Under the pieces are notes generated by a model that worked only from the letters and a program-made list of their open reading frames with translations, was not told where the DNA came from and searched no databases. Both the position numbers and the translations under genes were made by a program. A stretch of DNA of 64,000 bases from Sandaracinus amylolyticus (GTDB taxonomy: Bacteria; Myxococcota_A; Polyangia; Polyangiales; Sandaracinaceae): positions 7,564,001-7,628,000 of the forward strand of contig NZ_CP070225.1 of the NCBI RefSeq assembly GCF_021631985.1. Direction: 5' to 3'. The number at the start of each line of letters is the position of its first letter. The first letter of the stretch is position 1. Below are positions 1-64,000 of this stretch, piece after piece.

Positions 1-1888
1 CGAGCGTGCTCGCCCGCTCCGAGACTCCCATGCACGCCGCCACCCGGAGCACGTCCTGAGTCTCTCCGGGGAGCTTGCGCAGCTTCCCCACCATCAGCTC
101 GACGACGTTGTCGGAGTGCTCCTTCGCCGCGATCTGCGACACGTCCCAGCGCCAGCGTCGCGACCCAGGATCGAACGCGACCGCGCCCTCGCGATGCAGC
201 GCGGTGAGGAACTGGATCGTGAAGAACGGATTTCCGCCGGTCTTCGAGCGCACCAATCGCGCGAGCGGCGCCGCCTCCGCCCTCGAGCAGTGCAGCGTGT
301 CGGCGACCAGCTCCGTGACGTGCTCGGCGCCGAGCGGCGCGAGCACGATGCTCCGCACCGGCGTCGTGCTCGCGCGCACCTGCTCGAGCGTCGCGACGAG
401 CGGATGGTGCGAGTCGACCTCGTTGTCGCGATAGGCGACGACGAGCAGCAGATCGTGAGTCTCGGGGCTCGTCATCAGGTGACCGACGAGCCGCAGGCTC
501 GCGTCGTCGGCCCACTGGAGGTCGTCGAGGAACACGGTCAGCGGCTGCTCGCGGCGCGTGAACGCGCCGAAGAACTGCCCCATCACGGCCTGCAGCCGCA
601 TCTCCGACTCGCGCGCACCGAGCGGCGGGACCTGCGGCTGCGGGCCGAGGATCAGCCCGAGCTGCGGGATCAGATCCACGACCAGCGCCGCATTCGCGCC
701 GAGCGCGGCGAGGAGTCGGTCGCGCCACTCCGACACCCGCTCCGGGCTCTCGGCAAGGATGTCGAGGACGAGCTCGCGGAACCCCTGGACGATCGTGGAG
801 TACGGCACTTCGCGCCGCAGTCGCTCGAACTTCCCCGACACGAAGAGCCCGCGGCGCGCGACGAGCCAGCGATGCAGCTCGTGGACGACCGCCGACTTCC
901 CGATGCCGGAGTACCCGGTGACCACCACGAGCTCGGGCTCGCCGGTCGACGCGACGGAGTCGAGCGTGTCTCGGAGCGCGCGGGTCTCGCGCTCGCGCCC
1001 GTAGAGCCTCTGAGGGATCAGGAATCGCTCCGAGAGGTCGCGCTCGCCGAGCGGGAACGGGACGATCCTTCCGTCTCGCTGCCACTGCTCGAGGCAGCGC
1101 CTCAGATCGTGCTCGAGCCCGGACGCGCTCTGGTAGCGCTCGTCGGGGGACTTCGCGAGCAGCTTGAGGACGATCTCGGCGAGCGCGCGCGGCACCGAGG
1201 GGCGCAGCTCGTCGGGTGAGGGCGGCCTCCGCGCGACGTGGGCATGCACCCAGCCCACCGCATCGCCAGCCTCGAACGGGAGGTGGGCCGTGAGCAGCTG
1301 GAAGAACATGACCCCGAGCGAGTAGAGATCGGAGCGGCTGTCGAGCGCTCGGTTCATCCGCCCGGTCTGCTCGGGAGAGACGTACGGCAGCGAGCCCTCG
1401 ATGAGGCGCGCGGGGCGCGCGGTCATCGCCTCTCGGCCCACGCGCGACGCGATCCCGAACCCGGTCAGCCGGACCTCGCAAGTGCTGGGCTCGACCAGGA
1501 CGTTCGCGGGCTTGACGTCCTTGTGGACCAGGCCGCGCCCGTGGATCGCGGCGAGCGACGCGGCAACGCGCACCGCGATCTCGAGGAAGCGGCCGAGCTC
1601 CATCGGCCCGCGCGCCAGCTCCTCGAGCGTCCTGCCGCCGAAGTCCGCCGCCTCGAGCGCGAGCCGTCCGCCGTAGGTCCGGAGCGCGAGGGGCTCGACG
1701 GCGGGCAAGCCCTGCAGCACGGCCCGGAGCGCGTGCTCGTTCCGGAGGCGCTCGATCTCACCGGGACGCTCACCCGAGGGGACCTTGAGCAGCACCGCGC
1801 GGCCATCGGCGCTGCGCACCGCGCGGAGCAGCGTCGCCTCGCTCGCCTCGGAGAGCGTCTCGATGATCGAGTACTCGCGGCCGGTCAT
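1..1888 (-). CDS. Hybrid serine/threonine kinase - AAA/STAND ATPase signalling protein (C-terminus cut by window edge)
   Basis: The reading frame runs from ATG at 1888 to the window edge, so about 629 N-terminal residues are visible. Residues 1-265 form a Hanks-type kinase fold: a probable ATP lysine near residue 35 (VLLKV), the catalytic loop VHKDVKPANVLV at 121-132, and an SPEQTGRMN segment in place of APE. A predicted-ATPase module follows from about 300, with Walker A (GYSGIGKSA, near 329) and Walker B (FLDDLQWADD, near 454). Family members usually continue with TPR, GAF and histidine-kinase domains, which would lie outside the window. The metal-binding DFG motif reads GFG (LTGFGIAS, 141-148), so its aspartate is missing. 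Role inferred: cytoplasmic stress or developmental signalling. Confidence 0.9.
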   Translation of the reverse strand, partial: MTGREYSIIETLSEASEATLLRAVRSADGRAVLLKVPSGERPGEIERLRNEHALRAVLQGLPAVEPLALRTYGGRLALEAADFGGRTLEELARGPMELGRFLEIAVRVAASLAAIHGRGLVHKDVKPANVLVEPSTCEVRLTGFGIASRVGREAMTARPARLIEGSLPYVSPEQTGRMNRALDSRSDLYSLGVMFFQLLTAHLPFEAGDAVGWVHAHVARRPPSPDELRPSVPRALAEIVLKLLAKSPDERYQSASGLEHDLRRCLEQWQRDGRIVPFPLGERDLSERFLIPQRLYGRERETRALRDTLDSVASTGEPELVVVTGYSGIGKSAVVHELHRWLVARRGLFVSGKFERLRREVPYSTIVQGFRELVLDILAESPERVSEWRDRLLAALGANAALVVDLIPQLGLILGPQPQVPPLGARESEMRLQAVMGQFFGAFTRREQPLTVFLDDLQWADDASLRLVGHLMTSPETHDLLLVVAYRDNEVDSHHPLVATLEQVRASTTPVRSIVLAPLGAEHVTELVADTLHCSRAEAAPLARLVRSKTGGNPFFTIQFLTALHREGAVAFDPGSRRWRWDVSQIAAKEHSDNVVELMVGKLRKLPGETQDVLRVAACMGVSERASTL

Positions 1889-2060
1889 CCTCCCGTCTGC
1901 TCCCGCGCGCGGTACGCAGCGAGAAACATGCCGCGGCGCGGCTGGCGACCGGGGAGCGCCCGGTGAGGGGCGTGATGCATCGGCGCGAGCCGCCGCGCGA
2001 CGTCGTGAGACCTCGTGCCGCGCACGCGAGCCAGCAGTGGGGCAGCCGCGCGCCCCTCGC

Positions 2061-2507
2061 TCAGGCCGACCCGAGCTTCGCGATCAGTCCGATCCGCACG
2101 TTGTTCTTGAGCGCCTGCGACACCGGGCAGCCGCCCTTCGCCGCCGTCGCGAGCTCCTCGAACTTCGCGCCGTCGATCCCGCTCACGTTCCCGCTCACCT
2201 CGAGGTCGCTCGACACGATCGCGAACCCGTCGCCGACCTTGTCGAACGTCACGGTCGCACTGACGTCGAGGCTCGTGCCCGGCGTGCCGTTCTTCGCGAG
2301 CTGCGCGGAGAGCGCCATCGCGAAGCAGCTCGCGTGCGCCGCCGCGATCAGCTCCTCCGGGCTCGTCTTGCCACCCGCCTCGCCGCTGCGCGCCGGCCAG
2401 CTCACGGGTTGATCCCGGAACGCTCCGCTCGTGGCCGCGGTGACGAGACCGCTTCCCTTCGCGAGGTCCCCCGTCCAGCGCACGTTCGCGACTCTCTTCA
2501 CCGCCAT
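2061..2507 (-). CDS. osmC: OsmC/Ohr-family peroxiredoxin
   Basis: This 148-residue protein has the full length and motif layout of OsmC-type thiol peroxidases, which reduce organic hydroperoxides in the cytoplasm. The two redox cysteines are visible as AAHASCFAMALS (Cys61) and GGCPVSQ (Cys127). The N-terminus (VKRVANVRWTGDLAKGSG) matches the OsmC rather than the Ohr subgroup. The ATG is preceded at about 8 nt by an AAAGGAG ribosome binding site. It is divergent from the MopE gene at 2708, and the two share a 200-bp promoter region. Confidence 0.93.
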   Translation of the reverse strand: MAVKRVANVRWTGDLAKGSGLVTAATSGAFRDQPVSWPARSGEAGGKTSPEELIAAAHASCFAMALSAQLAKNGTPGTSLDVSATVTFDKVGDGFAIVSSDLEVSGNVSGIDGAKFEELATAAKGGCPVSQALKNNVRIGLIAKLGSA

Positions 2508-2707
2508 GACCAGCGCTCCTTTCGTGTCAGCCGAGCGCGCAGCGTATCCGACCCTCGCGGTCGCGCTCCATCGGTGAATGCCGATATACGTCCTCGATAA
2601 TCACGCTGCGACTCGAACACGATCGAAAGCGATCACAACGGGCGATCCCCTCTGGTGCCGCAGACAGACGCGGGTGTAGCTTCCGCGCTCTGAGGGAGAA
2701 GAACGCG

Positions 2708-5700
2708 ATGCGCCACGCTTCGCTCTGGGTGCCCTTGTGCCTGGTGACTGGCGTGCTCGTCGCGAGCGACCCGTCGCCAGCCTCGGCACAGTCGTCGATC
2801 ACCCCGTATTTCCTGGTGATCTTCGATACTTCGGGCTCGATGGACGAGTCGACGGGTGGGGGCAACAACTCGTGCGGCCGCCCGCGACGCCGGATGAACG
2901 ACGCGAAATGCGTCCTCCAGCGCGTCATCAACGGCTATGGCGAAGTGACGTTCGGTCTCGAGCGCTTCACGCAGTACTGCAGTGGCGATAGCTGTGGTGG
3001 CTGCAACGGTGGGACCTGCGGCTGCTTTTGTACTGCCGAGTGCGGGTCATCATCGGCAAGTGGCGAAGTGCTCGTCCCGATCGCGGCCGACAACCAGTCT
3101 GCGATCCTCGAGTGGGTCGACTTCTCGTGCTCCACCTGCGACGAGACGGCGGTCGGCGAGAACCCCGAGCTCGTCGCCCAGGGCGGCACTCCGCTCGGCG
3201 GTGCGCTCCGCCGCGCCCGCGCCTACTACGCCGGTGGCACGAGCCCGCTGATCGGCGATGCCCCGGGCACCTGTCGCCCCATCAACGTCATCCTGCTCAC
3301 CGACGGTGAAGAGACGTGCGAAGGCAACGCCGTGTCCGCCGCGACCGCGCTGCGCTCGACGACCGTCGACGGGCGCACCTACGACATCCGCACCTACGTG
3401 ATCGGCTTCGGTGTCTCTCCCGGCAACGCCGACATCGAGGGCATCGCGACCGCGGGCGGCACCGATGCGCCCGGGACGCGGCGCGGCTTCTACGCCACCG
3501 ACGAGACCAGCCTCGCGCTCGCGTTCTCGCAGATCATCGAGAGCTCGATTCGCTTCGAGACCTGCAATGGCAGCGACGACGACTGCGACACTCGGGTCGA
3601 CGAGGGATTCCCCCTCTATTGCAATCGACCGACCCAGCCGATCGCCAATCTGTGTGTCGATCCCGGCGAGAGCCTCTGCAACGGAGTCGACGACAACTGC
3701 AATGGTGTGGTCGACGAAGGCCGGCTGAACGCGTGCGGCGTGTGCGGCGCGGTCCCGACCGAGGTGTGCAACCTCGTCGACGACGACTGCGACATGGTCA
3801 TCGACGAAGGGGTCTGCGGCGGGTGCATCCCGAGCGCCGAGATCTGCGACAACGTCGACAACGACTGCGACACCCGCATCGACGAGGGCATCTCGCGCGC
3901 CTGCGGCACCGACGTCGGCGAGTGCACCGCGGGCACGCAGACGTGCGCCGCGGGCGTGTGGGGCGCGTGCAACGACGTGCGCGGCACCCCGGAGACCTGC
4001 GACAACCAGGACGACGACTGCAACGGCGTGATCGACGGCATCTCGCGCGCCTGCGGCACCGACGTCGGAGCCTGCCAGGCCGGCACCGAGCTCTGCACCA
4101 CCGGCACCTGGGGCTCGTGCGTGGGCGCGATCGGGCCCTCGCTCGAGACCTGCAACGCGATCGACGACGACTGCGACACCCGCACCGACGAGGGCAATCC
4201 CGGCGGCGGCAGCACGTGTGGATCGAGCATCGGCGAGTGCAGGCCCGGCACGCTCGGCTGCGTCGGCGGATCGCTGACGTGCACCGGCGGCGTGCAGCCC
4301 GGCGCCGAGACCTGCGACGGACAGGACGACGACTGCGACGGATCGATCGACGAGGGCGTGCCCTCGATGGGCGCGTGCGGCACGTCGACCGGTGAGTGCG
4401 ATCCCGGGGTGATGCGCTGTGTCTCCGGCGCGTACGCGTGCGTCGGCGCGATCGGATCGACCGCCGAGGTCTGCAACGGGCTCGACGACGACTGCGACGG
4501 ATCGACCGACGAGAGCAATCCCGGCGGCGGCGCGAGCTGCGGATCGAGCGTCGGTGAGTGCGGCCCCGGAACGCTCGTGTGCACCGGCGGCGCGCTCACG
4601 TGCTCGGGATCCACCGGACCGACTTCGGAGATCTGCGACGGAGAAGACGACGACTGCGACGGGGCGACCGACGAGGGCGTGCCCACCGCGGGCAGCTGCG
4701 GATCGAACGTCGGTGAGTGCGGCCCCGGCGTGCTGAGCTGCGTCTCGGGCACCTACAGCTGCGTGGGCTCGCGCGGACCGACGAGCGAGGTCTGCAACGG
4801 CCGCGACGACGACTGCGACAGCAGCACCGACGAGAACAATCCCGGCGGCGGCGCGAGCTGCGGCATCGACACCGGCGAGTGCAGCACCGGCACGCTCGCG
4901 TGCACCGCGGGTGTGCTGACCTGCACCGGCAACATCGGGCCCGCGGCGGAGACCTGCGACGGTCAGGACGACGACTGCGACGGTGCGACCGACGAGTCGA
5001 TCCCGACGATGGGCGCGTGTGGCGAGTCGACCGGCGAGTGCGATCCCGGCGTGCTCGCGTGCACCGGAGGATCGTTCCAGTGCATCGGCGCGCGCGGCGC
5101 GACGACCGAGGTGTGCAATGCGCTCGACGACGACTGCGATGGTCGCACCGACGAGGGCAATCCGGGCGGCGGCGCGAGCTGCGGATCGACGCTCGGTGAG
5201 TGTCGCCCCGGCACGCTCACCTGCAGCGCCGGCACGCTGACCTGCACCGGCGGTGTCACGCCGATGGGCGAGACCTGCGATGGTGAGGACGACGACTGCG
5301 ACGGTGCGACCGACGAGTCGATCCCGAGCTCGGGCTCGTGCGGATCGGCGGTCGGCGAGTGCGACACCGGCGCGCTGCAGTGCGTCGGCGGCACGTTCAC
5401 CTGCGTCGGTGATCGCGGCCCCGCGGACGAGCTCTGCAACGGGCTCGACGACGACTGCGACACTCGCACCGACGAGGGCAATCCCGGCGGCGGCGCGAGC
5501 TGCGGCACCGACGTCGGCGAGTGCACGCCCGGCACCAGCGCGTGTGTCGGCGGCGTGCTGACCTGCTCCGGCGGGACCACCGGAGCCGCGGAGACCTGCA
5601 ACACGCGCGACGACGACTGCGATGGTCTCGTCGACGAGGGCAATCCCGGCGGCGGTGCGCGCTGCGGCGCGAGCGACGTCGGAGAGTGCGATTTCGGCGC

Positions 5701-7239
5701 GCTCGCCTGCACGGGGGGCACGCTGGTGTGCGTCGGCGAGACGACGGGCACGGGCGAGATCTGCGACGGTCGCGACAACGACTGCGACACGCACGTCGAC
5801 GAGGATGATCCCGAAGGCGGCGCGGCGTGCGGCGTCGACACCGGCGAGTGCAATCCGGGCACGACGCACTGCGTGTCGGGCGCGCTGGTGTGCGACGGCG
5901 GTCGGGGCCCGACCGCGGAAGTCTGCAACGGCCTCGACGACGACTGCGACGGAGTCGAGGACGAGGGAATCCCGGTCGGCGCGCCCTGCGGCTCCGACGT
6001 CGGCGAGTGCTCGCCCGGCGTCAACATCTGCCGCGACGGAGCGCTGCAGTGCGAGGGCGAGATCGGTCCCGTCGCCGAGATCTGCAACCTGCTCGACGAC
6101 GACTGCAACGGAAGCATCGACGAGGGCCTGGGCATCGGCCCGGCGTGCGGCACCGACGAAGGTGTGTGCATGGCCGGTCGGATGGAGTGCGTCGACGGCG
6201 AGGAGATCTGCGTGGGCGAGATGCCCGGCAGTCCCGAGGTCTGCGACTGCCTGGACAACGACTGCAACGGCTCGACGGATGACCCGCCGGCCGGCGGCAG
6301 CCTCTGCCCCGCGGGCAGCACGTGCACCGACTGTCAGTGCGCCCTGCCCTGCGTGGAGAGCGAGTTCGGGTTCCGCTGTCCGAGCGGTCGCTTCCCGCAG
6401 GTGAGCGGCGAGACCTGCTTCTGCGTGGCCGAGCGCTGCAACGACACGACGTGCGGCGCGGAGACGATCCGCGACGGCGCGGGTGACGTGCTGTGCGCGC
6501 CCGACGATCCGACCGTCGCGCCCTGCGTGTGCCGCGCGAACGCGTGCACGAACCTGTGCGCGCTCTCGAGCTGCGAGCTCCCGCTCGTCTGCGACGACCG
6601 GACCGGCACCTGCGTCGAGGACTCGTGCGTCGTGCTGCCCTGCGACGAGGGCGAGGTCTGCGATCGCGAGAGCGACGAGTGCGTGCCCGATCCCTGCCTG
6701 AGCGCGGAGTGCGCCGCCGATCAGGCGTGTCGCGACGGAACGTGCGAGACGAGCTGTGCGCACGTCGAGTGCGATGCCGGCGATCACTGCGTACACGGCG
6801 CCTGCGTGCCCGACCAGTGCGAAGAGATCGAGTGCGGAGACGAGGTCTGCGACCCCGAGACCGGCGGGTGCGTGCCCGACGCGTGCGAGGGAGTCACTTG
6901 TCGCGGCAGCGACGAGTGCGACCCGACGAGCGGTGACTGCGTCGCCGATCCCTGCGAGCGACTGCACTGCCCCGACGGAGAGATCTGCGTGGACGGCGAG
7001 TGCGCGCTCGAGCCCAGGCCGGGCACCGACGCTGGTGTGATCGGACCGATGGACGGCGGAAACGGATCGCCCGACGCGGGCGACGGAGGCAGCGGCGACG
7101 GGCGCACGCGCGTGCTCGCCGCGGGCGGTGGCGGCTGCATCTGCGCGGTGCACGAGCAGCGCGCGCCCGGTGGGCTCGCGTGGAGCGTGCTCGCCGCGCT
7201 GGGGATCGCGATCGTCGCGCGTCGTCGTCGAGGTGCGCG

Positions 7240-7243
<4 letters not shown>
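2708..7243 (+). CDS. Giant secreted von Willebrand A / MopE-repeat protein with MYXO-CTERM-like tail
   Basis: This is a 1511-residue exported protein. A signal peptide ends near residue 28 (ASAQ). A von Willebrand A domain follows, with a MIDAS-type DTSGS near residue 40 and LLTDGEE near 197. Then come 19 copies of the calcium/metal-binding MopE-type motif (C-x4-DxDCDG-x2-DEG), spanning about residues 285-1195. A second Cys-rich region (about 1195-1437) is built of short C-x-C modules. The C-terminus has GGCIC, a hydrophobic helix and RRRR, resembling the MYXO-CTERM surface-sorting signal. The ATG has a GAGGGAGAAG site upstream. Probable role: a surface adhesion or metal-binding protein. The next gene overlaps its stop by 4 bp, so the two are probably co-transcribed and translationally coupled. 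Confidence 0.9.
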
Positions 7244-10974
<3,731 letters not shown>

Positions 10975-10980
10975 CTCTTG

Positions 10981-11004
10981 GGAGGGGTCTTGGAAGACCC
11001 CTCC
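10981..11004 (+). terminator. Strong hairpin after the MopE operon
   Basis: A 9-bp perfect stem GGAGGGGTC/GACCCCTCC around a 6-nt loop lies 7 nt after the stop at 10974. There is no T-tract, as is common in very GC-rich genomes. It forms one end of a dispersed element (see 10981-11051). Confidence 0.7.
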
Positions 11005-11051
11005 CCAAACACTGCGCGCGGGGCCCAACCCCGCTTGCTCGTCCTCGCCGC
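10981..11051 (-). repeat. Dispersed intergenic element, copy 1 (terminal hairpin plus GAGCAAGCGGGG block)
   Basis: On the minus strand this reads a GAGCAAGCGGGGTTGGG block, then CCCGCGCGCAG, GTT and a terminal GGGGTC/GACCCC hairpin. The same order recurs on the plus strand at 27509-27608, so it is a repeated unit in opposite orientation. Confidence 0.65.
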
Positions 11052-11104
11052 GCTTGCTCGGGCGGGCGCTCGCCGGAGCGCCCGATGCGCGCTAGCCCGC
11101 GGTG

Positions 11105-11413
11105 ATGGCCGCCAAGAAGCGAGCGCGCACCGTACGCCGGAAGCTCGAGCGCGAGCTCACCTCGCTCCACGATGCGCGCGAGAAGCTCGCGCTCCTCTCG
11201 GAAGGAGGCGCGCCCGAGCGACCGATCGTCGTGCCGAGCGCGTCGGTGATCGAGACACGCGCGCTCTCGCTCGGCTGCGCACGCTGCGAGGGCGAGCTGC
11301 GCATCGAGTCGCACGACGCGGTCGGCGGGCTGCGGCGCGTGCGCGCACGCTGTCGCGCGTGTGGCGCGGTCCGCGAGATCTGGTTCGACCTCGCGAGCCG
11401 TCTACTTTCCTGA
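11105..11413 (+). CDS. Small zinc-ribbon-like protein of unknown function
   Basis: About 102 residues. A basic, helical N-terminal half (KKRARTVRRKLERELTSL) is followed by a probable four-cysteine zinc ribbon: CARCEGEL, then CRACGAVREIW. No catalytic motif is visible. A GTG immediately before the ATG at 11105 could also start it. It ends 46 bp before the cREC-like gene and could be in an operon with it. Codon use and frame bias fit a real gene. The function is unknown; nucleic-acid or protein binding is a guess. Confidence 0.65.
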   Translation: MAAKKRARTVRRKLERELTSLHDAREKLALLSEGGAPERPIVVPSASVIETRALSLGCARCEGELRIESHDAVGGLRRVRARCRACGAVREIWFDLASRLLS

Positions 11414-11459
11414 TGCAGTGCGGCACGAGCGTTGCTCGACCTCGGGCACGGAGGTCTTG

Positions 11460-11870
11460 ATGGCATCGCACGTTCGACTCTGGCTGGACGACCAGGTCCC
11501 CGCGCCCGAAGGCTGGACCACGGTCACCAACGTCGACGCGGCGCGCTCGCTGCTCGAGTCCGGCGTCGACACGATCTCGCTCGGTGACCGGCTCGACGCG
11601 AGCCACGGGCACCGCCTCGCGCTCCTGGTCTGGATGATGCGCACCGGCACCTGGCCCCGCGAGCGCCCCGAGGTCCACGGCTCGCGTCGGCTCGAGATCA
11701 CGGCGATGAAGCTCGCGCTCGACGCCGCGTGGCCGCTGCGCGAGCGAGTGGCCCGCGCGGCGCGCGCCGCGGAGCGCGCGATCGAGACGACGGGCGTGAG
11801 CCGCATCGCGGAGAACGCGGTGCAGACGACGCGCTCGCTGATCGCCCGCCGCACCGCGCGCGCCACCTGA
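11460..11870 (+). CDS. cREC-like (cyclic-phosphate processing receiver-type) domain protein
   Basis: 136 residues starting at an ATG with a GGAGG site 5 nt upstream. The N-terminus (VRLWLDDQVPAPEGWTTV) matches the family pattern of small receiver-like proteins that begin with a WLDDxRPAPEGW-type motif, a group predicted to act on cyclic nucleotide or phosphate ligands. The usual conserved ISLDHDLG stretch is here ISLGDRLD, so the acidic pocket is altered. A helical Arg/Ala-rich tail (about 85-136) extends beyond the domain. No partner enzyme is adjacent. Assignment is by motif resemblance only. Confidence 0.6.
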   Translation: MASHVRLWLDDQVPAPEGWTTVTNVDAARSLLESGVDTISLGDRLDASHGHRLALLVWMMRTGTWPRERPEVHGSRRLEITAMKLALDAAWPLRERVARAARAAERAIETTGVSRIAENAVQTTRSLIARRTARAT

Positions 11871-11922
11871 GGCGTGGCGAATCACCCCGGAGGCGAGGCG
11901 CCGTCGCAGAGCGCCTCGAAAT

Positions 11923-11998
11923 TCGGCTCGCCCGCCGGTCCCTACCGTCCGCGCGCTTCGCGCGCTCCGGTCCGGACCCGCGGGACGAGCACTCCGGC
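11923..11998 (-). repeat. Dispersed stem-loop element, copy A
   Basis: A 76-bp copy of the family described at 31281-31357, in minus orientation. It fills the gap between the convergent cREC-like gene (stop 11870) and J-domain gene (stop 12005). The inner stem GCGCGC-GAA-GCGCGC is intact. Confidence 0.85.
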
Positions 11999-12004
11999 AA
12001 GAAC

Positions 12005-12535
12005 TCACTCCGGCGCGCGCTTCTTCGGTCGCTTCGCCTGCTTCTCGCGGCGCGCGATCGCGCGCTCGTAGGCCGCGTGCAGCGCGCGGAACGCATCGGC
12101 ATCGCCGCCCTGATCGGGATGCGTCTCGAGCGCGCGCGCCCGGTACGCGCGTTTGATCTCGGCGACGCTCGCCTTCGGATCGACGCCGAGCACCGTCCAC
12201 AGGCTCTGCGGCGCCGCATCGGGGACCCGGCGCGCGCGCACGCTCTCGCTCGCGCCCTCCCGCGCCGCGCGCAGCTCCGACGGCGTGAACGGCGGCATGC
12301 CGCGCATCACGCGCACGCACGCACGCGCCCAGCGCGCGTCGACCTCGATGAGCGCGCGCTCCGCGACCCGCTCGGCCTCCTGCTTCGCCTCCTCGTAGGT
12401 GCTCGCGCCGCCGTTCGACGCGTCGGGCTTGCGGAACGGGTGCAGCGCGGGCGGCGCGCTCCACCACGCAGCCCAGAAGAAGCGGCCGCGCTGCGTCTTC
12501 GCGATCGAGACGACGGGGGCGAAGAGCTCGGTCAC
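12005..12535 (-). CDS. J-domain (DnaJ-like) protein
   Basis: 176 residues from a GTG start. Residues about 109-165 are a J-domain: SLWTVLGVDPKASVAEIKRAY, then HPDQGGD with the invariant HPD tripeptide that stimulates the DnaK ATPase, and a basic tail (KQAKRPKKRAPE). The N-terminal 100 residues show a Trp-rich start (FFWAAWWSAPP) and match no family I recognise. There is no G/F-rich or zinc-finger domain, so this is a type III J-protein that probably recruits DnaK to a particular client bound by the N-terminal part. Confidence 0.85.
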   Translation of the reverse strand: MTELFAPVVSIAKTQRGRFFWAAWWSAPPALHPFRKPDASNGGASTYEEAKQEAERVAERALIEVDARWARACVRVMRGMPPFTPSELRAAREGASESVRARRVPDAAPQSLWTVLGVDPKASVAEIKRAYRARALETHPDQGGDADAFRALHAAYERAIARREKQAKRPKKRAPE

Positions 12536-12658
12536 CGCGCGCCTTCATACCGCGCACCACCCCCTCGATGCACGCAGCGCGCGAGGCGCGCCGCCACGTG
12601 CACCGTGGTCCCGGTGCGCGCCGCGCTTGGCGCGCGTTCTGCGACCTCGCACGCCGCC

Positions 12659-13621
12659 ATGAAGAAGCTGCAGGACGCGGTCGTCGTGATCACCGGCGCA
12701 TCGAGCGGCATCGGTCGCGCCACCGCGCGCGCGTTCGCGGCCCGACGCGCTCGAGTCGTGCTCGCCGCGCGACGCGAGGCCGCGCTCGACGAGGTGGCGC
12801 GCGAGTGCGAGCAGGCGGGCGGTCGCGCGCTCGTGGTGCCCACCGACGTGACCGAGCTCGAGGCCGTCGAGCACCTCGCAGCGCGCGCGGTCGACGCGTT
12901 CGGTCGCATCGACGTGTGGGTCAACAACGCGGCGGTCGCGGTGTTCGGGCGCTTCGAGGACACGCCCTACGACGCGTTCCGGCGCGTGATCGACGTGAAC
13001 CTGCTCGGCTACGTGCACGGCGCGCGCGCCGCGTTGCCGCGCTTCCGGGACGCAGGACGCGGCGTGCTGATCAACATCGCGTCGATCCTCGCGCGCCTGA
13101 CCCAGCCGTACATGAGCGCGTACGTGATGTCGAAGCACGCGATCGAGGCGCTCTCGGACTGCCTGCGACAGGAGCTCGTCGGCTCGGGGATCGAGGTGTG
13201 CACCGTGCTGCCCGCGGCGATCGACACGCCGCTGTGGCAGCGATCCGCGAACTACACCGGGCACGTCGTCGAGCCGCCGCCGCCGGTGTACCGGCCGGAG
13301 CGCGTCGCGCGCACGATCGTCTCGCTCGCCGAGCGACCGCGACGCATGGCCTACGCGGGCAACGCAGGGCGCGTGCTGACGTGGCAGCAGCGGCTCGCGC
13401 CGGGCCTCGGCGCGCGCTTCGTCGGCGCGGCGATGGAGCGCGTCACGATCCGCGACGACGAAGCACCGGTGAGCGACGGCAACATCTTCATGCCGCTCTC
13501 CGACCATCACGCGACCGGCGGCGATTGGACCGAGGGTGCCAGTCTGCTCCGCGCGATCGTGCGGTTCGCGAGACGAGCGCTGCGTGGCGAGGGGCCCAGT
13601 CGGCTCGCCACCGGTCGCTGA
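12659..13621 (+). CDS. Short-chain dehydrogenase/reductase
   Basis: 320 residues. The classical SDR layout is visible: nucleotide-binding TGASSGIG near residue 13, NNAA near 88, catalytic Ser in NIASILA, and the YxxxK pair in YVMSK. Arginines after the first strands (AARREAAL) suggest NADP preference. A C-terminal extension of about 70 residues beyond the core is typical of the membrane-associated DHRS7-like or YqjQ-like group. The substrate is unknown. The ATG at 12659 is chosen because the Rossmann fold begins 8 residues later; the upstream open frame has no recognisable protein. Confidence 0.9.
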   Translation: MKKLQDAVVVITGASSGIGRATARAFAARRARVVLAARREAALDEVARECEQAGGRALVVPTDVTELEAVEHLAARAVDAFGRIDVWVNNAAVAVFGRFEDTPYDAFRRVIDVNLLGYVHGARAALPRFRDAGRGVLINIASILARLTQPYMSAYVMSKHAIEALSDCLRQELVGSGIEVCTVLPAAIDTPLWQRSANYTGHVVEPPPPVYRPERVARTIVSLAERPRRMAYAGNAGRVLTWQQRLAPGLGARFVGAAMERVTIRDDEAPVSDGNIFMPLSDHHATGGDWTEGASLLRAIVRFARRALRGEGPSRLATGR

Positions 13622-13645
13622 GCGTGCCAGTCGCGACTGGCGCTC
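13620..13645. terminator. Bidirectional terminator between convergent genes
   Basis: A perfect 16-bp palindrome GCCAGTCGCGACTGGC (13626-13641), flanked by GAGCG/GCTC arms, spans the 22-bp gap between the SDR stop and the SnoaL-like stop. Confidence 0.7.
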
Positions 13646-14030
13646 ACGACTCGCCTTCGTCGATCGCGCCCTCGTAATAGAAGCGCTCCTCCACGATCGC
13701 GCCGCCGGACCAGCGCTGCACCGCGACCTCCTCGAGGCGCATCGGACGTCCGTCGCGGCCCTCGAAGCGGATCACCCACTCGACGAACGACACGCCGCGC
13801 GCTTCGTCCGCCGCCATCGCGCGCGCGACGAGCTTCGGCGGACGCGGCTGCTCGGCCAGCGCGGCCCGCTCGTACTCGACGCACGCCGCCCGCCCTGCCC
13901 GCGCGCGCTCGTAGTTCTCGAACACGACGACGTCCTCGGCGTAGAAGCGCTCGATCGCGTCGAGCGTGTGGCCCGTCTCGCAGGCGCGGACGAGCTCGAC
14001 GAGGCGATCACGGATCGGCGTGGCGCTCAT
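13644..14030 (-). CDS. SnoaL/NTF2-like fold protein
   Basis: 128 residues beginning MSATPIRDRLVELVRACETG. The pattern (a helix pair, then AIERFYAEDVVVFENYERARAG, then VSFVEWVIRFEGRDG and EEVAVQRWSGGAIVEERFYYEGA) is that of SnoaL/NTF2-like cyclase or isomerase-fold proteins of about 130 residues. These bind small hydrophobic ligands in a cone-shaped pocket. No specific catalytic residues can be assigned. The start at 14030 is preferred because the upstream in-frame extension reads as arginine-rich shadow sequence. Confidence 0.8.
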   Translation of the reverse strand: MSATPIRDRLVELVRACETGHTLDAIERFYAEDVVVFENYERARAGRAACVEYERAALAEQPRPPKLVARAMAADEARGVSFVEWVIRFEGRDGRPMRLEEVAVQRWSGGAIVEERFYYEGAIDEGES

Positions 14031-14068
14031 GCACGCGAACATGAGCCCGGGCGCCACGTGAGTCGACG

Positions 14069-14362
14069 TCACTGCGGCGAGGGCCCGCCGTACGCCGCGA
14101 CCGGGGTCGCGTCGCGCTCGCGCGGCGTGTCGTCGTCGTCGTCGTTCGTCTCGTCGCCGCCCTGATCGTTCGTCGTCTGCTCGGCGGGCGCTTCGTTCGG
14201 CGGCGGCGTGGTCTCGCCCGCCGCCGGTGCACCGCCGCAGCCCGCGACGACCGCGCCGATCGCGATCGCGCCGAGCGCCACGCGAGCGACACCACAGAAG
14301 GGACAGCTCCGCTCCGCGACGCGCACGTGGCGCGCGCACCGTTCACACGAGACGAGGCGCAT
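14069..14362 (-). CDS. Small zinc-ribbon membrane-anchored protein
   Basis: About 97 residues from the ATG at 14362 (a GTG directly upstream is possible). The N-terminus has paired cysteines, CERCARHVR and CPFCG, resembling a rubredoxin-like zinc ribbon. A hydrophobic segment follows (VALGAIAIGAVVAGCGG) ending in a lipobox-like VAGC. The rest is a low-complexity acidic Thr/Asp/Pro tail. A zinc ribbon before the hydrophobic segment is unusual for a lipoprotein, so it may instead be a single-pass membrane protein. Function unknown. Confidence 0.6.
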   Translation of the reverse strand: MRLVSCERCARHVRVAERSCPFCGVARVALGAIAIGAVVAGCGGAPAAGETTPPPNEAPAEQTTNDQGGDETNDDDDDTPRERDATPVAAYGGPSPQ

Positions 14363-14461
14363 CACGGCATCGTCGCACGTCGGCGCGCGGTCACGAAGTG
14401 TACAATCACCATCGACTTCACCTCACGTCGGACCACACGCGGCAAATCCGTCAGGGGGCAA

Positions 14462-14482
14462 TCTACACAGTGCGCGTGTAGA
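14462..14482. promoter_or_regulatory. 21-bp dyad just upstream of a GTG start
   Basis: Perfect 7-bp arms TCTACAC and GTGTAGA are separated by 7 bp and end 8 nt before the GTG at 14491, where a ribosome site would be expected. It may be an operator or a translation-blocking hairpin. Confidence 0.45.
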
Positions 14483-14490
14483 CTCGCGAC

Positions 14491-17400
14491 GTGCATCGCA
14501 CGTCAGATTCCTCGCGGCGTTGGTCGTTCTCCTCTTCTTCCACCGCGCTGTCGCCGTGGCTGCTCCTGGCGCTCGCGCTGGGCGCCTGCGAGATGGACCG
14601 AGTCGGAATCGACCCCGACGCCGCACGCCCAGGATGCGACGGCGGCAGCTGCACCGACGCCCAGATGGCCGCGACGTGCAGCGACGGAGTGCGCAACGGC
14701 AGCGAGATCGCCGTCGACTGCGGCGGCACGTGCAGCGGGTGTCCGAACGGCACGACGTGCACCGCGGATCGCGACTGCGCGAGCGCGCTCTGCGTGTCCG
14801 GCACCTGCGCCGATCCGAGCTGCGACGACGCGCGCACCGACGGCGACGAGACCGACGTCGACTGCGGCGGACCGGAGTGCGATCCCTGCGACGACGGTCG
14901 CGCCTGCGAGGGCGCGAGCGACTGCACCAGCGGCGTGTGCGGAGACGACACCTGTCTCGCCGCGGGCTGCGCCGACACCGTGCAGAACGGCAGCGAGACC
15001 GACGTCGACTGCGGCGGCAGCTGCGCCGGCTGCGCGATCGGCGATGCCTGCACCGTCGCGACCGACTGCGCGAGCGGCGTCTGCGCGGACGACGTGTGCG
15101 TCGCGCCCGCGTGCGACGACGGAGTCACGAACGGCGACGAGACCGACGTCGACTGCGGCGGAAGCTGCTCCGGCTGCGCGGTCGGCGCGGCGTGCGACGA
15201 CGGCGACGACTGCGTGAGCCTCTCGTGCGGCGACGCGGGGCAGTGCCTCGCGACGGCGTGCGACGACGAGATCGAGAACGGCACCGAGACCGACGTCGAC
15301 TGCGGCGGTGCGTGCCCGCACTGCGAGGCCGGCGACGCCTGCGCCACCGCGGGCGACTGCGCGAGCGGCGTGTGCGATGCGTCGAACGTGTGCGCCGCGC
15401 CCGCGTGCGACGACGGAGTCGACAACGGCACCGAGACCGACGTCGACTGCGGCGGTGACTGCGCGTCGTGCGCCGACGGCGCGAGCTGCGGCGACCCGAG
15501 CGACTGCACCAGCGGCGTGTGCAGCGCGGGCACCTGCGTCGAGCCGACGTGCCTCGACGGAGTGCGCAACGACGGCGAGACCGACGTCGACTGCGGCGGG
15601 CCCTCGTGCGGCGACTGCGACGACGGCGAGGGCTGCGCGGGCGCGGGCGACTGCGCGAGCGGCGTGTGCAACGCGTCGAACGTGTGCGCCGTGCCCTCGT
15701 GCACCGACGGAGTCGACAACGGCACCGAGACCGACGTGGACTGCGGCGGCAGCTGCCCGGCGTGCGGTCAGGGCGAGGGCTGCACCGACGGCGACGACTG
15801 CGAGAGCGGCGTGTGCAGCGCGAACGCGTGCGCCGCGCCCTCGTGCAACGACGGAGTCGAGAACGGCAGCGAGACCGGCACCGACTGCGGCGGCGGAACC
15901 TGCAACGACTGCGGCACCGGCGGCGGATGCGCGGGCTCGAGCGACTGCACGAGCGGCGTGTGCACCGGCAACGTCTGCATCGCGCCCGCCTGCACCGACG
16001 GAGTGCGCAACGGCAGCGAGACCGGCACCGACTGCGGCGGCGGAACCTGCAACGACTGCGGCACCGGCGGTGGATGCGCGGGCCCCACCGACTGCGTGAG
16101 CGGCGTGTGCAACGCGATGAGCTGCGCCGCGCCGACCTGCACCGACGCCGTGCGCAACGGCGCCGAGACCGCCGCCGACTGCGGCGGTGGCACCTGCCCC
16201 GACTGTGCGCCCGGCCTCGCGTGCCTGAGCGCGAGCGACTGCACCAGCGGCGTCTGCACCGCCAACGTCTGCAGCGCGCCGAGCTGCACCGACGCGGTCC
16301 GCAACGGCACCGAGACCGGCACCGACTGCGGCGGCGGCACCTGCCCCGACTGCGGCACCGGCGGCGGATGCGCGAGCGCGAGCGACTGCACCAGCGGCGT
16401 CTGCACCGCCAACGTCTGCAGCGCGCCGAGCTGCACCGACGGAGTGCAGAACGGCACCGAGACCGACACCGACTGCGGCGGCGCGTCGTGCCCCGACTGC
16501 GCCGAGGGCGACTCGTGCACGGCGAACGGCGACTGCGCGAGCACGCACTGCGTGAGCAACGTGTGCGTCGTCGCGCCGACCGCGGCCTTCACCATCACGC
16601 CGCCCACCACCGCTGCGCCGCTCACCGTGAGCGCGACGAGCAGCGCGACGCCGGGCAGCGCCGCGATCACGCTGACTCGCTACGACTGGGGCGACGGCGG
16701 CGGCTTCGTCTCCGCGTCGACCCACACCTACGCGGCCTCGGGCACGTACACGGTCACGCAGCAGGTCCGCGACGCGAACAACCTCACCGCGACCGCGACG
16801 CAGACGATCACGGTCGACGACTTCCAGCCGGTGCGCTTCAGCACGACCGACATCTCGCCGGGCGTGAGCCTCTCGGTGGATCGGCTCGCGGTCGAGAGCT
16901 GGCCCACGCGCGGCGGCGTGCGCTCGAACCGCGCGGTGACGCCGGGCTCGGGCGTCTTCTACTTCGAGTCGGAGCGCCTGATCGAGCGCGGCTCGGTGTA
17001 CGGCGCGGGCGTGGCGACCGCGCTCGAGGATCTCGGCAACGTCGCGGGCGCGACCGCGCAGTCGCTCGGCGCGATCACCGGCGGCGGCATCGAGAGCAAC
17101 GGCAGCACCTGCACCGGCGGCACGCCGTGGTTCTCGCGCAGCGAGCGCTTCTTCGGCTTCGTCGTCGACTACCGCGGCACCTCGCCGACCGTGCACGTGC
17201 TGCTCGACGACGGCGCAGGCCTTCCGTACGTGAAGCAGTCGTGCGCGATGACGATCACCGCGCCGCTCTACATCTTCTACAGCGGTGAGCGCTACGAGCT
17301 CCGCTCGCAGATGCGCGTCAATCCCGGCAACGACACCACGAACCATCCGTTCCACTTCACCGCGAACGGCGTGCGCGACGCGCTCACCACGGCCGGCGCG

Positions 17401-18336
17401 AGCTCCGCGGCGAGCGCGCTGGTGATGGGCTGGGGCCAGACCCGCGCGCGCGACGTGAGCACCGCGCCCGTGCTCACGACGTCGCCCGATCTCACCGTCG
17501 CGGTGGGCACGCCGGTGATGCTCACGGCGAGCGCGACGGATGCCGAGGACGGCACGCTCACGTCGTCGATCACCTGGGAGGACGTCGCGACGCAGCGCCA
17601 CGCGCGCACGACCGGCACCGGCGCGTCGTTCTCGTTCACGCCGACCGCGGTGGGACGTCATCCGATCGTCGTGACCGCGACCGACTCGTACGAGGTCAGC
17701 ACGACCCGCACGATCATGGTCACGGTCACCGGCACGCTCCCCCAGTTCGATCCGGTCGTGCTCACGCCGGACTCGCTCACGGGCACGGGCATCACCGTCG
17801 CGCCGGGCGGGCTCGCGGCGCGCTTCGACGGCTTCGACAAGTACGGCGTCCGCGCGAACCAGCCGATCTACGGGCAGTTCTGGTACTTCGAGGCCACCCG
17901 CCAGGTGCCCGCGTCGAACATGGGCATGGGTCTCGTGATCCGCGATGGCGATCTCGATCCCTACGAGTTCGGTCGCGTGCCCTACTCGATGTCGGTGAAC
18001 ACGCTCGGCGGCACGTGGCGCAACCTGGTGTGGCAGAGCGCGTGGGACAGCTCGGAGAGCACCTACGGTCTCGCGGTCGACTACCGCGGTCCGAACCCGA
18101 TCGTCTACGTGATCATCAACGGCGTCGTGCAGGAGACGCTGGTGCTCGACGACGTGTGGGTCCCGCTCTACCCGATGCTCTACGCGAACCCGACCGGCAG
18201 CGTCGCGCCCGCGCTCGACTGGACGATCAACTTCGGGACCTCGGCGTTCGTGCACGATCCGGTCGCGATCCTCACCGCGGCAGGCGTCGACGCGAGCGGG
18301 CTCGAGGTCGGTTGGGGCGACGCGAACACGCCGTGA
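14491..18336 (+). CDS. CDG-repeat / PKD / SPRY-like multidomain lipoprotein
   Basis: 1281 residues from GTG. A lipoprotein signal (LLLALALGAC) is followed by 13 Cys-rich repeats of the pattern CxDGVxNGxETDVDCGG-x-C-x2-C with a following GxxC-x4-DCxSGVC half (about residues 60-690). Next is a PKD-like Ig domain (about 692-775, containing YDWGDGGGFVSASTHTY). The C-terminal 500 residues carry two related beta-sandwich segments with FYFESER/WYFEATR and VDYRGTSP/VDYRGPNP blocks, separated by an Ig-like cadherin-type segment; they resemble B30.2/SPRY domains. Such architecture suggests extracellular binding of polysaccharide or protein. It stands alone, with a terminator at 18354. Confidence 0.85.
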   Translation: MHRTSDSSRRWSFSSSSTALSPWLLLALALGACEMDRVGIDPDAARPGCDGGSCTDAQMAATCSDGVRNGSEIAVDCGGTCSGCPNGTTCTADRDCASALCVSGTCADPSCDDARTDGDETDVDCGGPECDPCDDGRACEGASDCTSGVCGDDTCLAAGCADTVQNGSETDVDCGGSCAGCAIGDACTVATDCASGVCADDVCVAPACDDGVTNGDETDVDCGGSCSGCAVGAACDDGDDCVSLSCGDAGQCLATACDDEIENGTETDVDCGGACPHCEAGDACATAGDCASGVCDASNVCAAPACDDGVDNGTETDVDCGGDCASCADGASCGDPSDCTSGVCSAGTCVEPTCLDGVRNDGETDVDCGGPSCGDCDDGEGCAGAGDCASGVCNASNVCAVPSCTDGVDNGTETDVDCGGSCPACGQGEGCTDGDDCESGVCSANACAAPSCNDGVENGSETGTDCGGGTCNDCGTGGGCAGSSDCTSGVCTGNVCIAPACTDGVRNGSETGTDCGGGTCNDCGTGGGCAGPTDCVSGVCNAMSCAAPTCTDAVRNGAETAADCGGGTCPDCAPGLACLSASDCTSGVCTANVCSAPSCTDAVRNGTETGTDCGGGTCPDCGTGGGCASASDCTSGVCTANVCSAPSCTDGVQNGTETDTDCGGASCPDCAEGDSCTANGDCASTHCVSNVCVVAPTAAFTITPPTTAAPLTVSATSSATPGSAAITLTRYDWGDGGGFVSASTHTYAASGTYTVTQQVRDANNLTATATQTITVDDFQPVRFSTTDISPGVSLSVDRLAVESWPTRGGVRSNRAVTPGSGVFYFESERLIERGSVYGAGVATALEDLGNVAGATAQSLGAITGGGIESNGSTCTGGTPWFSRSERFFGFVVDYRGTSPTVHVLLDDGAGLPYVKQSCAMTITAPLYIFYSGERYELRSQMRVNPGNDTTNHPFHFTANGVRDALTTAGASSAASALVMGWGQTRARDVSTAPVLTTSPDLTVAVGTPVMLTASATDAEDGTLTSSITWEDVATQRHARTTGTGASFSFTPTAVGRHPIVVTATDSYEVSTTRTIMVTVTGTLPQFDPVVLTPDSLTGTGITVAPGGLAARFDGFDKYGVRANQPIYGQFWYFEATRQVPASNMGMGLVIRDGDLDPYEFGRVPYSMSVNTLGGTWRNLVWQSAWDSSESTYGLAVDYRGPNPIVYVIINGVVQETLVLDDVWVPLYPMLYANPTGSVAPALDWTINFGTSAFVHDPVAILTAAGVDASGLEVGWGDANTP

Positions 18337-18353
18337 TCGGAGCACGGGATGCT

Positions 18354-18383
18354 CTCGACTGCGACCGCACGGTCGCAGTCGAG
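18354..18383 (+). terminator. Perfect 14-bp hairpin
   Basis: Arms CTCGACTGCGACCG and CGGTCGCAGTCGAG flank a 2-nt centre, 18 bp after the stop at 18336. It also argues against extending the next gene upstream of 18451. Confidence 0.75.
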
Positions 18384-18450
18384 CGCGCAACCGCGAGTGG
18401 AAATGCTTGCTGATTCGCGGACTGATCGCCGCGAGCCCGAGGCACGCGTG

Positions 18451-19386
18451 ATGCACTCTCGGGCGAGCCCCATGCGTGCCGCTTCGCTCCTCTCGCTCGC
18501 GCTGCTGATCGGATGCTCACCGGAGATCACGAGCGACGCCCCACGTGACGCCGCCGTCGATGCGCGCACTGCGGTCGACGCGAGCAACCCCGCGAGCGAC
18601 GCCGCGAGCGACGAGCCCGACGCGAGCGCGCCCGACGCCTCGAGCGATCCCGATGCCGGGCCCGACGTCGCGCGCAGCGTCGGATGCACGAGCGGTGGAG
18701 GCCTCGCCGAGGGCGAGCACACCTTCACGCTCGACGGGCTCGATCGGCTCTATCGCCTGCGCCTGCCCGAGGGCTACACCCGCGATCGCGCGTGGCCGCT
18801 GATCCTCGCGCTCCACCCGAACGGCGGGAACGCGGGCTACTGGGACGGCACCTCGGGCGATCGTGCGATCCGCAACCTCGCGCGCGAAGAGGCGATCGTG
18901 CTCGTCGCACAGGCGCGCGAGGGCGACTGGCGCGGCGATCTCCCCGTCGAGCTCGCCTACTTCGATCACGTGATCGACGAGCTCGAGGGCGCGCTCTGCG
19001 TCGACACCTCGCGCATCTTCTCGATGGGCTTCAGCGGCGGCGGCTCGTTCAGCGGCGTGCTCGGCTGCATGCGCGACGACATCCGCGCGATCGCGAGCGG
19101 CGGCGCGGTGATCTACTTCGATCGCGAGGCCTGCGTCGGGGAGCCCGCGGCGTGGATCACCATCGGCGCGGAGGAGCTGATCGACGGGCGCGCGCAATTC
19201 CGCGACTTCTGGCGCGATCGCAGCGGATGCGAGGCGAGCTCGATGGCGACCGATCCCGCGCCCTGCACCGCGTACGACGGCTGCGAGAGCGCGCGCCCGG
19301 TCCACTACTGCCAGCACGAGGGCGGCCACGTGTGGCCCGCGTTCGGGACCCAGGCGGCGTGGGACTTCTTCCGGCAGTACTTCTGA
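18451..19386 (+). CDS. Secreted alpha/beta-hydrolase lipoprotein (PHB depolymerase / feruloyl esterase-like, LpqC family)
   Basis: About 311 residues. A lipoprotein signal (LLSLALLIGC) is followed by an Asp/Ala/Ser-rich linker of about 60 residues, then an esterase domain. Family landmarks are YRLRLPEGYTRDRAWPLILALHPNGGN, the nucleophile elbow GFSGGGSF, and a C-terminal HEGGHVWP with the likely catalytic histidine. Paired cysteines (ALCVDTSR, CESARP, HYCQHEGG) fit an exported enzyme. An ATG at 18472 gives a tighter signal peptide and is an equally good start. The expected reaction is hydrolysis of esters in polymers or plant material outside the cell; the substrate is not determined. Confidence 0.85.
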   Translation: MHSRASPMRAASLLSLALLIGCSPEITSDAPRDAAVDARTAVDASNPASDAASDEPDASAPDASSDPDAGPDVARSVGCTSGGGLAEGEHTFTLDGLDRLYRLRLPEGYTRDRAWPLILALHPNGGNAGYWDGTSGDRAIRNLAREEAIVLVAQAREGDWRGDLPVELAYFDHVIDELEGALCVDTSRIFSMGFSGGGSFSGVLGCMRDDIRAIASGGAVIYFDREACVGEPAAWITIGAEELIDGRAQFRDFWRDRSGCEASSMATDPAPCTAYDGCESARPVHYCQHEGGHVWPAFGTQAAWDFFRQYF

Positions 19387-19462
19387 GGCGTCGCCGTCGC
19401 CGTTCGCGACCATCCTCGCGCCGTGCTTGATGCGTCCGCACGCGCGCGGTACGACGCGCGCG

Positions 19463-21130
19463 ATGACCGACGAGACGCGGGGCACGTCTGCATCGGGGAG
19501 ATCGCTGGCCGATCTGATCGCGCTCGCCGCGCTCAGCGCGGCGTGGTGGAGCGCGGCCGTGCTCGTCGATCCACGCGGCGACTTCCCGCTCAACGACGAC
19601 TGGGGCTACGCGGTGCCGGTGCGCGCGCTCGTCGACGAGGGCACGCTGCGCTTCGCCGACTGGCAGAGCATGCCGCTGCTCACCCAGGCGCTCTGGGGCG
19701 CGGCGTTCTCCGCGCCCCTCGGCGTGTCGTTCACCGCGATGCGGGTCTCGACGCTCGTGCTCGGCTGGCTCGGGCTGCTCGCGACCTACGCGCTGCTGCG
19801 CACGCTGCGTGCGCCGGTGCGATGGGCCGCGCTCGGCGCGTGCGCGCTCGCGCTCTCGCCCGTCTACTTCGCGCTCGCGTTCTCGTTCATGACCGACGTG
19901 CCCTTCGTCGCGCTGATGATCGCGGCGAGCGCGGCGTGGGTGCACGCGGTGCGCACCGAGCGCGCGAGCTGGCGCGTGATCGCGACGCTCCTCGCGGTGC
20001 TCGCGACCCTCGATCGCCAGATCGGCATCGCACTGCCGCTCGCGTGGGCGGTCGCCGATGCGCTGCGGCTCGGGCTGGGACGGCGCTGGGTCGCGAGCGC
20101 GCTCGTGCCGCTGGTGATCGTCGTGGGCGCGCTGGTCGCGTTCCAGAAGATCGTCGGCGCGACCATCGGACTGCCGGCCTTCTATCACACGAAGTCGGTC
20201 GAGCTGATGCAGGCGCTCGGCGGCCTGGTGCGGCTGCGCGGGCTCCGTTATCCGCTCGAGCGCACCTCGCTCTCGCTGGTCTATCTCGGGCTCTGGTCGC
20301 TCCCGCTCACGCTCGGCGCCGCGGTCGCGATCGCGCGCCGCCGCTGGGTGATCGCGAGCACGCTCGCTGCGCTCGTCGTCGGGCTCGCGCTCGGGGTGAT
20401 CGGGCGCGGGATGCCGCTCACCGGCAACGTGTGGATCGAGACCGGCATCGGGCCCTACACGCTCGACGGAGACGCGCCGCACGCGCCGCGCATCGTGTGG
20501 ATCGTGATCACCGGCGTCGGCGTCGCCGCCGCGTGGCTGATGCTCGTGGTGCTCGGTCGGGCGCTGCGCGCGCGGCTCGCTTGGGACGACGCGGAGCCCA
20601 CGATGCGAGCGCGCGCGAAGCGCGCGTGGAGCGCGCTGCGTGAGGGCGAGATGCCGATCTGGATCGCGCTCTTCCTGACCGCGCTGATCGGCTACGCGCC
20701 CACCGCGATCGTCTACGGGCCCTTCTTCGATCGTTATCTGCTCGGTCAGCTCCCGTTCGTTCTCGCGCTGCTCGCGCTCGAGATCCTCCCGGCCCCGACC
20801 GATCGCCGCGTCGTCGCGCTGGGCAGCGCCTTCGTCGCCGCGTCCGCGCTGTTCTCGGTCGCCGCGACCCACGACTACCTCGCGTGGCACCGCGCGCGCT
20901 GGGCGCTGGTCGAGCGCGCCGCCGAGCGCTCGATCGCGCGCACCTCGATCGACGGTGGGTTCGAGGTGAACAACCACCCCGCCCCCGAGGGCCCGCCGAT
21001 CGAGAACGAGGACGCGCCCTACCGGCTCGCGATGTCGCCGATGGACGCGCACGAGGTGATCGACGAGCTCGAGGTCGACGCCTGGATGCCGTGGTCGATC
21101 GAGCGCGTGTACCTGCTGCGCGCGCAGTGA
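19463..21130 (+). CDS. Membrane glycosyltransferase (PMT/ArnT GT-C-like superfamily)
   Basis: About 555 residues with roughly ten hydrophobic segments. The first periplasmic loop after helix 1 carries the acidic FPLNDDWGYAVPVRAL, the position of the Asp/Glu catalytic motif in GT-C enzymes that use polyprenyl-phosphate sugars. Later hydrophobic stretches (near 90-140, 160-250, 290-330 and 400-480) alternate with short polar loops, and the last 70 residues are probably extracytoplasmic. No strong ribosome site separates the candidate starts at 19430 and 19463. It meets the opposite-strand dioxygenase gene with only 4 bp between stops. The acceptor is unknown. Confidence 0.75.
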   Translation: MTDETRGTSASGRSLADLIALAALSAAWWSAAVLVDPRGDFPLNDDWGYAVPVRALVDEGTLRFADWQSMPLLTQALWGAAFSAPLGVSFTAMRVSTLVLGWLGLLATYALLRTLRAPVRWAALGACALALSPVYFALAFSFMTDVPFVALMIAASAAWVHAVRTERASWRVIATLLAVLATLDRQIGIALPLAWAVADALRLGLGRRWVASALVPLVIVVGALVAFQKIVGATIGLPAFYHTKSVELMQALGGLVRLRGLRYPLERTSLSLVYLGLWSLPLTLGAAVAIARRRWVIASTLAALVVGLALGVIGRGMPLTGNVWIETGIGPYTLDGDAPHAPRIVWIVITGVGVAAAWLMLVVLGRALRARLAWDDAEPTMRARAKRAWSALREGEMPIWIALFLTALIGYAPTAIVYGPFFDRYLLGQLPFVLALLALEILPAPTDRRVVALGSAFVAASALFSVAATHDYLAWHRARWALVERAAERSIARTSIDGGFEVNNHPAPEGPPIENEDAPYRLAMSPMDAHEVIDELEVDAWMPWSIERVYLLRAQ

Positions 21131-21134
21131 TCGA

Positions 21135-22013
21135 TCACCGCGGCTCGCCGAGCTCGTCGGCAGCGCGGAACAGGTTGATCGGCACGCTCAGGTAGCGCCG
21201 CCCCGCGGCGTCGGCGGGCGGCATCCGGCCGCCGTCGACGTTGATCTGCACGCTCTGGAACAGCAGCTTCGGCGCGGGCAGCGTCGCATCCCGCGCGTTG
21301 CGCGCCCGGACGAATTCCTCGCGCGTCGTGCGCGCGGAGAGCTGCGGGTTGTGGTCCTTCTCGGCGCCGATCGTCGTCTCCCAGCGCACCTCGCGGCCGG
21401 GAAGGTAGTCGTGCCCGGGGAACACCCGCGTGGCGTCGGGCAGCGCATAGAGCTTCTGGACCGAGTCGAACATCCGCTCGGCGCTCCCGCTCGGGAAGTC
21501 GCAGCGACCGGTGCCGTAGTCGTCCATGAAGAGCAGATCGCCGGTGAACAACGCGTCGTCGATCCGGTAGGTGACGCACGCGGGCGTGTGGCCCGGCGTC
21601 GCGATCACCTGCACGCGCAGGCTGCCCGCCTCGATCACGTCGCCCTCGGCGACGAGCCGATCGAACTGGCGCCCGTCGGTCGCGAGGTGATCGAGCGCGA
21701 GGACGCTCTTGAACGTGCGCTGCACCTCGGTGATCGCCGCGCCGATCGCCACGCGCGCGTCGAAGCGCCGGCGCAGCAGCGCGGAGCCCGAGAGGTGGTC
21801 GGCGTGGGCGTGCGTCTCGAGCGACCACCACAGCCGCAGCCCGTGCTCGCGCACGAAGTCGCCGAGCCGATCGATCGACTCGGTGGACGTGGACGAGCCG
21901 ATCGGCTCGTAGTCGAGCACCGGATCGATCGCGACCGCATCGCGCGTGGCCGGGTCGTACACGACGTACGAGAGCGTGAACGTGCGCGGATCGAAGAACG
22001 CCTGGACCTGCAT
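21135..22013 (-). CDS. Metallo-beta-lactamase-fold persulfide dioxygenase (Blh/PDO type)
   Basis: 292 residues. Iron-ligand motifs of the ETHE1/Blh group are present: THAHADHLSGS, TPGHTPACVTY, FMDDYGTGRCDFPSG and FPGHDYLPG. The enzyme oxidises glutathione persulfide or polysulfide to sulfite in the cytoplasm. The C-terminal 80 residues (GAEKDHNPQL, DGGRMPPADAAGRRYLSVPIN) are those of the Blh-like subgroup. The ATG has a GAGG site 6 nt upstream. A half-site array (22147-22196) and a sigma54-like promoter (22055-22069) precede it. It is one of two distinct persulfide dioxygenases in this cluster. Confidence 0.9.
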   Translation of the reverse strand: MQVQAFFDPRTFTLSYVVYDPATRDAVAIDPVLDYEPIGSSTSTESIDRLGDFVREHGLRLWWSLETHAHADHLSGSALLRRRFDARVAIGAAITEVQRTFKSVLALDHLATDGRQFDRLVAEGDVIEAGSLRVQVIATPGHTPACVTYRIDDALFTGDLLFMDDYGTGRCDFPSGSAERMFDSVQKLYALPDATRVFPGHDYLPGREVRWETTIGAEKDHNPQLSARTTREEFVRARNARDATLPAPKLLFQSVQINVDGGRMPPADAAGRRYLSVPINLFRAADELGEPR

Positions 22014-22054
22014 GACGAGACCTCGCGTCGAGTGGGTTGTGCTGGTCGCCCGGA

Positions 22055-22069
22055 GCAGCGGCCGTGCCG
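22055..22069 (-). promoter_or_regulatory. Sigma54-like -24/-12 element before the persulfide dioxygenase
   Basis: On the minus strand this reads CGGCACGGCCGCTGC, matching TGGCACG-N4-TTGC at all but two positions, with the GG and GC dinucleotides at the correct spacing. The predicted start site is about 30 nt before the ATG at 22013. Confidence 0.5.
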
Positions 22070-22146
22070 CCGCGAGGTCGTGCCCCGAGGGCGTCGCCCT
22101 CTACGCACCGTCGCCCTGCCGATCGGTGTGCGCGCTCACGCGCGAC

Positions 22147-22196
22147 GTTTCATCGCGCGTTTCATCGCGACCACGCGTCGCTGAAACGTCGTTTCA
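22147..22196. promoter_or_regulatory. Four-half-site operator array P1
   Basis: GTTTCA at 22147 and 22159, then the perfect 15-bp palindrome TGAAACGTCGTTTCA at 22182-22196. Half-site starts are spaced 12, 23 and 9 bp apart. It lies 134-183 bp upstream of the dioxygenase start. Confidence 0.7.
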
Positions 22197-22279
22197 CGAC
22201 GATGCAACACGACGGAACGCGAGCGCGCGAGCCACCTCTCGGCAGCTCGCGCGCTTCCACGGAGGACGACCGCTCGCGG

Positions 22280-22723
22280 TCAGGCGTCGGGCGTCGCGTG
22301 CGACCGCTCCACCCATCCCACGACCCACATCGATCCGACCATCGCGAGCACGAACACCACCGCCGAGATCGATCCGCTCGCCAGCGCGGTCACGCCCGGC
22401 CCGGGGCAGTACCCGCCGAGCCCCCAGCCCACGCCGAAGAGCGCGGCCCCGGCGAGCAGCCTGCGATCGAGATCGCGACGCGTCGGCAGCGCGAACGTCT
22501 CGGCGAGGAGCGGTGCGCGCCGGCGGCGCACCCACCGGTACACCGAGGCGTTCACCGCGATCGCGCCGACCATCACGAACATCAGCGCAGGCCGCCAGTC
22601 GCCGGTGACGTCGAGGAACCCGATCACGTTCGCGGGCTCGGTCATCCCGCCGACGACCAGACCGATCGCGAAGAGCGCGCCCGCGGCGAACGCGGCGAGG
22701 CCCTGCTTGGTGCGCGCGTCCAT
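22280..22723 (-). CDS. YeeE/YedE-like sulfur transporter, second half (DUF6691)
   Basis: 147 residues with four hydrophobic segments and the conserved motif GGYCPGPGVTAL near residue 105, containing the cysteine thought to relay sulfur species in YeeE/YedE-type thiosulfate channels. Its start overlaps the upstream half-transporter by one base (TGATG), so the pair is translationally coupled. Split two-gene versions (PmpA/PmpB-like) are common beside sulfide-oxidation genes. Probable role: moving thiosulfate or another sulfane-sulfur compound across the inner membrane. Confidence 0.85.
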   Translation of the reverse strand: MDARTKQGLAAFAAGALFAIGLVVGGMTEPANVIGFLDVTGDWRPALMFVMVGAIAVNASVYRWVRRRRAPLLAETFALPTRRDLDRRLLAGAALFGVGWGLGGYCPGPGVTALASGSISAVVFVLAMVGSMWVVGWVERSHATPDA

Positions 22724-23148
22724 CAGAGACCTCCGAGCAGGCGCATCGCGAGCACGGTGAGCCCGCCGGTGAGCATGAACGTGAGCGTCGCGACGATGGA
22801 GCGCGGCGCGAGACGGCTGATGCCGCACACGCCGTGGCCGCTGGTGCACCCGTTCCCGATCCGCGTGCCCACGCCGACGAGCACGCCGGCGAGCGCCACC
22901 AGCGGCAGCGCGGGCGCGCCGCTCGCGTCGAAGCGGTCGGGCATCAGCACGAGCCCGACGAGCCCTCCCGCGACGAGCCCGGCGACGAAGAGCGCGCGCC
23001 ACGCGACGTCGCCCCGCACCGGCGCGACCAGCCCGCCGAGGATGCCGCTGATGCCGGCGATCTTGCCGTTCAGCGCGAGCAGCAACGCCGACGCGGTGCC
23101 GATCATCACGCCTCCCGCGAGCGCCCATCCGAACGAGACCAGATCCAT
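22723..23148 (-). CDS. YeeE/YedE-like sulfur transporter, first half
   Basis: 141 residues starting [17 protein letters not shown], with four hydrophobic segments. The family signature [15 protein letters not shown] near residue 100 holds the two cysteines typical of YeeE/YedE transporters. The ATG at 23148 is preferred over an arginine-rich upstream extension. A near-consensus sigma54-like promoter lies at 23179-23193, and the shared operator array P2 follows at 23236-23284. It is divergent from the TauE/SafE gene and works with the next gene as a two-part channel. Confidence 0.86.
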
Positions 23149-23178
23149 CCGAGACGTCCTCCTCTCGAAGCCTGCATC

Positions 23179-23193
23179 GCAGCCCGCGTGCCA
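23179..23193 (-). promoter_or_regulatory. Near-consensus sigma54-like promoter before the YeeE/YedE pair
   Basis: On the minus strand this reads TGGCACGCGGGCTGC, one mismatch from TGGCACG-N4-TTGC. The predicted start site is near 23167, about 20 nt before the ATG at 23148. Confidence 0.6.
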
Positions 23194-23235
23194 GCGACCA
23201 TGCCCGCGATCGCGGCGGAGGGAACGCACACGGAC

Positions 23236-23284
23236 GTTTCGCGAGCGTTTCACCGGCCGCGAACCGGTGAAACATCACGTTTCG
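23236..23284. promoter_or_regulatory. Four-half-site operator array P2 (shared, divergent)
   Basis: GTTTCG 23236, GTTTCA 23247, TGAAAC 23268 and GTTTCG 23279; start spacings are 11, 21 and 11 bp. It lies midway between the divergent YeeE/YedE and TauE/SafE genes, 45-100 bp from both sigma54-like elements. Confidence 0.7.
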
Positions 23285-23335
23285 ATCGGTTCCGCGATCC
23301 CGCGATTCTTCACGGGCTCGACCCCGCGCCGGGCA

Positions 23336-23350
23336 CGGCACGGTCGTCGC
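23336..23350 (+). promoter_or_regulatory. Sigma54-like element before the TauE/SafE gene
   Basis: Reads CGGCACGGTCGTCGC, two mismatches from TGGCACG-N4-TTGC with correct GG-GC spacing. The predicted start would leave only about 7 nt of leader before the ATG at 23369, which weakens the call. Confidence 0.4.
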
Positions 23351-23368
23351 TATCGAGCCCTTCACGTC

Positions 23369-24259
23369 ATGTCGCTCGTCGTCGGTCTCGCGCTCGCGAT
23401 CCTCGTCGGCGTCTCGCTCGGTCTGCTGGGCGGAGGCGGCTCGATCCTCATGGTCCCGGTCCTCGTGTACGTGCTGGGACGCGGCACCCACGAGGCGATC
23501 GCGACCTCGCTCGTCGTGGTCGGCACGACCAGCCTCGCGGCGCTGATCCCGCACGCGCGCGCCGGTCGGGTGCGCTGGAGGACGGGCCTGCTCTTCGGCG
23601 CGACCAGCATGCTCGGCGCGTACGCCGCGGGGCGCGTCGCGCACGTCGTGCCGGGCGTGGTGCTGCTGCTCGCGTTCGGCGCGATGATGCTGGTGACCGC
23701 GGGCGCGATGATGCGCGCACGCCTCGCGACCGCGGCCACGACGGAGCACCCGCTGCGGATCGTGGTGCAGGGCGCGATCGTCGGCGCGATCACCGGGCTC
23801 GTGGGCGCGGGCGGCGGCTTCGTCGTGGTGCCGGCGCTGGTGCTGCTGGGCGCGCTCTCGATGCGCGAGGCGATCGGCACCTCGCTGCTCGTGATCGCGA
23901 TGAACTCGGCGGCGGCGCTCGCCGGACACCTGGGCTCGACCTCGATCGACGTCGGGCTCGCCGCGATGATCACCGCCGCCGCGGTGATCGGCAGCGCCGC
24001 CGGCGCGGTGGTCGCGGGCCGCGTGCGTCAGGACCTGCTGCGGCGCGCCTTCGCGTGGCTCGTCGTGACGATGGCGGTGTTCCTGCTCTCGCAGGAGATC
24101 CCTCGCGCCGCGGGCGTCGAGGTGGTGCTCGGTCGCGACTGGCCGTGCGTGCTCGGGCTCACTGCGATCCCGATGGCGCTCGCGGCGATCGACCTCGCGC
24201 GGATGCGCCGCGCGGCCGAGGGCGTCGCGGAGGAGACGCTGCGGCGCTCCATCGCGTGA
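23369..24259 (+). CDS. TauE/SafE-family sulfite/sulfonate exporter
   Basis: 296 residues, about eight transmembrane helices in two related halves. Each half begins with the family glycine-rich motif: LGLLGGGGSILMVPVLVYVLG near residue 18 and GLVGAGGGFVVVPALVLLG near 145. Members export sulfite, sulfoacetate or related anions. Next to two persulfide dioxygenases, removal of the sulfite they produce is the likely role. Its TGA stop is the first three bases of operator array P3, so coding and control sequence touch directly. Confidence 0.9.
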   Translation: MSLVVGLALAILVGVSLGLLGGGGSILMVPVLVYVLGRGTHEAIATSLVVVGTTSLAALIPHARAGRVRWRTGLLFGATSMLGAYAAGRVAHVVPGVVLLLAFGAMMLVTAGAMMRARLATAATTEHPLRIVVQGAIVGAITGLVGAGGGFVVVPALVLLGALSMREAIGTSLLVIAMNSAAALAGHLGSTSIDVGLAAMITAAAVIGSAAGAVVAGRVRQDLLRRAFAWLVVTMAVFLLSQEIPRAAGVEVVLGRDWPCVLGLTAIPMALAAIDLARMRRAAEGVAEETLRRSIA

Positions 24260-24305
24260 AACACACGTTTCACCGCTGACCCGAGCTGTTTCATGCACGT
24301 GAAAC
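24257..24305. promoter_or_regulatory. Four-half-site operator array P3
   Basis: TGAAAC 24257, GTTTCA 24267, GTTTCA 24288 and TGAAAC 24300; start spacings are 10, 21 and 12 bp. It occupies most of the 69-bp gap before the DUF1641 gene. No sigma54-like element is visible between it and that gene. Confidence 0.68.
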
Positions 24306-24328
24306 ATCGAGCCGAGAGGAAGACGTCG

Positions 24329-25072
24329 ATGGAGCATCCTGGAGATCCTCGGACGAGCCCGGCCACGCGGCAGCCGGCGGGCGACACCCGCGCGATCCTC
24401 GACGCGCTCTCGCGCATCGAGCAGCGGCTCGATCGCGTCGAGGCGATCGCCTCCGCGGCGCGCGCGGACGCAGCGAGCGCGCTCGCCGGGGCGACCGACA
24501 CCTTCGACCACGCGATGCGCGCCGCCGCCGCGCGCGGCATCGACGTCGACGAGCGGGCGCGCATCGCGCTGCGCCTGCTCGAGCGCATCACCCAGCCCGA
24601 CACGATGCGGGCGCTCGAGCGCGTGCTCGAGCTCGCGGAGCAGTCGCCCGCGGCGATCGCGATGGCTGCCGACACGCTCGACAGCCTCGCGGCGCGCGTT
24701 CAGCAGGCGGGCATCGACCTCGACGCGCGCGCCGACAACGTGCTGCGCGCGGCGGAGCGGCTGAGCTCGGACCGCGCGGTCGCGCTGATCGAGGCATCGC
24801 TCGAGCGCGCCGACGCGATCCGGAGCGTCATCGAGTCCGGTGCCCTCGACCCCGCGGCGGTCGCGGTGGTCTCGAAGGCCGGGCGCGCGCTCGCCGAGGC
24901 GGCGTCCGAGCCCGGAGCGTCGCTCGGCGCGCTCGGGCTGCTGCGCGCGATGAGCGACGCCGAGATCCGCGCCGCGAACGGCTTCCTCGTGCGCTTCGCA
25001 CGACACCTCGGGCGCGCGCTCGCGGACGACGCGCCCGCGCTGCCCACCCACGCGAACGGAGCACGACGATGA
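24329..25072 (+). CDS. DUF1641 protein, partner of sulfide:quinone oxidoreductase
   Basis: 247 residues, soluble and almost entirely helical, Ala/Arg/Leu-rich. Repeated amphipathic segments ([50 protein letters not shown]) and the end [26 protein letters not shown] match DUF1641 proteins. These recur immediately before sulfide:quinone-oxidoreductase-like flavoproteins. The ATG is preceded by GAGAGGA. The last codons overlap the next start by 4 bp (ATGA), strongly suggesting co-translation with the flavoprotein. Its biochemical role is not established; a membrane-docking or assembly factor for SQR is inferred. Confidence 0.85.
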
Positions 25073-26262
25073 ACGAGCCCAGCACGCACGACATCGTGAT
25101 CATCGGCGGCGGCACCGCCGGCCTGAGCGTCGCGGCCCGCCTCTGCGCGCGGCCCGACGCGCCCGCGGTGACGATCGTCGAGCCCTCGGAGCACCACTAC
25201 TACCAGCCGCTCTGGACGCTCGTGGGCGGCGGGATCTTCGCGAAGGAGAGCACCCAGCGGCGCGAGGCGGACTACATCCCGCGCGGGGCCACCTGGATCC
25301 GCGACGCAGCGACGGAGATCGATCCCGAGCGAAGGATCGTGAGGACGCGCGACGGGCGGACGCTCTCGTACCAGCAGCTCGTCGTCGCGCCGGGCATGCA
25401 GCTCGACTGGCACGCGATCGAGGGCCTCGAGGGCCACCTCGGGAAGGACGGCATCTGCTCGAACTACTCGTACGCGACCGTCGACAGCACGTGGAAGGCG
25501 CTGAGCACGCTCGAGGGCGGCAACGCCGTGTTCACGTTCCCGTCCACGCCGATCAAGTGCGCGGGCGCGCCCCAGAAGATCATGTACCTCGCCGACGATC
25601 ACCTGCGGCGACGCGGCGTCCGCTCGCGGACGCGGGTGATCTACGCCTCGGCGACCGCGGGGATCTTCGGCGTGAAGAAGTACGCGGCCGCGCTCGCGAA
25701 GGTCGTGGAGCGCAAGGAGATCGAGACGCTCTTCCGCCACGACCTCGTCGCGGTGCGACCGAGCTCGAAGGAGGCGGTCTTCCGCCATCTCGACGACGGC
25801 AGCGAGCGGATCGTCTCCTACTCGCTGCTCCACGTGGTGCCGCCGCAGAGCGCGCCCGACTTCGTGAAGAAGGGCCCGCTCGCGAGCAGCGCGGGCTGGG
25901 TCGACGTGCACAAGCACACGCTCCAGCACGTGAAGTGGCCGGACGTCTGGGCGCTCGGCGACGCGAGCAGCTTGCCGACCTCGCGCACCGGCGCCGCGAT
26001 CCGCAAGCAGGCGCCGGTGCTGGTCGAGAACCTGATGGCGTACCGCCGAGGCGAGCCGCTGCCGGCGAGCTACGACGGCTACGCGTCGTGCCCGCTGGTG
26101 ACCGGCTACGGAAAGCTGATCCTCGCGGAGTTCGACTACGACGGGGTGCCGCAGGAGAGCTTCCCGTTCGACCAGTCGCAGGAGCGCTACAGCCTCTGGG
26201 CGCTCAAGGCCTACGCGCTGCCCGAGATGTACTGGAACGGAATGTTGCGCGGGCGCGCGTAG
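25069..26262 (+). CDS. sqr: Type II sulfide:quinone oxidoreductase (SQR)
   Basis: 397 residues, FAD-dependent. The N-terminal dinucleotide fold is [17 protein letters not shown]. The two redox cysteines of the mitochondrial SQOR-like type II group sit in [14 protein letters not shown] (about residue 164) and [20 protein letters not shown] (about 344). The C-terminal [11 protein letters not shown] and MYWNGMLRG are close to the eukaryotic enzyme and form the membrane-docking region. The reaction is sulfide plus quinone to bound persulfide plus quinol, with sulfur passed to glutathione or another thiol. It provides the substrate for the persulfide dioxygenases encoded on either side. Confidence 0.95.
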
Positions 26263-26263
26263 C

Positions 26264-26310
26264 TGAAACGTCGTTTCACCGACGTTGCAACACCCTGAAA
26301 CATCGTCTCG
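26264..26310. promoter_or_regulatory. Operator array P4 (three good half-sites plus one degenerate)
   Basis: The palindrome TGAAACGTCGTTTCA (26264-26278) is identical to the one at 22182. It is followed by TGAAAC at 26296 and a degenerate GTCTCG at 26305; start spacings are 9, 23 and 9 bp. It begins 2 bp after the SQR stop and precedes the rhodanese-fusion gene. Confidence 0.65.
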
Positions 26311-26354
26311 CGGCCGGTTCTGGCATCCTCGATCCGGCGGGAGAGGGAGCGCTC

Positions 26355-27461
26355 ATGCTGTTCCGACAGCTCTTCGATCTGGAGTCCTCGACCTATACGT
26401 ATCTCCTCGCCGACGAGGAGACGCGCGAGGCGGTGATCATCGATCCCGTGCTCGAGCAGGTGGAGCGCGACGTCGGCCTGGTGCACGACCTCGGGCTCGC
26501 GCTGCGCTACGCGATCGACACCCACGTCCACGCCGATCACGTCACGGCGCTCGGCACGCTGCGCGACCGCCTCGGATGCCAGACCGTGCTCTCGGAGCGC
26601 GCGGGTGTCGGGTGCGCCGACGTGCTGGTGAAGGACGGCGATCGCATCCGCTTCGGCGCGCACGAGCTCGAGGTGCGCGAGACGCCGGGCCACACGAGCG
26701 GTTGCCTCAGCTACGTGACCGGCGATCGCCGCATGGCGTTCACCGGCGACGCGCTGCTGATCCGCGGCTCGGGCCGCACCGACTTCCAGCAGGGCGACGC
26801 GCCCACGCTCTATCGCTCGGTGCACGAGAAGCTCTTCACGCTGCCCGACTCGACGCTCGTGTTCCCCGGCCACGATTACAAGGGACGCACCGTCACCTCG
26901 GTCGGCGAAGAGAAGCGCCTCAACCCGCGGCTCGGCGGAGGGCGCAGCGAGGCCGAGTTCGTCGAGATCATGGCGAAGCTCCAGCTCGCGTATCCGAAGA
27001 AGATCGACGTCGCGCTCCCCGCGAACCTCGCGTGTGGGGTGCCGCGCGGCGTGCCCGCGACGCCCGAGCCGATCGAGGCCGCGCGCTGGGCGCCGATCGA
27101 GACGAGCGCGGGTGGGATCCCCGAGCTCGCGCCCGAGTGGATCGCGACGCACCCCGGCGCGGGGCGCCTCGTCGACGTGCGCGAGCCGAGCGAGTTCGTG
27201 GGCGAGCTCGGGCACGTGCCGGGCAGCGAGCTGGTGCCGCTCGCGACGGTCGAGCGCGCCGCGCTGGACTGGGATCGCAGCGCGCCGATCGTCGCGATCT
27301 GTCGATCGGGCGGGCGCTCGGGAAAGGCCGCGCTGCAGCTGCGCGCCATGGGCTTCGAGCGCGTCGCGTCGATGCGCGGCGGCATGACCGCCTGGAACGC
27401 GCAGCGACTGCCGATCGATCGCGGCGGCAGCGCGCGCGAGGACGCGACGCAGGCGAGCTGA
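26355..27461 (+). CDS. Persulfide dioxygenase - rhodanese fusion (ETHE1-type)
   Basis: 368 residues. Residues 1-230 are an ETHE1-like dioxygenase: [20 protein letters not shown], iron ligands in [36 protein letters not shown] and FPGHDYKG. Residues about 255-350 are a rhodanese domain with active-site cysteine in [13 protein letters not shown]. The fusion couples persulfide oxidation to sulfite with transfer of sulfane sulfur to sulfite or thiol, giving thiosulfate. The ATG has a GAGAGGGAG site upstream. Operator P4 precedes it. Confidence 0.93.
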
Positions 27462-27508
27462 GATCTTCGACTCGAGGCTGTCGATGAATCGAGTCGGCCG
27501 CCGCGCGA

Positions 27509-27608
27509 GAGCAAGCGGGGTTGGGGACCCGCGCGCAGCGTTCAGGGATGGGGGGACCCGATCCGGCTTCGCCGGGCGGGGGGAAGGGGTCATCCATGAC
27601 CCCTTCCG
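27509..27608 (+). repeat. Dispersed intergenic element, copy 2, ending in a terminator-like hairpin
   Basis: GAGCAAGCGGGGTTGGGG, ACCCGCGCGCAG and GTT are shared with the minus-strand copy at 10981-11051. This copy has an additional CCGGCTTCGCCGG hairpin and ends in GGAAGGGGTCAT/ATGACCCCTTCC, a 12-bp stem with a 2-nt centre (27582-27607). It separates the sulfide cluster from the convergent ABC-exporter genes. Confidence 0.65.
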
Positions 27609-27613
27609 AAAAC

Positions 27614-28744
27614 TCAGTCGAGCCGCTTCCGGAAGCGCAGGATCGCGAGCGTCATCATCGCGCCGGTGAACGCGAGCAGGGCGAGCACGTCGGGCCACAT
27701 CTCGGAGAGACGCGCGCCGCGCAGCATGACGCCCCGGATCAGGCGCACGAAGTGCGTCATCGGGATCACCTCGGCGAGCCACTGCGCGGCCGGCGGCAAT
27801 CCGGCGAACGGGAACATGAAGCCCGAGAGCAGGATCGACGGCAGGAACACGAAGAACGTCATCTGCATCGCCTGGAACTGCGAGCGCGCGCGCGTGGAGA
27901 TCAGGAGGCCGAGGCTCAGGTTCGCGAAGATCAGCAGCCCGGCGGCCAGGTACGCGTCGGCGAGAAGGCCGCGGATCGGCACCGCGAAGAGCCACGTGCC
28001 GAGCGCGATCACCAACGTCGTCTGCACGAGACCGATGCCGACGTAGGGAAGCACCTTGCCGAGCATCAGCTCGCTCCGCGTGATCGGGGTCGCGATCAGG
28101 AGCTCCATGTTGCCGCGCTCGCGCTCGCGCACGACCGCGACGGCCGTGAAGAGCACCATCGTCATCGTCAGGATCACGCCGATCAGCCCGGGCACGATGT
28201 TCAGCTGACTGCGCCGCTCGGGGTTGTAGAAGCTCACGACGCTGATCGGTCGCGTGGTCGGGGGCACGCCGGAGATCGCTTCTCCAGGCGCCCTCGAGAG
28301 CGTCCCGCGCGCCGCGGCCTCGGGCAGCGGGACCTGCGCGAGCTGCGCCGCCGCGCTCTGGACCGTGGTGTCGCTCGCGTCGACGAGCACCTGTGCAACC
28401 TCGCGGCCCTCGGCGCGCCGCCGCTCGAAGTCGGGCGGCACGACGATCCCCACGCTGATCCGGCCGCGCCGCAGGAGGTCCATCAGCTCCTCGGGCGCGT
28501 GGACGTGCGCGACCGGCTCGACGACACCGGTCGCCAGAACGTCCATCACGAGCGCGCGCGAGCCGGCGGTGCTCGCCTGATCGACGATCGCCGCCGGCAG
28601 CCCGCGCAACGTCAGGTTGATCGCGTAGCCGAACACGACGAGCTGGATCACCGGGATACCGACGATCATCGCGAGCGTCACGCGGTCGCGCCGGAGCTGC
28701 AGCAGCTCCTTGAAGACCACGGCGAACAGACGACGCCACTTCAT
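27614..28744 (-). CDS. ABC-2 type exporter permease (YbhR/YbhS-like)
   Basis: 376 residues. One N-terminal helix (VTLAMIVGIPVIQLVVFGYAI) is followed by a large periplasmic domain of about 150 residues and then five C-terminal helices, the standard ABC-2 permease layout. The Glu-containing NPERRSQLNIVPGLIGVIL and the RERERGNMELLIATPITRSELMLGK coupling region are typical. Its ATG overlaps the ATPase stop by 4 bp. With the ATPase and the HlyD-like lipoprotein it forms a three-gene export system for drugs or lipophilic compounds; the substrate is unknown. Confidence 0.92.
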   Translation of the reverse strand: MKWRRLFAVVFKELLQLRRDRVTLAMIVGIPVIQLVVFGYAINLTLRGLPAAIVDQASTAGSRALVMDVLATGVVEPVAHVHAPEELMDLLRRGRISVGIVVPPDFERRRAEGREVAQVLVDASDTTVQSAAAQLAQVPLPEAAARGTLSRAPGEAISGVPPTTRPISVVSFYNPERRSQLNIVPGLIGVILTMTMVLFTAVAVVRERERGNMELLIATPITRSELMLGKVLPYVGIGLVQTTLVIALGTWLFAVPIRGLLADAYLAAGLLIFANLSLGLLISTRARSQFQAMQMTFFVFLPSILLSGFMFPFAGLPPAAQWLAEVIPMTHFVRLIRGVMLRGARLSEMWPDVLALLAFTGAMMTLAILRFRKRLD

Positions 28745-29670
28745 GCGCGGCGCCCGTGCGTCACGGCGACGAAGACGTCCTCGAGCGTCGGCTCCCCGAG
28801 CGCGACGCGAGCGTCGACGCCTGCACGCGCGAGCGCCTCGGCGACGCGCGGCTCGGCCTCGACGCCCTCCGCGGCGAGCACGCGAAGGTTGGTCCCGATC
28901 TGCGCCGCGCTGATCACACCGGGCGCGCCGGCCAATGCGCGCTGGGCACGACGCGGCTCGGCCGCGCGCACCTCGAGGGTGCGACCCCGGAGCGCGCCGG
29001 TGAGCTCGGCGGGTGATCCGTCCGCCACCAGCTTGCCGCGATCCAGGATCGCGAGGCGATGGCAGCGCTCGGCCTCGTCCATGTAGTGCGTCGAGACGAG
29101 GATCGTCGAGCCGCCGTCGGCGAGATCGAACAGCTTCTCCCAGAAGTCGCGCCGCGACTCGGGGTCGACCGCGCTCGTGGGCTCGTCGAGGAAGAGCAGC
29201 TCCGGCTCGTGCACGACGGCACCCGCCAGCGCGAGACGTTGCTTCTCGCCGCCGCTCAGCGTGTCCGCGAGCTGATCTTCGCGGCCCTCGAAGCGGAACT
29301 GCGCGATGAGCGATGCCACCCGCTGCTTCGCACGAGCTCTCGGGATGTCGTGCACCGCCGCGAGGAAGTCGAGGTTCTCGCGCACCGTGAGATCGGCGAA
29401 GAGCGAGAAGCGCTGCGTCATGTATCCGATGCGCCGGCGGAGCGGCTCCGACTGCTCGGGGATGCGCAGCCCGATGACCTCGATCTCGCCGGCCGAGGGC
29501 AGCAGCAGCCCGCAGAGCATGCGGATCGTCGTGGACTTGCCCGAGCCGTTCGGCCCGAGGAAGCCGTACACGGCGGCGCGCGGCACCGTGAGATCGACAC
29601 GATCGACCGCCGTCGCATCGCCGAAGCGCTTGGTCAGGCCGCGCGCGCGGATCGCGATCGCCTCGGCCAT
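28741..29670 (-). CDS. ABC exporter ATP-binding protein (YbhF-like)
   Basis: 309 residues. Walker A GPNGSGKSTT (about 39), Q-loop YMTQRFSLF, signature LSGGEKQRLAL, Walker B LLFLDEPTSAVDP and H-loop STHYMDEAERC are all intact. The C-terminal 80 residues form the extension seen in ABC-2 exporter ATPases and end in LEDVFVAVTHG. It is a single copy, whereas E. coli YbhF has two fused ATPase domains, so it probably works as a homodimer. The start overlaps the upstream gene stop by one base (TGATG). Confidence 0.94.
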   Translation of the reverse strand: MAEAIAIRARGLTKRFGDATAVDRVDLTVPRAAVYGFLGPNGSGKSTTIRMLCGLLLPSAGEIEVIGLRIPEQSEPLRRRIGYMTQRFSLFADLTVRENLDFLAAVHDIPRARAKQRVASLIAQFRFEGREDQLADTLSGGEKQRLALAGAVVHEPELLFLDEPTSAVDPESRRDFWEKLFDLADGGSTILVSTHYMDEAERCHRLAILDRGKLVADGSPAELTGALRGRTLEVRAAEPRRAQRALAGAPGVISAAQIGTNLRVLAAEGVEAEPRVAEALARAGVDARVALGEPTLEDVFVAVTHGRRA

Positions 29671-30665
29671 CAGTGGCCTCCATCGACCTCGTGCGCGAGC
29701 TCGACCCGGACCGGCATGCCGGCAGGAAGGCCGCGCGCGTCCTCGCCGGTCAGCTCGACCTCCGCGAGGTAGCTGAGCCGGGCGGCGTCGTCCCCCGTGA
29801 GCGCGTAGTACGGAGTGAAGCTCGGCTCGCTCCGGATCATCCGCACTCGCCCTGCGAGGGGGCGATCACGGCCGTCGACGAACACGCGCGCCGACTGCCC
29901 CACGTGCACGCGAGCACGAATCGGCTCGGGTACGTACACGCGCGCGTAGGGCGCGTCTCCGACGAGCAGGATCGCGAGCGGTGCGCCGACCGGGGCCTGG
30001 TCACCGAGTCGATAGGGCAAGCTGTCGACCTCGGCGGCGCGCGGCGCGACGACGCTCAGCTTGTCGAGCAGGACGACCTGCTCCGCCATCCGCGCGCTCG
30101 CGGCAATCACCGCGGCCTCGGCCTGGGCGATCTGCTCGGGACGGGTTCCTCGCTCGAGCTCGAGCAGCGCCGCGCTCGCCGCGCGCACGCGCCCCGCGGA
30201 AGACCCCGCCGCACCGCGCGCACGATCGAGCTCCACCCGCGCGACGACGCCGCGCTGCTCGAGCGACTCCACCCGCTCGAGATACGAGCGCGCGTCGCGC
30301 GCCTCGGCTTCGGCTGCGGCGAGCTCTGCGCGCGCCCGCGCCACGTCCTCGCGCCGCGGTCCGGCCTCGAGCTCGGCCAGGACTTCGCGCCGCTGATGGG
30401 CTTCGCCGGCCGCCGCCTGCACCGCGCTGCCGGTTCGCGCCGCATCGAGCTGCACGAGCAACTGCCCGGGCGCGACCCGCTCGCCCTCGCGCACCTCGAT
30501 CGCGACGATGCGCTCGGCCGCCGGGGAGGGCAGCGTGATGCGATCGTACTCGAGCGTGCCGAGCGCCTGCGGCGCCGCGTCACTGCACCCCACGGCGAGC
30601 CCGATCCCGACCACGACCGCGGCGAAACGCCCCTGCCAGTGATCGATCTCGAACGCGGCCGACAT
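29670..30665 (-). CDS. HlyD/YbhG-type membrane-fusion (periplasmic adaptor) lipoprotein
   Basis: 331 residues from MSAAFEIDHWQGRFAAVVV. The hydrophobic N-terminus ends in a lipobox (GLAVGC), so it is probably inner-membrane lipid-anchored. A lipoyl-like half (ERIVAIEVREGERVAPGQLLVQL), a long alpha-hairpin coiled coil rich in Ala/Glu/Arg (about 80-190) and a beta-barrel domain (APYARVYVPEPIRARVHVGQSARVFVDG) follow in the standard adaptor order. It is first gene of the exporter operon and is divergent from the SRPBCC gene. Confidence 0.9.
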   Translation of the reverse strand: MSAAFEIDHWQGRFAAVVVGIGLAVGCSDAAPQALGTLEYDRITLPSPAAERIVAIEVREGERVAPGQLLVQLDAARTGSAVQAAAGEAHQRREVLAELEAGPRREDVARARAELAAAEAEARDARSYLERVESLEQRGVVARVELDRARGAAGSSAGRVRAASAALLELERGTRPEQIAQAEAAVIAASARMAEQVVLLDKLSVVAPRAAEVDSLPYRLGDQAPVGAPLAILLVGDAPYARVYVPEPIRARVHVGQSARVFVDGRDRPLAGRVRMIRSEPSFTPYYALTGDDAARLSYLAEVELTGEDARGLPAGMPVRVELAHEVDGGH

Positions 30666-30824
30666 GCTCGCAACGACTCCGCGAGGGGCTCCAGGAACGC
30701 AGGTAGGCACGCGAGGGGCGCGTCGCTAAGACCCAGCCGAGGTCGCGTCCCCGCAGGCGAGCGAACGCCAGCGTTGAAAGCCTCGGCGCCGGGTCGAGAC
30801 GGTCTCCGAGCAACGGAGCGCGAC

Positions 30825-31274
30825 ATGGCACACGTCATCACCGAGCTCGACACGACCGCCAGCCCCGAGCGCGTGATCGGCGCGCTCACGGACTTCTCCC
30901 CGCGGCGCCTCGAGCTCTGGCCCAACATCGATCGCAGGTACTACAAGGTCGAGTCCACCGAGCCGACGTCGGCGGAGGTGACCGAGGGCACGGGCCCGTT
31001 CGGCGGAATCTGGGAGCGGGCCCGATATGACTGGTCGCGTCCCGGCACCGTGCGAATCGACGTGAAGGACTCGAACGCCTTCGAGCCGGGCAGCTATTGG
31101 AAGTACGACGTGACGCCGACGGCGAACGGCGGCAGTCACGTGCGCATGGAGTTCGACCGGCGCCCGCGCAATTTCAGAGGCCGCGTCGCGAGCGCGCTGC
31201 TCGATCGGATCGGCGGGAAGTTCTTCGAGAAGCAGCTCGGCGAGACGCTTCGCCGCATCGAGCGCGCGAGCTGA
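30825..31274 (+). CDS. SRPBCC (polyketide-cyclase/START-like) family protein
   Basis: 149 residues beginning MAHVITELDTTASPERVIGALTDFSPRRLELWPNID, the strand-helix start of the SRPBCC fold. The end forms the long C-terminal helix (RVASALLDRIGGKFFEKQLGETLRRIE). These proteins bind hydrophobic ligands in a helix-grip pocket, and no catalytic residue can be named. A GGAG site lies 8 nt before the ATG. Its stop is 6 nt before dispersed element copy B. Confidence 0.85.
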   Translation: MAHVITELDTTASPERVIGALTDFSPRRLELWPNIDRRYYKVESTEPTSAEVTEGTGPFGGIWERARYDWSRPGTVRIDVKDSNAFEPGSYWKYDVTPTANGGSHVRMEFDRRPRNFRGRVASALLDRIGGKFFEKQLGETLRRIERAS

Positions 31275-31280
31275 ATCCCT

Positions 31281-31357
31281 GCCGGAGTGCTCGTCCCGCG
31301 GGTCCCGGACGGGAGCGCGCGAAGCGCGCGGACGGGAGGGACCGGCGGGCGAGCCGA
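31281..31357 (+). repeat. Dispersed stem-loop element, copy B (reference copy)
   Basis: A 77-bp element. Outer arms GCTCGTCCCGCGGGTCCC and GGGACCGGCGGGCGAGC pair imperfectly. Inside are two identical 8-nt internal segments (GGACGGGA) flanking an inner stem GCGCGC-GAA-GCGCGC (31315-31329). Other copies are at 11923-11998 (minus), 45505-45584 and 54334-54410, with a partial copy at 54305-54330. This copy fills the convergent gap between the SRPBCC and kinase genes. Confidence 0.9.
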
Positions 31358-31371
31358 TGTTGGACACTCCC

Positions 31372-33021
31372 TCAGTTCGCAGCGAGACGATCGCGCAGCG
31401 CCTGCAGTCGTCCGTGTGCGCGCGCGTCGACGATCGACACCGCGATCGCACGATCGACCGCGGGGATCGCCTCGCTGCCGTAGATCGTCGCGATCGCCTC
31501 GGCGGCGCGCGAGCCCGCCGTGGGATGCGCGGCCATCACCACGAGATCGGTGAGCATCTGCTCGTCGCCGCGGCTCGCGGGTGATGCGCGATAGGCGCGC
31601 TCGTAGCTCTGGATCGCCGCGGTGAGCGAGCGCTCCTGACGCTGCGAGTACGCGAGCAGGAGGTGCGGTCGCGCGTCCCACGGCTGCTCGCGGATCATGC
31701 GCGCCAGCGTGCGGCGCTCGGTCGCGCGCAGCGGATCGCCGTCGGCGAGCTGCGCGCGGATCACCGCGAGCTCGGGCGGGAGCGGCGGTGCCCACACGTC
31801 GCCGGGCGCCGGGCGCTCGCCGGTCGGCGGACCGAGGAGCGGCGTGTCGTGCTCGATCTGGAACGAGGGCGCGGGCGCCATCGCGACCGGCGCGACCTCC
31901 GGCTCGTCCTGCGATCGCGACCACACGAAGCCGGCGATGACGCCGACGATCGTGATCATGCCGAGCGCGGCGATCGCGATCACCACGGCGAGGATCGGGA
32001 GCGCCGGTGTCGCCTTCGCGCGCGGCGCGCTCGGGGCGCTCGCGGGCGGCACCGCGCTGAGGCGCGGCGCGGGGAGGAAGGGCTCGAGCGCGCGCATCAT
32101 CTCGAGCGCCGAGTCGAAGCGCTGCGCGGGATCCTTGGCGAGCCCGCGCGCGAGGATCGGATCGAGCGCGGCCGCGAGCGGCGGATCGGGACGCAGCGCC
32201 GCGAGCGAAGGCGTCGGCTCGATCAGCGTCCCGCGGAGCTCGTACACGGTGTCGCCGCCGGGCTCCTGGAAAGGACGGCGCCCCGCGAGCATCTCGAAGA
32301 GCAGCACGCTCGCGGCGTAGACGTCGACGCGGCCGTCGATCGTCGCCGAGCCGAGCTGCTCGGGCGCGATGTAGCCCGCCGTGCCGAACGCGGTGCCCTG
32401 CGCGGTCAGCTCGTTGCCCGCCTTGTTCTCCTGCGCGCCGAAGAACTTCGCGAACCCGAAGTCGAGCAGCTTCGCGTGGTCCTCGTCGCCGAGCCGCTGC
32501 ACCAGCACGTTCGCCGGCTTGAGGTCGCGGTGGACGATGCCGTGCTCGTGCGCGTACGTGAGCGCCTTGAGGATCTGCACCACCAGCGAGAGCGCGCGCT
32601 CCGCGGTGAGCTCGCGTGCGTCGAGCAGCGCGCGGAGGCTGCGACCCTCGACGAGCTCCATCACGAGGTAGGGCACGCCGTCGCTCACGCCGAAGTCGGT
32701 GACTCCGACGATGTGTGGGTGCGAGAGCGCCGCGAGCATCGACGACTCGCGATCGAAGCGCGCGCGCTCGACCGGGTCGGCGTGGCCGGCGCTCTGCAGG
32801 ATCTTCACCGCGACGTCGCGCCCGAGGATCAGGTGCTTCGCGCGGAAGACGAAGCCGAAGCCGCCTTCGCCGATCGCGCCGGAGAGTCGATAGCGCGCAT
32901 CGAGCACGCGACCGATCCACTCGTCGGGCTTCGTCTCGGCATCCCGGATCTCCACCTCGCTCAGATCGTGGATCGCACGCGTGGGATCGGGCGCGCTGGT
33001 CGGGGGTACGTCCTCGCCCAT
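31372..33021 (-). CDS. Transmembrane serine/threonine protein kinase (PknB-like)
   Basis: 549 residues. Kinase domain about 40-310: glycine loop GAIGEGGFGFVF, ATP lysine in DVAVKIL, catalytic HRDLKPANVLV, DFGFAKF and APEQLGS, all complete, so it should be active. A Pro/Ala linker leads to one transmembrane helix (about 345-372, ILAVVIAIAALGMITIVGVI). The extracytoplasmic part of about 170 residues is helical with a TPR-like feel (HLLLAYSQRQERSLTAAIQSYERAYRAS). Divergent from the protease gene across a 238-bp region holding a nested palindrome. Confidence 0.93.
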   Translation of the reverse strand: MGEDVPPTSAPDPTRAIHDLSEVEIRDAETKPDEWIGRVLDARYRLSGAIGEGGFGFVFRAKHLILGRDVAVKILQSAGHADPVERARFDRESSMLAALSHPHIVGVTDFGVSDGVPYLVMELVEGRSLRALLDARELTAERALSLVVQILKALTYAHEHGIVHRDLKPANVLVQRLGDEDHAKLLDFGFAKFFGAQENKAGNELTAQGTAFGTAGYIAPEQLGSATIDGRVDVYAASVLLFEMLAGRRPFQEPGGDTVYELRGTLIEPTPSLAALRPDPPLAAALDPILARGLAKDPAQRFDSALEMMRALEPFLPAPRLSAVPPASAPSAPRAKATPALPILAVVIAIAALGMITIVGVIAGFVWSRSQDEPEVAPVAMAPAPSFQIEHDTPLLGPPTGERPAPGDVWAPPLPPELAVIRAQLADGDPLRATERRTLARMIREQPWDARPHLLLAYSQRQERSLTAAIQSYERAYRASPASRGDEQMLTDLVVMAAHPTAGSRAAEAIATIYGSEAIPAVDRAIAVSIVDARAHGRLQALRDRLAAN

Positions 33022-33139
33022 CGCGGTCAGGGTACCTCGATGTGGCGCGCGATCGACCGTGATCCCACGCGCTCGCGAGGGCGAGGTGCGCGTCGATCGC
33101 CGTGCATCTCACCTCGCGGCACTCGCGCGCCCATCGTGC

Positions 33140-33189
33140 GAGCGATTGTGGGGACGCGACACGAATTCGTCTCGCGAGAGTGATCGCTC
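33140..33189. promoter_or_regulatory. Nested palindrome between divergent kinase and protease genes
   Basis: The inner 22-bp dyad (33155-33176) is centred on ACGAATTCGT with one mismatched pair. Outer arms GAGCGAT (33140-33146) and ATCGCTC (33183-33189) are almost concentric with it. The AT-containing centre stands out in this GC-rich DNA. Candidate operator. Confidence 0.45.
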
Positions 33190-33259
33190 CGAGCACGACG
33201 CGCCCTCTTGTCCGCGGCACGAGCGAGGACGAGCGCGCGTGCTGATGGAGGTGGATGCG

Positions 33260-34348
33260 TTGATCCGGAAGATGCTCTCGATGGTCGCGGTGATCACGGC
33301 GCTCGCAGGTTGTGCGCCCGCCGACGAACCTGGCCTCGACTCCGATCTCGACACGAAGACCGATGCGATCGTCGGTGGCACTGCGTTCAGCGGCGTGCCC
33401 GCGGTCGGCGCGCTGGCGTCCGGCGGTTCGCCGTTCTGCACCGGCACGCTGATCACGCCGACGCGCGTGGTCACCGCGGCGCACTGCGTCGCGGGCACGA
33501 GCGCGTCGCAGATCACGTTCATCACCGGGCCCTCGGCCTCGCAGGTCCAGACGCGCACGCGCGTGGTCCGCGCGGTCGCGCACCCCGGCTACAACTCGCG
33601 CGCGCTGACGAACGACATCGCGTATCTCGATCTCGCGTCGCAGCCCGCGGGAGTGACGCCGATCGGCGTGCTGCCCGCGAACAGCATGACGTCGTCGTGG
33701 GTCGGTCGGAACCTGCTGCACGTCGGCTACGGCGTGAGCGACGGACGCAGTCAGAGCGGCGCGGGCATCAAGCGCGCGGTGAACATCCCGATCACGCAGG
33801 TGTCGAGCACGCAGTTCCGCTACGGAGCGACGGGCCGCAACACGTGCAACGGCGACTCGGGCGGCCCCGCGCTGCACCAGGACGCGAGCGGTGCGTACCT
33901 CGTCGCCGGCGTGACGTCGTACGGCGATGCGTACTGCACGCAGTACGGCGTGGACACGCGCGTCGACGCGTACCTCGACTTCCTCGGCGTGAGCGGCGGC
34001 GGGCCCGTCGATCCGCCGGACGACGGTGGTGGTGATGGTGGCGGGGAGCCCGAGACGATCCGCCAGTCGGGCTCGCTCGCGCAGGGCCGCGCGCAGTTCT
34101 TCGACGCGATCCCGGTCGCAGCGGGCTCGCCGTTCCGCGCAGCGCTGAGCGGCACCGGCGACGCCGATCTCTACGTGCGCTTCGACGCGCGCCCCACGAG
34201 CAGCACCTACGCGTGCCGCCCGTACAACGGTGACTCGAACGAGCTCTGCGAGCTGACCGTGCCCGCCGGCGCGAGCGAGGCGTACGTCGCGGTCAACGGC
34301 TACACCGCGAGCGAGTTCGACCTGACGATCACGTACACGCCCGAATGA
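33260..34348 (+). CDS. Trypsin-like serine protease lipoprotein with C-terminal PPC domain
   Basis: 362 residues if the TTG at 33260 is used. It sits 6 nt after GGAGGTG and gives a compact lipoprotein signal (MIRKMLSMVAVITALAGC). ATG codons at 33245 and 33272 are alternatives. The S1 domain starts at IVGGTAFSGVPAVGAL after a short propeptide and contains the triad His (TAAHC), Asp (NDIAYL) and Ser (CNGDSGGP). A Gly/Asp/Pro linker precedes a bacterial pre-peptidase C-terminal domain (about 272-362, with GTGDADLYVRF). It is expected to be a secreted zymogen-type endopeptidase. Confidence 0.92.
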   Translation: MIRKMLSMVAVITALAGCAPADEPGLDSDLDTKTDAIVGGTAFSGVPAVGALASGGSPFCTGTLITPTRVVTAAHCVAGTSASQITFITGPSASQVQTRTRVVRAVAHPGYNSRALTNDIAYLDLASQPAGVTPIGVLPANSMTSSWVGRNLLHVGYGVSDGRSQSGAGIKRAVNIPITQVSSTQFRYGATGRNTCNGDSGGPALHQDASGAYLVAGVTSYGDAYCTQYGVDTRVDAYLDFLGVSGGGPVDPPDDGGGDGGGEPETIRQSGSLAQGRAQFFDAIPVAAGSPFRAALSGTGDADLYVRFDARPTSSTYACRPYNGDSNELCELTVPAGASEAYVAVNGYTASEFDLTITYTPE

Positions 34349-34367
34349 TCGCGGCGTGAGCACGAGC

Positions 34368-34394
34368 GGCGCGTCCTCGTCACGAGGGCGCGCC
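34368..34394. terminator. Bidirectional hairpin between convergent genes
   Basis: Stem GGCGCGTCCTCG/CGAGGGCGCGCC (one T-G pair) around a TCA loop. It lies in the 54-bp gap between the protease stop (34348) and the MopE-like lipoprotein stop (34403). Confidence 0.75.
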
Positions 34395-34402
34395 GTTCGT
34401 CG

Positions 34403-36097
34403 TCACGGCGCCCAGACGTAGCCGAGCCGCGCGGCGATCGTGCCGCCGCGCGCGCTGCACTCGCTCTCGCGCGTCGTGAGGAAGTAGTCGAGCCCGCCGG
34501 TCGCGGGCGTCCACTCGCACTCGACGAGCGCGAGCGGCGTGAGGCCCGGCGGTGCGATCGCGGTGGTCGCGACGAAGCCGAGATCGACCGGTGCGCCCGC
34601 GGTGTAGCCGAGCGGCGGAGTCGGCGTGGTGGTGTATCGATTGCGCGCGCTGCCCGCCTCGTTCCAGTGATAGAGGCGCACCAGCGACGAGAGCGCGCCT
34701 TCCTGGCGGCGATACGTCGTGAAGCACGCACCAGTGGTCGCGCACTCGGCGGCCCAGCAGCTCGTGCCGCCGCACGTCGTGAGCGCGCAGCCGTTCGCGG
34801 AGCAGCCTGCCGCGCGCGAAGCAGGCAGCGGCGAGCAGTACGGTCCCACGTCCTCGAGGTGGCTCGTCCAGTGGTGCTCGGTGCACTCGACGTAGCGCGC
34901 GGCACGCACGCGACAGCCTTCGTCGAGCGCGCCCGCGGCGCAGTCGTTGTCGACGAAGTCGCAGAGCTCGGGCGCCCCCGGACGCACGTCGGCGCGGGTG
35001 TCGTCGCAGTCGACGATCGTGCAGGTCGCGCCCACGCCCGCGCCGTCTCCGTCGGCGTCGGTGCAGCAGCTCGTCGGCGCGCTGCACGCGCCCCATCCGC
35101 ACGAGGCGCCGCAGGTCTCGACCCCACTGCCGCACGCGCTCGCGCACGGCCGCGTCGCACCGCGCACGCACGTGAACGTCTCGTCGCGCGCGCCGTCGCA
35201 GTCGTCGTCGGCGCCGTTGCACGACTCGGCGGGCGGCATGCACGTGCCCGGCGCGCAGGTGGCCTCGCAGATCGCGGTGCCGGTGGTGCCGCACGACGTC
35301 GTGCACGATCCGCTGGTGCCCGGGGTGCACGTGCCTTCGCCTTCGCAGGTGCCGCTCGGCGACCACTCGCACGACGTCGTGCACTGCGCCGGGCGCGTGC
35401 CGCAGCGTCCACATGCGACGCGCCCGGTCGTGCCCGGCATGCACTCGCCTTCGTCGCCGCACGGCCCGTACGCCCACACGTGCTCGGCGGTGCAGAACCG
35501 CTCGCGGGTGCCGCACGCGCCGCAGGGCACGTCCTCGCGCTCACCGGGTGTGGGGCACGGGTCCGCCTCGCACTCACCGGCGGGCTCGTAGGCGCACGCG
35601 TCGGTGCATGCGAGCTCGCGCGTCTGACCGCTCGGGCAGTCGCTCGTCGCGCGCAGGGTCGTGCCGGGCGCGCACTCGCCCTGCCCTTCGCACGCCGCCT
35701 CGGTCGTCCACTCGCACGTCGCGCTGCATCGCTCGACGCGCATCCCGCAGTTGCCGCACGTCGTGTCGCGCGAGGTGCCGGCCGTGCACTCGCCCTCGTC
35801 CTCGCAGGGACCGTAGGCCCACACGAGCTCGGCGGTGCAGAAGCGATCGCGGGCGCCGCAGCGTCCACACGCGACCGCCTCGATCGCCCCCGGGCTCTCG
35901 CAGGGCTCGGCCACGTACGCGTCGGGCGTGCTCGCGTCGGTCGAGCTCGGTGCGTCGTCGGGTGGCTGGCTCGCGTCGACCGAGCCGCTCGCATCGAAGC
36001 CGTCGCCTCCATCCGCGGGATCGGGCGACGACCCGCCGCACGCGAGGGTGAGCGGTGCGAAGAAGAGCAACGTGAAGAGGGAGAGCGCGCGACGCAT
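34403..36097 (-). CDS. Cys-rich MopE-type lipoprotein
   Basis: 564 residues. A lipoprotein signal (LFFAPLTLAC) is followed by an Asp/Ser/Ala linker. Then comes a Cys-rich region of about 250 residues with the repeating pattern CG-x-CG-x-R-x-FCTAE-x-VWAYGPC followed by GECxxGT, at least two clear copies. A MopE-type motif (CNGADDDCDGARDE) and related CTDADGDGAGVG and CDDTRADVRPGAPELCDFVDNDC segments follow. The C-terminal 170 residues hold a domain with many aromatics (HWTSHLEDVGPYCS, RLYHWNEAGSARNRYTT) typical of secreted myxobacterial proteins with no assigned function. Probably surface exposed. Confidence 0.82.
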   Translation of the reverse strand: MRRALSLFTLLFFAPLTLACGGSSPDPADGGDGFDASGSVDASQPPDDAPSSTDASTPDAYVAEPCESPGAIEAVACGRCGARDRFCTAELVWAYGPCEDEGECTAGTSRDTTCGNCGMRVERCSATCEWTTEAACEGQGECAPGTTLRATSDCPSGQTRELACTDACAYEPAGECEADPCPTPGEREDVPCGACGTRERFCTAEHVWAYGPCGDEGECMPGTTGRVACGRCGTRPAQCTTSCEWSPSGTCEGEGTCTPGTSGSCTTSCGTTGTAICEATCAPGTCMPPAESCNGADDDCDGARDETFTCVRGATRPCASACGSGVETCGASCGWGACSAPTSCCTDADGDGAGVGATCTIVDCDDTRADVRPGAPELCDFVDNDCAAGALDEGCRVRAARYVECTEHHWTSHLEDVGPYCSPLPASRAAGCSANGCALTTCGGTSCWAAECATTGACFTTYRRQEGALSSLVRLYHWNEAGSARNRYTTTPTPPLGYTAGAPVDLGFVATTAIAPPGLTPLALVECEWTPATGGLDYFLTTRESECSARGGTIAARLGYVWAP

Positions 36098-36164
36098 GCG
36101 TTTCGGACCTCGGCGGCAGCCGGGGTACGAGCATACGCGAGCGGTTCTCCCTTTCGGTGTTCGT

Positions 36165-36536
36165 CTAACCCGAGAGCTCGGCGTCGATCATCTGCGCGAA
36201 CCACTCGACGGGGCGCCACCCGGTCTGCCTGCCGAGCTCCTCGCCGTCCTTCACGACGATCAGCGTCGGCGTCGCGCGCACGTCGAGCTTCGCGAGCAGG
36301 CGCGGGTCGCAGTCCGCGGTGCCGATCTCCACCACGCGAACCCGACCCTCGTAGCGCGTCGCCACCTCGATCAGCACCGGCTCGAGCTTCTTGCACGGCG
36401 CGCAGGTCGCGCTCCACACGTCGACGATCACCGGGCGATCCGAGCGCACCACGAGCCGCTCGTACGCGTCGAGATCGCGCACCCGCTCGGGCATCACCTT
36501 CTTGTTCGCGCCGAAGAGCCGATCGAGGAGCCGCAT
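36165..36536 (-). CDS. Thioredoxin
   Basis: 123 residues. The redox site is WSATCAPCKKLEPV (CAPC rather than CGPC). The partner cis-proline is in RATPTLIVVKDG. The N-terminal 20 residues (MRLLDRLFGANKKVMPERV) extend beyond the fold and are basic. It lacks a signal peptide, so it acts in the cytoplasm. Divergent from the FAD oxidase gene across 74 bp. The altered active-site dipeptide may shift its redox potential. Confidence 0.92.
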   Translation of the reverse strand: MRLLDRLFGANKKVMPERVRDLDAYERLVVRSDRPVIVDVWSATCAPCKKLEPVLIEVATRYEGRVRVVEIGTADCDPRLLAKLDVRATPTLIVVKDGEELGRQTGWRPVEWFAQMIDAELSG

Positions 36537-36610
36537 GCGAGGGCCCGTGTACCGCGCTTCGTGCGTGCTCGCGAGGCGACTACGTCGTGCGCTGTGAGAG
36601 GGAACGCGCG

Positions 36611-38080
36611 ATGAAGAACGACGGACTCACGCTGGTGAGGCTCGAAGGGCGACCGATGCGCGTGGATCGCTCCGCGATCGAGGCGCTCGCGAGCTCGATG
36701 CAGGGCTCGATCCTCGAGAAGGGCGCACCGGGATACGACGGCGCGCGTGAGGTGTGGAACGCGATGGTCGATCGCCATCCGGCGCTGATCGCGCGCTGCG
36801 CCACGCCCGACGACGTCGTCCGGTGCGTGCAGTTCGCGCGACGCAACCGCGCGCTCACGTCGATCCGTGGCGGCGGGCACCACATCGCGGGCAACGCACT
36901 GTGCGAGGGCGGGCTCACCATCGATCTGAGCGGGATGCGCGGCGTGCGCATGACGAGCGGGAGCACGCGCGTGGTGGTCGAGGGTGGCGCGCGGCTCGCC
37001 GATCTCGACGCGATGACGCAGAAGCGCGCGCTCGCAGTGCCCGTCGGGATCAACTCGACGACCGGCGTCGCGGGCCTGACGCTCGGCGCGGGGTTCGGCT
37101 GGATCTCGCGGAAGTACGGGCTGACCGTCGATCGCCTCCTGTCGGCCGAGGTCGTGCTCGCGAGCGGCGATCGGGTGATCGCGAGCGAGCGCGAGAACGC
37201 GGATCTGTTCTGGGCGCTGCGCGGCGGCGGCGGGAACTTCGGCGTGGTCACGTCGTTCGAGTTCGATGCGGTGCCGCTCGGGCCCGAGGTGATCGCGGGC
37301 TTGATCGTGCATCCGCTGGAGCACGCCGACGACGTGCTCGACTTCTACGCGCGGCTCACCAAGAACGCGCCCGACGAGCTCACGGTCTGGGCGGTGCTGC
37401 GGGGCGCGCCGCCGCTGCCGTTCCTGCCCCCCGAGGTGCACGGCAAGCCCGCGATCGTGCTCGCGGTGTGCTGGGTCGGCGACCCGAAGGACGGCGAGGC
37501 GGTGCTCGCTCCGCTGCGCGAGCACGGCAAGCCGTACGGCGTCCACGTCGGGCCCACGCCCTACGTCGGATGGCAGCAGGCGTTCGATCCGCTGCTCACG
37601 CCGGGCGCGAGGAACTACTGGAAGACGCACTACTTCGAGGCGCTCCCGAAGGGCCTCTGGGACGTGCTCGTCGATCACGTGAAGCGCATGCCCTCGCCGC
37701 TCTGCGAGGTGTTCGTCGGTCAGCTCGGGGGCGCGGTCGCGCGCATCCCCGAGGACGCGACGGCGTACGCGTATCGCGCGACTTCGTACGCGATGAACGT
37801 GCACACGCGGTGGGAGCGCGCCGAGGACGACGCGCGGTGCATCGCGTGGGCGCGCAGCCTGTTCGATGCCGCAGCGCCGTTCGCGACGGGCGGCGGATAC
37901 CTGAACTTCATGCCCGAGGACGACCAGGGTCGCGTCGCCGCGGCCTACGGCGAGCACCTTCCGCGGCTCGCGCAGATCAAGGAGAAGTACGACCCCGAGA
38001 ACCTGTTCCGGGTGAACGTGAACATCGCGCCCGCGAAGAGCGCGGCGAAGCGAGAGGCCCCGCCGCCGCCGCGTCCGTGA
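36611..38080 (+). CDS. FAD-linked oxidase (PCMH/BBE family)
   Basis: 489 residues. The PCMH FAD-binding domain has RGGGHHIAGNALCEGG near residue 95, where a histidine is the usual covalent flavin attachment site, and GLTLGAGFGWISRKYGLTVD near 155. The C-terminal berberine-bridge segment is KYDPENLFRVNVNI. GAGAGGGAA precedes the ATG. Members oxidise alcohols, sugars or alkaloid-like compounds with oxygen. There is no signal peptide and the substrate is not predictable. The Pro/Lys-rich tail is unconserved. Confidence 0.92.
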   Translation: MKNDGLTLVRLEGRPMRVDRSAIEALASSMQGSILEKGAPGYDGAREVWNAMVDRHPALIARCATPDDVVRCVQFARRNRALTSIRGGGHHIAGNALCEGGLTIDLSGMRGVRMTSGSTRVVVEGGARLADLDAMTQKRALAVPVGINSTTGVAGLTLGAGFGWISRKYGLTVDRLLSAEVVLASGDRVIASERENADLFWALRGGGGNFGVVTSFEFDAVPLGPEVIAGLIVHPLEHADDVLDFYARLTKNAPDELTVWAVLRGAPPLPFLPPEVHGKPAIVLAVCWVGDPKDGEAVLAPLREHGKPYGVHVGPTPYVGWQQAFDPLLTPGARNYWKTHYFEALPKGLWDVLVDHVKRMPSPLCEVFVGQLGGAVARIPEDATAYAYRATSYAMNVHTRWERAEDDARCIAWARSLFDAAAPFATGGGYLNFMPEDDQGRVAAAYGEHLPRLAQIKEKYDPENLFRVNVNIAPAKSAAKREAPPPPRP

Positions 38081-38116
38081 CGGTATCGCGGCCGGAGATC
38101 CAAGTGCATCCTCGAG

Positions 38117-38132
38117 GGCCGCGAGCGCGGCC
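38117..38132 (+). terminator. GC hairpin before a lipoprotein start
   Basis: GGCCGCGAGCGCGGCC, a 7-bp stem with a 2-nt centre, lies between the oxidase stop (38080) and the ATG at 38138. It may end the oxidase transcript or fold over the ribosome site. Confidence 0.4.
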
Positions 38133-38137
38133 GGGGG

Positions 38138-39979
38138 ATGACGATGCGCGGCACTTGGGTCCCGATCCTGCTCATCGCCGCGTCGTCGATCGGCTGCGAC
38201 GGCGCGGCGCCACCCGCGACCACGGTGCGCCTGGCGATCGTGCTCGACGAGCGCTGGGCTCTCACCGAGCTCGCGATCGACGTCGCGGATGAGGTCATCC
38301 GGGTCGCGCCCGCCTCCGAAGTGACGCTCGTCCTCGACGACGCGGCAGCGGGCACGGCCACGCGCATCGACGTGATCGGCCAGCGAGGCAGCGATGCGAT
38401 CGCGCGAGGCGAGACGTCGGTCATCCCGATCCTCGGCGCAGAGATCGACGCGGTAGTCGTGCTCGCGCTGGCGAGCACGGGCTGCGAGGACGCGTGCGCG
38501 CCCGACGAAGCGCGATGCGAGGGCGACGCGGTCGAGCGCTGCGAGCGGGGCGAAGACGGATGCCTCGCGTGGAGCGCCGCAGTCCCGTGCGAGAGCGGTC
38601 GGACGTGCTCGCTCGGCGAGTGCAGCGACACGTGCGCCGACGAGTGCGCGACGGGAGAGACGCGCTGCGACGGCGAGACGAGCGTCGCGACGTGCGGCCA
38701 GGCCGACTCCGACACGTGCCTCGACTGGCTCGCTCCGAGCGAGTGCACGGAGGGCGAGACGTGCGTCGGCGATCGTTGCCGCGCCGAGTGCGAAGGTGCG
38801 GAGGAGTGCACGGCGCCGCCCGCCACGACGTGCGCCGACATCGGCACGCTCCGCACGTACCTCGCCGCCGGCGACTGCGTGTCGGGCCGGTGCGTGTACG
38901 CGCACGAAGACACGCCGTGCACGTGCGAGGTCGATCGCTGCGTCGCGTGCACCGCGGTCGACTGGACGATCTCGACCATCGACAGCGCGCCCGAGAATCG
39001 GACGCGGACCGCGATTGCCGTCGACCCGAGCGGCGGCGTGCATGTGAGCTACGCCGACGCACGCGACGATCTCGCCTACGCGCACCGCGCACCGGGCGCG
39101 ACCTCGTGGGACGTCACGCCGATCGGCGGCGGCGCGAGCTGCTCGTTCAGCCCGCTCTGCTCGATCGCGGACCAGACCTCGATCGCGATCGACGCGGCGG
39201 GCCGAGCCCACGTGGTGTTCTACGGCTCGTCGATCACCACGACCGGCCTGCACCACGCGTTCGACGACGGGAGCGCGTGGCAGGTCGAGCAGATCGACCA
39301 CGACGGCTATCGGAGCGCGCTCGCGATCGACGCGCGCGGCGTGCTGCACGTCGTGTTCTCGCGCTACGGGACCGGCGCGCTGGTGTACGGACAGCGACGC
39401 GCCGACGGGACGTGGGGAACGATCGACATCGATCCCTCGGGCGCCGCGAGCGAGCCACCGGTCTCGCTCGCGATCGACGGCACCGGCGGGCTCCACGTCG
39501 CGTTCCACGGTCGCTCGGGTGGGCTGCGCTACGCCCATCGGCCGCGCACCGGCGGTGCCTGGACGCTCGAGACGATCGATGCCGACTCGGACGGCAGCTC
39601 CGCGATCGCAGCCGACGCGACGGGTGGAGCGCACGTCGCGTACGAGCACCTCGGCATGCTGCGCTACGCGTTCCGGGCCCCCGGAGGCACGTGGGCCCAC
39701 GAGCCCGTCGACGCCGGGGGGCGCCACGCCGCGATCGCCGTCGATCGCGCCGGGCGCGTCCACGTCGCCCACTACGCCGCCGCGACCGCAGCGCGCGATC
39801 TGCGCTACGCACACCGGGCGATCGACGGCACGTGGTCGGGCGCGGCGCTCGACACCCGCGACGACACCGGCGAGAGCCCGTCGATCACGGTCGATCGCGG
39901 CGACGGTGTGCACATCGCCTATCGCGCATGGACCGCGAACGACGTCCGCCACGCGTTCCAGCGCAGCTGCGCGCCCTGA
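38138..39979 (+). CDS. Lipoprotein with Cys-rich region and beta-propeller-like repeats
   Basis: 613 residues; the second ATG (38144) has better spacing to GGGGG and may be the true start. The lipobox is SSIGC. Residues about 25-110 form a beta-rich domain; 115-265 are Cys-rich with paired CxxG-x-ET-RCDG-type motifs. Residues about 275-610 contain at least six repeats of the form AIAVDxxGxxHVxYxxxxxxLxYAHR with a Trp-containing linker, which suggests a beta-propeller of the kind found in bacterial surface lectins or sialidase-like folds. It ends 10 bp from the convergent reductase gene. Function unknown. Confidence 0.8.
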   Translation: MTMRGTWVPILLIAASSIGCDGAAPPATTVRLAIVLDERWALTELAIDVADEVIRVAPASEVTLVLDDAAAGTATRIDVIGQRGSDAIARGETSVIPILGAEIDAVVVLALASTGCEDACAPDEARCEGDAVERCERGEDGCLAWSAAVPCESGRTCSLGECSDTCADECATGETRCDGETSVATCGQADSDTCLDWLAPSECTEGETCVGDRCRAECEGAEECTAPPATTCADIGTLRTYLAAGDCVSGRCVYAHEDTPCTCEVDRCVACTAVDWTISTIDSAPENRTRTAIAVDPSGGVHVSYADARDDLAYAHRAPGATSWDVTPIGGGASCSFSPLCSIADQTSIAIDAAGRAHVVFYGSSITTTGLHHAFDDGSAWQVEQIDHDGYRSALAIDARGVLHVVFSRYGTGALVYGQRRADGTWGTIDIDPSGAASEPPVSLAIDGTGGLHVAFHGRSGGLRYAHRPRTGGAWTLETIDADSDGSSAIAADATGGAHVAYEHLGMLRYAFRAPGGTWAHEPVDAGGRHAAIAVDRAGRVHVAHYAAATAARDLRYAHRAIDGTWSGAALDTRDDTGESPSITVDRGDGVHIAYRAWTANDVRHAFQRSCAP

Positions 39980-39989
39980 CGATCCGTGC

Positions 39990-41165
39990 TCAGAGCACAC
40001 ATCGCACGCCTGCGATGTCCGTCTCCGCGACGCAGAGGTTGCACGCGTTGCAGCGCGTGCGCTCGAGCTCGCCGCGCTGCATGCGCAGCACCAGCTCGGG
40101 ATCCGCGATCAGCGCGCGCCCGAGCACCACGAAGTCGAACCCTTCGTCGCGCGCCTTCACGAGACCCTCGCGCGAGACGAGCCCGCCGAGCAGCGCGATC
40201 GGCATGCGCACCGCGCGGCGCAGCTCGCGCGCGAGCGGCAGGAAGAACGACTCCTCGAACTCGTAGCGATCGATGATCGCGCGACCGAGGACGCGCATCG
40301 CGGCGCCCGAGATCCACTCGGGCTGCGCATCGGCCATGCGATCGAGCGGCAGGCCGCCGCGCAGCAGGAAGAACGGGGTGCGGCTGGTGAACCCGCCGCT
40401 CGGGATGATCACGTCGGCGTGCCCGCTCGCCTCGATCGCGCGTGCGATCGCGATCGACTCGTCGAGCTCGAGCCCGCCGGGGAAGCCATCGCGGAGGTTG
40501 GTCTTCACGAGGACTGCGAGGTCGCGCCCCACCGACGCCCGCACCCGCTCGAGCACCGCGAGCGGCAGGCGCATCCGGTTCTCGAGCGAGCCGCCCCAGC
40601 GATCGTCGCGTCGATTGGTCGCGGGCGAGAGGAACTGACTCAGCAGATACCCGTGCCCGAGGTGGACCTCGACCGCGTCGAAGCCGAGCTCGGCGGCGCG
40701 CGAGGCCGCGTCGCCGAACGATGCGATCACACGATCGACGTCCTGCTCGTCCATCGCGCGCGCGAAGGGCAGCCCGGCCGCGACGCCGTAGGCGTTCCAC
40801 CCGAACGAAGGGCCGCGGGGCGCGCGACCGTTCGGCCCGCGCACCTTGCTGAACGTGCCCGCGTGCCCGAGCTGGAGCGACACCGCGCCACCCTCGTCGT
40901 GCACCGCGCGCGTCAGCTCGCGCAGCATCGTGCACGACTCGGGCACGAGACGGAGCTGGTGCTCGAAGGTGCGCCCCTCGTCCGCGACCGCGCAGTACGC
41001 GACCGTCGTGAGCCCCACGCCGCCCGCCGCGAGCCGTCGATGGAAGTCGACGAGCGCGCGCGACGCGATGCCGCCGCGGCTCATGCCCTCGTAGGTCGCG
41101 GCCTTGATGACGCGGTTGCGGAGGCGCAGCGGGCCGAGCGCGGCGCGCGAGAACAGTTCGTCCAC
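39990..41165 (-). CDS. NADH:flavin oxidoreductase (old yellow enzyme family)
   Basis: 391 residues from GTG. The FMN-binding TIM barrel is recognised by LRLRNRVIKAATYEGM at the start, QLGHAG near residue 97, HLGHGYLLSQFLSPATNRRDDRWGGS at 168-190 and ALLGG plus VVLGRALIADPEL near the C-terminus. The tail holds CNACNLCVAE and a final Cys, the metal-binding-like end seen in single-domain members that lack the FAD/NAD domain of 2,4-dienoyl-CoA reductase. Probably an ene-reductase or demethylase-like enzyme in the cytoplasm; the substrate is unknown. Confidence 0.9.
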   Translation of the reverse strand: MDELFSRAALGPLRLRNRVIKAATYEGMSRGGIASRALVDFHRRLAAGGVGLTTVAYCAVADEGRTFEHQLRLVPESCTMLRELTRAVHDEGGAVSLQLGHAGTFSKVRGPNGRAPRGPSFGWNAYGVAAGLPFARAMDEQDVDRVIASFGDAASRAAELGFDAVEVHLGHGYLLSQFLSPATNRRDDRWGGSLENRMRLPLAVLERVRASVGRDLAVLVKTNLRDGFPGGLELDESIAIARAIEASGHADVIIPSGGFTSRTPFFLLRGGLPLDRMADAQPEWISGAAMRVLGRAIIDRYEFEESFFLPLARELRRAVRMPIALLGGLVSREGLVKARDEGFDFVVLGRALIADPELVLRMQRGELERTRCNACNLCVAETDIAGVRCVL

Positions 41166-41247
41166 GCGCGCATGGTACTCGCTGCGAAGACGAAGACGCC
41201 GCGAGAGCCGGAGCTCCCGCGGCGTCCTCTCCGTGCTCGAGCGTTCG

Positions 41248-44200
41248 TCAGCGGATCATCACGACCACGTCGTCGAGCGCCCACGACTCGTCGTTCGGCG
41301 CCTGATCGAGCGTCGATCCCGCGGTGACCACGAGCGACGCGCCGCTGTGCGCGCGCGTGCCCGCGACGATCGCCGCGTCACGATCGTTCCAGCCACCGCC
41401 GCAGCGCAGACTTCCCTGGTCGAGCGTGAAGGTCTGCCGGAAGATGTCGGCGCCATCGACCTGCACGAACCCGGCCTCGCCATCCCAGCTGTCGATCGAG
41501 TAGTAGCGCGCGGTCACGCGCGCCTCGCCGTGCGGCACACCGCGGAGCGAGTAGGTCTTGGAGACCGAGCCGCCCGCGAAGACGTTGTACCCGCCCAGCG
41601 TCTGCGTCGTGTACGGGCACGCCGTGCTGGTCGTGTTGTTCGTCCAGCCGCTCGCGCCGCCGGTGAAGTCCTCGACGCTGATCACGGTCCAGCCGCCGCC
41701 CGCGGTGGTCATGTCGCACGTGACCGCGAACGGCGCGTTCCCGGCCGAGCCGTCGGGATCGATGGTGTACGTCCCGCTCGGCGCGCTCGGACTCGCCGTG
41801 CGGATCGCCGCGCAGCTCACCGGGAGCGCGCGTCCCGGGCGCACCCACAGGCGCACGTGGCGCGCGCTGTTGCCCGCGGGCTCCTCGGGCGTGTTGTAGG
41901 TCGGGATGCCGTTGATGCCGTCGCCGTGCGGATTGCTCACGCCGACGCCCCACCACCAGCAGCTGCCGTGATCGCCGTCGAGCAGCGTGTTGTTGGTCTG
42001 CTGGCTCACGCCGAGACCGGAGAACGGCTGGCAGCCCGCAGGGGTCGACCCGAGGCTGGTGGTGGAGCCGTAGATCGCCGCGCGTCCCGTCGCGTCGCCG
42101 ACGACGAGCGGGCTGCGGTCCTGCGTCCACTGCACGTAGCCCGCGGGCATCGGGCCCTCGAGCCACTCGTAGCGCAGCTCGTAGTACGTCGCGCTGCCGA
42201 GGTTCGGGAGCTGATCGAGGATCGAGTAGTCACCGCCGTTCGGCGCGGTCGGGCTCACCGAGATCCACGCCGACGCGGCGCGCACGTTGCCGAATTCGGC
42301 GAAGTCCTGATCGTAGATCTGGGTCCAGCCGCCGCCGGCGGTGGTCATGTCGCAGTACGTCGAGACCACGGTCGTGCCGTTCGGCGCGATCGTGTAGACG
42401 CCGCTCGGCGCGCTCGGGTGCGCGGTGTGGATCGCCGCGCAGTCGCGGAGGACGGTGCAGTCGAGGCCGTCACCGGGCTCGCCGGTGTTGCACGCGCAGG
42501 TGCGGCCGCCCTCGGTGTTCGTGCAGGTCGCGTTCTCGTCGCAGCCACCGTTGTCGACGTCGCACTCGTTCACGTCGTCGCAGCTCGCGCCATCCGCGCT
42601 CAGCACGAACCCGCTGCCGCACGAGCACGCGAAGTCACCTTCGCCGTTCGTGCACGTCTGCTCGCAGCCGCCGTTGCCCGCGTCACACTCGTTCACGTCG
42701 TCGCAGCTCGCGCCATCCGCGTTCAGCACGAACCCGCTGCGGCACGAGCACGTGAAGTCGCCTTCGCCGTTCGTGCACGTCTGCTCGCACCCGCCGTTCG
42801 ACGCGTCGCACTCGTTCACGTCGTCGCAGCTCGCGCCATCGGCGTTCAGCGCGAACCCGCTGCGGCACGAGCACGTGAAGTCGCCTTCGCCGTTCGTGCA
42901 CGTCTGCTCGCAGCCGCCGTTGCCCGCGTCGCACTCGTTCACGTCGTCGCACTGCGCGCCATCCGCGTTCAGCACGAAACCGCTGCCGCACGAGCACGCG
43001 AAGTCGCCTTCGCCATTCGTGCACGTCTGCTCGCAGCCGCCGTTGCCCGCGTCGCACTCGTTCACGTCGTCGCAGCTCGCGCCATCCGCGTTCAGCACGA
43101 ACCCGCTGCCGCACGAGCACGCGAAGTCACCTTCGCCGTTGGTGCACGTCTGCTCGCAGCCGCCGTTGCCCGCGTCGCACTCGTTCACGTCGTCGCACTG
43201 CGCGCCATCCGCGTTCAGCACGAACCCGCTGCGGCACGAGCACGCGAAGTCACCTTCGTCGTTGGTGCACGTCTGCTCGCAGCCGCCGTTCGCCGTGTCG
43301 CACTCGTTCACGTCGTCGCACTGCGCGCCATCGGCGTTCAGCACGAACCCGCTGCGGCACGAGCACGCGAAGTCACCTTCGTCGTCGGTGCACGTCTGCT
43401 CGCAGCCGCCGTTGTCGGTCTGGCACTCGTCGACGTTCGTGCAGCCGGTCTCGCCGGTGCCGGTGTAGCCGTCGGGGCACGCGCCGCAGGTGCGGTCGCC
43501 GGCGGTGTTCGTGCAGCTCGCCAGCGGATCGCAGCCGCCGTTGTCGGTCTCGCACTCGTCGATGTCGGTGCAGCCGCCGGCGCCGTCGTCGAGGTAGCCC
43601 TCGGGACAGTCGCCGCAGGTGAAGCCGCCCTCGGTGTTGGTGCACGCGACGAGCTCGCTGCACCCGCCGTTGTCGGTCTCGCACTCGTCGATGTCGACGC
43701 ACGACGTGCCGTCGTCGTTCTCGTCGTCGTAGCCGAGCGGACAGAGGCCGCAGTCACGACCGCCGGTGTTGTTGGTGCAGGTCACGAGCGCGTCGCAGCC
43801 GCCGTGATCGACCGCGCACTCGTCGACGTCGTCGCAGGTGTGCCCGTCGGCGTTCAGCGTGAAGCCCTCCTCGCACGAGCACGCGAAAACGCCCTCCGAG
43901 TTCGTGCACGTCTGGTCGCAGCCGCCGTTCTCGGTCGCGCACTCGTCGATGTCGGTGCAGCCACCCGCGCCGTCGTCGACGTGGCCCTCGGGGCAGTCGC
44001 CGCAGGTGAAGCCGCCGGGTGTGTTCGTGCACTCGACGAGCTCGCTGCAGCCGCCGTTCTCGGTCGCGCACTCGTCGACGTCGGTGCAGCCGCTCGCGCC
44101 CGTGCCCTCGTAGCCGCTCGGGCACGCGCCGCACGCGATCTGGCCCGCGCTCACGCTGCAGGTCGTGAGCGGATCACAACCGCCGTTGCCGGTGCTGCAC

Positions 44201-44337
44201 GAGACGCCCATCGATGCATCGCGCATCTCGCCCGCGTCCGAGCCCATGGGCATCTCGTCGTCGCCGCACGCGCTGATCATCGCGAGCACAGCCACGCAGA
44301 CTGTCGCTCGCCCCCATCGCCGACTTGGTTTCGCCAT
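41248..44337 (-). CDS. EGF-repeat lipoprotein with two fibrinogen-like segments
   Basis: 1029 residues. The lipoprotein signal ends LAMISAC. About 14 EGF-like modules (residues about 45-610) follow, most with the calcium-binding DxDEC or DVNEC start. Copies 6-12 are almost identical 41-residue units. After them come two fibrinogen-type segments, each containing AIxTAxPSAPSGxYTI then CDMTTAGGGWT. The last 150 residues form a beta-sandwich-like domain (FVQVDGADIFRQTFTL, WALDDVVVMIR). GGAGG lies 9 nt before the ATG. This animal-like architecture is typical of myxobacterial surface adhesins. Confidence 0.88.
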   Translation of the reverse strand: MAKPSRRWGRATVCVAVLAMISACGDDEMPMGSDAGEMRDASMGVSCSTGNGGCDPLTTCSVSAGQIACGACPSGYEGTGASGCTDVDECATENGGCSELVECTNTPGGFTCGDCPEGHVDDGAGGCTDIDECATENGGCDQTCTNSEGVFACSCEEGFTLNADGHTCDDVDECAVDHGGCDALVTCTNNTGGRDCGLCPLGYDDENDDGTSCVDIDECETDNGGCSELVACTNTEGGFTCGDCPEGYLDDGAGGCTDIDECETDNGGCDPLASCTNTAGDRTCGACPDGYTGTGETGCTNVDECQTDNGGCEQTCTDDEGDFACSCRSGFVLNADGAQCDDVNECDTANGGCEQTCTNDEGDFACSCRSGFVLNADGAQCDDVNECDAGNGGCEQTCTNGEGDFACSCGSGFVLNADGASCDDVNECDAGNGGCEQTCTNGEGDFACSCGSGFVLNADGAQCDDVNECDAGNGGCEQTCTNGEGDFTCSCRSGFALNADGASCDDVNECDASNGGCEQTCTNGEGDFTCSCRSGFVLNADGASCDDVNECDAGNGGCEQTCTNGEGDFACSCGSGFVLSADGASCDDVNECDVDNGGCDENATCTNTEGGRTCACNTGEPGDGLDCTVLRDCAAIHTAHPSAPSGVYTIAPNGTTVVSTYCDMTTAGGGWTQIYDQDFAEFGNVRAASAWISVSPTAPNGGDYSILDQLPNLGSATYYELRYEWLEGPMPAGYVQWTQDRSPLVVGDATGRAAIYGSTTSLGSTPAGCQPFSGLGVSQQTNNTLLDGDHGSCWWWGVGVSNPHGDGINGIPTYNTPEEPAGNSARHVRLWVRPGRALPVSCAAIRTASPSAPSGTYTIDPDGSAGNAPFAVTCDMTTAGGGWTVISVEDFTGGASGWTNNTTSTACPYTTQTLGGYNVFAGGSVSKTYSLRGVPHGEARVTARYYSIDSWDGEAGFVQVDGADIFRQTFTLDQGSLRCGGGWNDRDAAIVAGTRAHSGASLVVTAGSTLDQAPNDESWALDDVVVMIR
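42560..43425 (-). repeat. 123-bp tandem repeat array encoding EGF modules
   Basis: Seven near-identical 123-bp (41-codon) units. Landmarks such as CACTCGTTCACG on the plus strand recur at exactly 123-bp intervals (42563, 42686 and onward). Units differ by a few bases, so the array is prone to copy-number change by recombination. Confidence 0.92.
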
Positions 44338-44439
44338 CCCCAGACCTCCGGTGGTCAGGGATTCCGCCCTCGGCGAATGAATCTGTCAATCCTGGATTCT
44401 GCGAGTTCGGAATTCCAGTGATTTTCACTGACCGCGCGA

Positions 44440-45462
44440 TCAGGTGTTCGGCCGCTCGATCCGTCCGTCGGCGTGTCGCGCGAAGCGTCCTTCCTCGCGC
44501 GGATGCACCGGCGCGTCGCTCGGCCACGGCCACCCGCCGAAGCGCGTGCGCTGGTAGTCCTCGAACGCCTTCACCAGCTCGTCGCGACGATTCATCACGA
44601 AGGGCCCGTGCTGCGCGACCGGCTCGCCGATCGGGCGCCCTTGCAGCATCAGCACCTCGCAGCGCTCCGCGCCCGCCTCGAGGCGCACGTCGCGATCGCT
44701 GCGCACCACCATCGCCGCCGCGCCGCGCTGCACGTGATCGTCCACGCGCAGCACGTCGCCGCGGAAGAAGTAGAGGACGCGGCCGGCGCGCGGGCTCTCC
44801 GCGCGCGGCAGGGTGCACGACGCGCCGGGCTCGAGATCGATCGTCCAGATCGCGACGTCGGAGTCGGGGCGCGACGCCCACGAGCGCGGCGGCGGCGAGA
44901 GCGCGCGGTGATTTCCGAGCGCGCCCGCGACGATCGTGATCTCCGCGGCGCGTCCCTGGGCGTCGACCTCGCGCACCCGCGGGATCTGCTCGCTCCACGA
45001 CATCGAGAAGTGCGGGGGCGCCATCTTGTCGGTGCTCGGGAGGTTGAGCCAGATCTGGAAGAGCTCGACCGGGTTGGGCTCCTCGCGCTTCAGCAGCGGG
45101 AACATCTCGGAGTGCACGATGCCCGCGCCCGCGGTGAGCCACTGCACGTCGCCGCCGCCGAAGCGCGCGGCCGCGCCGAGCGAGTCCGAGTGATCGATGA
45201 GCCCGCGGCGCACGATCGTGACCGTCTCGAAGCCGCGGTGCGGATGGCCGGGGAACCCCGGCACCACGTCGCCGTGGTACATGCGCCACCCGTCCTTGCC
45301 GGCGAAGTCCTGACCGATGTCGCGACCCGCGAGCGATGCCGCGGGGCCGAGCTTCTCGTTGCCCTCGGGGTACGCGTCGAGGTGGTGGACGCAGAAGAGG
45401 AACGGATCCGCGGTGACCCACGGGAATCCGAGCGGCGCGACTTGGACGACGGTCTGGCTCAC
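44440..45462 (-). CDS. Pirin family protein
   Basis: 340 residues from GTG. The N-terminal cupin has the metal ligands HPHRGFETVT and the downstream VHSEMF pair (His, His, His, Glu). The C-terminal cupin starts near residue 190 and includes AESPRAGRVLYFFRGDVL. Pirins are iron proteins that act as quercetin 2,3-dioxygenase-like enzymes or redox-sensing cofactors. It lies downstream of the MDR oxidoreductase gene on the same strand, separated by 128 bp that contain dispersed element copy D. Confidence 0.92.
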   Translation of the reverse strand: MSQTVVQVAPLGFPWVTADPFLFCVHHLDAYPEGNEKLGPAASLAGRDIGQDFAGKDGWRMYHGDVVPGFPGHPHRGFETVTIVRRGLIDHSDSLGAAARFGGGDVQWLTAGAGIVHSEMFPLLKREEPNPVELFQIWLNLPSTDKMAPPHFSMSWSEQIPRVREVDAQGRAAEITIVAGALGNHRALSPPPRSWASRPDSDVAIWTIDLEPGASCTLPRAESPRAGRVLYFFRGDVLRVDDHVQRGAAAMVVRSDRDVRLEAGAERCEVLMLQGRPIGEPVAQHGPFVMNRRDELVKAFEDYQRTRFGGWPWPSDAPVHPREEGRFARHADGRIERPNT

Positions 45463-45504
45463 GCGCGCGATCGTGGGGCTTCGCGTGCGTGGCGTCGATG
45501 GTCA

Positions 45505-45584
45505 GCGGGAGTGCTCGCTCGCGCAGGGCCCGCACGGGAGCGTGCGGAGCACGCGGACGCGAGGGCCCTGAGCGGGCGAGCCGA
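45505..45584 (+). repeat. Dispersed stem-loop element, copy D (diverged, with compensatory changes)
   Basis: The inner stem is GCGTGC-GGA-GCACGC (45540-45554) against GCGCGC-GAA-GCGCGC in copy B. The outer core is GGGCCC/GGGCCC against GGTCCC/GGGACC. Both changes keep pairing. It lies between two co-directional minus-strand genes, the only copy not in a convergent gap. Confidence 0.82.
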
Positions 45585-45590
45585 TGTGCC

Positions 45591-46688
45591 TCAGGGACGC
45601 AGCACGCAGCCGCCGATCACCTCACCGCTCCACTTGGTGCGCATCGCGGTCTTCACCTCCGCGAGCGCGAAGCCGTGCGAGACGTGGGGGCGGATCTTCC
45701 CCTCGCGCGCCCACGCGAGGATCTGCGCGAGCCGCGGAGGACGGATCGAGGGATCGTGCGCGGTCGTGATCGCGGTGGGGCACCCGAGCACGTCGAGGCC
45801 CTTCATCATGATCAGGTTCGTCGGCAGCACGTTCGCGTTGGGCGCGCCGCGACCGCCCTTGCCCTTCGCGACGTCGGGGGTCGAGGCCCAACCGACGATC
45901 AGGAAGCGCGCGCCGAACTTCACGCAGCGCAGGCTCTCGATCGAGATCTCGCCGCCGACTCCGTCGTACACGACGTCCACGCCCTGCCCGTTCGTCAGCT
46001 CCTTCACGCGATCGCGCAGCGTGCCGGGCTCGATCGCGATCACGTGATCGGCGCCCTGCGCCTTCACCGCGTCGAGCTTCGCGCGCGAGCGCCCGGTCGC
46101 GATCACCGTCGCGCCGAGCAGCTTCGCGAGGTGCACCGCGGCGAGCCCGGTCGAGCCCGATGCGCCGTGGATCAGCACGGTCTCGCCCTCGCGCAGTCGA
46201 CCGCGCGCGACGAGGCAGTGGTACGCGGTCTCGTAGTTGCCGAGGAGGTTGCACGCCTCGTCGAACGAGAGCCCGCCGGGGATGGGGATCACCGCGTCGG
46301 CGGGCGCGACCGCGTAGCTCGCCCAACCACCCCAGCGCTGATGGGCGCCGAGCGATCGCGGGCCCGCGAGGAACGGATCGACCAGCACCGCGTCACCGAG
46401 CGCCACGTGATCGCCGACCTCGCTGCCCTTCCACGCGACGACCCCCGCGTACTCGAGGCCGGGCGTGTACGGCGGCTTCGGCATGTGCTGGTACTGCCCG
46501 CTCGTCATCAGCAGATCGACCCAGCCCACCGAGGTGCTCTTCACCGCGATCACCACCTCGCGCGGCGAGAGCGACGCGACGTCGGGGGGATCCATCGGCA
46601 CGACCGAGACGTGCTTCTCGATCGCGTCGGTCGGCGACTCGCCGAGCTCGGAGACGACGACGCGATGACCGGGCGCGAGGGTGCTCAT
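45591..46688 (-). CDS. Zinc-independent MDR oxidoreductase (quinone-reductase-like)
   Basis: 365 residues. The GroES-like domain has VGWVDLLMTSGQYQHMPKPPYTPGLEYAGVV. The Rossmann domain contains GASGSTGLAAVHLAKLLGATVIATGRS, with the arginine context favouring NADPH. The cysteines that bind structural zinc in alcohol dehydrogenases are absent, so it belongs with the NADPH:quinone reductase group. It probably reduces quinones or enones. Divergent from the membrane protein at 46754. Confidence 0.9.
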   Translation of the reverse strand: MSTLAPGHRVVVSELGESPTDAIEKHVSVVPMDPPDVASLSPREVVIAVKSTSVGWVDLLMTSGQYQHMPKPPYTPGLEYAGVVAWKGSEVGDHVALGDAVLVDPFLAGPRSLGAHQRWGGWASYAVAPADAVIPIPGGLSFDEACNLLGNYETAYHCLVARGRLREGETVLIHGASGSTGLAAVHLAKLLGATVIATGRSRAKLDAVKAQGADHVIAIEPGTLRDRVKELTNGQGVDVVYDGVGGEISIESLRCVKFGARFLIVGWASTPDVAKGKGGRGAPNANVLPTNLIMMKGLDVLGCPTAITTAHDPSIRPPRLAQILAWAREGKIRPHVSHGFALAEVKTAMRTKWSGEVIGGCVLRP

Positions 46689-46753
46689 GCGACGTGGATC
46701 ATAGACGTGACGAACCGGCGACGCGCGCGTGTCGTGCGTACTAGGATCGCGGC

Positions 46754-48256
46754 GTGCACCGGACGTTCTTCCGCACCCTCGCGCTCGTCGTCGTCGGATC
46801 CGCGATCTTCTTCGCCGCAGAGCTCGCGTTCGAATGGTGGAGGCTCGGGATGCCGGGCCACGACGCGACGAGCTGGGAGGGCGTGAACAACGCGAAGCTC
46901 GTCGACCTGATGAGCCCGCTCGCGCGCGCCTACAACAACATCCTCGCGATGCTGATCGCGACGATCGGCCTCGCGATCCCGCTCACGGCGAACATGCACA
47001 CGCCGAAGCTGATCGACATGTTCCTGCGCGATCGGCTGAACCAGGCGGTGCTCTTCCTGATGGCGTTCTCCGCGGCGAACACGCTCTGGGTCGCGTACAT
47101 GGTCGGGCCCGAGTTCGCGCCGATGTGGGCGGTGCGCTTCGCGGTGTTCGGTGCCCTGCTCGGGTGGGCGATCCTAGTGCCGTACTTCTTCTACGTGGTG
47201 CGCTTCCTCGATCCCTCGAACATCCTCGCGCGCCTCGAGAAGGACGTGGAGGACGCGATCGAGCGGGTGCGCACCGGCGCGCTCGATCCCGACGCGGGCC
47301 AGACGATCGTGCACGAGCGGCTGCACCAGATCGGCACGATCGTGATCAAGTCGCTCGACCGCACCGATCGCGGCGTCGCGCTCGAGGGCATCTGGTTCCT
47401 GAAGCGCCTCCTCGACTTCCACGGGCAGCGCAAGAAGGACATGCCGGCGCGCTGGTTCGTGGTCGATCGCGCGGACTTCGTGGGGCTCAGCGCGGAGGCG
47501 ATCGCGCTGGTGCAGGACGAGAAGCTCTTCTTCGAGCGGAAGGTGCTGCACCAGCTCTACCTCTCGTACCAGCACGCGGTGAGCAAGGCGTCGGACGTGG
47601 TGTCGAGCATCAGCGACGCGAACCGCGTCGTCGCGATCGCCGCGGCACAACGCGGCGACGAGGCCGCGCTCCAGCTCTCGATCCGCTACTTCAACAACTT
47701 CCTCCGCGAGTCGGTGAAGTCGAAGCACGTCCACAGCATCTACGACGTGTTCCATCAGTACCGACTGCTCGCGACCGCGCTCACCGGTCGCTCCGACGTG
47801 GTGCGCGACGTGATCGGATACCTGCTCGGCTACGCCGAGGCCGCGCGCGCGGCGGGGCTCGCGTTCGTGCCGTGCTTCGCGGCGTTCGACCTCGCGTCGA
47901 TCGCGCTCGAGGCGGGGCGCGCGAAGGATCCTGGGGCGCGCGAGATCGTGCAGCGCGTGCTCTCGCTGCCGCATCGTCGAAGCGGCGCGATCGAGATGAT
48001 GGTGCTCGAAGCGAAGCTCAAGCTCGGCGCGGCGCTCGCGGCCGAGGGCACCGAGGAAGCGTCGCTGGTCCGCGATGCGATCGCCGACTGCAGCCCCGAG
48101 GAGATCCGCAGCGCGCGCGATGGTCTGCTGCGCGCGCCGCGGACGTTCCACGAGGTCACCGATCGTCAGGTGGACTTCCGATGGGTCCCGCCCGAGCAGC
48201 GGCCCGCGCTCGAGTCGTTCGTCGCGACGATCGTGCCGTCGTCCGCAGCCGCGTGA
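46754..48256 (+). CDS. Four-helix membrane protein with cytoplasmic domain (DUF2254-like)
   Basis: 500 residues from GTG. Four hydrophobic helices occupy about residues 5-160 (LALVVVGSAIFFAAELAF, NILAMLIATIGLAIPLTAN, AVLFLMAFSAANTLWVAYMVG, FAVFGALLGWAILVPYFFYVV). A long soluble region of about 340 residues follows, starting DPSNILARLEKDVEDAIERV and mainly helical. The pattern resembles DUF2254 membrane proteins, but I could not identify a conserved functional motif. No partner gene is evident; the adjacent histidine kinase is convergent, with only 4 bp between. Confidence 0.65.
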   Translation: MHRTFFRTLALVVVGSAIFFAAELAFEWWRLGMPGHDATSWEGVNNAKLVDLMSPLARAYNNILAMLIATIGLAIPLTANMHTPKLIDMFLRDRLNQAVLFLMAFSAANTLWVAYMVGPEFAPMWAVRFAVFGALLGWAILVPYFFYVVRFLDPSNILARLEKDVEDAIERVRTGALDPDAGQTIVHERLHQIGTIVIKSLDRTDRGVALEGIWFLKRLLDFHGQRKKDMPARWFVVDRADFVGLSAEAIALVQDEKLFFERKVLHQLYLSYQHAVSKASDVVSSISDANRVVAIAAAQRGDEAALQLSIRYFNNFLRESVKSKHVHSIYDVFHQYRLLATALTGRSDVVRDVIGYLLGYAEAARAAGLAFVPCFAAFDLASIALEAGRAKDPGAREIVQRVLSLPHRRSGAIEMMVLEAKLKLGAALAAEGTEEASLVRDAIADCSPEEIRSARDGLLRAPRTFHEVTDRQVDFRWVPPEQRPALESFVATIVPSSAAA

Positions 48257-48260
48257 GAGC

Positions 48261-50219
48261 TCACGTCGTCGGCGCGGCGAGCGCGGCGTCGACGGCGGCG
48301 AGCAGCTGGCTCGAGGTCGAGGGCTTGGGCAGGAACGACACCTTCTGCCCGCGCAGCCCCTCGAGCACCTCGCGCACGTCGAACCCGCTCGTGAGCAGCA
48401 CGCCCACCCGGGGATCGATCGCGCGGATCGCGTTGAACGCCTCGCGGCCGTCGAGCTTCGGCATGTGCAGATCGAGCAGCACGAGCGCGACGACGTCGGC
48501 GTGGCGCTGGAAGAGATCGACCGCCTCCGCGCCGTCGGCCGCCTCGAGCACCTGGTAGCCCGCCGACACCAGCACCGCGCGCGTCGCGCGGCGGAGCGCG
48601 GGCTCGTCGTCGGCGATCAGCACCACCGCACCTTCGCGGCGACGCGGCGCGGGCACGACCGAAGGAGGCCGCGCCGGGTCGTCGATCCGCTCGGCGATCG
48701 GGAAGTAGATGCGGAACGTGGTGCCCGCGCCGGGCGCGGTGGTGATCGCGAGGCCCGCGCCGTGGCTGCGCAGGATGCCGAGCATCGCCGAGAGACCGAG
48801 CCCGCGTCCGTGCGCCTTGGTCGAGAAGAACGGATCGAACATGCGCGCGCGGGTGCTCTCGTCCATGCCGCAGCCGGTGTCGCGCACCTCGAGCTCGAGG
48901 TAGCGGCCGGCGGGCAGCGTCGTGTGGGTCGTCGCGCCCTCGATCTCACCGGCCTCGAGATCGACCGCGTGGGTCCGCACCGCGATCGTGCCCGGCTCGT
49001 CGCCGATCGCCTCGCCCGCGTTGGTCAGCAGGTTCAGCACGAGCTGCTCGATCTGCGAGCGATCCGCGGCGAGCGGCGGGAGCCCTCCGGCGAGCGAGAG
49101 CTCGAGATCGATCTTCTTCGAGAACGAGCTCGACGCGAGCTGCGCGATCCCCCGCACCACCTCGTCGAGCGAGAGCGGCGCGATCGTGCGCGCGCTGCGC
49201 CCCGAGTAGACGAGCATCTGGCGCGTGAGATCGGCGGCGCGACGCGACGCGTGCTCGACCTCGCGCAGCGCGTTGTACGCAGGCGAGCCGGGCTCGATGT
49301 GGCGCTGCGCGACCCCGGTGAACGCGAGGACGATCGCGAGCAGGTTGTTGAAGTCGTGCGCGATGCCGCCCGCGAGCACGCCGAGGCTCTCGAGCTTCTG
49401 GGCGTGCAGCAGCGCGCTCTCCGCTTCGCGCAGCGCGGCCTCGGTGCGCTTGCGCTCGGTCAGGTCGCGGACCGCGGTGACGCGCACGGTGCGGCCCTCG
49501 AACGGGATCGGCTTGCCGAGCACCTCCATCGGGAACGTGGTGCCGTCGGCGCGCTTGCCCATCGCCTCGTAGGGCAGCTCGTACTGCCGGAGGACGTTGT
49601 CGCGCAGCATCGCGCGCGACGCCTCGGCGGCGAAGTCGAGCGCGCTGCGCCCGAGGAGCTCCTCGCGCGTCGTGCGGAACATCGCGGGCAGCACCTCGTT
49701 CACGTCGAGGACGCGCCCCTGGTCGTGCACGAAGAGCCCTTCGAAGCTCGCCTCGGCGAAGCGGCGCGCGCGCTCCTCGCTCTCCCGCAGCGCCTCGACC
49801 AGCGCGCAGTTCTGCGTGATGTCGACGACGTAGACGTGCGCGAGATCGCGATGCGCGGGATGGACCGCGCCGGTGAGCCACACGTGACGTCCGGTTCCGT
49901 CGCGGCGCCACAGCGTGATCTCGAAGGGCGTGAAGCGCCCCGAGCTCGCCACCTCTTCGAGCACGCTCTCGAGCACCGCGCGGCGCTCCGGTGCGAGCAG
50001 CGTCGCGAGCTCGAGCGGCTCGCGCGAGAGGTCGTCGCGCGAGAACGCGATCAGCTCGAGGAACGCCGCGTTCGCCCTCACCACGCAGCACGAGCGCAGA
50101 TCGACGAGGACGACCCCGAGCGACGGTACGTCGGGAACGGTCACGTCGATCGCGCTCGTCGGCGGTTCCTCGTGAGCCACGAGGCGTTCAGGATAGGGCA
50201 ACCGGGCGGCGCCGATCAC
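48261..50219 (-). CDS. PAS hybrid histidine kinase with C-terminal receiver
   Basis: 652 residues from GTG. Two PAS domains (about 30-140 and 145-262) precede a HisKA domain with the phosphorylated histidine in GGIAHDFNNLLAIV. A HATPase domain follows (LLTNAGEAIGD, DTGCGMDE, GRGLGLSAMLG). The C-terminal receiver (about 525-650) has the acidic pair in IADDEP, the phosphoacceptor aspartate in LLDLHMPKLDG and the lysine in LPKPST. No transmembrane segment is visible, so it senses a cytoplasmic signal through PAS. The output partner is not encoded nearby. Confidence 0.93.
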   Translation of the reverse strand: MIGAARLPYPERLVAHEEPPTSAIDVTVPDVPSLGVVLVDLRSCCVVRANAAFLELIAFSRDDLSREPLELATLLAPERRAVLESVLEEVASSGRFTPFEITLWRRDGTGRHVWLTGAVHPAHRDLAHVYVVDITQNCALVEALRESEERARRFAEASFEGLFVHDQGRVLDVNEVLPAMFRTTREELLGRSALDFAAEASRAMLRDNVLRQYELPYEAMGKRADGTTFPMEVLGKPIPFEGRTVRVTAVRDLTERKRTEAALREAESALLHAQKLESLGVLAGGIAHDFNNLLAIVLAFTGVAQRHIEPGSPAYNALREVEHASRRAADLTRQMLVYSGRSARTIAPLSLDEVVRGIAQLASSSFSKKIDLELSLAGGLPPLAADRSQIEQLVLNLLTNAGEAIGDEPGTIAVRTHAVDLEAGEIEGATTHTTLPAGRYLELEVRDTGCGMDESTRARMFDPFFSTKAHGRGLGLSAMLGILRSHGAGLAITTAPGAGTTFRIYFPIAERIDDPARPPSVVPAPRRREGAVVLIADDEPALRRATRAVLVSAGYQVLEAADGAEAVDLFQRHADVVALVLLDLHMPKLDGREAFNAIRAIDPRVGVLLTSGFDVREVLEGLRGQKVSFLPKPSTSSQLLAAVDAALAAPTT

Positions 50220-50247
50220 GAGAGAACGCCGCCCGATGAGCCACGGC

Positions 50248-50766
50248 TCAGGCGCTCGCGCGGTGCGGCGCAGGCACGTGCGCGTCGCGCGGGCTGGTCG
50301 CGCTGGCGCCCTCGCCGGGACGGCCGAGCACGCCGAGCTGGCGCGCGGCGCGGCGGATCGGGCTGGTCAGCAGCTGCAGCGTGAGCTCGGCGGTGTCGAA
50401 GCGATCACGCCACAGCACGATCTTCCCGTCGCGCACCTCGAAGGTGCCGCAGCACCAGAACGCGAGATCGAGCGCGGGCCCACGGATGAGATCGGTGCGC
50501 TCGGTGAGCACGATGCCGTCGTTCTCGGCGATGTGGTGGACGCGGATCTCGAGCTCGCTCGCGACGCGCCCGAAGAGGCGCAGGGTGCGCTCGACCTGCG
50601 CGCGACCGCGATCGGGCGGGAACGGCACGTTCTGATAGACGATGTCGTCGCTCAGCATCGAGAGCACTCGATCGATGTCGAATGCGGAGAGCGCGTCGAG
50701 GAAGGACTGCACGACGCGGATGTTCGCGTTGGATCCGGAGATCGTCTGGGTCTTGGGAGCAGCCAT
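50248..50766 (-). CDS. Limonene-1,2-epoxide hydrolase family protein
   Basis: 172 residues from MAAPKTQTI. The SnoaL-fold LEH core is complete: NIRVVQSFLDALSAFDIDRVL, then LTERTDLI containing the catalytic Arg-x-Asp, and VLWRDRFD with the second aspartate. FWCCGTFEVRDGKIV is the typical preceding strand. The three polar catalytic residues of the family are therefore retained, so epoxide hydrolysis is plausible. It lies 28 bp upstream of the histidine kinase on the same strand and divergent from the AraC regulator. Confidence 0.87.
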   Translation of the reverse strand: MAAPKTQTISGSNANIRVVQSFLDALSAFDIDRVLSMLSDDIVYQNVPFPPDRGRAQVERTLRLFGRVASELEIRVHHIAENDGIVLTERTDLIRGPALDLAFWCCGTFEVRDGKIVLWRDRFDTAELTLQLLTSPIRRAARQLGVLGRPGEGASATSPRDAHVPAPHRASA

Positions 50767-50873
50767 GCGCGCAACCATAGACGAGCCGGTGCGGGCCACA
50801 ATCACAGCGCGCGGACGTCGCGATCCAGGGATCGTACGTTGACCGAGCACGCCGCGCGACGCATGGACCGCGC

Positions 50874-51638
50874 ATGCTCTTGCCGCGCACGAGCACGACC
50901 CGCGCGCCGCTCGCGCGAGCGTGGGATCAGGCGCTGCTGGTGCGCGGCCCCGGCGGGACCTCGACGCCGCACGCGCATCACTGGTGGCATCTGGTGATCG
51001 GCCTCGACGCGCCGCTCCGCGCGTCGGGGCCCGATGCGATCGAGCACGAGGTCCGCGCGATCCTCACGCCGCCCGACGTCGAGCACGCGATCGCGGCGAG
51101 CGGCGAGATCGCGCTGCTCTACGTCGAGCCCGAAGGCCGCATCGCGGCGAGCCTCGTCGCGGCGTGCCCGGCGCGCGAGATCCGCATGCTCTCGGACGAC
51201 GAGGCCGCGCCGCTCGTCGACGTGCTCGATCACGAGCCGACCGAGGCGATCGTGGATCTCCTGCTCGAGGTGCTGGGCGCGCCGGAGCCCGCGCCGATCC
51301 GCGTCCATCCCGCGGTCGCGAAGGTGCTGCGCCACCTCGAGCAGGCGCCGCCCGACGCCGACGTGTCGCTCGATGCGCTCGCGGCGATCGCCGCGCTCTC
51401 GCCGAGCCGCTTCCTGCACGCGTTCACCGAGCACGTGGGCCTGCCGCTGCGGCCCTACGTGCGTTGGCTCCGCGTGCGACGCGCCGCGGGCATGCTGCTC
51501 GGCGGCACGTCCGCGGCGCAGGCCGCGCTGGGCGCGGGGTTCGCGGACGCGGCGCACATGACGCGAACCTTCCGCGAGATGTTCGGGGTCACGCCGTCGG
51601 AGATCGCGCGACGCAGCCAGTCCGTTCAATCCGAGTGA
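50874..51638 (+). CDS. AraC-family transcriptional regulator
   Basis: 254 residues. The N-terminal 130 residues form a cupin-like effector domain with a metal-like HAHHWWHLVIG. The C-terminal 100 residues hold the double HTH: VSLDALAAIAALSPSRFLHAFTEHVGLPLRPYVRWLRVRRA and AGFADAAHMTRTFREMFGVTPSE. It is upstream of the DoxX gene on the same strand (24 bp between), so it may control that gene or the divergent epoxide-hydrolase-like gene. Confidence 0.92.
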   Translation: MLLPRTSTTRAPLARAWDQALLVRGPGGTSTPHAHHWWHLVIGLDAPLRASGPDAIEHEVRAILTPPDVEHAIAASGEIALLYVEPEGRIAASLVAACPAREIRMLSDDEAAPLVDVLDHEPTEAIVDLLLEVLGAPEPAPIRVHPAVAKVLRHLEQAPPDADVSLDALAAIAALSPSRFLHAFTEHVGLPLRPYVRWLRVRRAAGMLLGGTSAAQAALGAGFADAAHMTRTFREMFGVTPSEIARRSQSVQSE

Positions 51639-51662
51639 GGGCGCGCGGATCACGGTCCGCGC

Positions 51663-52160
51663 ATGGCACCGCTCATCGTTCTGATCGGCACGTTCACGAT
51701 CCTCGGCTTGGTGGGGCGTGGTCGTTGGCCTTGGCACGTCTCGCTGCGCATCGCGCTCGCCGCGATGTTCGTCCTGACCGGATCGGCTCACTTCGCGTTC
51801 TTGCGCGACGACATGATCCGGATGGTCCCGCCGATCTTCCCGCGCCCCGATCTGATGGTGACGCTCACCGGGATCGCGGAGCTCGCGGGCGCGCTCGGTC
51901 TGCTGATCCCGCGCACCGCGCCGTGGGCCGCGGGCTGCCTCGTGGTGCTGATGCTCGCGATGTTCCCCGCGAACGTCCACGCCGCGCTGAGCGGGATCCC
52001 GTTCGACGGGCAGCCGCCGACGCCGCTGCTCTTCCGCACGCTCGAGGAGATCGTGTTCCTCGCGGCGGGGATCGCGGCCGCGATCCCCGATCGTGTGAGC
52101 GCGGTGCTGCGAGGTCAGACGCGCTCGCTCACCGGCGTGGCCGCTTCGCGCGACAGGTAG
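51663..52160 (+). CDS. DoxX-family membrane protein
   Basis: 165 residues with four hydrophobic helices. The family start is clear: RIALAAMFVLTGSAHFAFLRDDMIRMVPP. It is followed by TLTGIAELAGALGLLIPRTAPWAAGCLVVLMLAMFPANVHAA. DoxX-like proteins are quinol-linked or redox-stress membrane proteins; the precise role is unknown. Its 3-prime end overlaps the convergent MFS gene by 46 bp. Confidence 0.88.
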   Translation: MAPLIVLIGTFTILGLVGRGRWPWHVSLRIALAAMFVLTGSAHFAFLRDDMIRMVPPIFPRPDLMVTLTGIAELAGALGLLIPRTAPWAAGCLVVLMLAMFPANVHAALSGIPFDGQPPTPLLFRTLEEIVFLAAGIAAAIPDRVSAVLRGQTRSLTGVAASRDR

Positions 52161-53281
52161 AGCACCATCGCGAGCCCTGCGAGCGCAGCACCTGCGCCGG
52201 CGAGCGCGACCGCGGGATAGCCGAGCCCGGCACCGATCACCGCGCCGCCGAGCGCCGCGCCCAGCGCGTTGCCGAGGTTGAACGCGCCGATGTTGGTGGC
52301 CGACGCGAGGTTGGGCGCGTCGGCCGCCGCCGACATCACGCGCATCTGGAGCGGGGGCACGAGCGCGAAGCTCGCCACGCCCCACAGGAAGATCACCACC
52401 GCGGTGGGCGCGGCGTAGGGCATCGCGAGCGCGAGCGCGATCAGCAGCGCGACGAGCACGCCGAGCGTCGTGACCAACGTCTTGTCGACCGAGCGATCGG
52501 CGAACCGACCACCGATCCAATTGCCCACCGTGAGGCCGGCGCCGTAGGTCACGAGCATCGCGGTCACGAAGCCCGCGGACGCGCCGGTCTGGTGCTCGAG
52601 CAGCGGCGCGATGTAGGTGAAGACGGTGAACATCGCGCTCGACCCGATCACCGTGAGCGCGAGCGCGGCGAGCACGCGCCCGCGCGTCAGCACGCGCAGC
52701 TCGGCGCTCACGTCGGTCGAGGACGGGCCCGCGATCGCCGGGAGCGTGATCCGGATCGCGATCATCGCGACGAGACCGAGCGCCGCGATCCCCCAGAACG
52801 ACGCGCGCCAGCCGATCTGCTCGCCGGCCCACGTCGCGAGGGGCACGCCGACGACGTTCGCGATCGTGAGGCCCATGAACATGCTCGCGACCGCGCCGGC
52901 GCGCTCGTTCGCGGGCACCAGGCTCGCGGCGACGATCGATCCGACGCCGAAGAACGCGCCGTGGCAGAGCGCGGTCACGATGCGCGCGACCATCAGCGTC
53001 TCGTAGCTGCCCGCGATCGCCGAGAGCACGTTGCCCGCGGTGAAGATCGCCATGAGCCCGATGAGCAGCGTGCGCCGCGGCACGCGTCCGGTGGTCAGCG
53101 TCATCAGCGGCGCGCCGAGCATCACGCCGAGCGCGTACGCGCTGACGAGCATGCCCGCCGCGGGGATCGACACGTCGAGGTCGTCGGCCATCACGCTCAA
53201 GAGGCCCATCGGGGCGAACTCGGTGACGCCGATGCCGAAGGCGCCCACTGCGAGCGCCAGGAGAGGAGGATGGATCTTCAC
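52115..53281 (-). CDS. MFS exporter (DHA1, arabinose-efflux-permease-like)
   Basis: 388 residues from the GTG at 53281, with twelve predicted helices. The family start LALAVGAFGIGVTEFAPMGLLSVMADDLDVSIPAAG and the loop 2-3 motif (GRVPRRTLLIGL) match DHA1 drug/sugar efflux carriers such as YdhP/AraJ. The second half repeats the topology from about 205. It is divergent from the LysR regulator across 75 bp, the usual arrangement for a LysR-controlled exporter. Confidence 0.93.
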   Translation of the reverse strand: MKIHPPLLALAVGAFGIGVTEFAPMGLLSVMADDLDVSIPAAGMLVSAYALGVMLGAPLMTLTTGRVPRRTLLIGLMAIFTAGNVLSAIAGSYETLMVARIVTALCHGAFFGVGSIVAASLVPANERAGAVASMFMGLTIANVVGVPLATWAGEQIGWRASFWGIAALGLVAMIAIRITLPAIAGPSSTDVSAELRVLTRGRVLAALALTVIGSSAMFTVFTYIAPLLEHQTGASAGFVTAMLVTYGAGLTVGNWIGGRFADRSVDKTLVTTLGVLVALLIALALAMPYAAPTAVVIFLWGVASFALVPPLQMRVMSAAADAPNLASATNIGAFNLGNALGAALGGAVIGAGLGYPAVALAGAGAALAGLAMVLYLSREAATPVSERV

Positions 53282-53282
53282 G

Positions 53283-53331
53283 CGCTCTGCATGGCGTCTC
53301 GCGGCGACCCGGTGTAGCCCTCGGCAGAGCG
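53283..53331. promoter_or_regulatory. Inverted repeat in the LysR/MFS divergent region
   Basis: CGCTCTGC (53283-53290) and GCAGAGCG (53324-53331) face each other across 33 bp. A candidate LysR binding region, though it begins only 1 bp from the MFS start codon. Confidence 0.35.
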
Positions 53332-53356
53332 AAGCATCTTTGATCGGGGCGCACAG

Positions 53357-54307
53357 ATGAGCCGGGAGAGCGTCAATCGCGGGGCGGAATTGGAGACCTT
53401 CGCCACCATCGCAAAGATGGGGAGCTTCTCGGCGGCGGGTCGCGCGCTGGGCCTCACGCCCTCGGCGGTGAGCCGGACGGTGGCGCGCATCGAGTCGCGG
53501 CTCGGGGTGCGGCTGGTCATCCGCACGACGCGCGCGCTCACGCTGACGGCCGAGGGTCAGGCGTACCTGCTCGGCGCGCGCCGCATCCTCGCCGACCTCG
53601 ACGACGTGGAGCGCACGCTCGCCGATCAGGGCGCGCCGCGCGGACGGCTGCGGGTGAGCGCGGCGCTCGCGCACGGGCGGCTCTGCGTGACGCCGCTGCT
53701 CGGCGAGTTCGTCGCGCGCCATCCGCACATCGTCGTCGACCTGAGCCTCAGCGACGCGATCGTCGACGTCGCCGCGGGCCAGGCCGACGTCGCGATCCGC
53801 TTCGGCCCGCTCGCCGACAGCCCGCTGATGGCGCGGCGGCTGAGCGAGAACGGGCGCGTGATCGTCGCGTCGCCCGCGTATCTGGCGCGTCGCGGCAAGC
53901 CGAAGGTCCCCGAGGACCTGCATCGCCACAACTGCCTCAACTTCGACTTCCGTCGCGCCGAGCCGGTGTGGCCGTTCCGCCGCGACGGGCGCGACTTCGC
54001 GCTCACGGTGAAGGGCAACGTCGAGGCGAACAACGGCGACACGCTGGTGCAGCTCGCGCGCGAAGGCGTCGGCATCACGCGCGTCGGCGACTTCAACGTC
54101 GCCGAGGACCTCGCGACCGGAAGGCTCGTCGCGCTGCTCGAGTCGTTCAACCCCGGCGATCGCGAGGCGGTGCACGCGGTGTTCGTCGGCGGCCCGAACA
54201 CCCCGGCGCGGGTGCGGGTGTTCGTCGACTTCCTGGTGGAGCGCCTCGGCGAACGAGCCGCTCCTCCCGGAGGAAGAGCGGCTCGCAAGAAGAACCGGCG
54301 ACGCTAG
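53357..54307 (+). CDS. LysR-family transcriptional regulator
   Basis: 316 residues. The N-terminal winged HTH is FATIAKMGSFSAAGRALGLTPSAVSRTVARIESRLGVRLVIRTTR. The effector domain (about 92-290) contains GRLRVSAALAHGRLCVTPLL and VDLSLSDAIVDVAAGQADVAIRFG. The C-terminus ends in an Arg/Lys-rich tail. It is divergent from the MFS exporter, which it probably controls. The TAG stop lies inside a partial copy of the dispersed stem-loop element. Confidence 0.93.
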   Translation: MSRESVNRGAELETFATIAKMGSFSAAGRALGLTPSAVSRTVARIESRLGVRLVIRTTRALTLTAEGQAYLLGARRILADLDDVERTLADQGAPRGRLRVSAALAHGRLCVTPLLGEFVARHPHIVVDLSLSDAIVDVAAGQADVAIRFGPLADSPLMARRLSENGRVIVASPAYLARRGKPKVPEDLHRHNCLNFDFRRAEPVWPFRRDGRDFALTVKGNVEANNGDTLVQLAREGVGITRVGDFNVAEDLATGRLVALLESFNPGDREAVHAVFVGGPNTPARVRVFVDFLVERLGERAAPPGGRAARKKNRRR

Positions 54308-54330
54308 GGACCGGCGGGCGAGCCGATTCG
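54305..54330 (+). repeat. Partial dispersed element (3-prime third only)
   Basis: TAGGGACCGGCGGGCGAGCC and the following GATTCG duplicate the end of copy C 80 bp downstream. The first three bases are the LysR stop codon. Confidence 0.85.
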
Positions 54331-54333
54331 TCT

Positions 54334-54410
54334 GCCGGAGTGCTCGTCCCGCATGTCCCGGACGGGAGCGCGCGAAGCGCGCGGACGGTAGGGACCGGCG
54401 GGCGAGCCGA
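54334..54410 (+). repeat. Dispersed stem-loop element, copy C
   Basis: A 77-bp copy nearly identical to copy B (31281-31357). It fills the convergent gap between the LysR stop (54307) and the serpin stop (54417). Confidence 0.9.
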
Positions 54411-54416
54411 TTCTCG

Positions 54417-55694
54417 TCAGGCGCTGGGATCGGCGACGCGGCCCACGAAGAGCAGCGCGCCGGTCGCGCGGTCGCGGATGAAGAAGAGGAACGGACGATC
54501 GAGCGACACCCGAGGACGCGGCGGCGCGGCGCGCTCGCCGACGATCACCGCGGTCGCGGCCGAGGCCTCGGTGCCCGCCTCGCTCACGTCGATCGTCGCG
54601 GAGTGCAGCGCGGCGGACACGTAGAGATCGCGGCCCGCCGAGATGCCGTCGAGCTCGGCGAGCCCGCCGTCGAACACGTTGGGCATGCCCGCCTCGCGCA
54701 GCGGCTCGACGAGATCGACGTCGCTGCCGAACGCGAAGCGCGGCATCGTGACGTCGATGGTCTCGGTCGCGAGCGACGCGACGATCGCGTCGAGCCCGGT
54801 CGCGTCGAGCGAGCCCTCGAGCGCGTCGAGCGTGCCGGTGGTCGGCACCACGACGAGCATCGCGAGCTCCTCGCCCGCGTAGGCGAGCTCGGCCGCGGCC
54901 CAGCCCTCGCCCGTCGCGTGCGGCGCGTCGAGCGCGAGGTGCATCAGCGGCACCGTCACGTCGCCGCCGGTCGCGCGATGGAACGCGCCGTCGCGGGTGT
55001 CGTCGGGATCGAACTCGGTCTCCCACGCGGCGTCGAAGTGCACCGCGTTCACCAGCACGAGCCGGGTCGTGCCGTCGATCACGCCCGAGGGGATCAGCTC
55101 GGGGATGTTGCCGTCGGTGCGCTCGTCGACCCAGCCGTTGATCACGACCCGGCTTCCCTCGGTGTCGCCCACGAAGTCGAGCAGCGAGATGCCGGCGCCG
55201 AAGTGCGTCGCGATCGCGTCGAGGTACGCAGCCTCGAACGGGAAGCCGATCTGTCCGAACGACTGGTTCGCGATCGCGAGCCGCACACCCTCGCGAGGGC
55301 GCGACGCGAGCGCGAGGTCGAGCGCGTTCATCGCGCGATAGGTGGGCTCGCCGGGATGGGCCCAGCCCATCACCGCGTCGATCTGCGCGGCCGTCTCGCC
55401 GAGCGCGCCGGGGCGCAGCATGCCGAACGCGACCTGGATCGAGTGCGGCGAGATCACCGAGTTGCCCGGGCCTGCGACGCGGCGGTGGAGATCGAGCGCG
55501 AAGTCGGTCGCGCCGGCGCGCAGCGACGCGGCCTCCTCCGCGGAGACCGAGGGCGCGCTCTCCCGGACGAGCGCCGAGCGCGCGACGTCGCCCGGGGGAT
55601 CGGGAGGCGGTGTGATCGGCGCGGGATCGGCGCTGCAGCCGGAGAGCGCGGCGGCGAGCGCGAGCATCGAGAGCGAACGAGCGGACGAAGGCAT
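54417..55694 (-). CDS. Serpin (serine protease inhibitor) lipoprotein
   Basis: 425 residues. A lipoprotein signal (LALAAALSGC) with an AAAGGAG site about 7 nt before the ATG. The serpin fold is recognised by SVISPHSIQVAFGMLRPGA, VLVNAVHFDAAWETEFDPDDT and the end DRPFLFFIRDRATGALLFVGRV. The reactive-loop hinge is EAGTEASAATA, the small-residue pattern of inhibitory serpins. Counting 14 residues from the hinge Thr places Arg at P1 (GERAAPP), suggesting trypsin-like targets, though the loop is about two residues longer than alpha-1-antitrypsin. It is likely co-transcribed with the lipoprotein upstream (38-bp gap). Confidence 0.92.
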   Translation of the reverse strand: MPSSARSLSMLALAAALSGCSADPAPITPPPDPPGDVARSALVRESAPSVSAEEAASLRAGATDFALDLHRRVAGPGNSVISPHSIQVAFGMLRPGALGETAAQIDAVMGWAHPGEPTYRAMNALDLALASRPREGVRLAIANQSFGQIGFPFEAAYLDAIATHFGAGISLLDFVGDTEGSRVVINGWVDERTDGNIPELIPSGVIDGTTRLVLVNAVHFDAAWETEFDPDDTRDGAFHRATGGDVTVPLMHLALDAPHATGEGWAAAELAYAGEELAMLVVVPTTGTLDALEGSLDATGLDAIVASLATETIDVTMPRFAFGSDVDLVEPLREAGMPNVFDGGLAELDGISAGRDLYVSAALHSATIDVSEAGTEASAATAVIVGERAAPPRPRVSLDRPFLFFIRDRATGALLFVGRVADPSA

Positions 55695-55732
55695 GAGCAG
55701 TCTCCTTTCGGAACGAGCGAAGCGAGGGCGCG

Positions 55733-56443
55733 TCACCGGACCTCGGCGGCGACGATCACGGCGCGGCGATCGCGCTCGGTCGCGCCCGCCACGGTGACGA
55801 GCAGGACGTCCTCGACCGGGCCCGCGGGCACGCTCTCGTCGGGCGTGAAGCGCAGCTCGATCGTGGCGCTCGCGCCGGCCGCGACGCGGGTGGGCGCGGG
55901 CTCGATCGCGACGCCGGCGATCGGCGCGCGCAGCACCACCGACTCGATCGTCACGTCCTCGGTGCAGTCGTTGAGGAGGGTGATCGTGTCGCGTGCCTCG
56001 CTGCCCACCCCGCTGCCGAGCACCACGAGATCGCGAGGCTCGACGCGCAAGCAGGTCAGCGCGCGCACCGCGGGCGCGATGCTGATCGCGTCGGCGAGCA
56101 CGTCGACCGGCGCCGAGCGCTCGCCGTCGGCGCCGCGCACCCAGATGCGCAGCTCGTCGACCGCGGCCGTGGTGAGGTCGAGCGAGAAGCTGCCGTCGTC
56201 GGCGACCGGCGCGATGCGCACCACCGTCGAGGGCACGTCGAGGTTCGCGACGAGGACCTCGGCGGGCGGAGTCGCGATCGCCGCGCCGCGATCACCGATC
56301 AACAGGAACGAGCCTCCGCGCTCGCCGCCCATCACCCGCAAGCGCTCGGGCGCGAGGTTCGGCGGGTCGGGCTGCGGGGTGCCCACGCAGCCGGCGAACG
56401 CCAGCAGCGCGAGGAGCCCGAGAGCGCGGAAGAGCGCGGTCAC
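55733..56443 (-). CDS. Lipoprotein with Ig-like (ASPM/SPD-2/Hydin-type) domain
   Basis: 236 residues from the GTG at 56443. The lipobox is LLAFAGC. Two beta-sandwich segments follow: residues about 30-130 (LRVMGGERGGSFLLIGDRG) and 135-236 (LVVLGSGVGSEARDTITLLND, then ATIELRFTPDESVPAGPVEDVLLV). The latter matches the ASH-like choice-of-anchor domains. No enzymatic motif. It precedes the serpin gene by 38 bp on the same strand. Divergent from the giant regulator at 56568. Confidence 0.78.
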   Translation of the reverse strand: MTALFRALGLLALLAFAGCVGTPQPDPPNLAPERLRVMGGERGGSFLLIGDRGAAIATPPAEVLVANLDVPSTVVRIAPVADDGSFSLDLTTAAVDELRIWVRGADGERSAPVDVLADAISIAPAVRALTCLRVEPRDLVVLGSGVGSEARDTITLLNDCTEDVTIESVVLRAPIAGVAIEPAPTRVAAGASATIELRFTPDESVPAGPVEDVLLVTVAGATERDRRAVIVAAEVR

Positions 56444-56479
56444 GCGCCGATCCTGAGCAGCGTGTGTGCCGTCGGGATT

Positions 56480-56497
56480 TCCCGCGAAAACGCGGGA
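56480..56497. promoter_or_regulatory. Hairpin TCCCGCG-AAAA-CGCGGGA
   Basis: A perfect 7-bp stem with an AAAA loop in the 124-bp divergent region upstream of the giant kinase/sigma54-type gene. Confidence 0.45.
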
Positions 56498-56503
56498 TCC
56501 GAC

Positions 56504-56559
56504 TGTTCCATGTTGTTCCACTCGTGCCTTCGTCCGTGCCACTGGAACATGTTGGTACA
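56504..56559. promoter_or_regulatory. Symmetric four-half-site operator before the giant regulator
   Basis: TGTTCCA at 56504 and 56514, then TGGAACA at 56543 and TGGTACA at 56553. The two left sites are direct repeats at 10 bp, and so are the two right ones, in inverted orientation about a centre near 56531. It ends 8 nt before the GTG at 56568. Confidence 0.6.
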
Positions 56560-56567
56560 CTCGCGTC

Positions 56568-59500
56568 GTGGTCTCGCCGGGGGTCGTGATCGCGTCTCGG
56601 TTCCGCGTCGTCGCGCCGCTCGGCGAGGGCGGACAGGGGCGCGTGGTGCGCGCGCTCGATCTCGCGCGCGGTCGCGAGGTCGCGCTCAAGATGGTGGCGG
56701 CGCACGCGCTCGACGCGGTGGTCGCGGAGCTCGAGGTCGCGACGCGGCTCGTGCACCCATCGCTCGCGAGGATCGCCGATGTCGGTCGCGTGCGGGTGGG
56801 CGATCGCGAGATCGCGTGGATCGCGAGCGAGCTGATCGAGGGCGTGTCGCTCGCGCGCTTCGCGAGCGGCGCGCGGTGGGCCGCGATGGAGCGCGCGATC
56901 GTGTCGGCGCTCGAGGGGCTCGCGGCGCTGCACGGCGCGGGGCTGCGGCACGGCGACGTGCGCGCCGAGAACGTGCTGGTCGCCGCGGATGGGCGCGCGG
57001 TGCTGGTCGATCTCGGGCTCGCGGGCGCGCTCGGGAGCGCGCTGCGGGGCGCGACGCCGGGGCTCGTCGCGCCCGAGCTGGTGCGGGGCGCGCGTGACGT
57101 CGATGGTCGCGGCGATCTCTACGCGCTCGGGATCGCGATGCGCGCGCTGCTCCCGACGATCGGTGAGCCGGTGCCGTACGCCGCGCGCGCGGTGATCGAC
57201 GCGCTCGCCCATGACGATCCCGCGCGCCGGCCCAGCGCGGCGGAGGCCCTCGCGACGCTGGGGGTGCGGGCGCGCGCGGTGGAAGCGATCCCCGCCGCGC
57301 TCGTCGGTCGCGACGGGGCGCTCGAGGCGCTCGATGCGCTGGTGGCGCGGGTGAGCGAGGGCGCGGTCGGCGCGCGGGTGGTGCGCGTCGTGGGCCCGAG
57401 CGGAAGCGGCCGCACCGCGCTCCTGTCGCGGTTCCGATGGCGCTGCGGGCTGCGCGCGGAGATCGTCGAGCCGATCGCGGGCGCGCTCGGAGATGCGATC
57501 GCGCGGGCCGCGGGGCGCGAGGGAACGGTGCGCGGAGTCGCCGACGCGCTCGCCGCGATCGATCGCGCGAGCGGGCGTGGTCGAGCGTGTGTGATCGTGA
57601 TCGACGACGCGGACCGGCTCGCGACCGATGCGCGGGCGTTGCTCGACGCGATCACGCGCGCGATCGATCCCCGAGGGCCGATCGCGGTCGTGATCGCGAC
57701 GAGCGAGGGCGAGGGACTTCGGCTCGCGCCGCTCGAGACGCGCGACGTCACGACGTGGCTGGGCGCGCGGATCGAGCCCGACGCGATCGAGGCGCTCACG
57801 CATGCGAGCGAGGGCCTGCCCGGGCGCATCGTCGCGATCCTCGACGCGCTGCGCGGAGCGCACGTGGATCGCGCGGCGATCGCGGAGACGGTGCGCAAGC
57901 TCGCGCGGCGCGGTGCGCCGATGGACGCGAGCACGACCGAGCGCGCGAGCGCGATGTCGATCGCGGCGGCGGGAGGCACGCTCGACGACGGCGAGGCCGA
58001 TGCGCTCGGGCTCGACGCGGCGCGCATCGCGGCGCTGGTCTCGCGCGGGTGGGCGCGTCGAGAGCGGGCGTCGTTGCGGCTGGTCGTGGCGGTCGAGGAC
58101 GTGCTCGCGTCGGCGCGTCCCGCCGAGCGTCGCGCGGCGTTCCTCGCGCTCGCCGCGACCGCGGCGCGTGATCCCTCGCCGCAGCGCGCGATCGTGGAGC
58201 GGGCGCGACGGCTCGCCGAGGCGGGCGAGACCGACGAGGCGAGCGCGCTCTTGCTCGGCCATCCCGATGCGCCGTGGGATCGCGAGCGCGCGGCAATCGT
58301 CGCGCGGGCGAGCGGCCGCGCCGACGTGCTGCTCGCGCTCGCAGGGATCGAAGAGCGGACCGGGCGCGCCGATCTCGCGCTCGCGACGATCGCGCGCGCG
58401 CTGCGCACGAGGCCTGATCACTCGATGCGCGCCGAGGCGCGGGAAGCCGCGGCGTCGGCGTACCTGCGACGCGGCGATGGCGCGCGCGCACTGCGCGTGC
58501 TGGCGCGCACCACCGGTGTTCGTCACGCCGATCTCGTCGCGCGCGCCTCGATCCAGCTCGGACGCTACGACGAGGCCCGGCGGGCCGCCGAGGACGCGCT
58601 GCGCGGCGACGCGATCGACGACGCGATGCGCGCCGATCTGCTCGAGGACGTCGGCGTCGCCGCGGGCTACCTCGGGGATCGCAGCGCGTCCGATCGGGCG
58701 CTCGCCGAGGCGGAGCGGCTGCGGCGTGCGAGCGGGCGCGACGACCCGCGGGCCCGGGTGCGCATCGCGAGCTACCGCGCGATCCACGCGTACCGGGCGG
58801 GCGAGCTCGAGGCCGCGGCGGCGCGTTATCGGGAGGCGCTCGCGATCGCCGAGGAGCACGCGCTCGACGATCAGCTCGCGAGCGCGGCGCTCAACCTCGG
58901 CACCACCGAGCACCTGCGGGGTGAGCTCGGTGCGGCGCGTGACGCGTACGAGCGCGCGCTGCGGCTCGCTCACGCGCTCGGCCGGGTGCGCACCCACGCG
59001 GTCGCGCTCTTCGATCGCGCGCAGCTCCTCGCCGATGCGGGCGCGAGCGCGCGCGCCGAGATCGAGGCGGTGGCCGCGCTCGATGCCGCGCGCGCCGGTG
59101 GTCTCGACGCGATGATCGCGTGTTGTCTCGAGCTGCGCGGCGCGCTCGCGCTGGGGCGCGGCGATCCCGATGGCGCGACCGGCCTCGCGAACGAAGCGAT
59201 CGCGATCGCCGATCGCATCGGCGCGACCCGCGAGCGCGCGGAGCTCGCGATCCTGGAGGGCCAGATCGCGCTCGCGCGCGGCGCGCTCGATGGCGCCACG
59301 TCGCACGTCGATCGCGCGCGCGACGACGCGGGCGCCGCGGATGCGCGCGACCTGATCGCGAAGTCGTGCGCCACCCGGGCCCGCATCGAGCTCGCGCACG
59401 AGCGCCCCGAGCGCGCGCTCGCCGCCGCGGAAGAAGGGCTCGCCGCGCTCGGCCCGGGCGGTGCGCGCGACGTCGAGGCCGAGCTCGCCGCGCTCGCCGC

Positions 59501-61265
59501 ACAGGCCGCCGATCACGCCGGTGCGCCCGCGACGGCACGGCCGTTCCGCGATCGTGCGCGTGCGATCTGGGAGCGCGCCGCGCTCACGCTGCCGGCGTCC
59601 GAGCGCGCCGCGTTCTGGGCCGTCCCCAAGCGACGCGATCTCGGGGGAGGCGAGCGCGCTGCGCCCGGGGCGAGCGCGCGCGAGCGATGGCTCGAGCGCT
59701 TGCTCGCGGTGAACGCGCGGCTCACGTCGAGCCTCCGCGCGACCGACGTGCTCGAGGTCGCGATGGACGCCGCGATCGAGCTCACCGGCGGCGAGCGCGG
59801 CTTCGTGCTGCTCGCGGATCGCGAGGGCGGCGAGCTCCGGGTCGCGGCGGCGCGCCACGTCGATCGACGGCGCGTCGATCGTGCGTGGCTCGAGTGGAGC
59901 CGCTCGATCGCGGAGCGCGTGATCGCGAGCGGCGAGCCGATCCTCAGCGCCGAGGCGACCGAGGACGCGCGCTTCGCGGAGCAGCGCTCGGTGCGCGCGC
60001 TCGGGCTGCGCTCGGTGCTCGCGGTGCCGATCCGCGGGCGCGGCGGCACGCTCGGCGCGCTCTACCTCGACCATCGGTTCGCGCGCGGCAGCTTCGCCGA
60101 GGGCGGGGTCGGCATCCTCGTCGCGTTCGCCGATCAGGTCGCGATCGCGCTCGAGAACGCGCGGCTCCACGAAGAGCTCGCGACGCGCACCCGCGAGCTC
60201 GAGCGCGAGCGTCGTCGCATCGCGAGCTCGCTCGACGAGAAGGGCCGCGAGATCGAGCGGCTCGAGGACACCATCCGCGCGATGCGGGGCGCCGGTCCCG
60301 ACGCACGCTACGAGGAGCTCGGCCTGATCGGGCGCGGCGAGGCGATCCGCGCGCTCCTCGCGCGCGTCGATCGCGTCGCGCCCGCGGGACTGCCGGTGTT
60401 GATCACCGGCGAGAGCGGGACCGGCAAGGAGCTCGTCGCGCGGGCGCTGCATCGCTTCGGGCCGACTCCCGAGGGACCGATGATCTCGATCAACTGTGCG
60501 GCGCTGCCCGCGACGCTGCTGGAGAGCGAGCTCTTCGGGCACGCGCGCGGCGCGTTCACCGGGGCCGATCGCGATCGCGTCGGGCTCTTCGTGCGAGCGA
60601 GCGGCGGCACGCTCTTCCTCGACGAGATCGGCGAGCTCCCGCTCGCGCTCCAGGCGAAGCTGCTGCGCGCGCTGCAGGAGCGCGAGGTGCGACCACTCGG
60701 TGGATCGCGCAGCGTCGCGTTCTCGGCGCGGGTGATCGCCGCGACCCATCGCGACCTGCGCGCCGACGTCGCGGGGCAGCGCTTCCGCGAGGATCTCTTC
60801 TACCGGCTCGCGGTGGTCGAGGTCGCGGTGCCTCCGCTGCGCGAGCGCCTCGAAGATCTCCCGCTGCTCGCGGCGCACGTGATCGCGCGACTGGCGCGCG
60901 AGACGAAGCGCGAGCCCGCACCGCGCCTCACGCCCGCCGCGCTGCGCACGCTCGCGCGTCACGCCTGGCCAGGCAACGTGCGCGAGCTCGAGAACGTGCT
61001 CGCGAGCGCGATGGTGCAGAGCGAAGACGCGCGCATCGACGCGCGTGATCTCGCGCTCGACGGCGGACGCACGCCACCGGCGAGACGGAGCCTCTCGCGG
61101 CGCGACGCCGACGAGCGCGAAGCCGCGCGGGTGGCCTCGGCGCTCGAAGCGAGCGGCTTCAACGTGTCGGAGGTGTGCCGCACCCTCGGCATCCCGCGCA
61201 CCACGCTCTATCGGAAGATGAAGCGCTGGGGGATCGAGCCGGGGTCGGCGCGCGACCCCCGCTGA
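56568..61265 (+). CDS. Giant kinase-like / STAND ATPase / TPR / GAF / sigma54-AAA+ / Fis-HTH regulator
   Basis: 1565 residues from GTG. Domains in order: a kinase-like domain 5-235 with LGEGGQGRVV, ATP lysine in VALKMV, a catalytic loop HGDVRAENVLV in place of HRD, and DLG in place of DFG; a STAND-type ATPase from about 245 (LVGRDGALEAL, Walker A GPSGSGRT near 275); a TPR-like helical array about 560-950; a GAF domain about 1060-1200 (GERGFVLLADREGGELRVAA); a coiled coil; a sigma54-interacting AAA+ domain about 1250-1490 with GESGTGKE, GAFTGA, FLDEIGELP and RFREDLFYRL; and a Fis-type HTH at the C-terminus (GFNVSEVCRTLGIPRTTLYRKM). It should activate sigma54 promoters in response to a signal. 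No ribosome site is visible. Confidence 0.93.
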   Translation: MVSPGVVIASRFRVVAPLGEGGQGRVVRALDLARGREVALKMVAAHALDAVVAELEVATRLVHPSLARIADVGRVRVGDREIAWIASELIEGVSLARFASGARWAAMERAIVSALEGLAALHGAGLRHGDVRAENVLVAADGRAVLVDLGLAGALGSALRGATPGLVAPELVRGARDVDGRGDLYALGIAMRALLPTIGEPVPYAARAVIDALAHDDPARRPSAAEALATLGVRARAVEAIPAALVGRDGALEALDALVARVSEGAVGARVVRVVGPSGSGRTALLSRFRWRCGLRAEIVEPIAGALGDAIARAAGREGTVRGVADALAAIDRASGRGRACVIVIDDADRLATDARALLDAITRAIDPRGPIAVVIATSEGEGLRLAPLETRDVTTWLGARIEPDAIEALTHASEGLPGRIVAILDALRGAHVDRAAIAETVRKLARRGAPMDASTTERASAMSIAAAGGTLDDGEADALGLDAARIAALVSRGWARRERASLRLVVAVEDVLASARPAERRAAFLALAATAARDPSPQRAIVERARRLAEAGETDEASALLLGHPDAPWDRERAAIVARASGRADVLLALAGIEERTGRADLALATIARALRTRPDHSMRAEAREAAASAYLRRGDGARALRVLARTTGVRHADLVARASIQLGRYDEARRAAEDALRGDAIDDAMRADLLEDVGVAAGYLGDRSASDRALAEAERLRRASGRDDPRARVRIASYRAIHAYRAGELEAAAARYREALAIAEEHALDDQLASAALNLGTTEHLRGELGAARDAYERALRLAHALGRVRTHAVALFDRAQLLADAGASARAEIEAVAALDAARAGGLDAMIACCLELRGALALGRGDPDGATGLANEAIAIADRIGATRERAELAILEGQIALARGALDGATSHVDRARDDAGAADARDLIAKSCATRARIELAHERPERALAAAEEGLAALGPGGARDVEAELAALAAQAADHAGAPATARPFRDRARAIWERAALTLPASERAAFWAVPKRRDLGGGERAAPGASARERWLERLLAVNARLTSSLRATDVLEVAMDAAIELTGGERGFVLLADREGGELRVAAARHVDRRRVDRAWLEWSRSIAERVIASGEPILSAEATEDARFAEQRSVRALGLRSVLAVPIRGRGGTLGALYLDHRFARGSFAEGGVGILVAFADQVAIALENARLHEELATRTRELERERRRIASSLDEKGREIERLEDTIRAMRGAGPDARYEELGLIGRGEAIRALLARVDRVAPAGLPVLITGESGTGKELVARALHRFGPTPEGPMISINCAALPATLLESELFGHARGAFTGADRDRVGLFVRASGGTLFLDEIGELPLALQAKLLRALQEREVRPLGGSRSVAFSARVIAATHRDLRADVAGQRFREDLFYRLAVVEVAVPPLRERLEDLPLLAAHVIARLARETKREPAPRLTPAALRTLARHAWPGNVRELENVLASAMVQSEDARIDARDLALDGGRTPPARRSLSRRDADEREAARVASALEASGFNVSEVCRTLGIPRTTLYRKMKRWGIEPGSARDPR

Positions 61266-61269
61266 TGGA

Positions 61270-61287
61270 GCGCGGAGCGCTCCGCGC
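61270..61287. terminator. 18-bp perfect palindrome after the giant regulator
   Basis: GCGCGGAGCGCTCCGCGC lies 5 nt after the stop at 61265. Confidence 0.6.
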
Positions 61288-61511
61288 ACCACCCGAAACG
61301 CGCCGTTTTCCTGGCGATCACACGCGGTACGCACGTTGCTCAACGGAGTGCGATGCGACCGCGGCGCACCTCTTCGCACGCTCGTTCGGGCAGTGGTGAC
61401 ACGCGTCTCCACGGGCTAGCTCGAGACGCGACGCGGCCCCCGCAGTCCTCCCGCTCCACTCCTTCCTCACCCCGAGATCGATCGCGCCGCGCGCGATCGC
61501 ACCGGAGGAAC

Positions 61512-63389
61512 GTGCCGCACTCGATCGCGCTGCACGCGGCTCGCGCCGCGCTCGTCGCACTCGCCCTCACGGGCTGCGTGGGAATCATCGGAGGCGACTC
61601 CTCCGTCTCGCCCGGCGACGGACCTCCGGTGGTCCCTCCCGGGACCGACGGCGGGGTGTGGACCGAGACGCCCGACGCGTGGGCACCACCCGGCGCGATC
61701 TATCCCTTCGCGACCGTCGGCTCGCGGTGCGAGGGCGGCGCGACGCGCGAGTACCTCGTGCTCTCGTCGCAGCCGCCCGACTGCGCCGCGCACGCAGCGG
61801 CGTTCACCACCGACGATGCCGCGCGCTTCGCGCGCATCGCGCTGCCCGGCACGCCGAGCTTCCAGGCGAATGCGACGCTCTGCGCCGACGGCGCGTGCGC
61901 GCCGACCACGCTGAGCGTGAACGTGACGACGAGCGAGACCGGCGCGGCCGGCGACTGGATCGCGGTCGTCGGAGGTCGCCAGCGCGGCGGCACGATCAAC
62001 GCGATGCGCTGCGACTACGACGCGTTCCTCCCGCAGGGCGACGACACGCCGGTCGGCGACCTCACGCTGCGCGAGGTCGCGCTCTACCAGGGCGTGAAGG
62101 TGACGATCGCGCGCGACGGAGAGGCGGTCGCGCCGAACGCGCCGATCGTCGCGAACCGCGGCGCCCTGCTGCGTCTCTTCGTCGCGCCGCGCTCGGGCTA
62201 CGTCCCGCGCGAGCTCGTGGCGCGCGTGCAGCTCGGGGATGCGGCGCCGATCGAGGCGCGCGCGACGCTCATCGACGTCTCGCGCGACGACGCGCTCGGG
62301 TCGACGTTCAACCTCTCGATCCCGCCCGCGGCGCTCACGCCCGACGTGCCGATCTCGGTCGGCATCTACGATCCCGCGGCGCGCTGCGGCGGTGGCTCTC
62401 CCGACGTCGCGCCCGCGCGCTTCCCCGCGGCCGGTACCGCGCTCCTGCCCGCGCGCTCGATGGGCGGCACGTTCCGCATCGTGCTCGTGCCGGTGCGCTA
62501 CACCGCGGACGGCTCGGGCCGCCTGCCCGACACCAGCGGCGCGAACGTGCAGCGCTTCGCCGACGAGGCGATGCGGCTCTTCCCGGTGGAAGGCGTCGAC
62601 GTGACGGTGCGCGCGCGACCGCTCGACTGGCCCAACACGATCGGCGCCGACGGCAGCGGATGGTCCGCGCTGCTCAACGAGTGCGGGAACCAGCGCGCGC
62701 AGGACGGCGCGCCGCCCGACACCTACTACTACTGCCTCTTCTCGCCGTCCCAGTCGTTCGGCGACTTCTGCGGGCGCGGCTGCGTCGCGGGGCTCGGGTT
62801 CGTACCGGGGGCGCAGGACGATCGCGCGCGCGTCAGCATCGGCCTCGGCTACTCGGGCACCCAGGGCACGTTCGTGCACGAGGTCGGGCACACGCTCGGT
62901 CGACCGCACGCGCCGTGCGGCGGCGTCGCGGGCCCCGATCCCTCGTTCCCCTACGCCGGCGGCAGCATCGGCAGCTGGGGCTACGACATCCTCACCGGGG
63001 AGCTGAAGGATCCCGCGCAGCACGCCGACATCCTCGGCTACTGCGATCCCACGTGGATCAGCGACTACAACTACGGGCTCATCTTCGATCGGATCCGCGC
63101 GGTGCGCGGCACCCGCGCGCTGATCGCGGCGCAGCCCCAGACCTACGCGACGATCGTCGTCGACGTCGACGGCAGCCTCTCGTGGGGCAGCGAGGTCGAG
63201 CTCCAGCTGCCGCCCCAGGGCGAGCCGGTGCGCGCGACCTGGAGCGATGCGAGCGGCGCGAGCGAGAGCGTCGACGCGGTGTTCGCGCAGGTCGATCACA
63301 TCGACGGAGGCATCGTCTACGTGCCCATGCCGAGCGGCGCCGCGACGCGCGTCGCGCTGCCCGGGTACGGAGCCCTCGACGTGCGCTGA
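61512..63389 (+). CDS. Secreted metzincin-type zinc metalloprotease lipoprotein (M66-like)
   Basis: 625 residues from a GTG with GGAGG 4 nt upstream. The lipobox is ALALTGC. The N-terminal 300 residues are beta-rich with paired cysteines. The protease motif HEVGHTLGRPHAPCG near residue 454 has the three zinc histidines and catalytic Glu of metzincins (HExxHxxGRxH). The downstream HADILGYCDPTWISDYNY resembles the region after the Met-turn in M66/StcE-like proteases, but Leu replaces the usual Met. The C-terminal 80 residues form another beta domain. Likely an extracellular endopeptidase. Confidence 0.82.
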   Translation: MPHSIALHAARAALVALALTGCVGIIGGDSSVSPGDGPPVVPPGTDGGVWTETPDAWAPPGAIYPFATVGSRCEGGATREYLVLSSQPPDCAAHAAAFTTDDAARFARIALPGTPSFQANATLCADGACAPTTLSVNVTTSETGAAGDWIAVVGGRQRGGTINAMRCDYDAFLPQGDDTPVGDLTLREVALYQGVKVTIARDGEAVAPNAPIVANRGALLRLFVAPRSGYVPRELVARVQLGDAAPIEARATLIDVSRDDALGSTFNLSIPPAALTPDVPISVGIYDPAARCGGGSPDVAPARFPAAGTALLPARSMGGTFRIVLVPVRYTADGSGRLPDTSGANVQRFADEAMRLFPVEGVDVTVRARPLDWPNTIGADGSGWSALLNECGNQRAQDGAPPDTYYYCLFSPSQSFGDFCGRGCVAGLGFVPGAQDDRARVSIGLGYSGTQGTFVHEVGHTLGRPHAPCGGVAGPDPSFPYAGGSIGSWGYDILTGELKDPAQHADILGYCDPTWISDYNYGLIFDRIRAVRGTRALIAAQPQTYATIVVDVDGSLSWGSEVELQLPPQGEPVRATWSDASGASESVDAVFAQVDHIDGGIVYVPMPSGAATRVALPGYGALDVR

Positions 63390-63402
63390 TCCGAACGGCG
63401 AG

Positions 63403-63430
63403 CCCCGCGCGGCGATCCGCGCGCGCGGGG
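63403..63430. terminator. 9-bp GC hairpin after the metalloprotease
   Basis: CCCCGCGCG (63403-63411) pairs with CGCGCGGGG (63422-63430) around a 10-nt loop, 13 nt after the stop. Confidence 0.55.
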
Positions 63431-63599
63431 TCGACGCGCGAGGACCCACCATCACGCGGAGTCCGCGACGATCGGTCGACGGACGCTCGATGCGATGCGC
63501 GTCGGATCGCCCCCGACGCGGACGCACGCATCGACTCCACGAGGCCGCGTTGCCGCGCCCGACCCGGCGGCTATGCGGCCGAGATACGGGGGGAGACGC

Positions 63600-64000
63600 G
63601 TGCGCATCGACCGCATCACGCTGGGCGAGTGGCTCGAGCGCGCCGACGTCCTGCTCTCGATCGTGACCGAGCGCGAGGCCTTCCATGCTCGCGCGCTCGC
63701 CGCGCGCGTGACGCCATCGTGGGTCGACTCGACGCCGGTCGATCGGAGCGGACACGACGCCGCGCGCATCGAGATCGTGCTGCGCGTCCGGCTCGAGGCG
63801 CTGCGCGAGGTGCTCGACGAGCTGCCGACGATCGCGAGCGTGCTGCGCTCGGAGCGCATGCGCGCCGCAGCGACGCGCGATCGACTGCACGAGCTCCTGA
63901 GCGAGGGCGCACCCTCGGCCGGCGCGGTGCAGAGCACGTTGCTCGTCCTCGCGACGCAGCTCGCATCGATGCTCGAGCTGCGCATCCTCGCCGAGCGTGC
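63600..64000 (+). CDS. Hypothetical helical protein (C-terminus beyond window)
   Basis: An open frame begins at the GTG at 63600, with a GGGGGAG site about 5 nt upstream, and is still open at the window end (133 residues). The start is MRIDRITLGEWLERADVLLSI. The sequence is leucine- and arginine-rich and predicted almost all helical, with long amphipathic stretches (RIEIVLRVRLEALREVLDEL, STLLVLATQLASMLELRILAER). There is no signal peptide or recognisable domain. Frame bias fits a real gene, but no family can be named. Confidence 0.5.
   Translation, partial: MRIDRITLGEWLERADVLLSIVTEREAFHARALAARVTPSWVDSTPVDRSGHDAARIEIVLRVRLEALREVLDELPTIASVLRSERMRAAATRDRLHELLSEGAPSAGAVQSTLLVLATQLASMLELRILAER

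Follow-up and report, generated by a model that had tools for sequence, protein, structure and literature searches.

The question raised by this locus was whether three 15-mers that resemble sigma54 promoters, and the arrays of the hexamer GTTTCA or its reverse complement TGAAAC (half-sites) that accompany them, act together on the sulfur genes beside them, and through which regulator. The reading favored here, with a probability of about 0.85 and on the basis of sequence, is that the 15-mers are sigma54 promoters and that the arrays are enhancers, which would be bound by a FisR-family AAA+ enhancer-binding protein (EBP). Most likely, the sites and arrays form a real sulfur-responsive switch, with the EBP gene elsewhere in the genome and with a sensor unlike that of the FisR used for comparison. 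The window referred to below is the whole 64-kb stretch of DNA that was analyzed, and its features are collected in Table 1.

Table 1. Features of the sulfur locus and the candidate regulator gene. Positions are those of the window unless a genome coordinate is given; mismatches of 15-mers in the window were scored against TGGCACGN4TTGC.
Feature	Position	Strand	Remarks
Persulfide dioxygenase (PDO), metallo-beta-lactamase fold	21135..22013	-	
Sigma54-like promoter of PDO gene	22055..22069	-	CGGCACGGCCGCTGC; 2 mismatches
Array A, upstream of PDO	22147..22208		Four GTTTCA/TGAAAC and variant TGCAAC at 22203
YeeE/YedE-type membrane protein, second half (DUF6691)	22280..22723	-	
YeeE/YedE-type membrane protein, first half (Sulf_transp)	22723..23148	-	
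Sigma54-like promoter of YeeE/YedE pair	23179..23193	-	TGGCACGCGGGCTGC; 1 mismatch
Array B, common to divergent YeeE and TauE promoters	23236..23284		Exact half-sites at 23247 and 23268; GTTTCG flanks at 23236 and 23279
Sigma54-like promoter of TauE/SafE	23336..23350	+	CGGCACGGTCGTCGC; 2 mismatches
TauE/SafE exporter	23369..24259	+	
Array C	24257..24305		First half-site provides TauE stop codon
DUF1641 protein	24329..25072	+	
Sulfide:quinone oxidoreductase (SQR)-like flavoprotein	25069..26262	+	NCBIfam type III SQR model below cut-off
Array D, before PDO-rhodanese	26264..26301		Three exact half-sites and TGCAAC at 26286
Imperfect sigma54-like site before PDO-rhodanese	26321..26335	+	TGGCATCCTCGATCC; GC of -12 missing
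PDO-rhodanese fusion	26355..27461	+	
Enhancer-binding protein (EBP), 450 aa	G000:C1:6094547-6095896 (L119:8547-9896)		1.49 Mb from window

GTTTCA/TGAAAC occurs 13 times in the window, every copy inside one of the four arrays (exact half-site spans 22147-22196, 23247-23273, 24257-24305 and 26264-26301), and 60 shuffles of the window gave a mean of 3.5 copies and a maximum of 10. The genes from TauE to PDO-rhodanese lie on the same strand with short gaps and may therefore be one operon. No good sigma54 site was found between array C and the DUF1641 gene, where the end of the array is 23 bp from the ATG, or between array D and the PDO-rhodanese gene, where the only candidate was TGGCATCCTCGATCC, without GC at -12. 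A simple consensus scan of 21900-26500 returned no sigma70-like promoter and no terminator-like site. Elsewhere in the window, a long ORF at 14491-18336 encodes a cysteine-rich repeat protein.

All three 15-mers before PDO, YeeE/YedE and TauE carry GG and GC at a distance of 10 bp within flanks close to the consensus, so that the -24/-12 spacing reported for these positions in the first-pass annotation was borne out, as was their placement on the right strand between the arrays and the genes. The constant distance between array and promoter that it also proposed did not hold, since the gap from array to 15-mer is 77 bp for PDO, 53 bp for YeeE and 62 bp for TauE, and ranges from 6 to 168 bp (median 54, n=31) from array to sigma54-like site in the wider set described below. 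The TauE 15-mer has TCGC where the consensus has TTGC and would give a leader of ~7 nt; the predicted start for TauE, here and in several relatives, is a few bases from the ATG. The window (GC content 72%) contains 12 sigma54-like sites of this quality, compared with a mean of 14.7 in dinucleotide shuffles (n=60), so the 15-mer motif is by itself unremarkable and weak as proof. Of these 12, three are correctly oriented within the three promoter zones, where 0.04 would be expected (P ~1e-5, with the zones picked after the fact).

The inverted pair TGAAACN{2,7}GTTTCA was found at 8 places in the 10.96-Mb genome (0 in the reversed control), and these form three clusters: the window, a second PDO-rhodanese locus at 6.975 Mb (L120) and the EBP gene. 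The opposite arrangement, GTTTCAN{2,7}TGAAAC, brings in further places only at the 6.975-Mb locus and within the window, apart from five copies of GTTTCACGTGAAAC at 8.225 Mb; direct-repeat pairs of half-sites number 3 forward and 4 reverse. The second PDO-rhodanese locus has a consensus site (TGGCACCCGCGTTGC) preceded by an array at a distance of 568 bp; in the sister species G001 this distance is 578 bp, and both genomes have a further array at the gene's 3' end. Arrays lie before, inside and after the EBP gene, and one of them covers its start codon. The operator-like pair inside the coding sequence, TGAAAC-N4-GTTTCA at L119:8965-8980 (G000:C1:6094965-6094980), is conserved across seven genomes, with variable residues encoded between the half-sites; the lysine codon AAA is a minority codon in all seven EBP genes, and TTT, for phenylalanine, is common in three of these genes and has one or two occurrences in each of the other four.

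The EBP has a sigma54-activation domain of the AAA+ type with the Walker A and GAFTGA motifs of the FisR family (PF00158, E=1.3e-66) and, likewise as in that family, a Fis-type C-terminal helix-turn-helix (HTH; PF02954, E=5.3e-12), and rpoN is present in the genome. Its N-terminus is PAS-like (PF08448, below cut-off here and above cut-off in the relative at L057). GAFTGA is found in 26 of 28 EBP relatives, the protein of the window genome among them, and Cys62 (in LCG) is kept in all 27 relatives that have the region, with a cysteine in MCG at this position in the partial EBP of L042. The only other cysteine column common to at least three rows is that of the AAA+ motif INC (28/28). A structure prediction for the L057 EBP from a two-row alignment had a mean pLDDT of 39 and was set aside. 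Downstream of the EBP gene (L119:10550-11467), and also in L181, genes judged by eye to be Ohr/OsmC-like and MarR-type were seen, which might connect the locus with stress from peroxide or sulfane sulfur.

The EBP, scored as an N-terminal match at E <= 1e-20, was found in 24 of 56 related genomes, the window genome included. A YeeE, TauE, PDO, PDO-rhodanese or SQR gene lies in the same stretch as the EBP in 18 of the 24 fetched loci, and an array lies in 16 of the 24 (loci with arrays only inside the EBP gene are counted). EBP, arrays and sulfur genes stand together in L039, L042 (Kofleriaceae; EBP cut by the end of the stretch) and L057 (Myxococcales), in the last of which the EBP adjoins the order YeeE pair-array-TauE-SQR-array-PDO. 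EBP and target genes without an array were seen in L193 and L194, with no half-site upstream, and in L197 and L203, with single half-sites. Across the loci, a recognition helix of SRV or SRT in the EBP correlates with the presence of arrays, a pattern that is no more than suggestive.

Upstream regions of the fetched YeeE, TauE, PDO and PDO-rhodanese genes (108 regions, those of the window genome included) were compared by EBP content. At least two half-sites were found upstream of 31 of 66 target genes in EBP-carrying genomes and of 4 of 42 in the others, a comparison in which G011 was classed as EBP-free despite a 332-aa EBP fragment on the same contig as its PDO-rhodanese gene; three of the four array regions in the EBP-free class come from this genome. 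Counted by genus, arrays occur in 10 of 17 EBP-carrying genera and 2 of 19 others, the relatives not being independent samples. Of the 35 array regions, 32 had a sigma54-like site (at least 8/10, GG and GC intact, within 150 bp of the start) on the right strand, preceded by a half-site in 31 of them, and one had such a site on the wrong strand. In 200 mononucleotide shuffles of the array regions, a mean of 3.2 and a maximum of 9 regions had such a site. Array D of this genome is among the 32, but its match lies on the far side of the array. Regions without a half-site (n=63; 10 of the 108 regions, with exactly one, were omitted from this comparison) had a site on the right strand in 17 and on the wrong strand in 6 cases, so that the sigma54 signal does not need arrays. 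At a score of 9 the counts were 22 of 35 array regions and 10 of 63 regions without a half-site on the right strand, and 0 and 3, respectively, on the wrong strand.

The sigma54 score and the helical classes given below were set after the first loci had been viewed, and the only held-out check consisted of ten new EBP-carrying genomes from the phylum, some on short contigs. Six of these loci had target genes, five of them with arrays, and four of the ten had the EBP without a target gene or array; a sigma54-like site was present in 4 of 6 array regions. This result is in line with the first set, and weaker on the promoter. One genome, G049 (L209-L214), has many arrays, several of them without a nearby sigma54-like site, and 32 direct-repeat pairs genome-wide, and possibly has an expanded regulon.

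The collection of 78 distinct arrays holds 223 half-sites with the core YGTTTCA (Y in 96%). Among the distances between neighbors, limited to <=34 bp by the definition of an array, 141 of 145 are 9-13, 20-25 or 30-34 bp. The preferred spacing depends on orientation, being 10-12 bp for direct repeats, 12-13 bp for GTTTCA-TGAAAC and 9-10 bp for TGAAAC-GTTTCA. A period of 10.5-11 bp describes the phasing of half-sites, including that of the 41 distances >18 bp, with inexact p-values because the arrays were taken from related genomes. Helical phasing of this kind points to a protein on one face of the DNA rather than to RNA hairpins, and orientation-free, helically phased arrays pose the mechanistic question of how such activators assemble.

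Kinship with FisR was examined in Acinetobacter. In the part of the published account that was available, A. baumannii FisR is a sigma54 activator required for sulfide induction of pdo1-sqr-tauE-hsd (PMC7315123). A record of A. baumannii (L327) contains a fisR-pdo region with the gene order of the published FisR operon, on which order the match is based. Between its fisR and pdo genes lie four GTTTCA/TGAAAC (-184 to -147 relative to the PDO start), a number reached by 0 of 20,000 shuffles, and TGGCATCTTATTTGC at -53; the same four half-sites are present in a second strain (L332). An A. junii plasmid (L330) carries a diverged homologue, with two half-sites 12 bp apart (reached by 70 of 20,000 shuffles) and TGGCATTGTATTTGC. 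This plasmid stretch is a sulfide-tolerance cluster on a mobilizable plasmid, and cytochrome bd genes were seen in it after pdo-sqr-tauE, beside the fisR homologue (L330:81-2512). The common DNA site together with a sigma54-like promoter before pdo, sqr or tauE was thus found in the window, in its relatives and in A. baumannii.

In a tree of 64 activation/HTH regions, two FisR sequences grouped with 37 EBP relatives (SH-aLRT 97) and 25 other EBPs fell outside, in a quick search without bootstrap in which the FisR rows sat on a long branch and were flagged for letter make-up. The best match of FisR in the genome was the 6.09-Mb EBP, at 276 bits, followed by one at 252. Comparison of the EBP N-terminal domain with residues 1-135 of A. 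baumannii FisR gave nothing significant by blastp, a probability of 0.1% by hhalign and nothing in the domain by hmmsearch. Because core and DNA site match and the N-terminus is unalignable, the EBP is placed in the FisR family by its core and DNA site, not by its sensor. A plasmid search with the EBP N-terminus returned no match, and no EBP was present in the stretches fetched for plasmid PDO matches of Cupriavidus oxalaticus and Caballeronia (L322, L324, L326). Further EBPs on plasmids (L328, L329, L333, L334) adjoin unrelated genes and were used as outgroup rows.

Four other explanations were weighed. The arrays could be operators of a repressor or other regulator, for example of the ArsR/BigR type, with the sigma54-like sites arising by chance in GC-rich DNA. 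Array C, array D and the one over the EBP start codon do occupy positions suited to blocking by a repressor, one array has an ArsR-family gene next to it (L120:7557-7946), and sites of this quality are equally common in window shuffles. Against this stand the strand bias of the sites in array regions (32 right against 1 wrong of 35), the recurrence of the EBP as the regulator gene seen near arrays (in a survey not systematic for other regulators), and the presence of these half-sites in A. baumannii, in the operon whose gene order is that of the published FisR operon; this explanation is considered unlikely. It is less likely again that the genes form a sigma54 regulon under a different EBP, even though the genome has 87 PF00158 matches and one of them is ~35 kb away in the window. 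That protein (56466-61265; 1599 aa, with a sigma54-activation domain, an HTH and an N-terminus that is presumably kinase-like) groups with other EBPs outside the FisR group, and no exact half-site lies near its gene.

The remaining two explanations are given very little weight, and about equally so. One holds that a ParB/parS segregation system binds the arrays, the half-site being the same hexamer: five GTTTCACGTGAAAC palindromes, which we take to be parS-like, lie within 1.2 kb at G000:C1:8225225-8226450, and ParB may read this hexamer. These are copies of one fixed 14-bp palindrome in a cluster of their own, whereas the arrays vary in spacing and orientation and accompany sulfur genes and the EBP gene. 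If the palindromes are parS, one hexamer would serve in both the ParB site and the FisR half-site of this genome. According to the other, the inverted repeats work at the RNA level, forming hairpins or terminators where genes end, and several arrays are indeed at stop codons, some between convergent genes. Against it stand the many neighboring half-sites that are direct repeats, their helical phasing at ~10.5-11 bp even for distances >18 bp, and the lack of a terminator-like site in 21900-26500.

The reading of the half-sites as enhancers for a FisR-type AAA+ sigma54 activator, which the first-pass annotation had put forward, thus gained support at the level of sequence from the arrays borne by the EBP gene itself, from the co-occurrence of EBP and arrays across genomes, from the right-strand sigma54-like sites in array regions and from the half-sites of the A. 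baumannii operon; it is weaker in that the distance varies and that not every array is upstream of a sigma54-like site. The sites, their spacing and strand, this co-occurrence, the kinship with FisR, the AAA+ motifs and rpoN can all be read directly in the DNA; DNA binding by the EBP, sulfur as its signal, Cys62 as its sensor and the extent of the operon are inferred. Sulfide or persulfide stress would be sensed by the PAS-like N-terminal domain through the invariant Cys62, releasing the AAA+ ring. This signal is modeled, by analogy, on the FisR mode described in the available part of a published account, in which persulfide chemistry on cysteines leads to higher ATPase activity (PMC12170894). 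The EBP would bind the arrays through its Fis-type helix-turn-helix, and half-sites one helical turn apart would gather it on one face of the DNA, from which it would loop to the sigma54 holoenzyme, here 53-77 bp away. The PDO, YeeE/YedE and TauE promoters would thereby be opened, with DUF1641, SQR and PDO-rhodanese probably included downstream.

A sigma54-like site is missing where expected for arrays C and D, the arrays at gene 3' ends, one inside the EBP gene and several of G049. Arrays C and D, those at gene 3' ends, the array over the EBP start codon and some of G049 do not fit simple upstream enhancers. Because sigma54 activators can act from a distance, these arrays may be further enhancers; they may also be feedback sites. 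A broader proposal, to which slightly less than even odds are given, is that of a FisR code common to several phyla. Instead of one fixed dyad, the FisR clade would recognize separate copies of YGTTTCA, each an independent half-site of either orientation, at intervals of one, two or three helical turns. The site would have been kept from Acinetobacter to Myxococcota while the sensor was exchanged: in Myxococcota it is PAS-like and has one invariant cysteine, the N-terminus of A. baumannii FisR is unrelated, and the A. junii plasmid copy, as annotated, apparently lacks one. Under this proposal, arrays within operons, at stop codons or in the regulator gene itself would be functional as further enhancers or feedback roadblocks.

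Literature searches, with most subscription journals outside them, found nothing on myxobacterial sigma54 together with sulfide oxidation and nothing on persulfide dioxygenase together with an enhancer binding protein and a PAS domain; literature co-mentioning Myxococcota and persulfide dioxygenase does exist. The DNA site of FisR may be described in the original FisR paper. As far as the available part of the FisR literature goes, the family gains a testable DNA site, an activator group without a known role is tied to sulfide detoxification, and one invariant cysteine is proposed as sensor. The half-site and the sigma54 site together allow a regulon search in any EBP-bearing genome.

Among known systems, control of yeeE-yedE-pdo by BigR/SqrR involves the same target gene families, but those regulators are ArsR-family repressors that work without sigma54, and no BigR/SqrR-type protein was found among the seven window cluster proteins scanned. 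FisR of Cupriavidus pinatubonensis JMP134, known here through parts of papers that cite it, resembles the proposed system in depending on sigma54 to switch on genes of sulfide oxidation; the cysteines that regulate it are absent from A. baumannii FisR, as the available part of one study states (PMC7315123). The same part reports that the YeeE/YedE pair in A. baumannii is controlled by the repressor BigR (PMC7315123), whereas the pair carries arrays here. The EBP further differs from A. baumannii FisR in its PAS-like sensor with an invariant Cys, in the unalignable N-terminus, in the distance of its gene from the targets and in the organization of half-sites, the GTTTCA-TGAAAC start distance being 7 bp in A. 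baumannii. The two are alike in their AAA+/HTH regions, which are 50% identical and fall in the same clade, in having GTTTCA/TGAAAC followed by a consensus sigma54 site ahead of the PDO gene, and in overlapping target genes (PDO, SQR and TauE).
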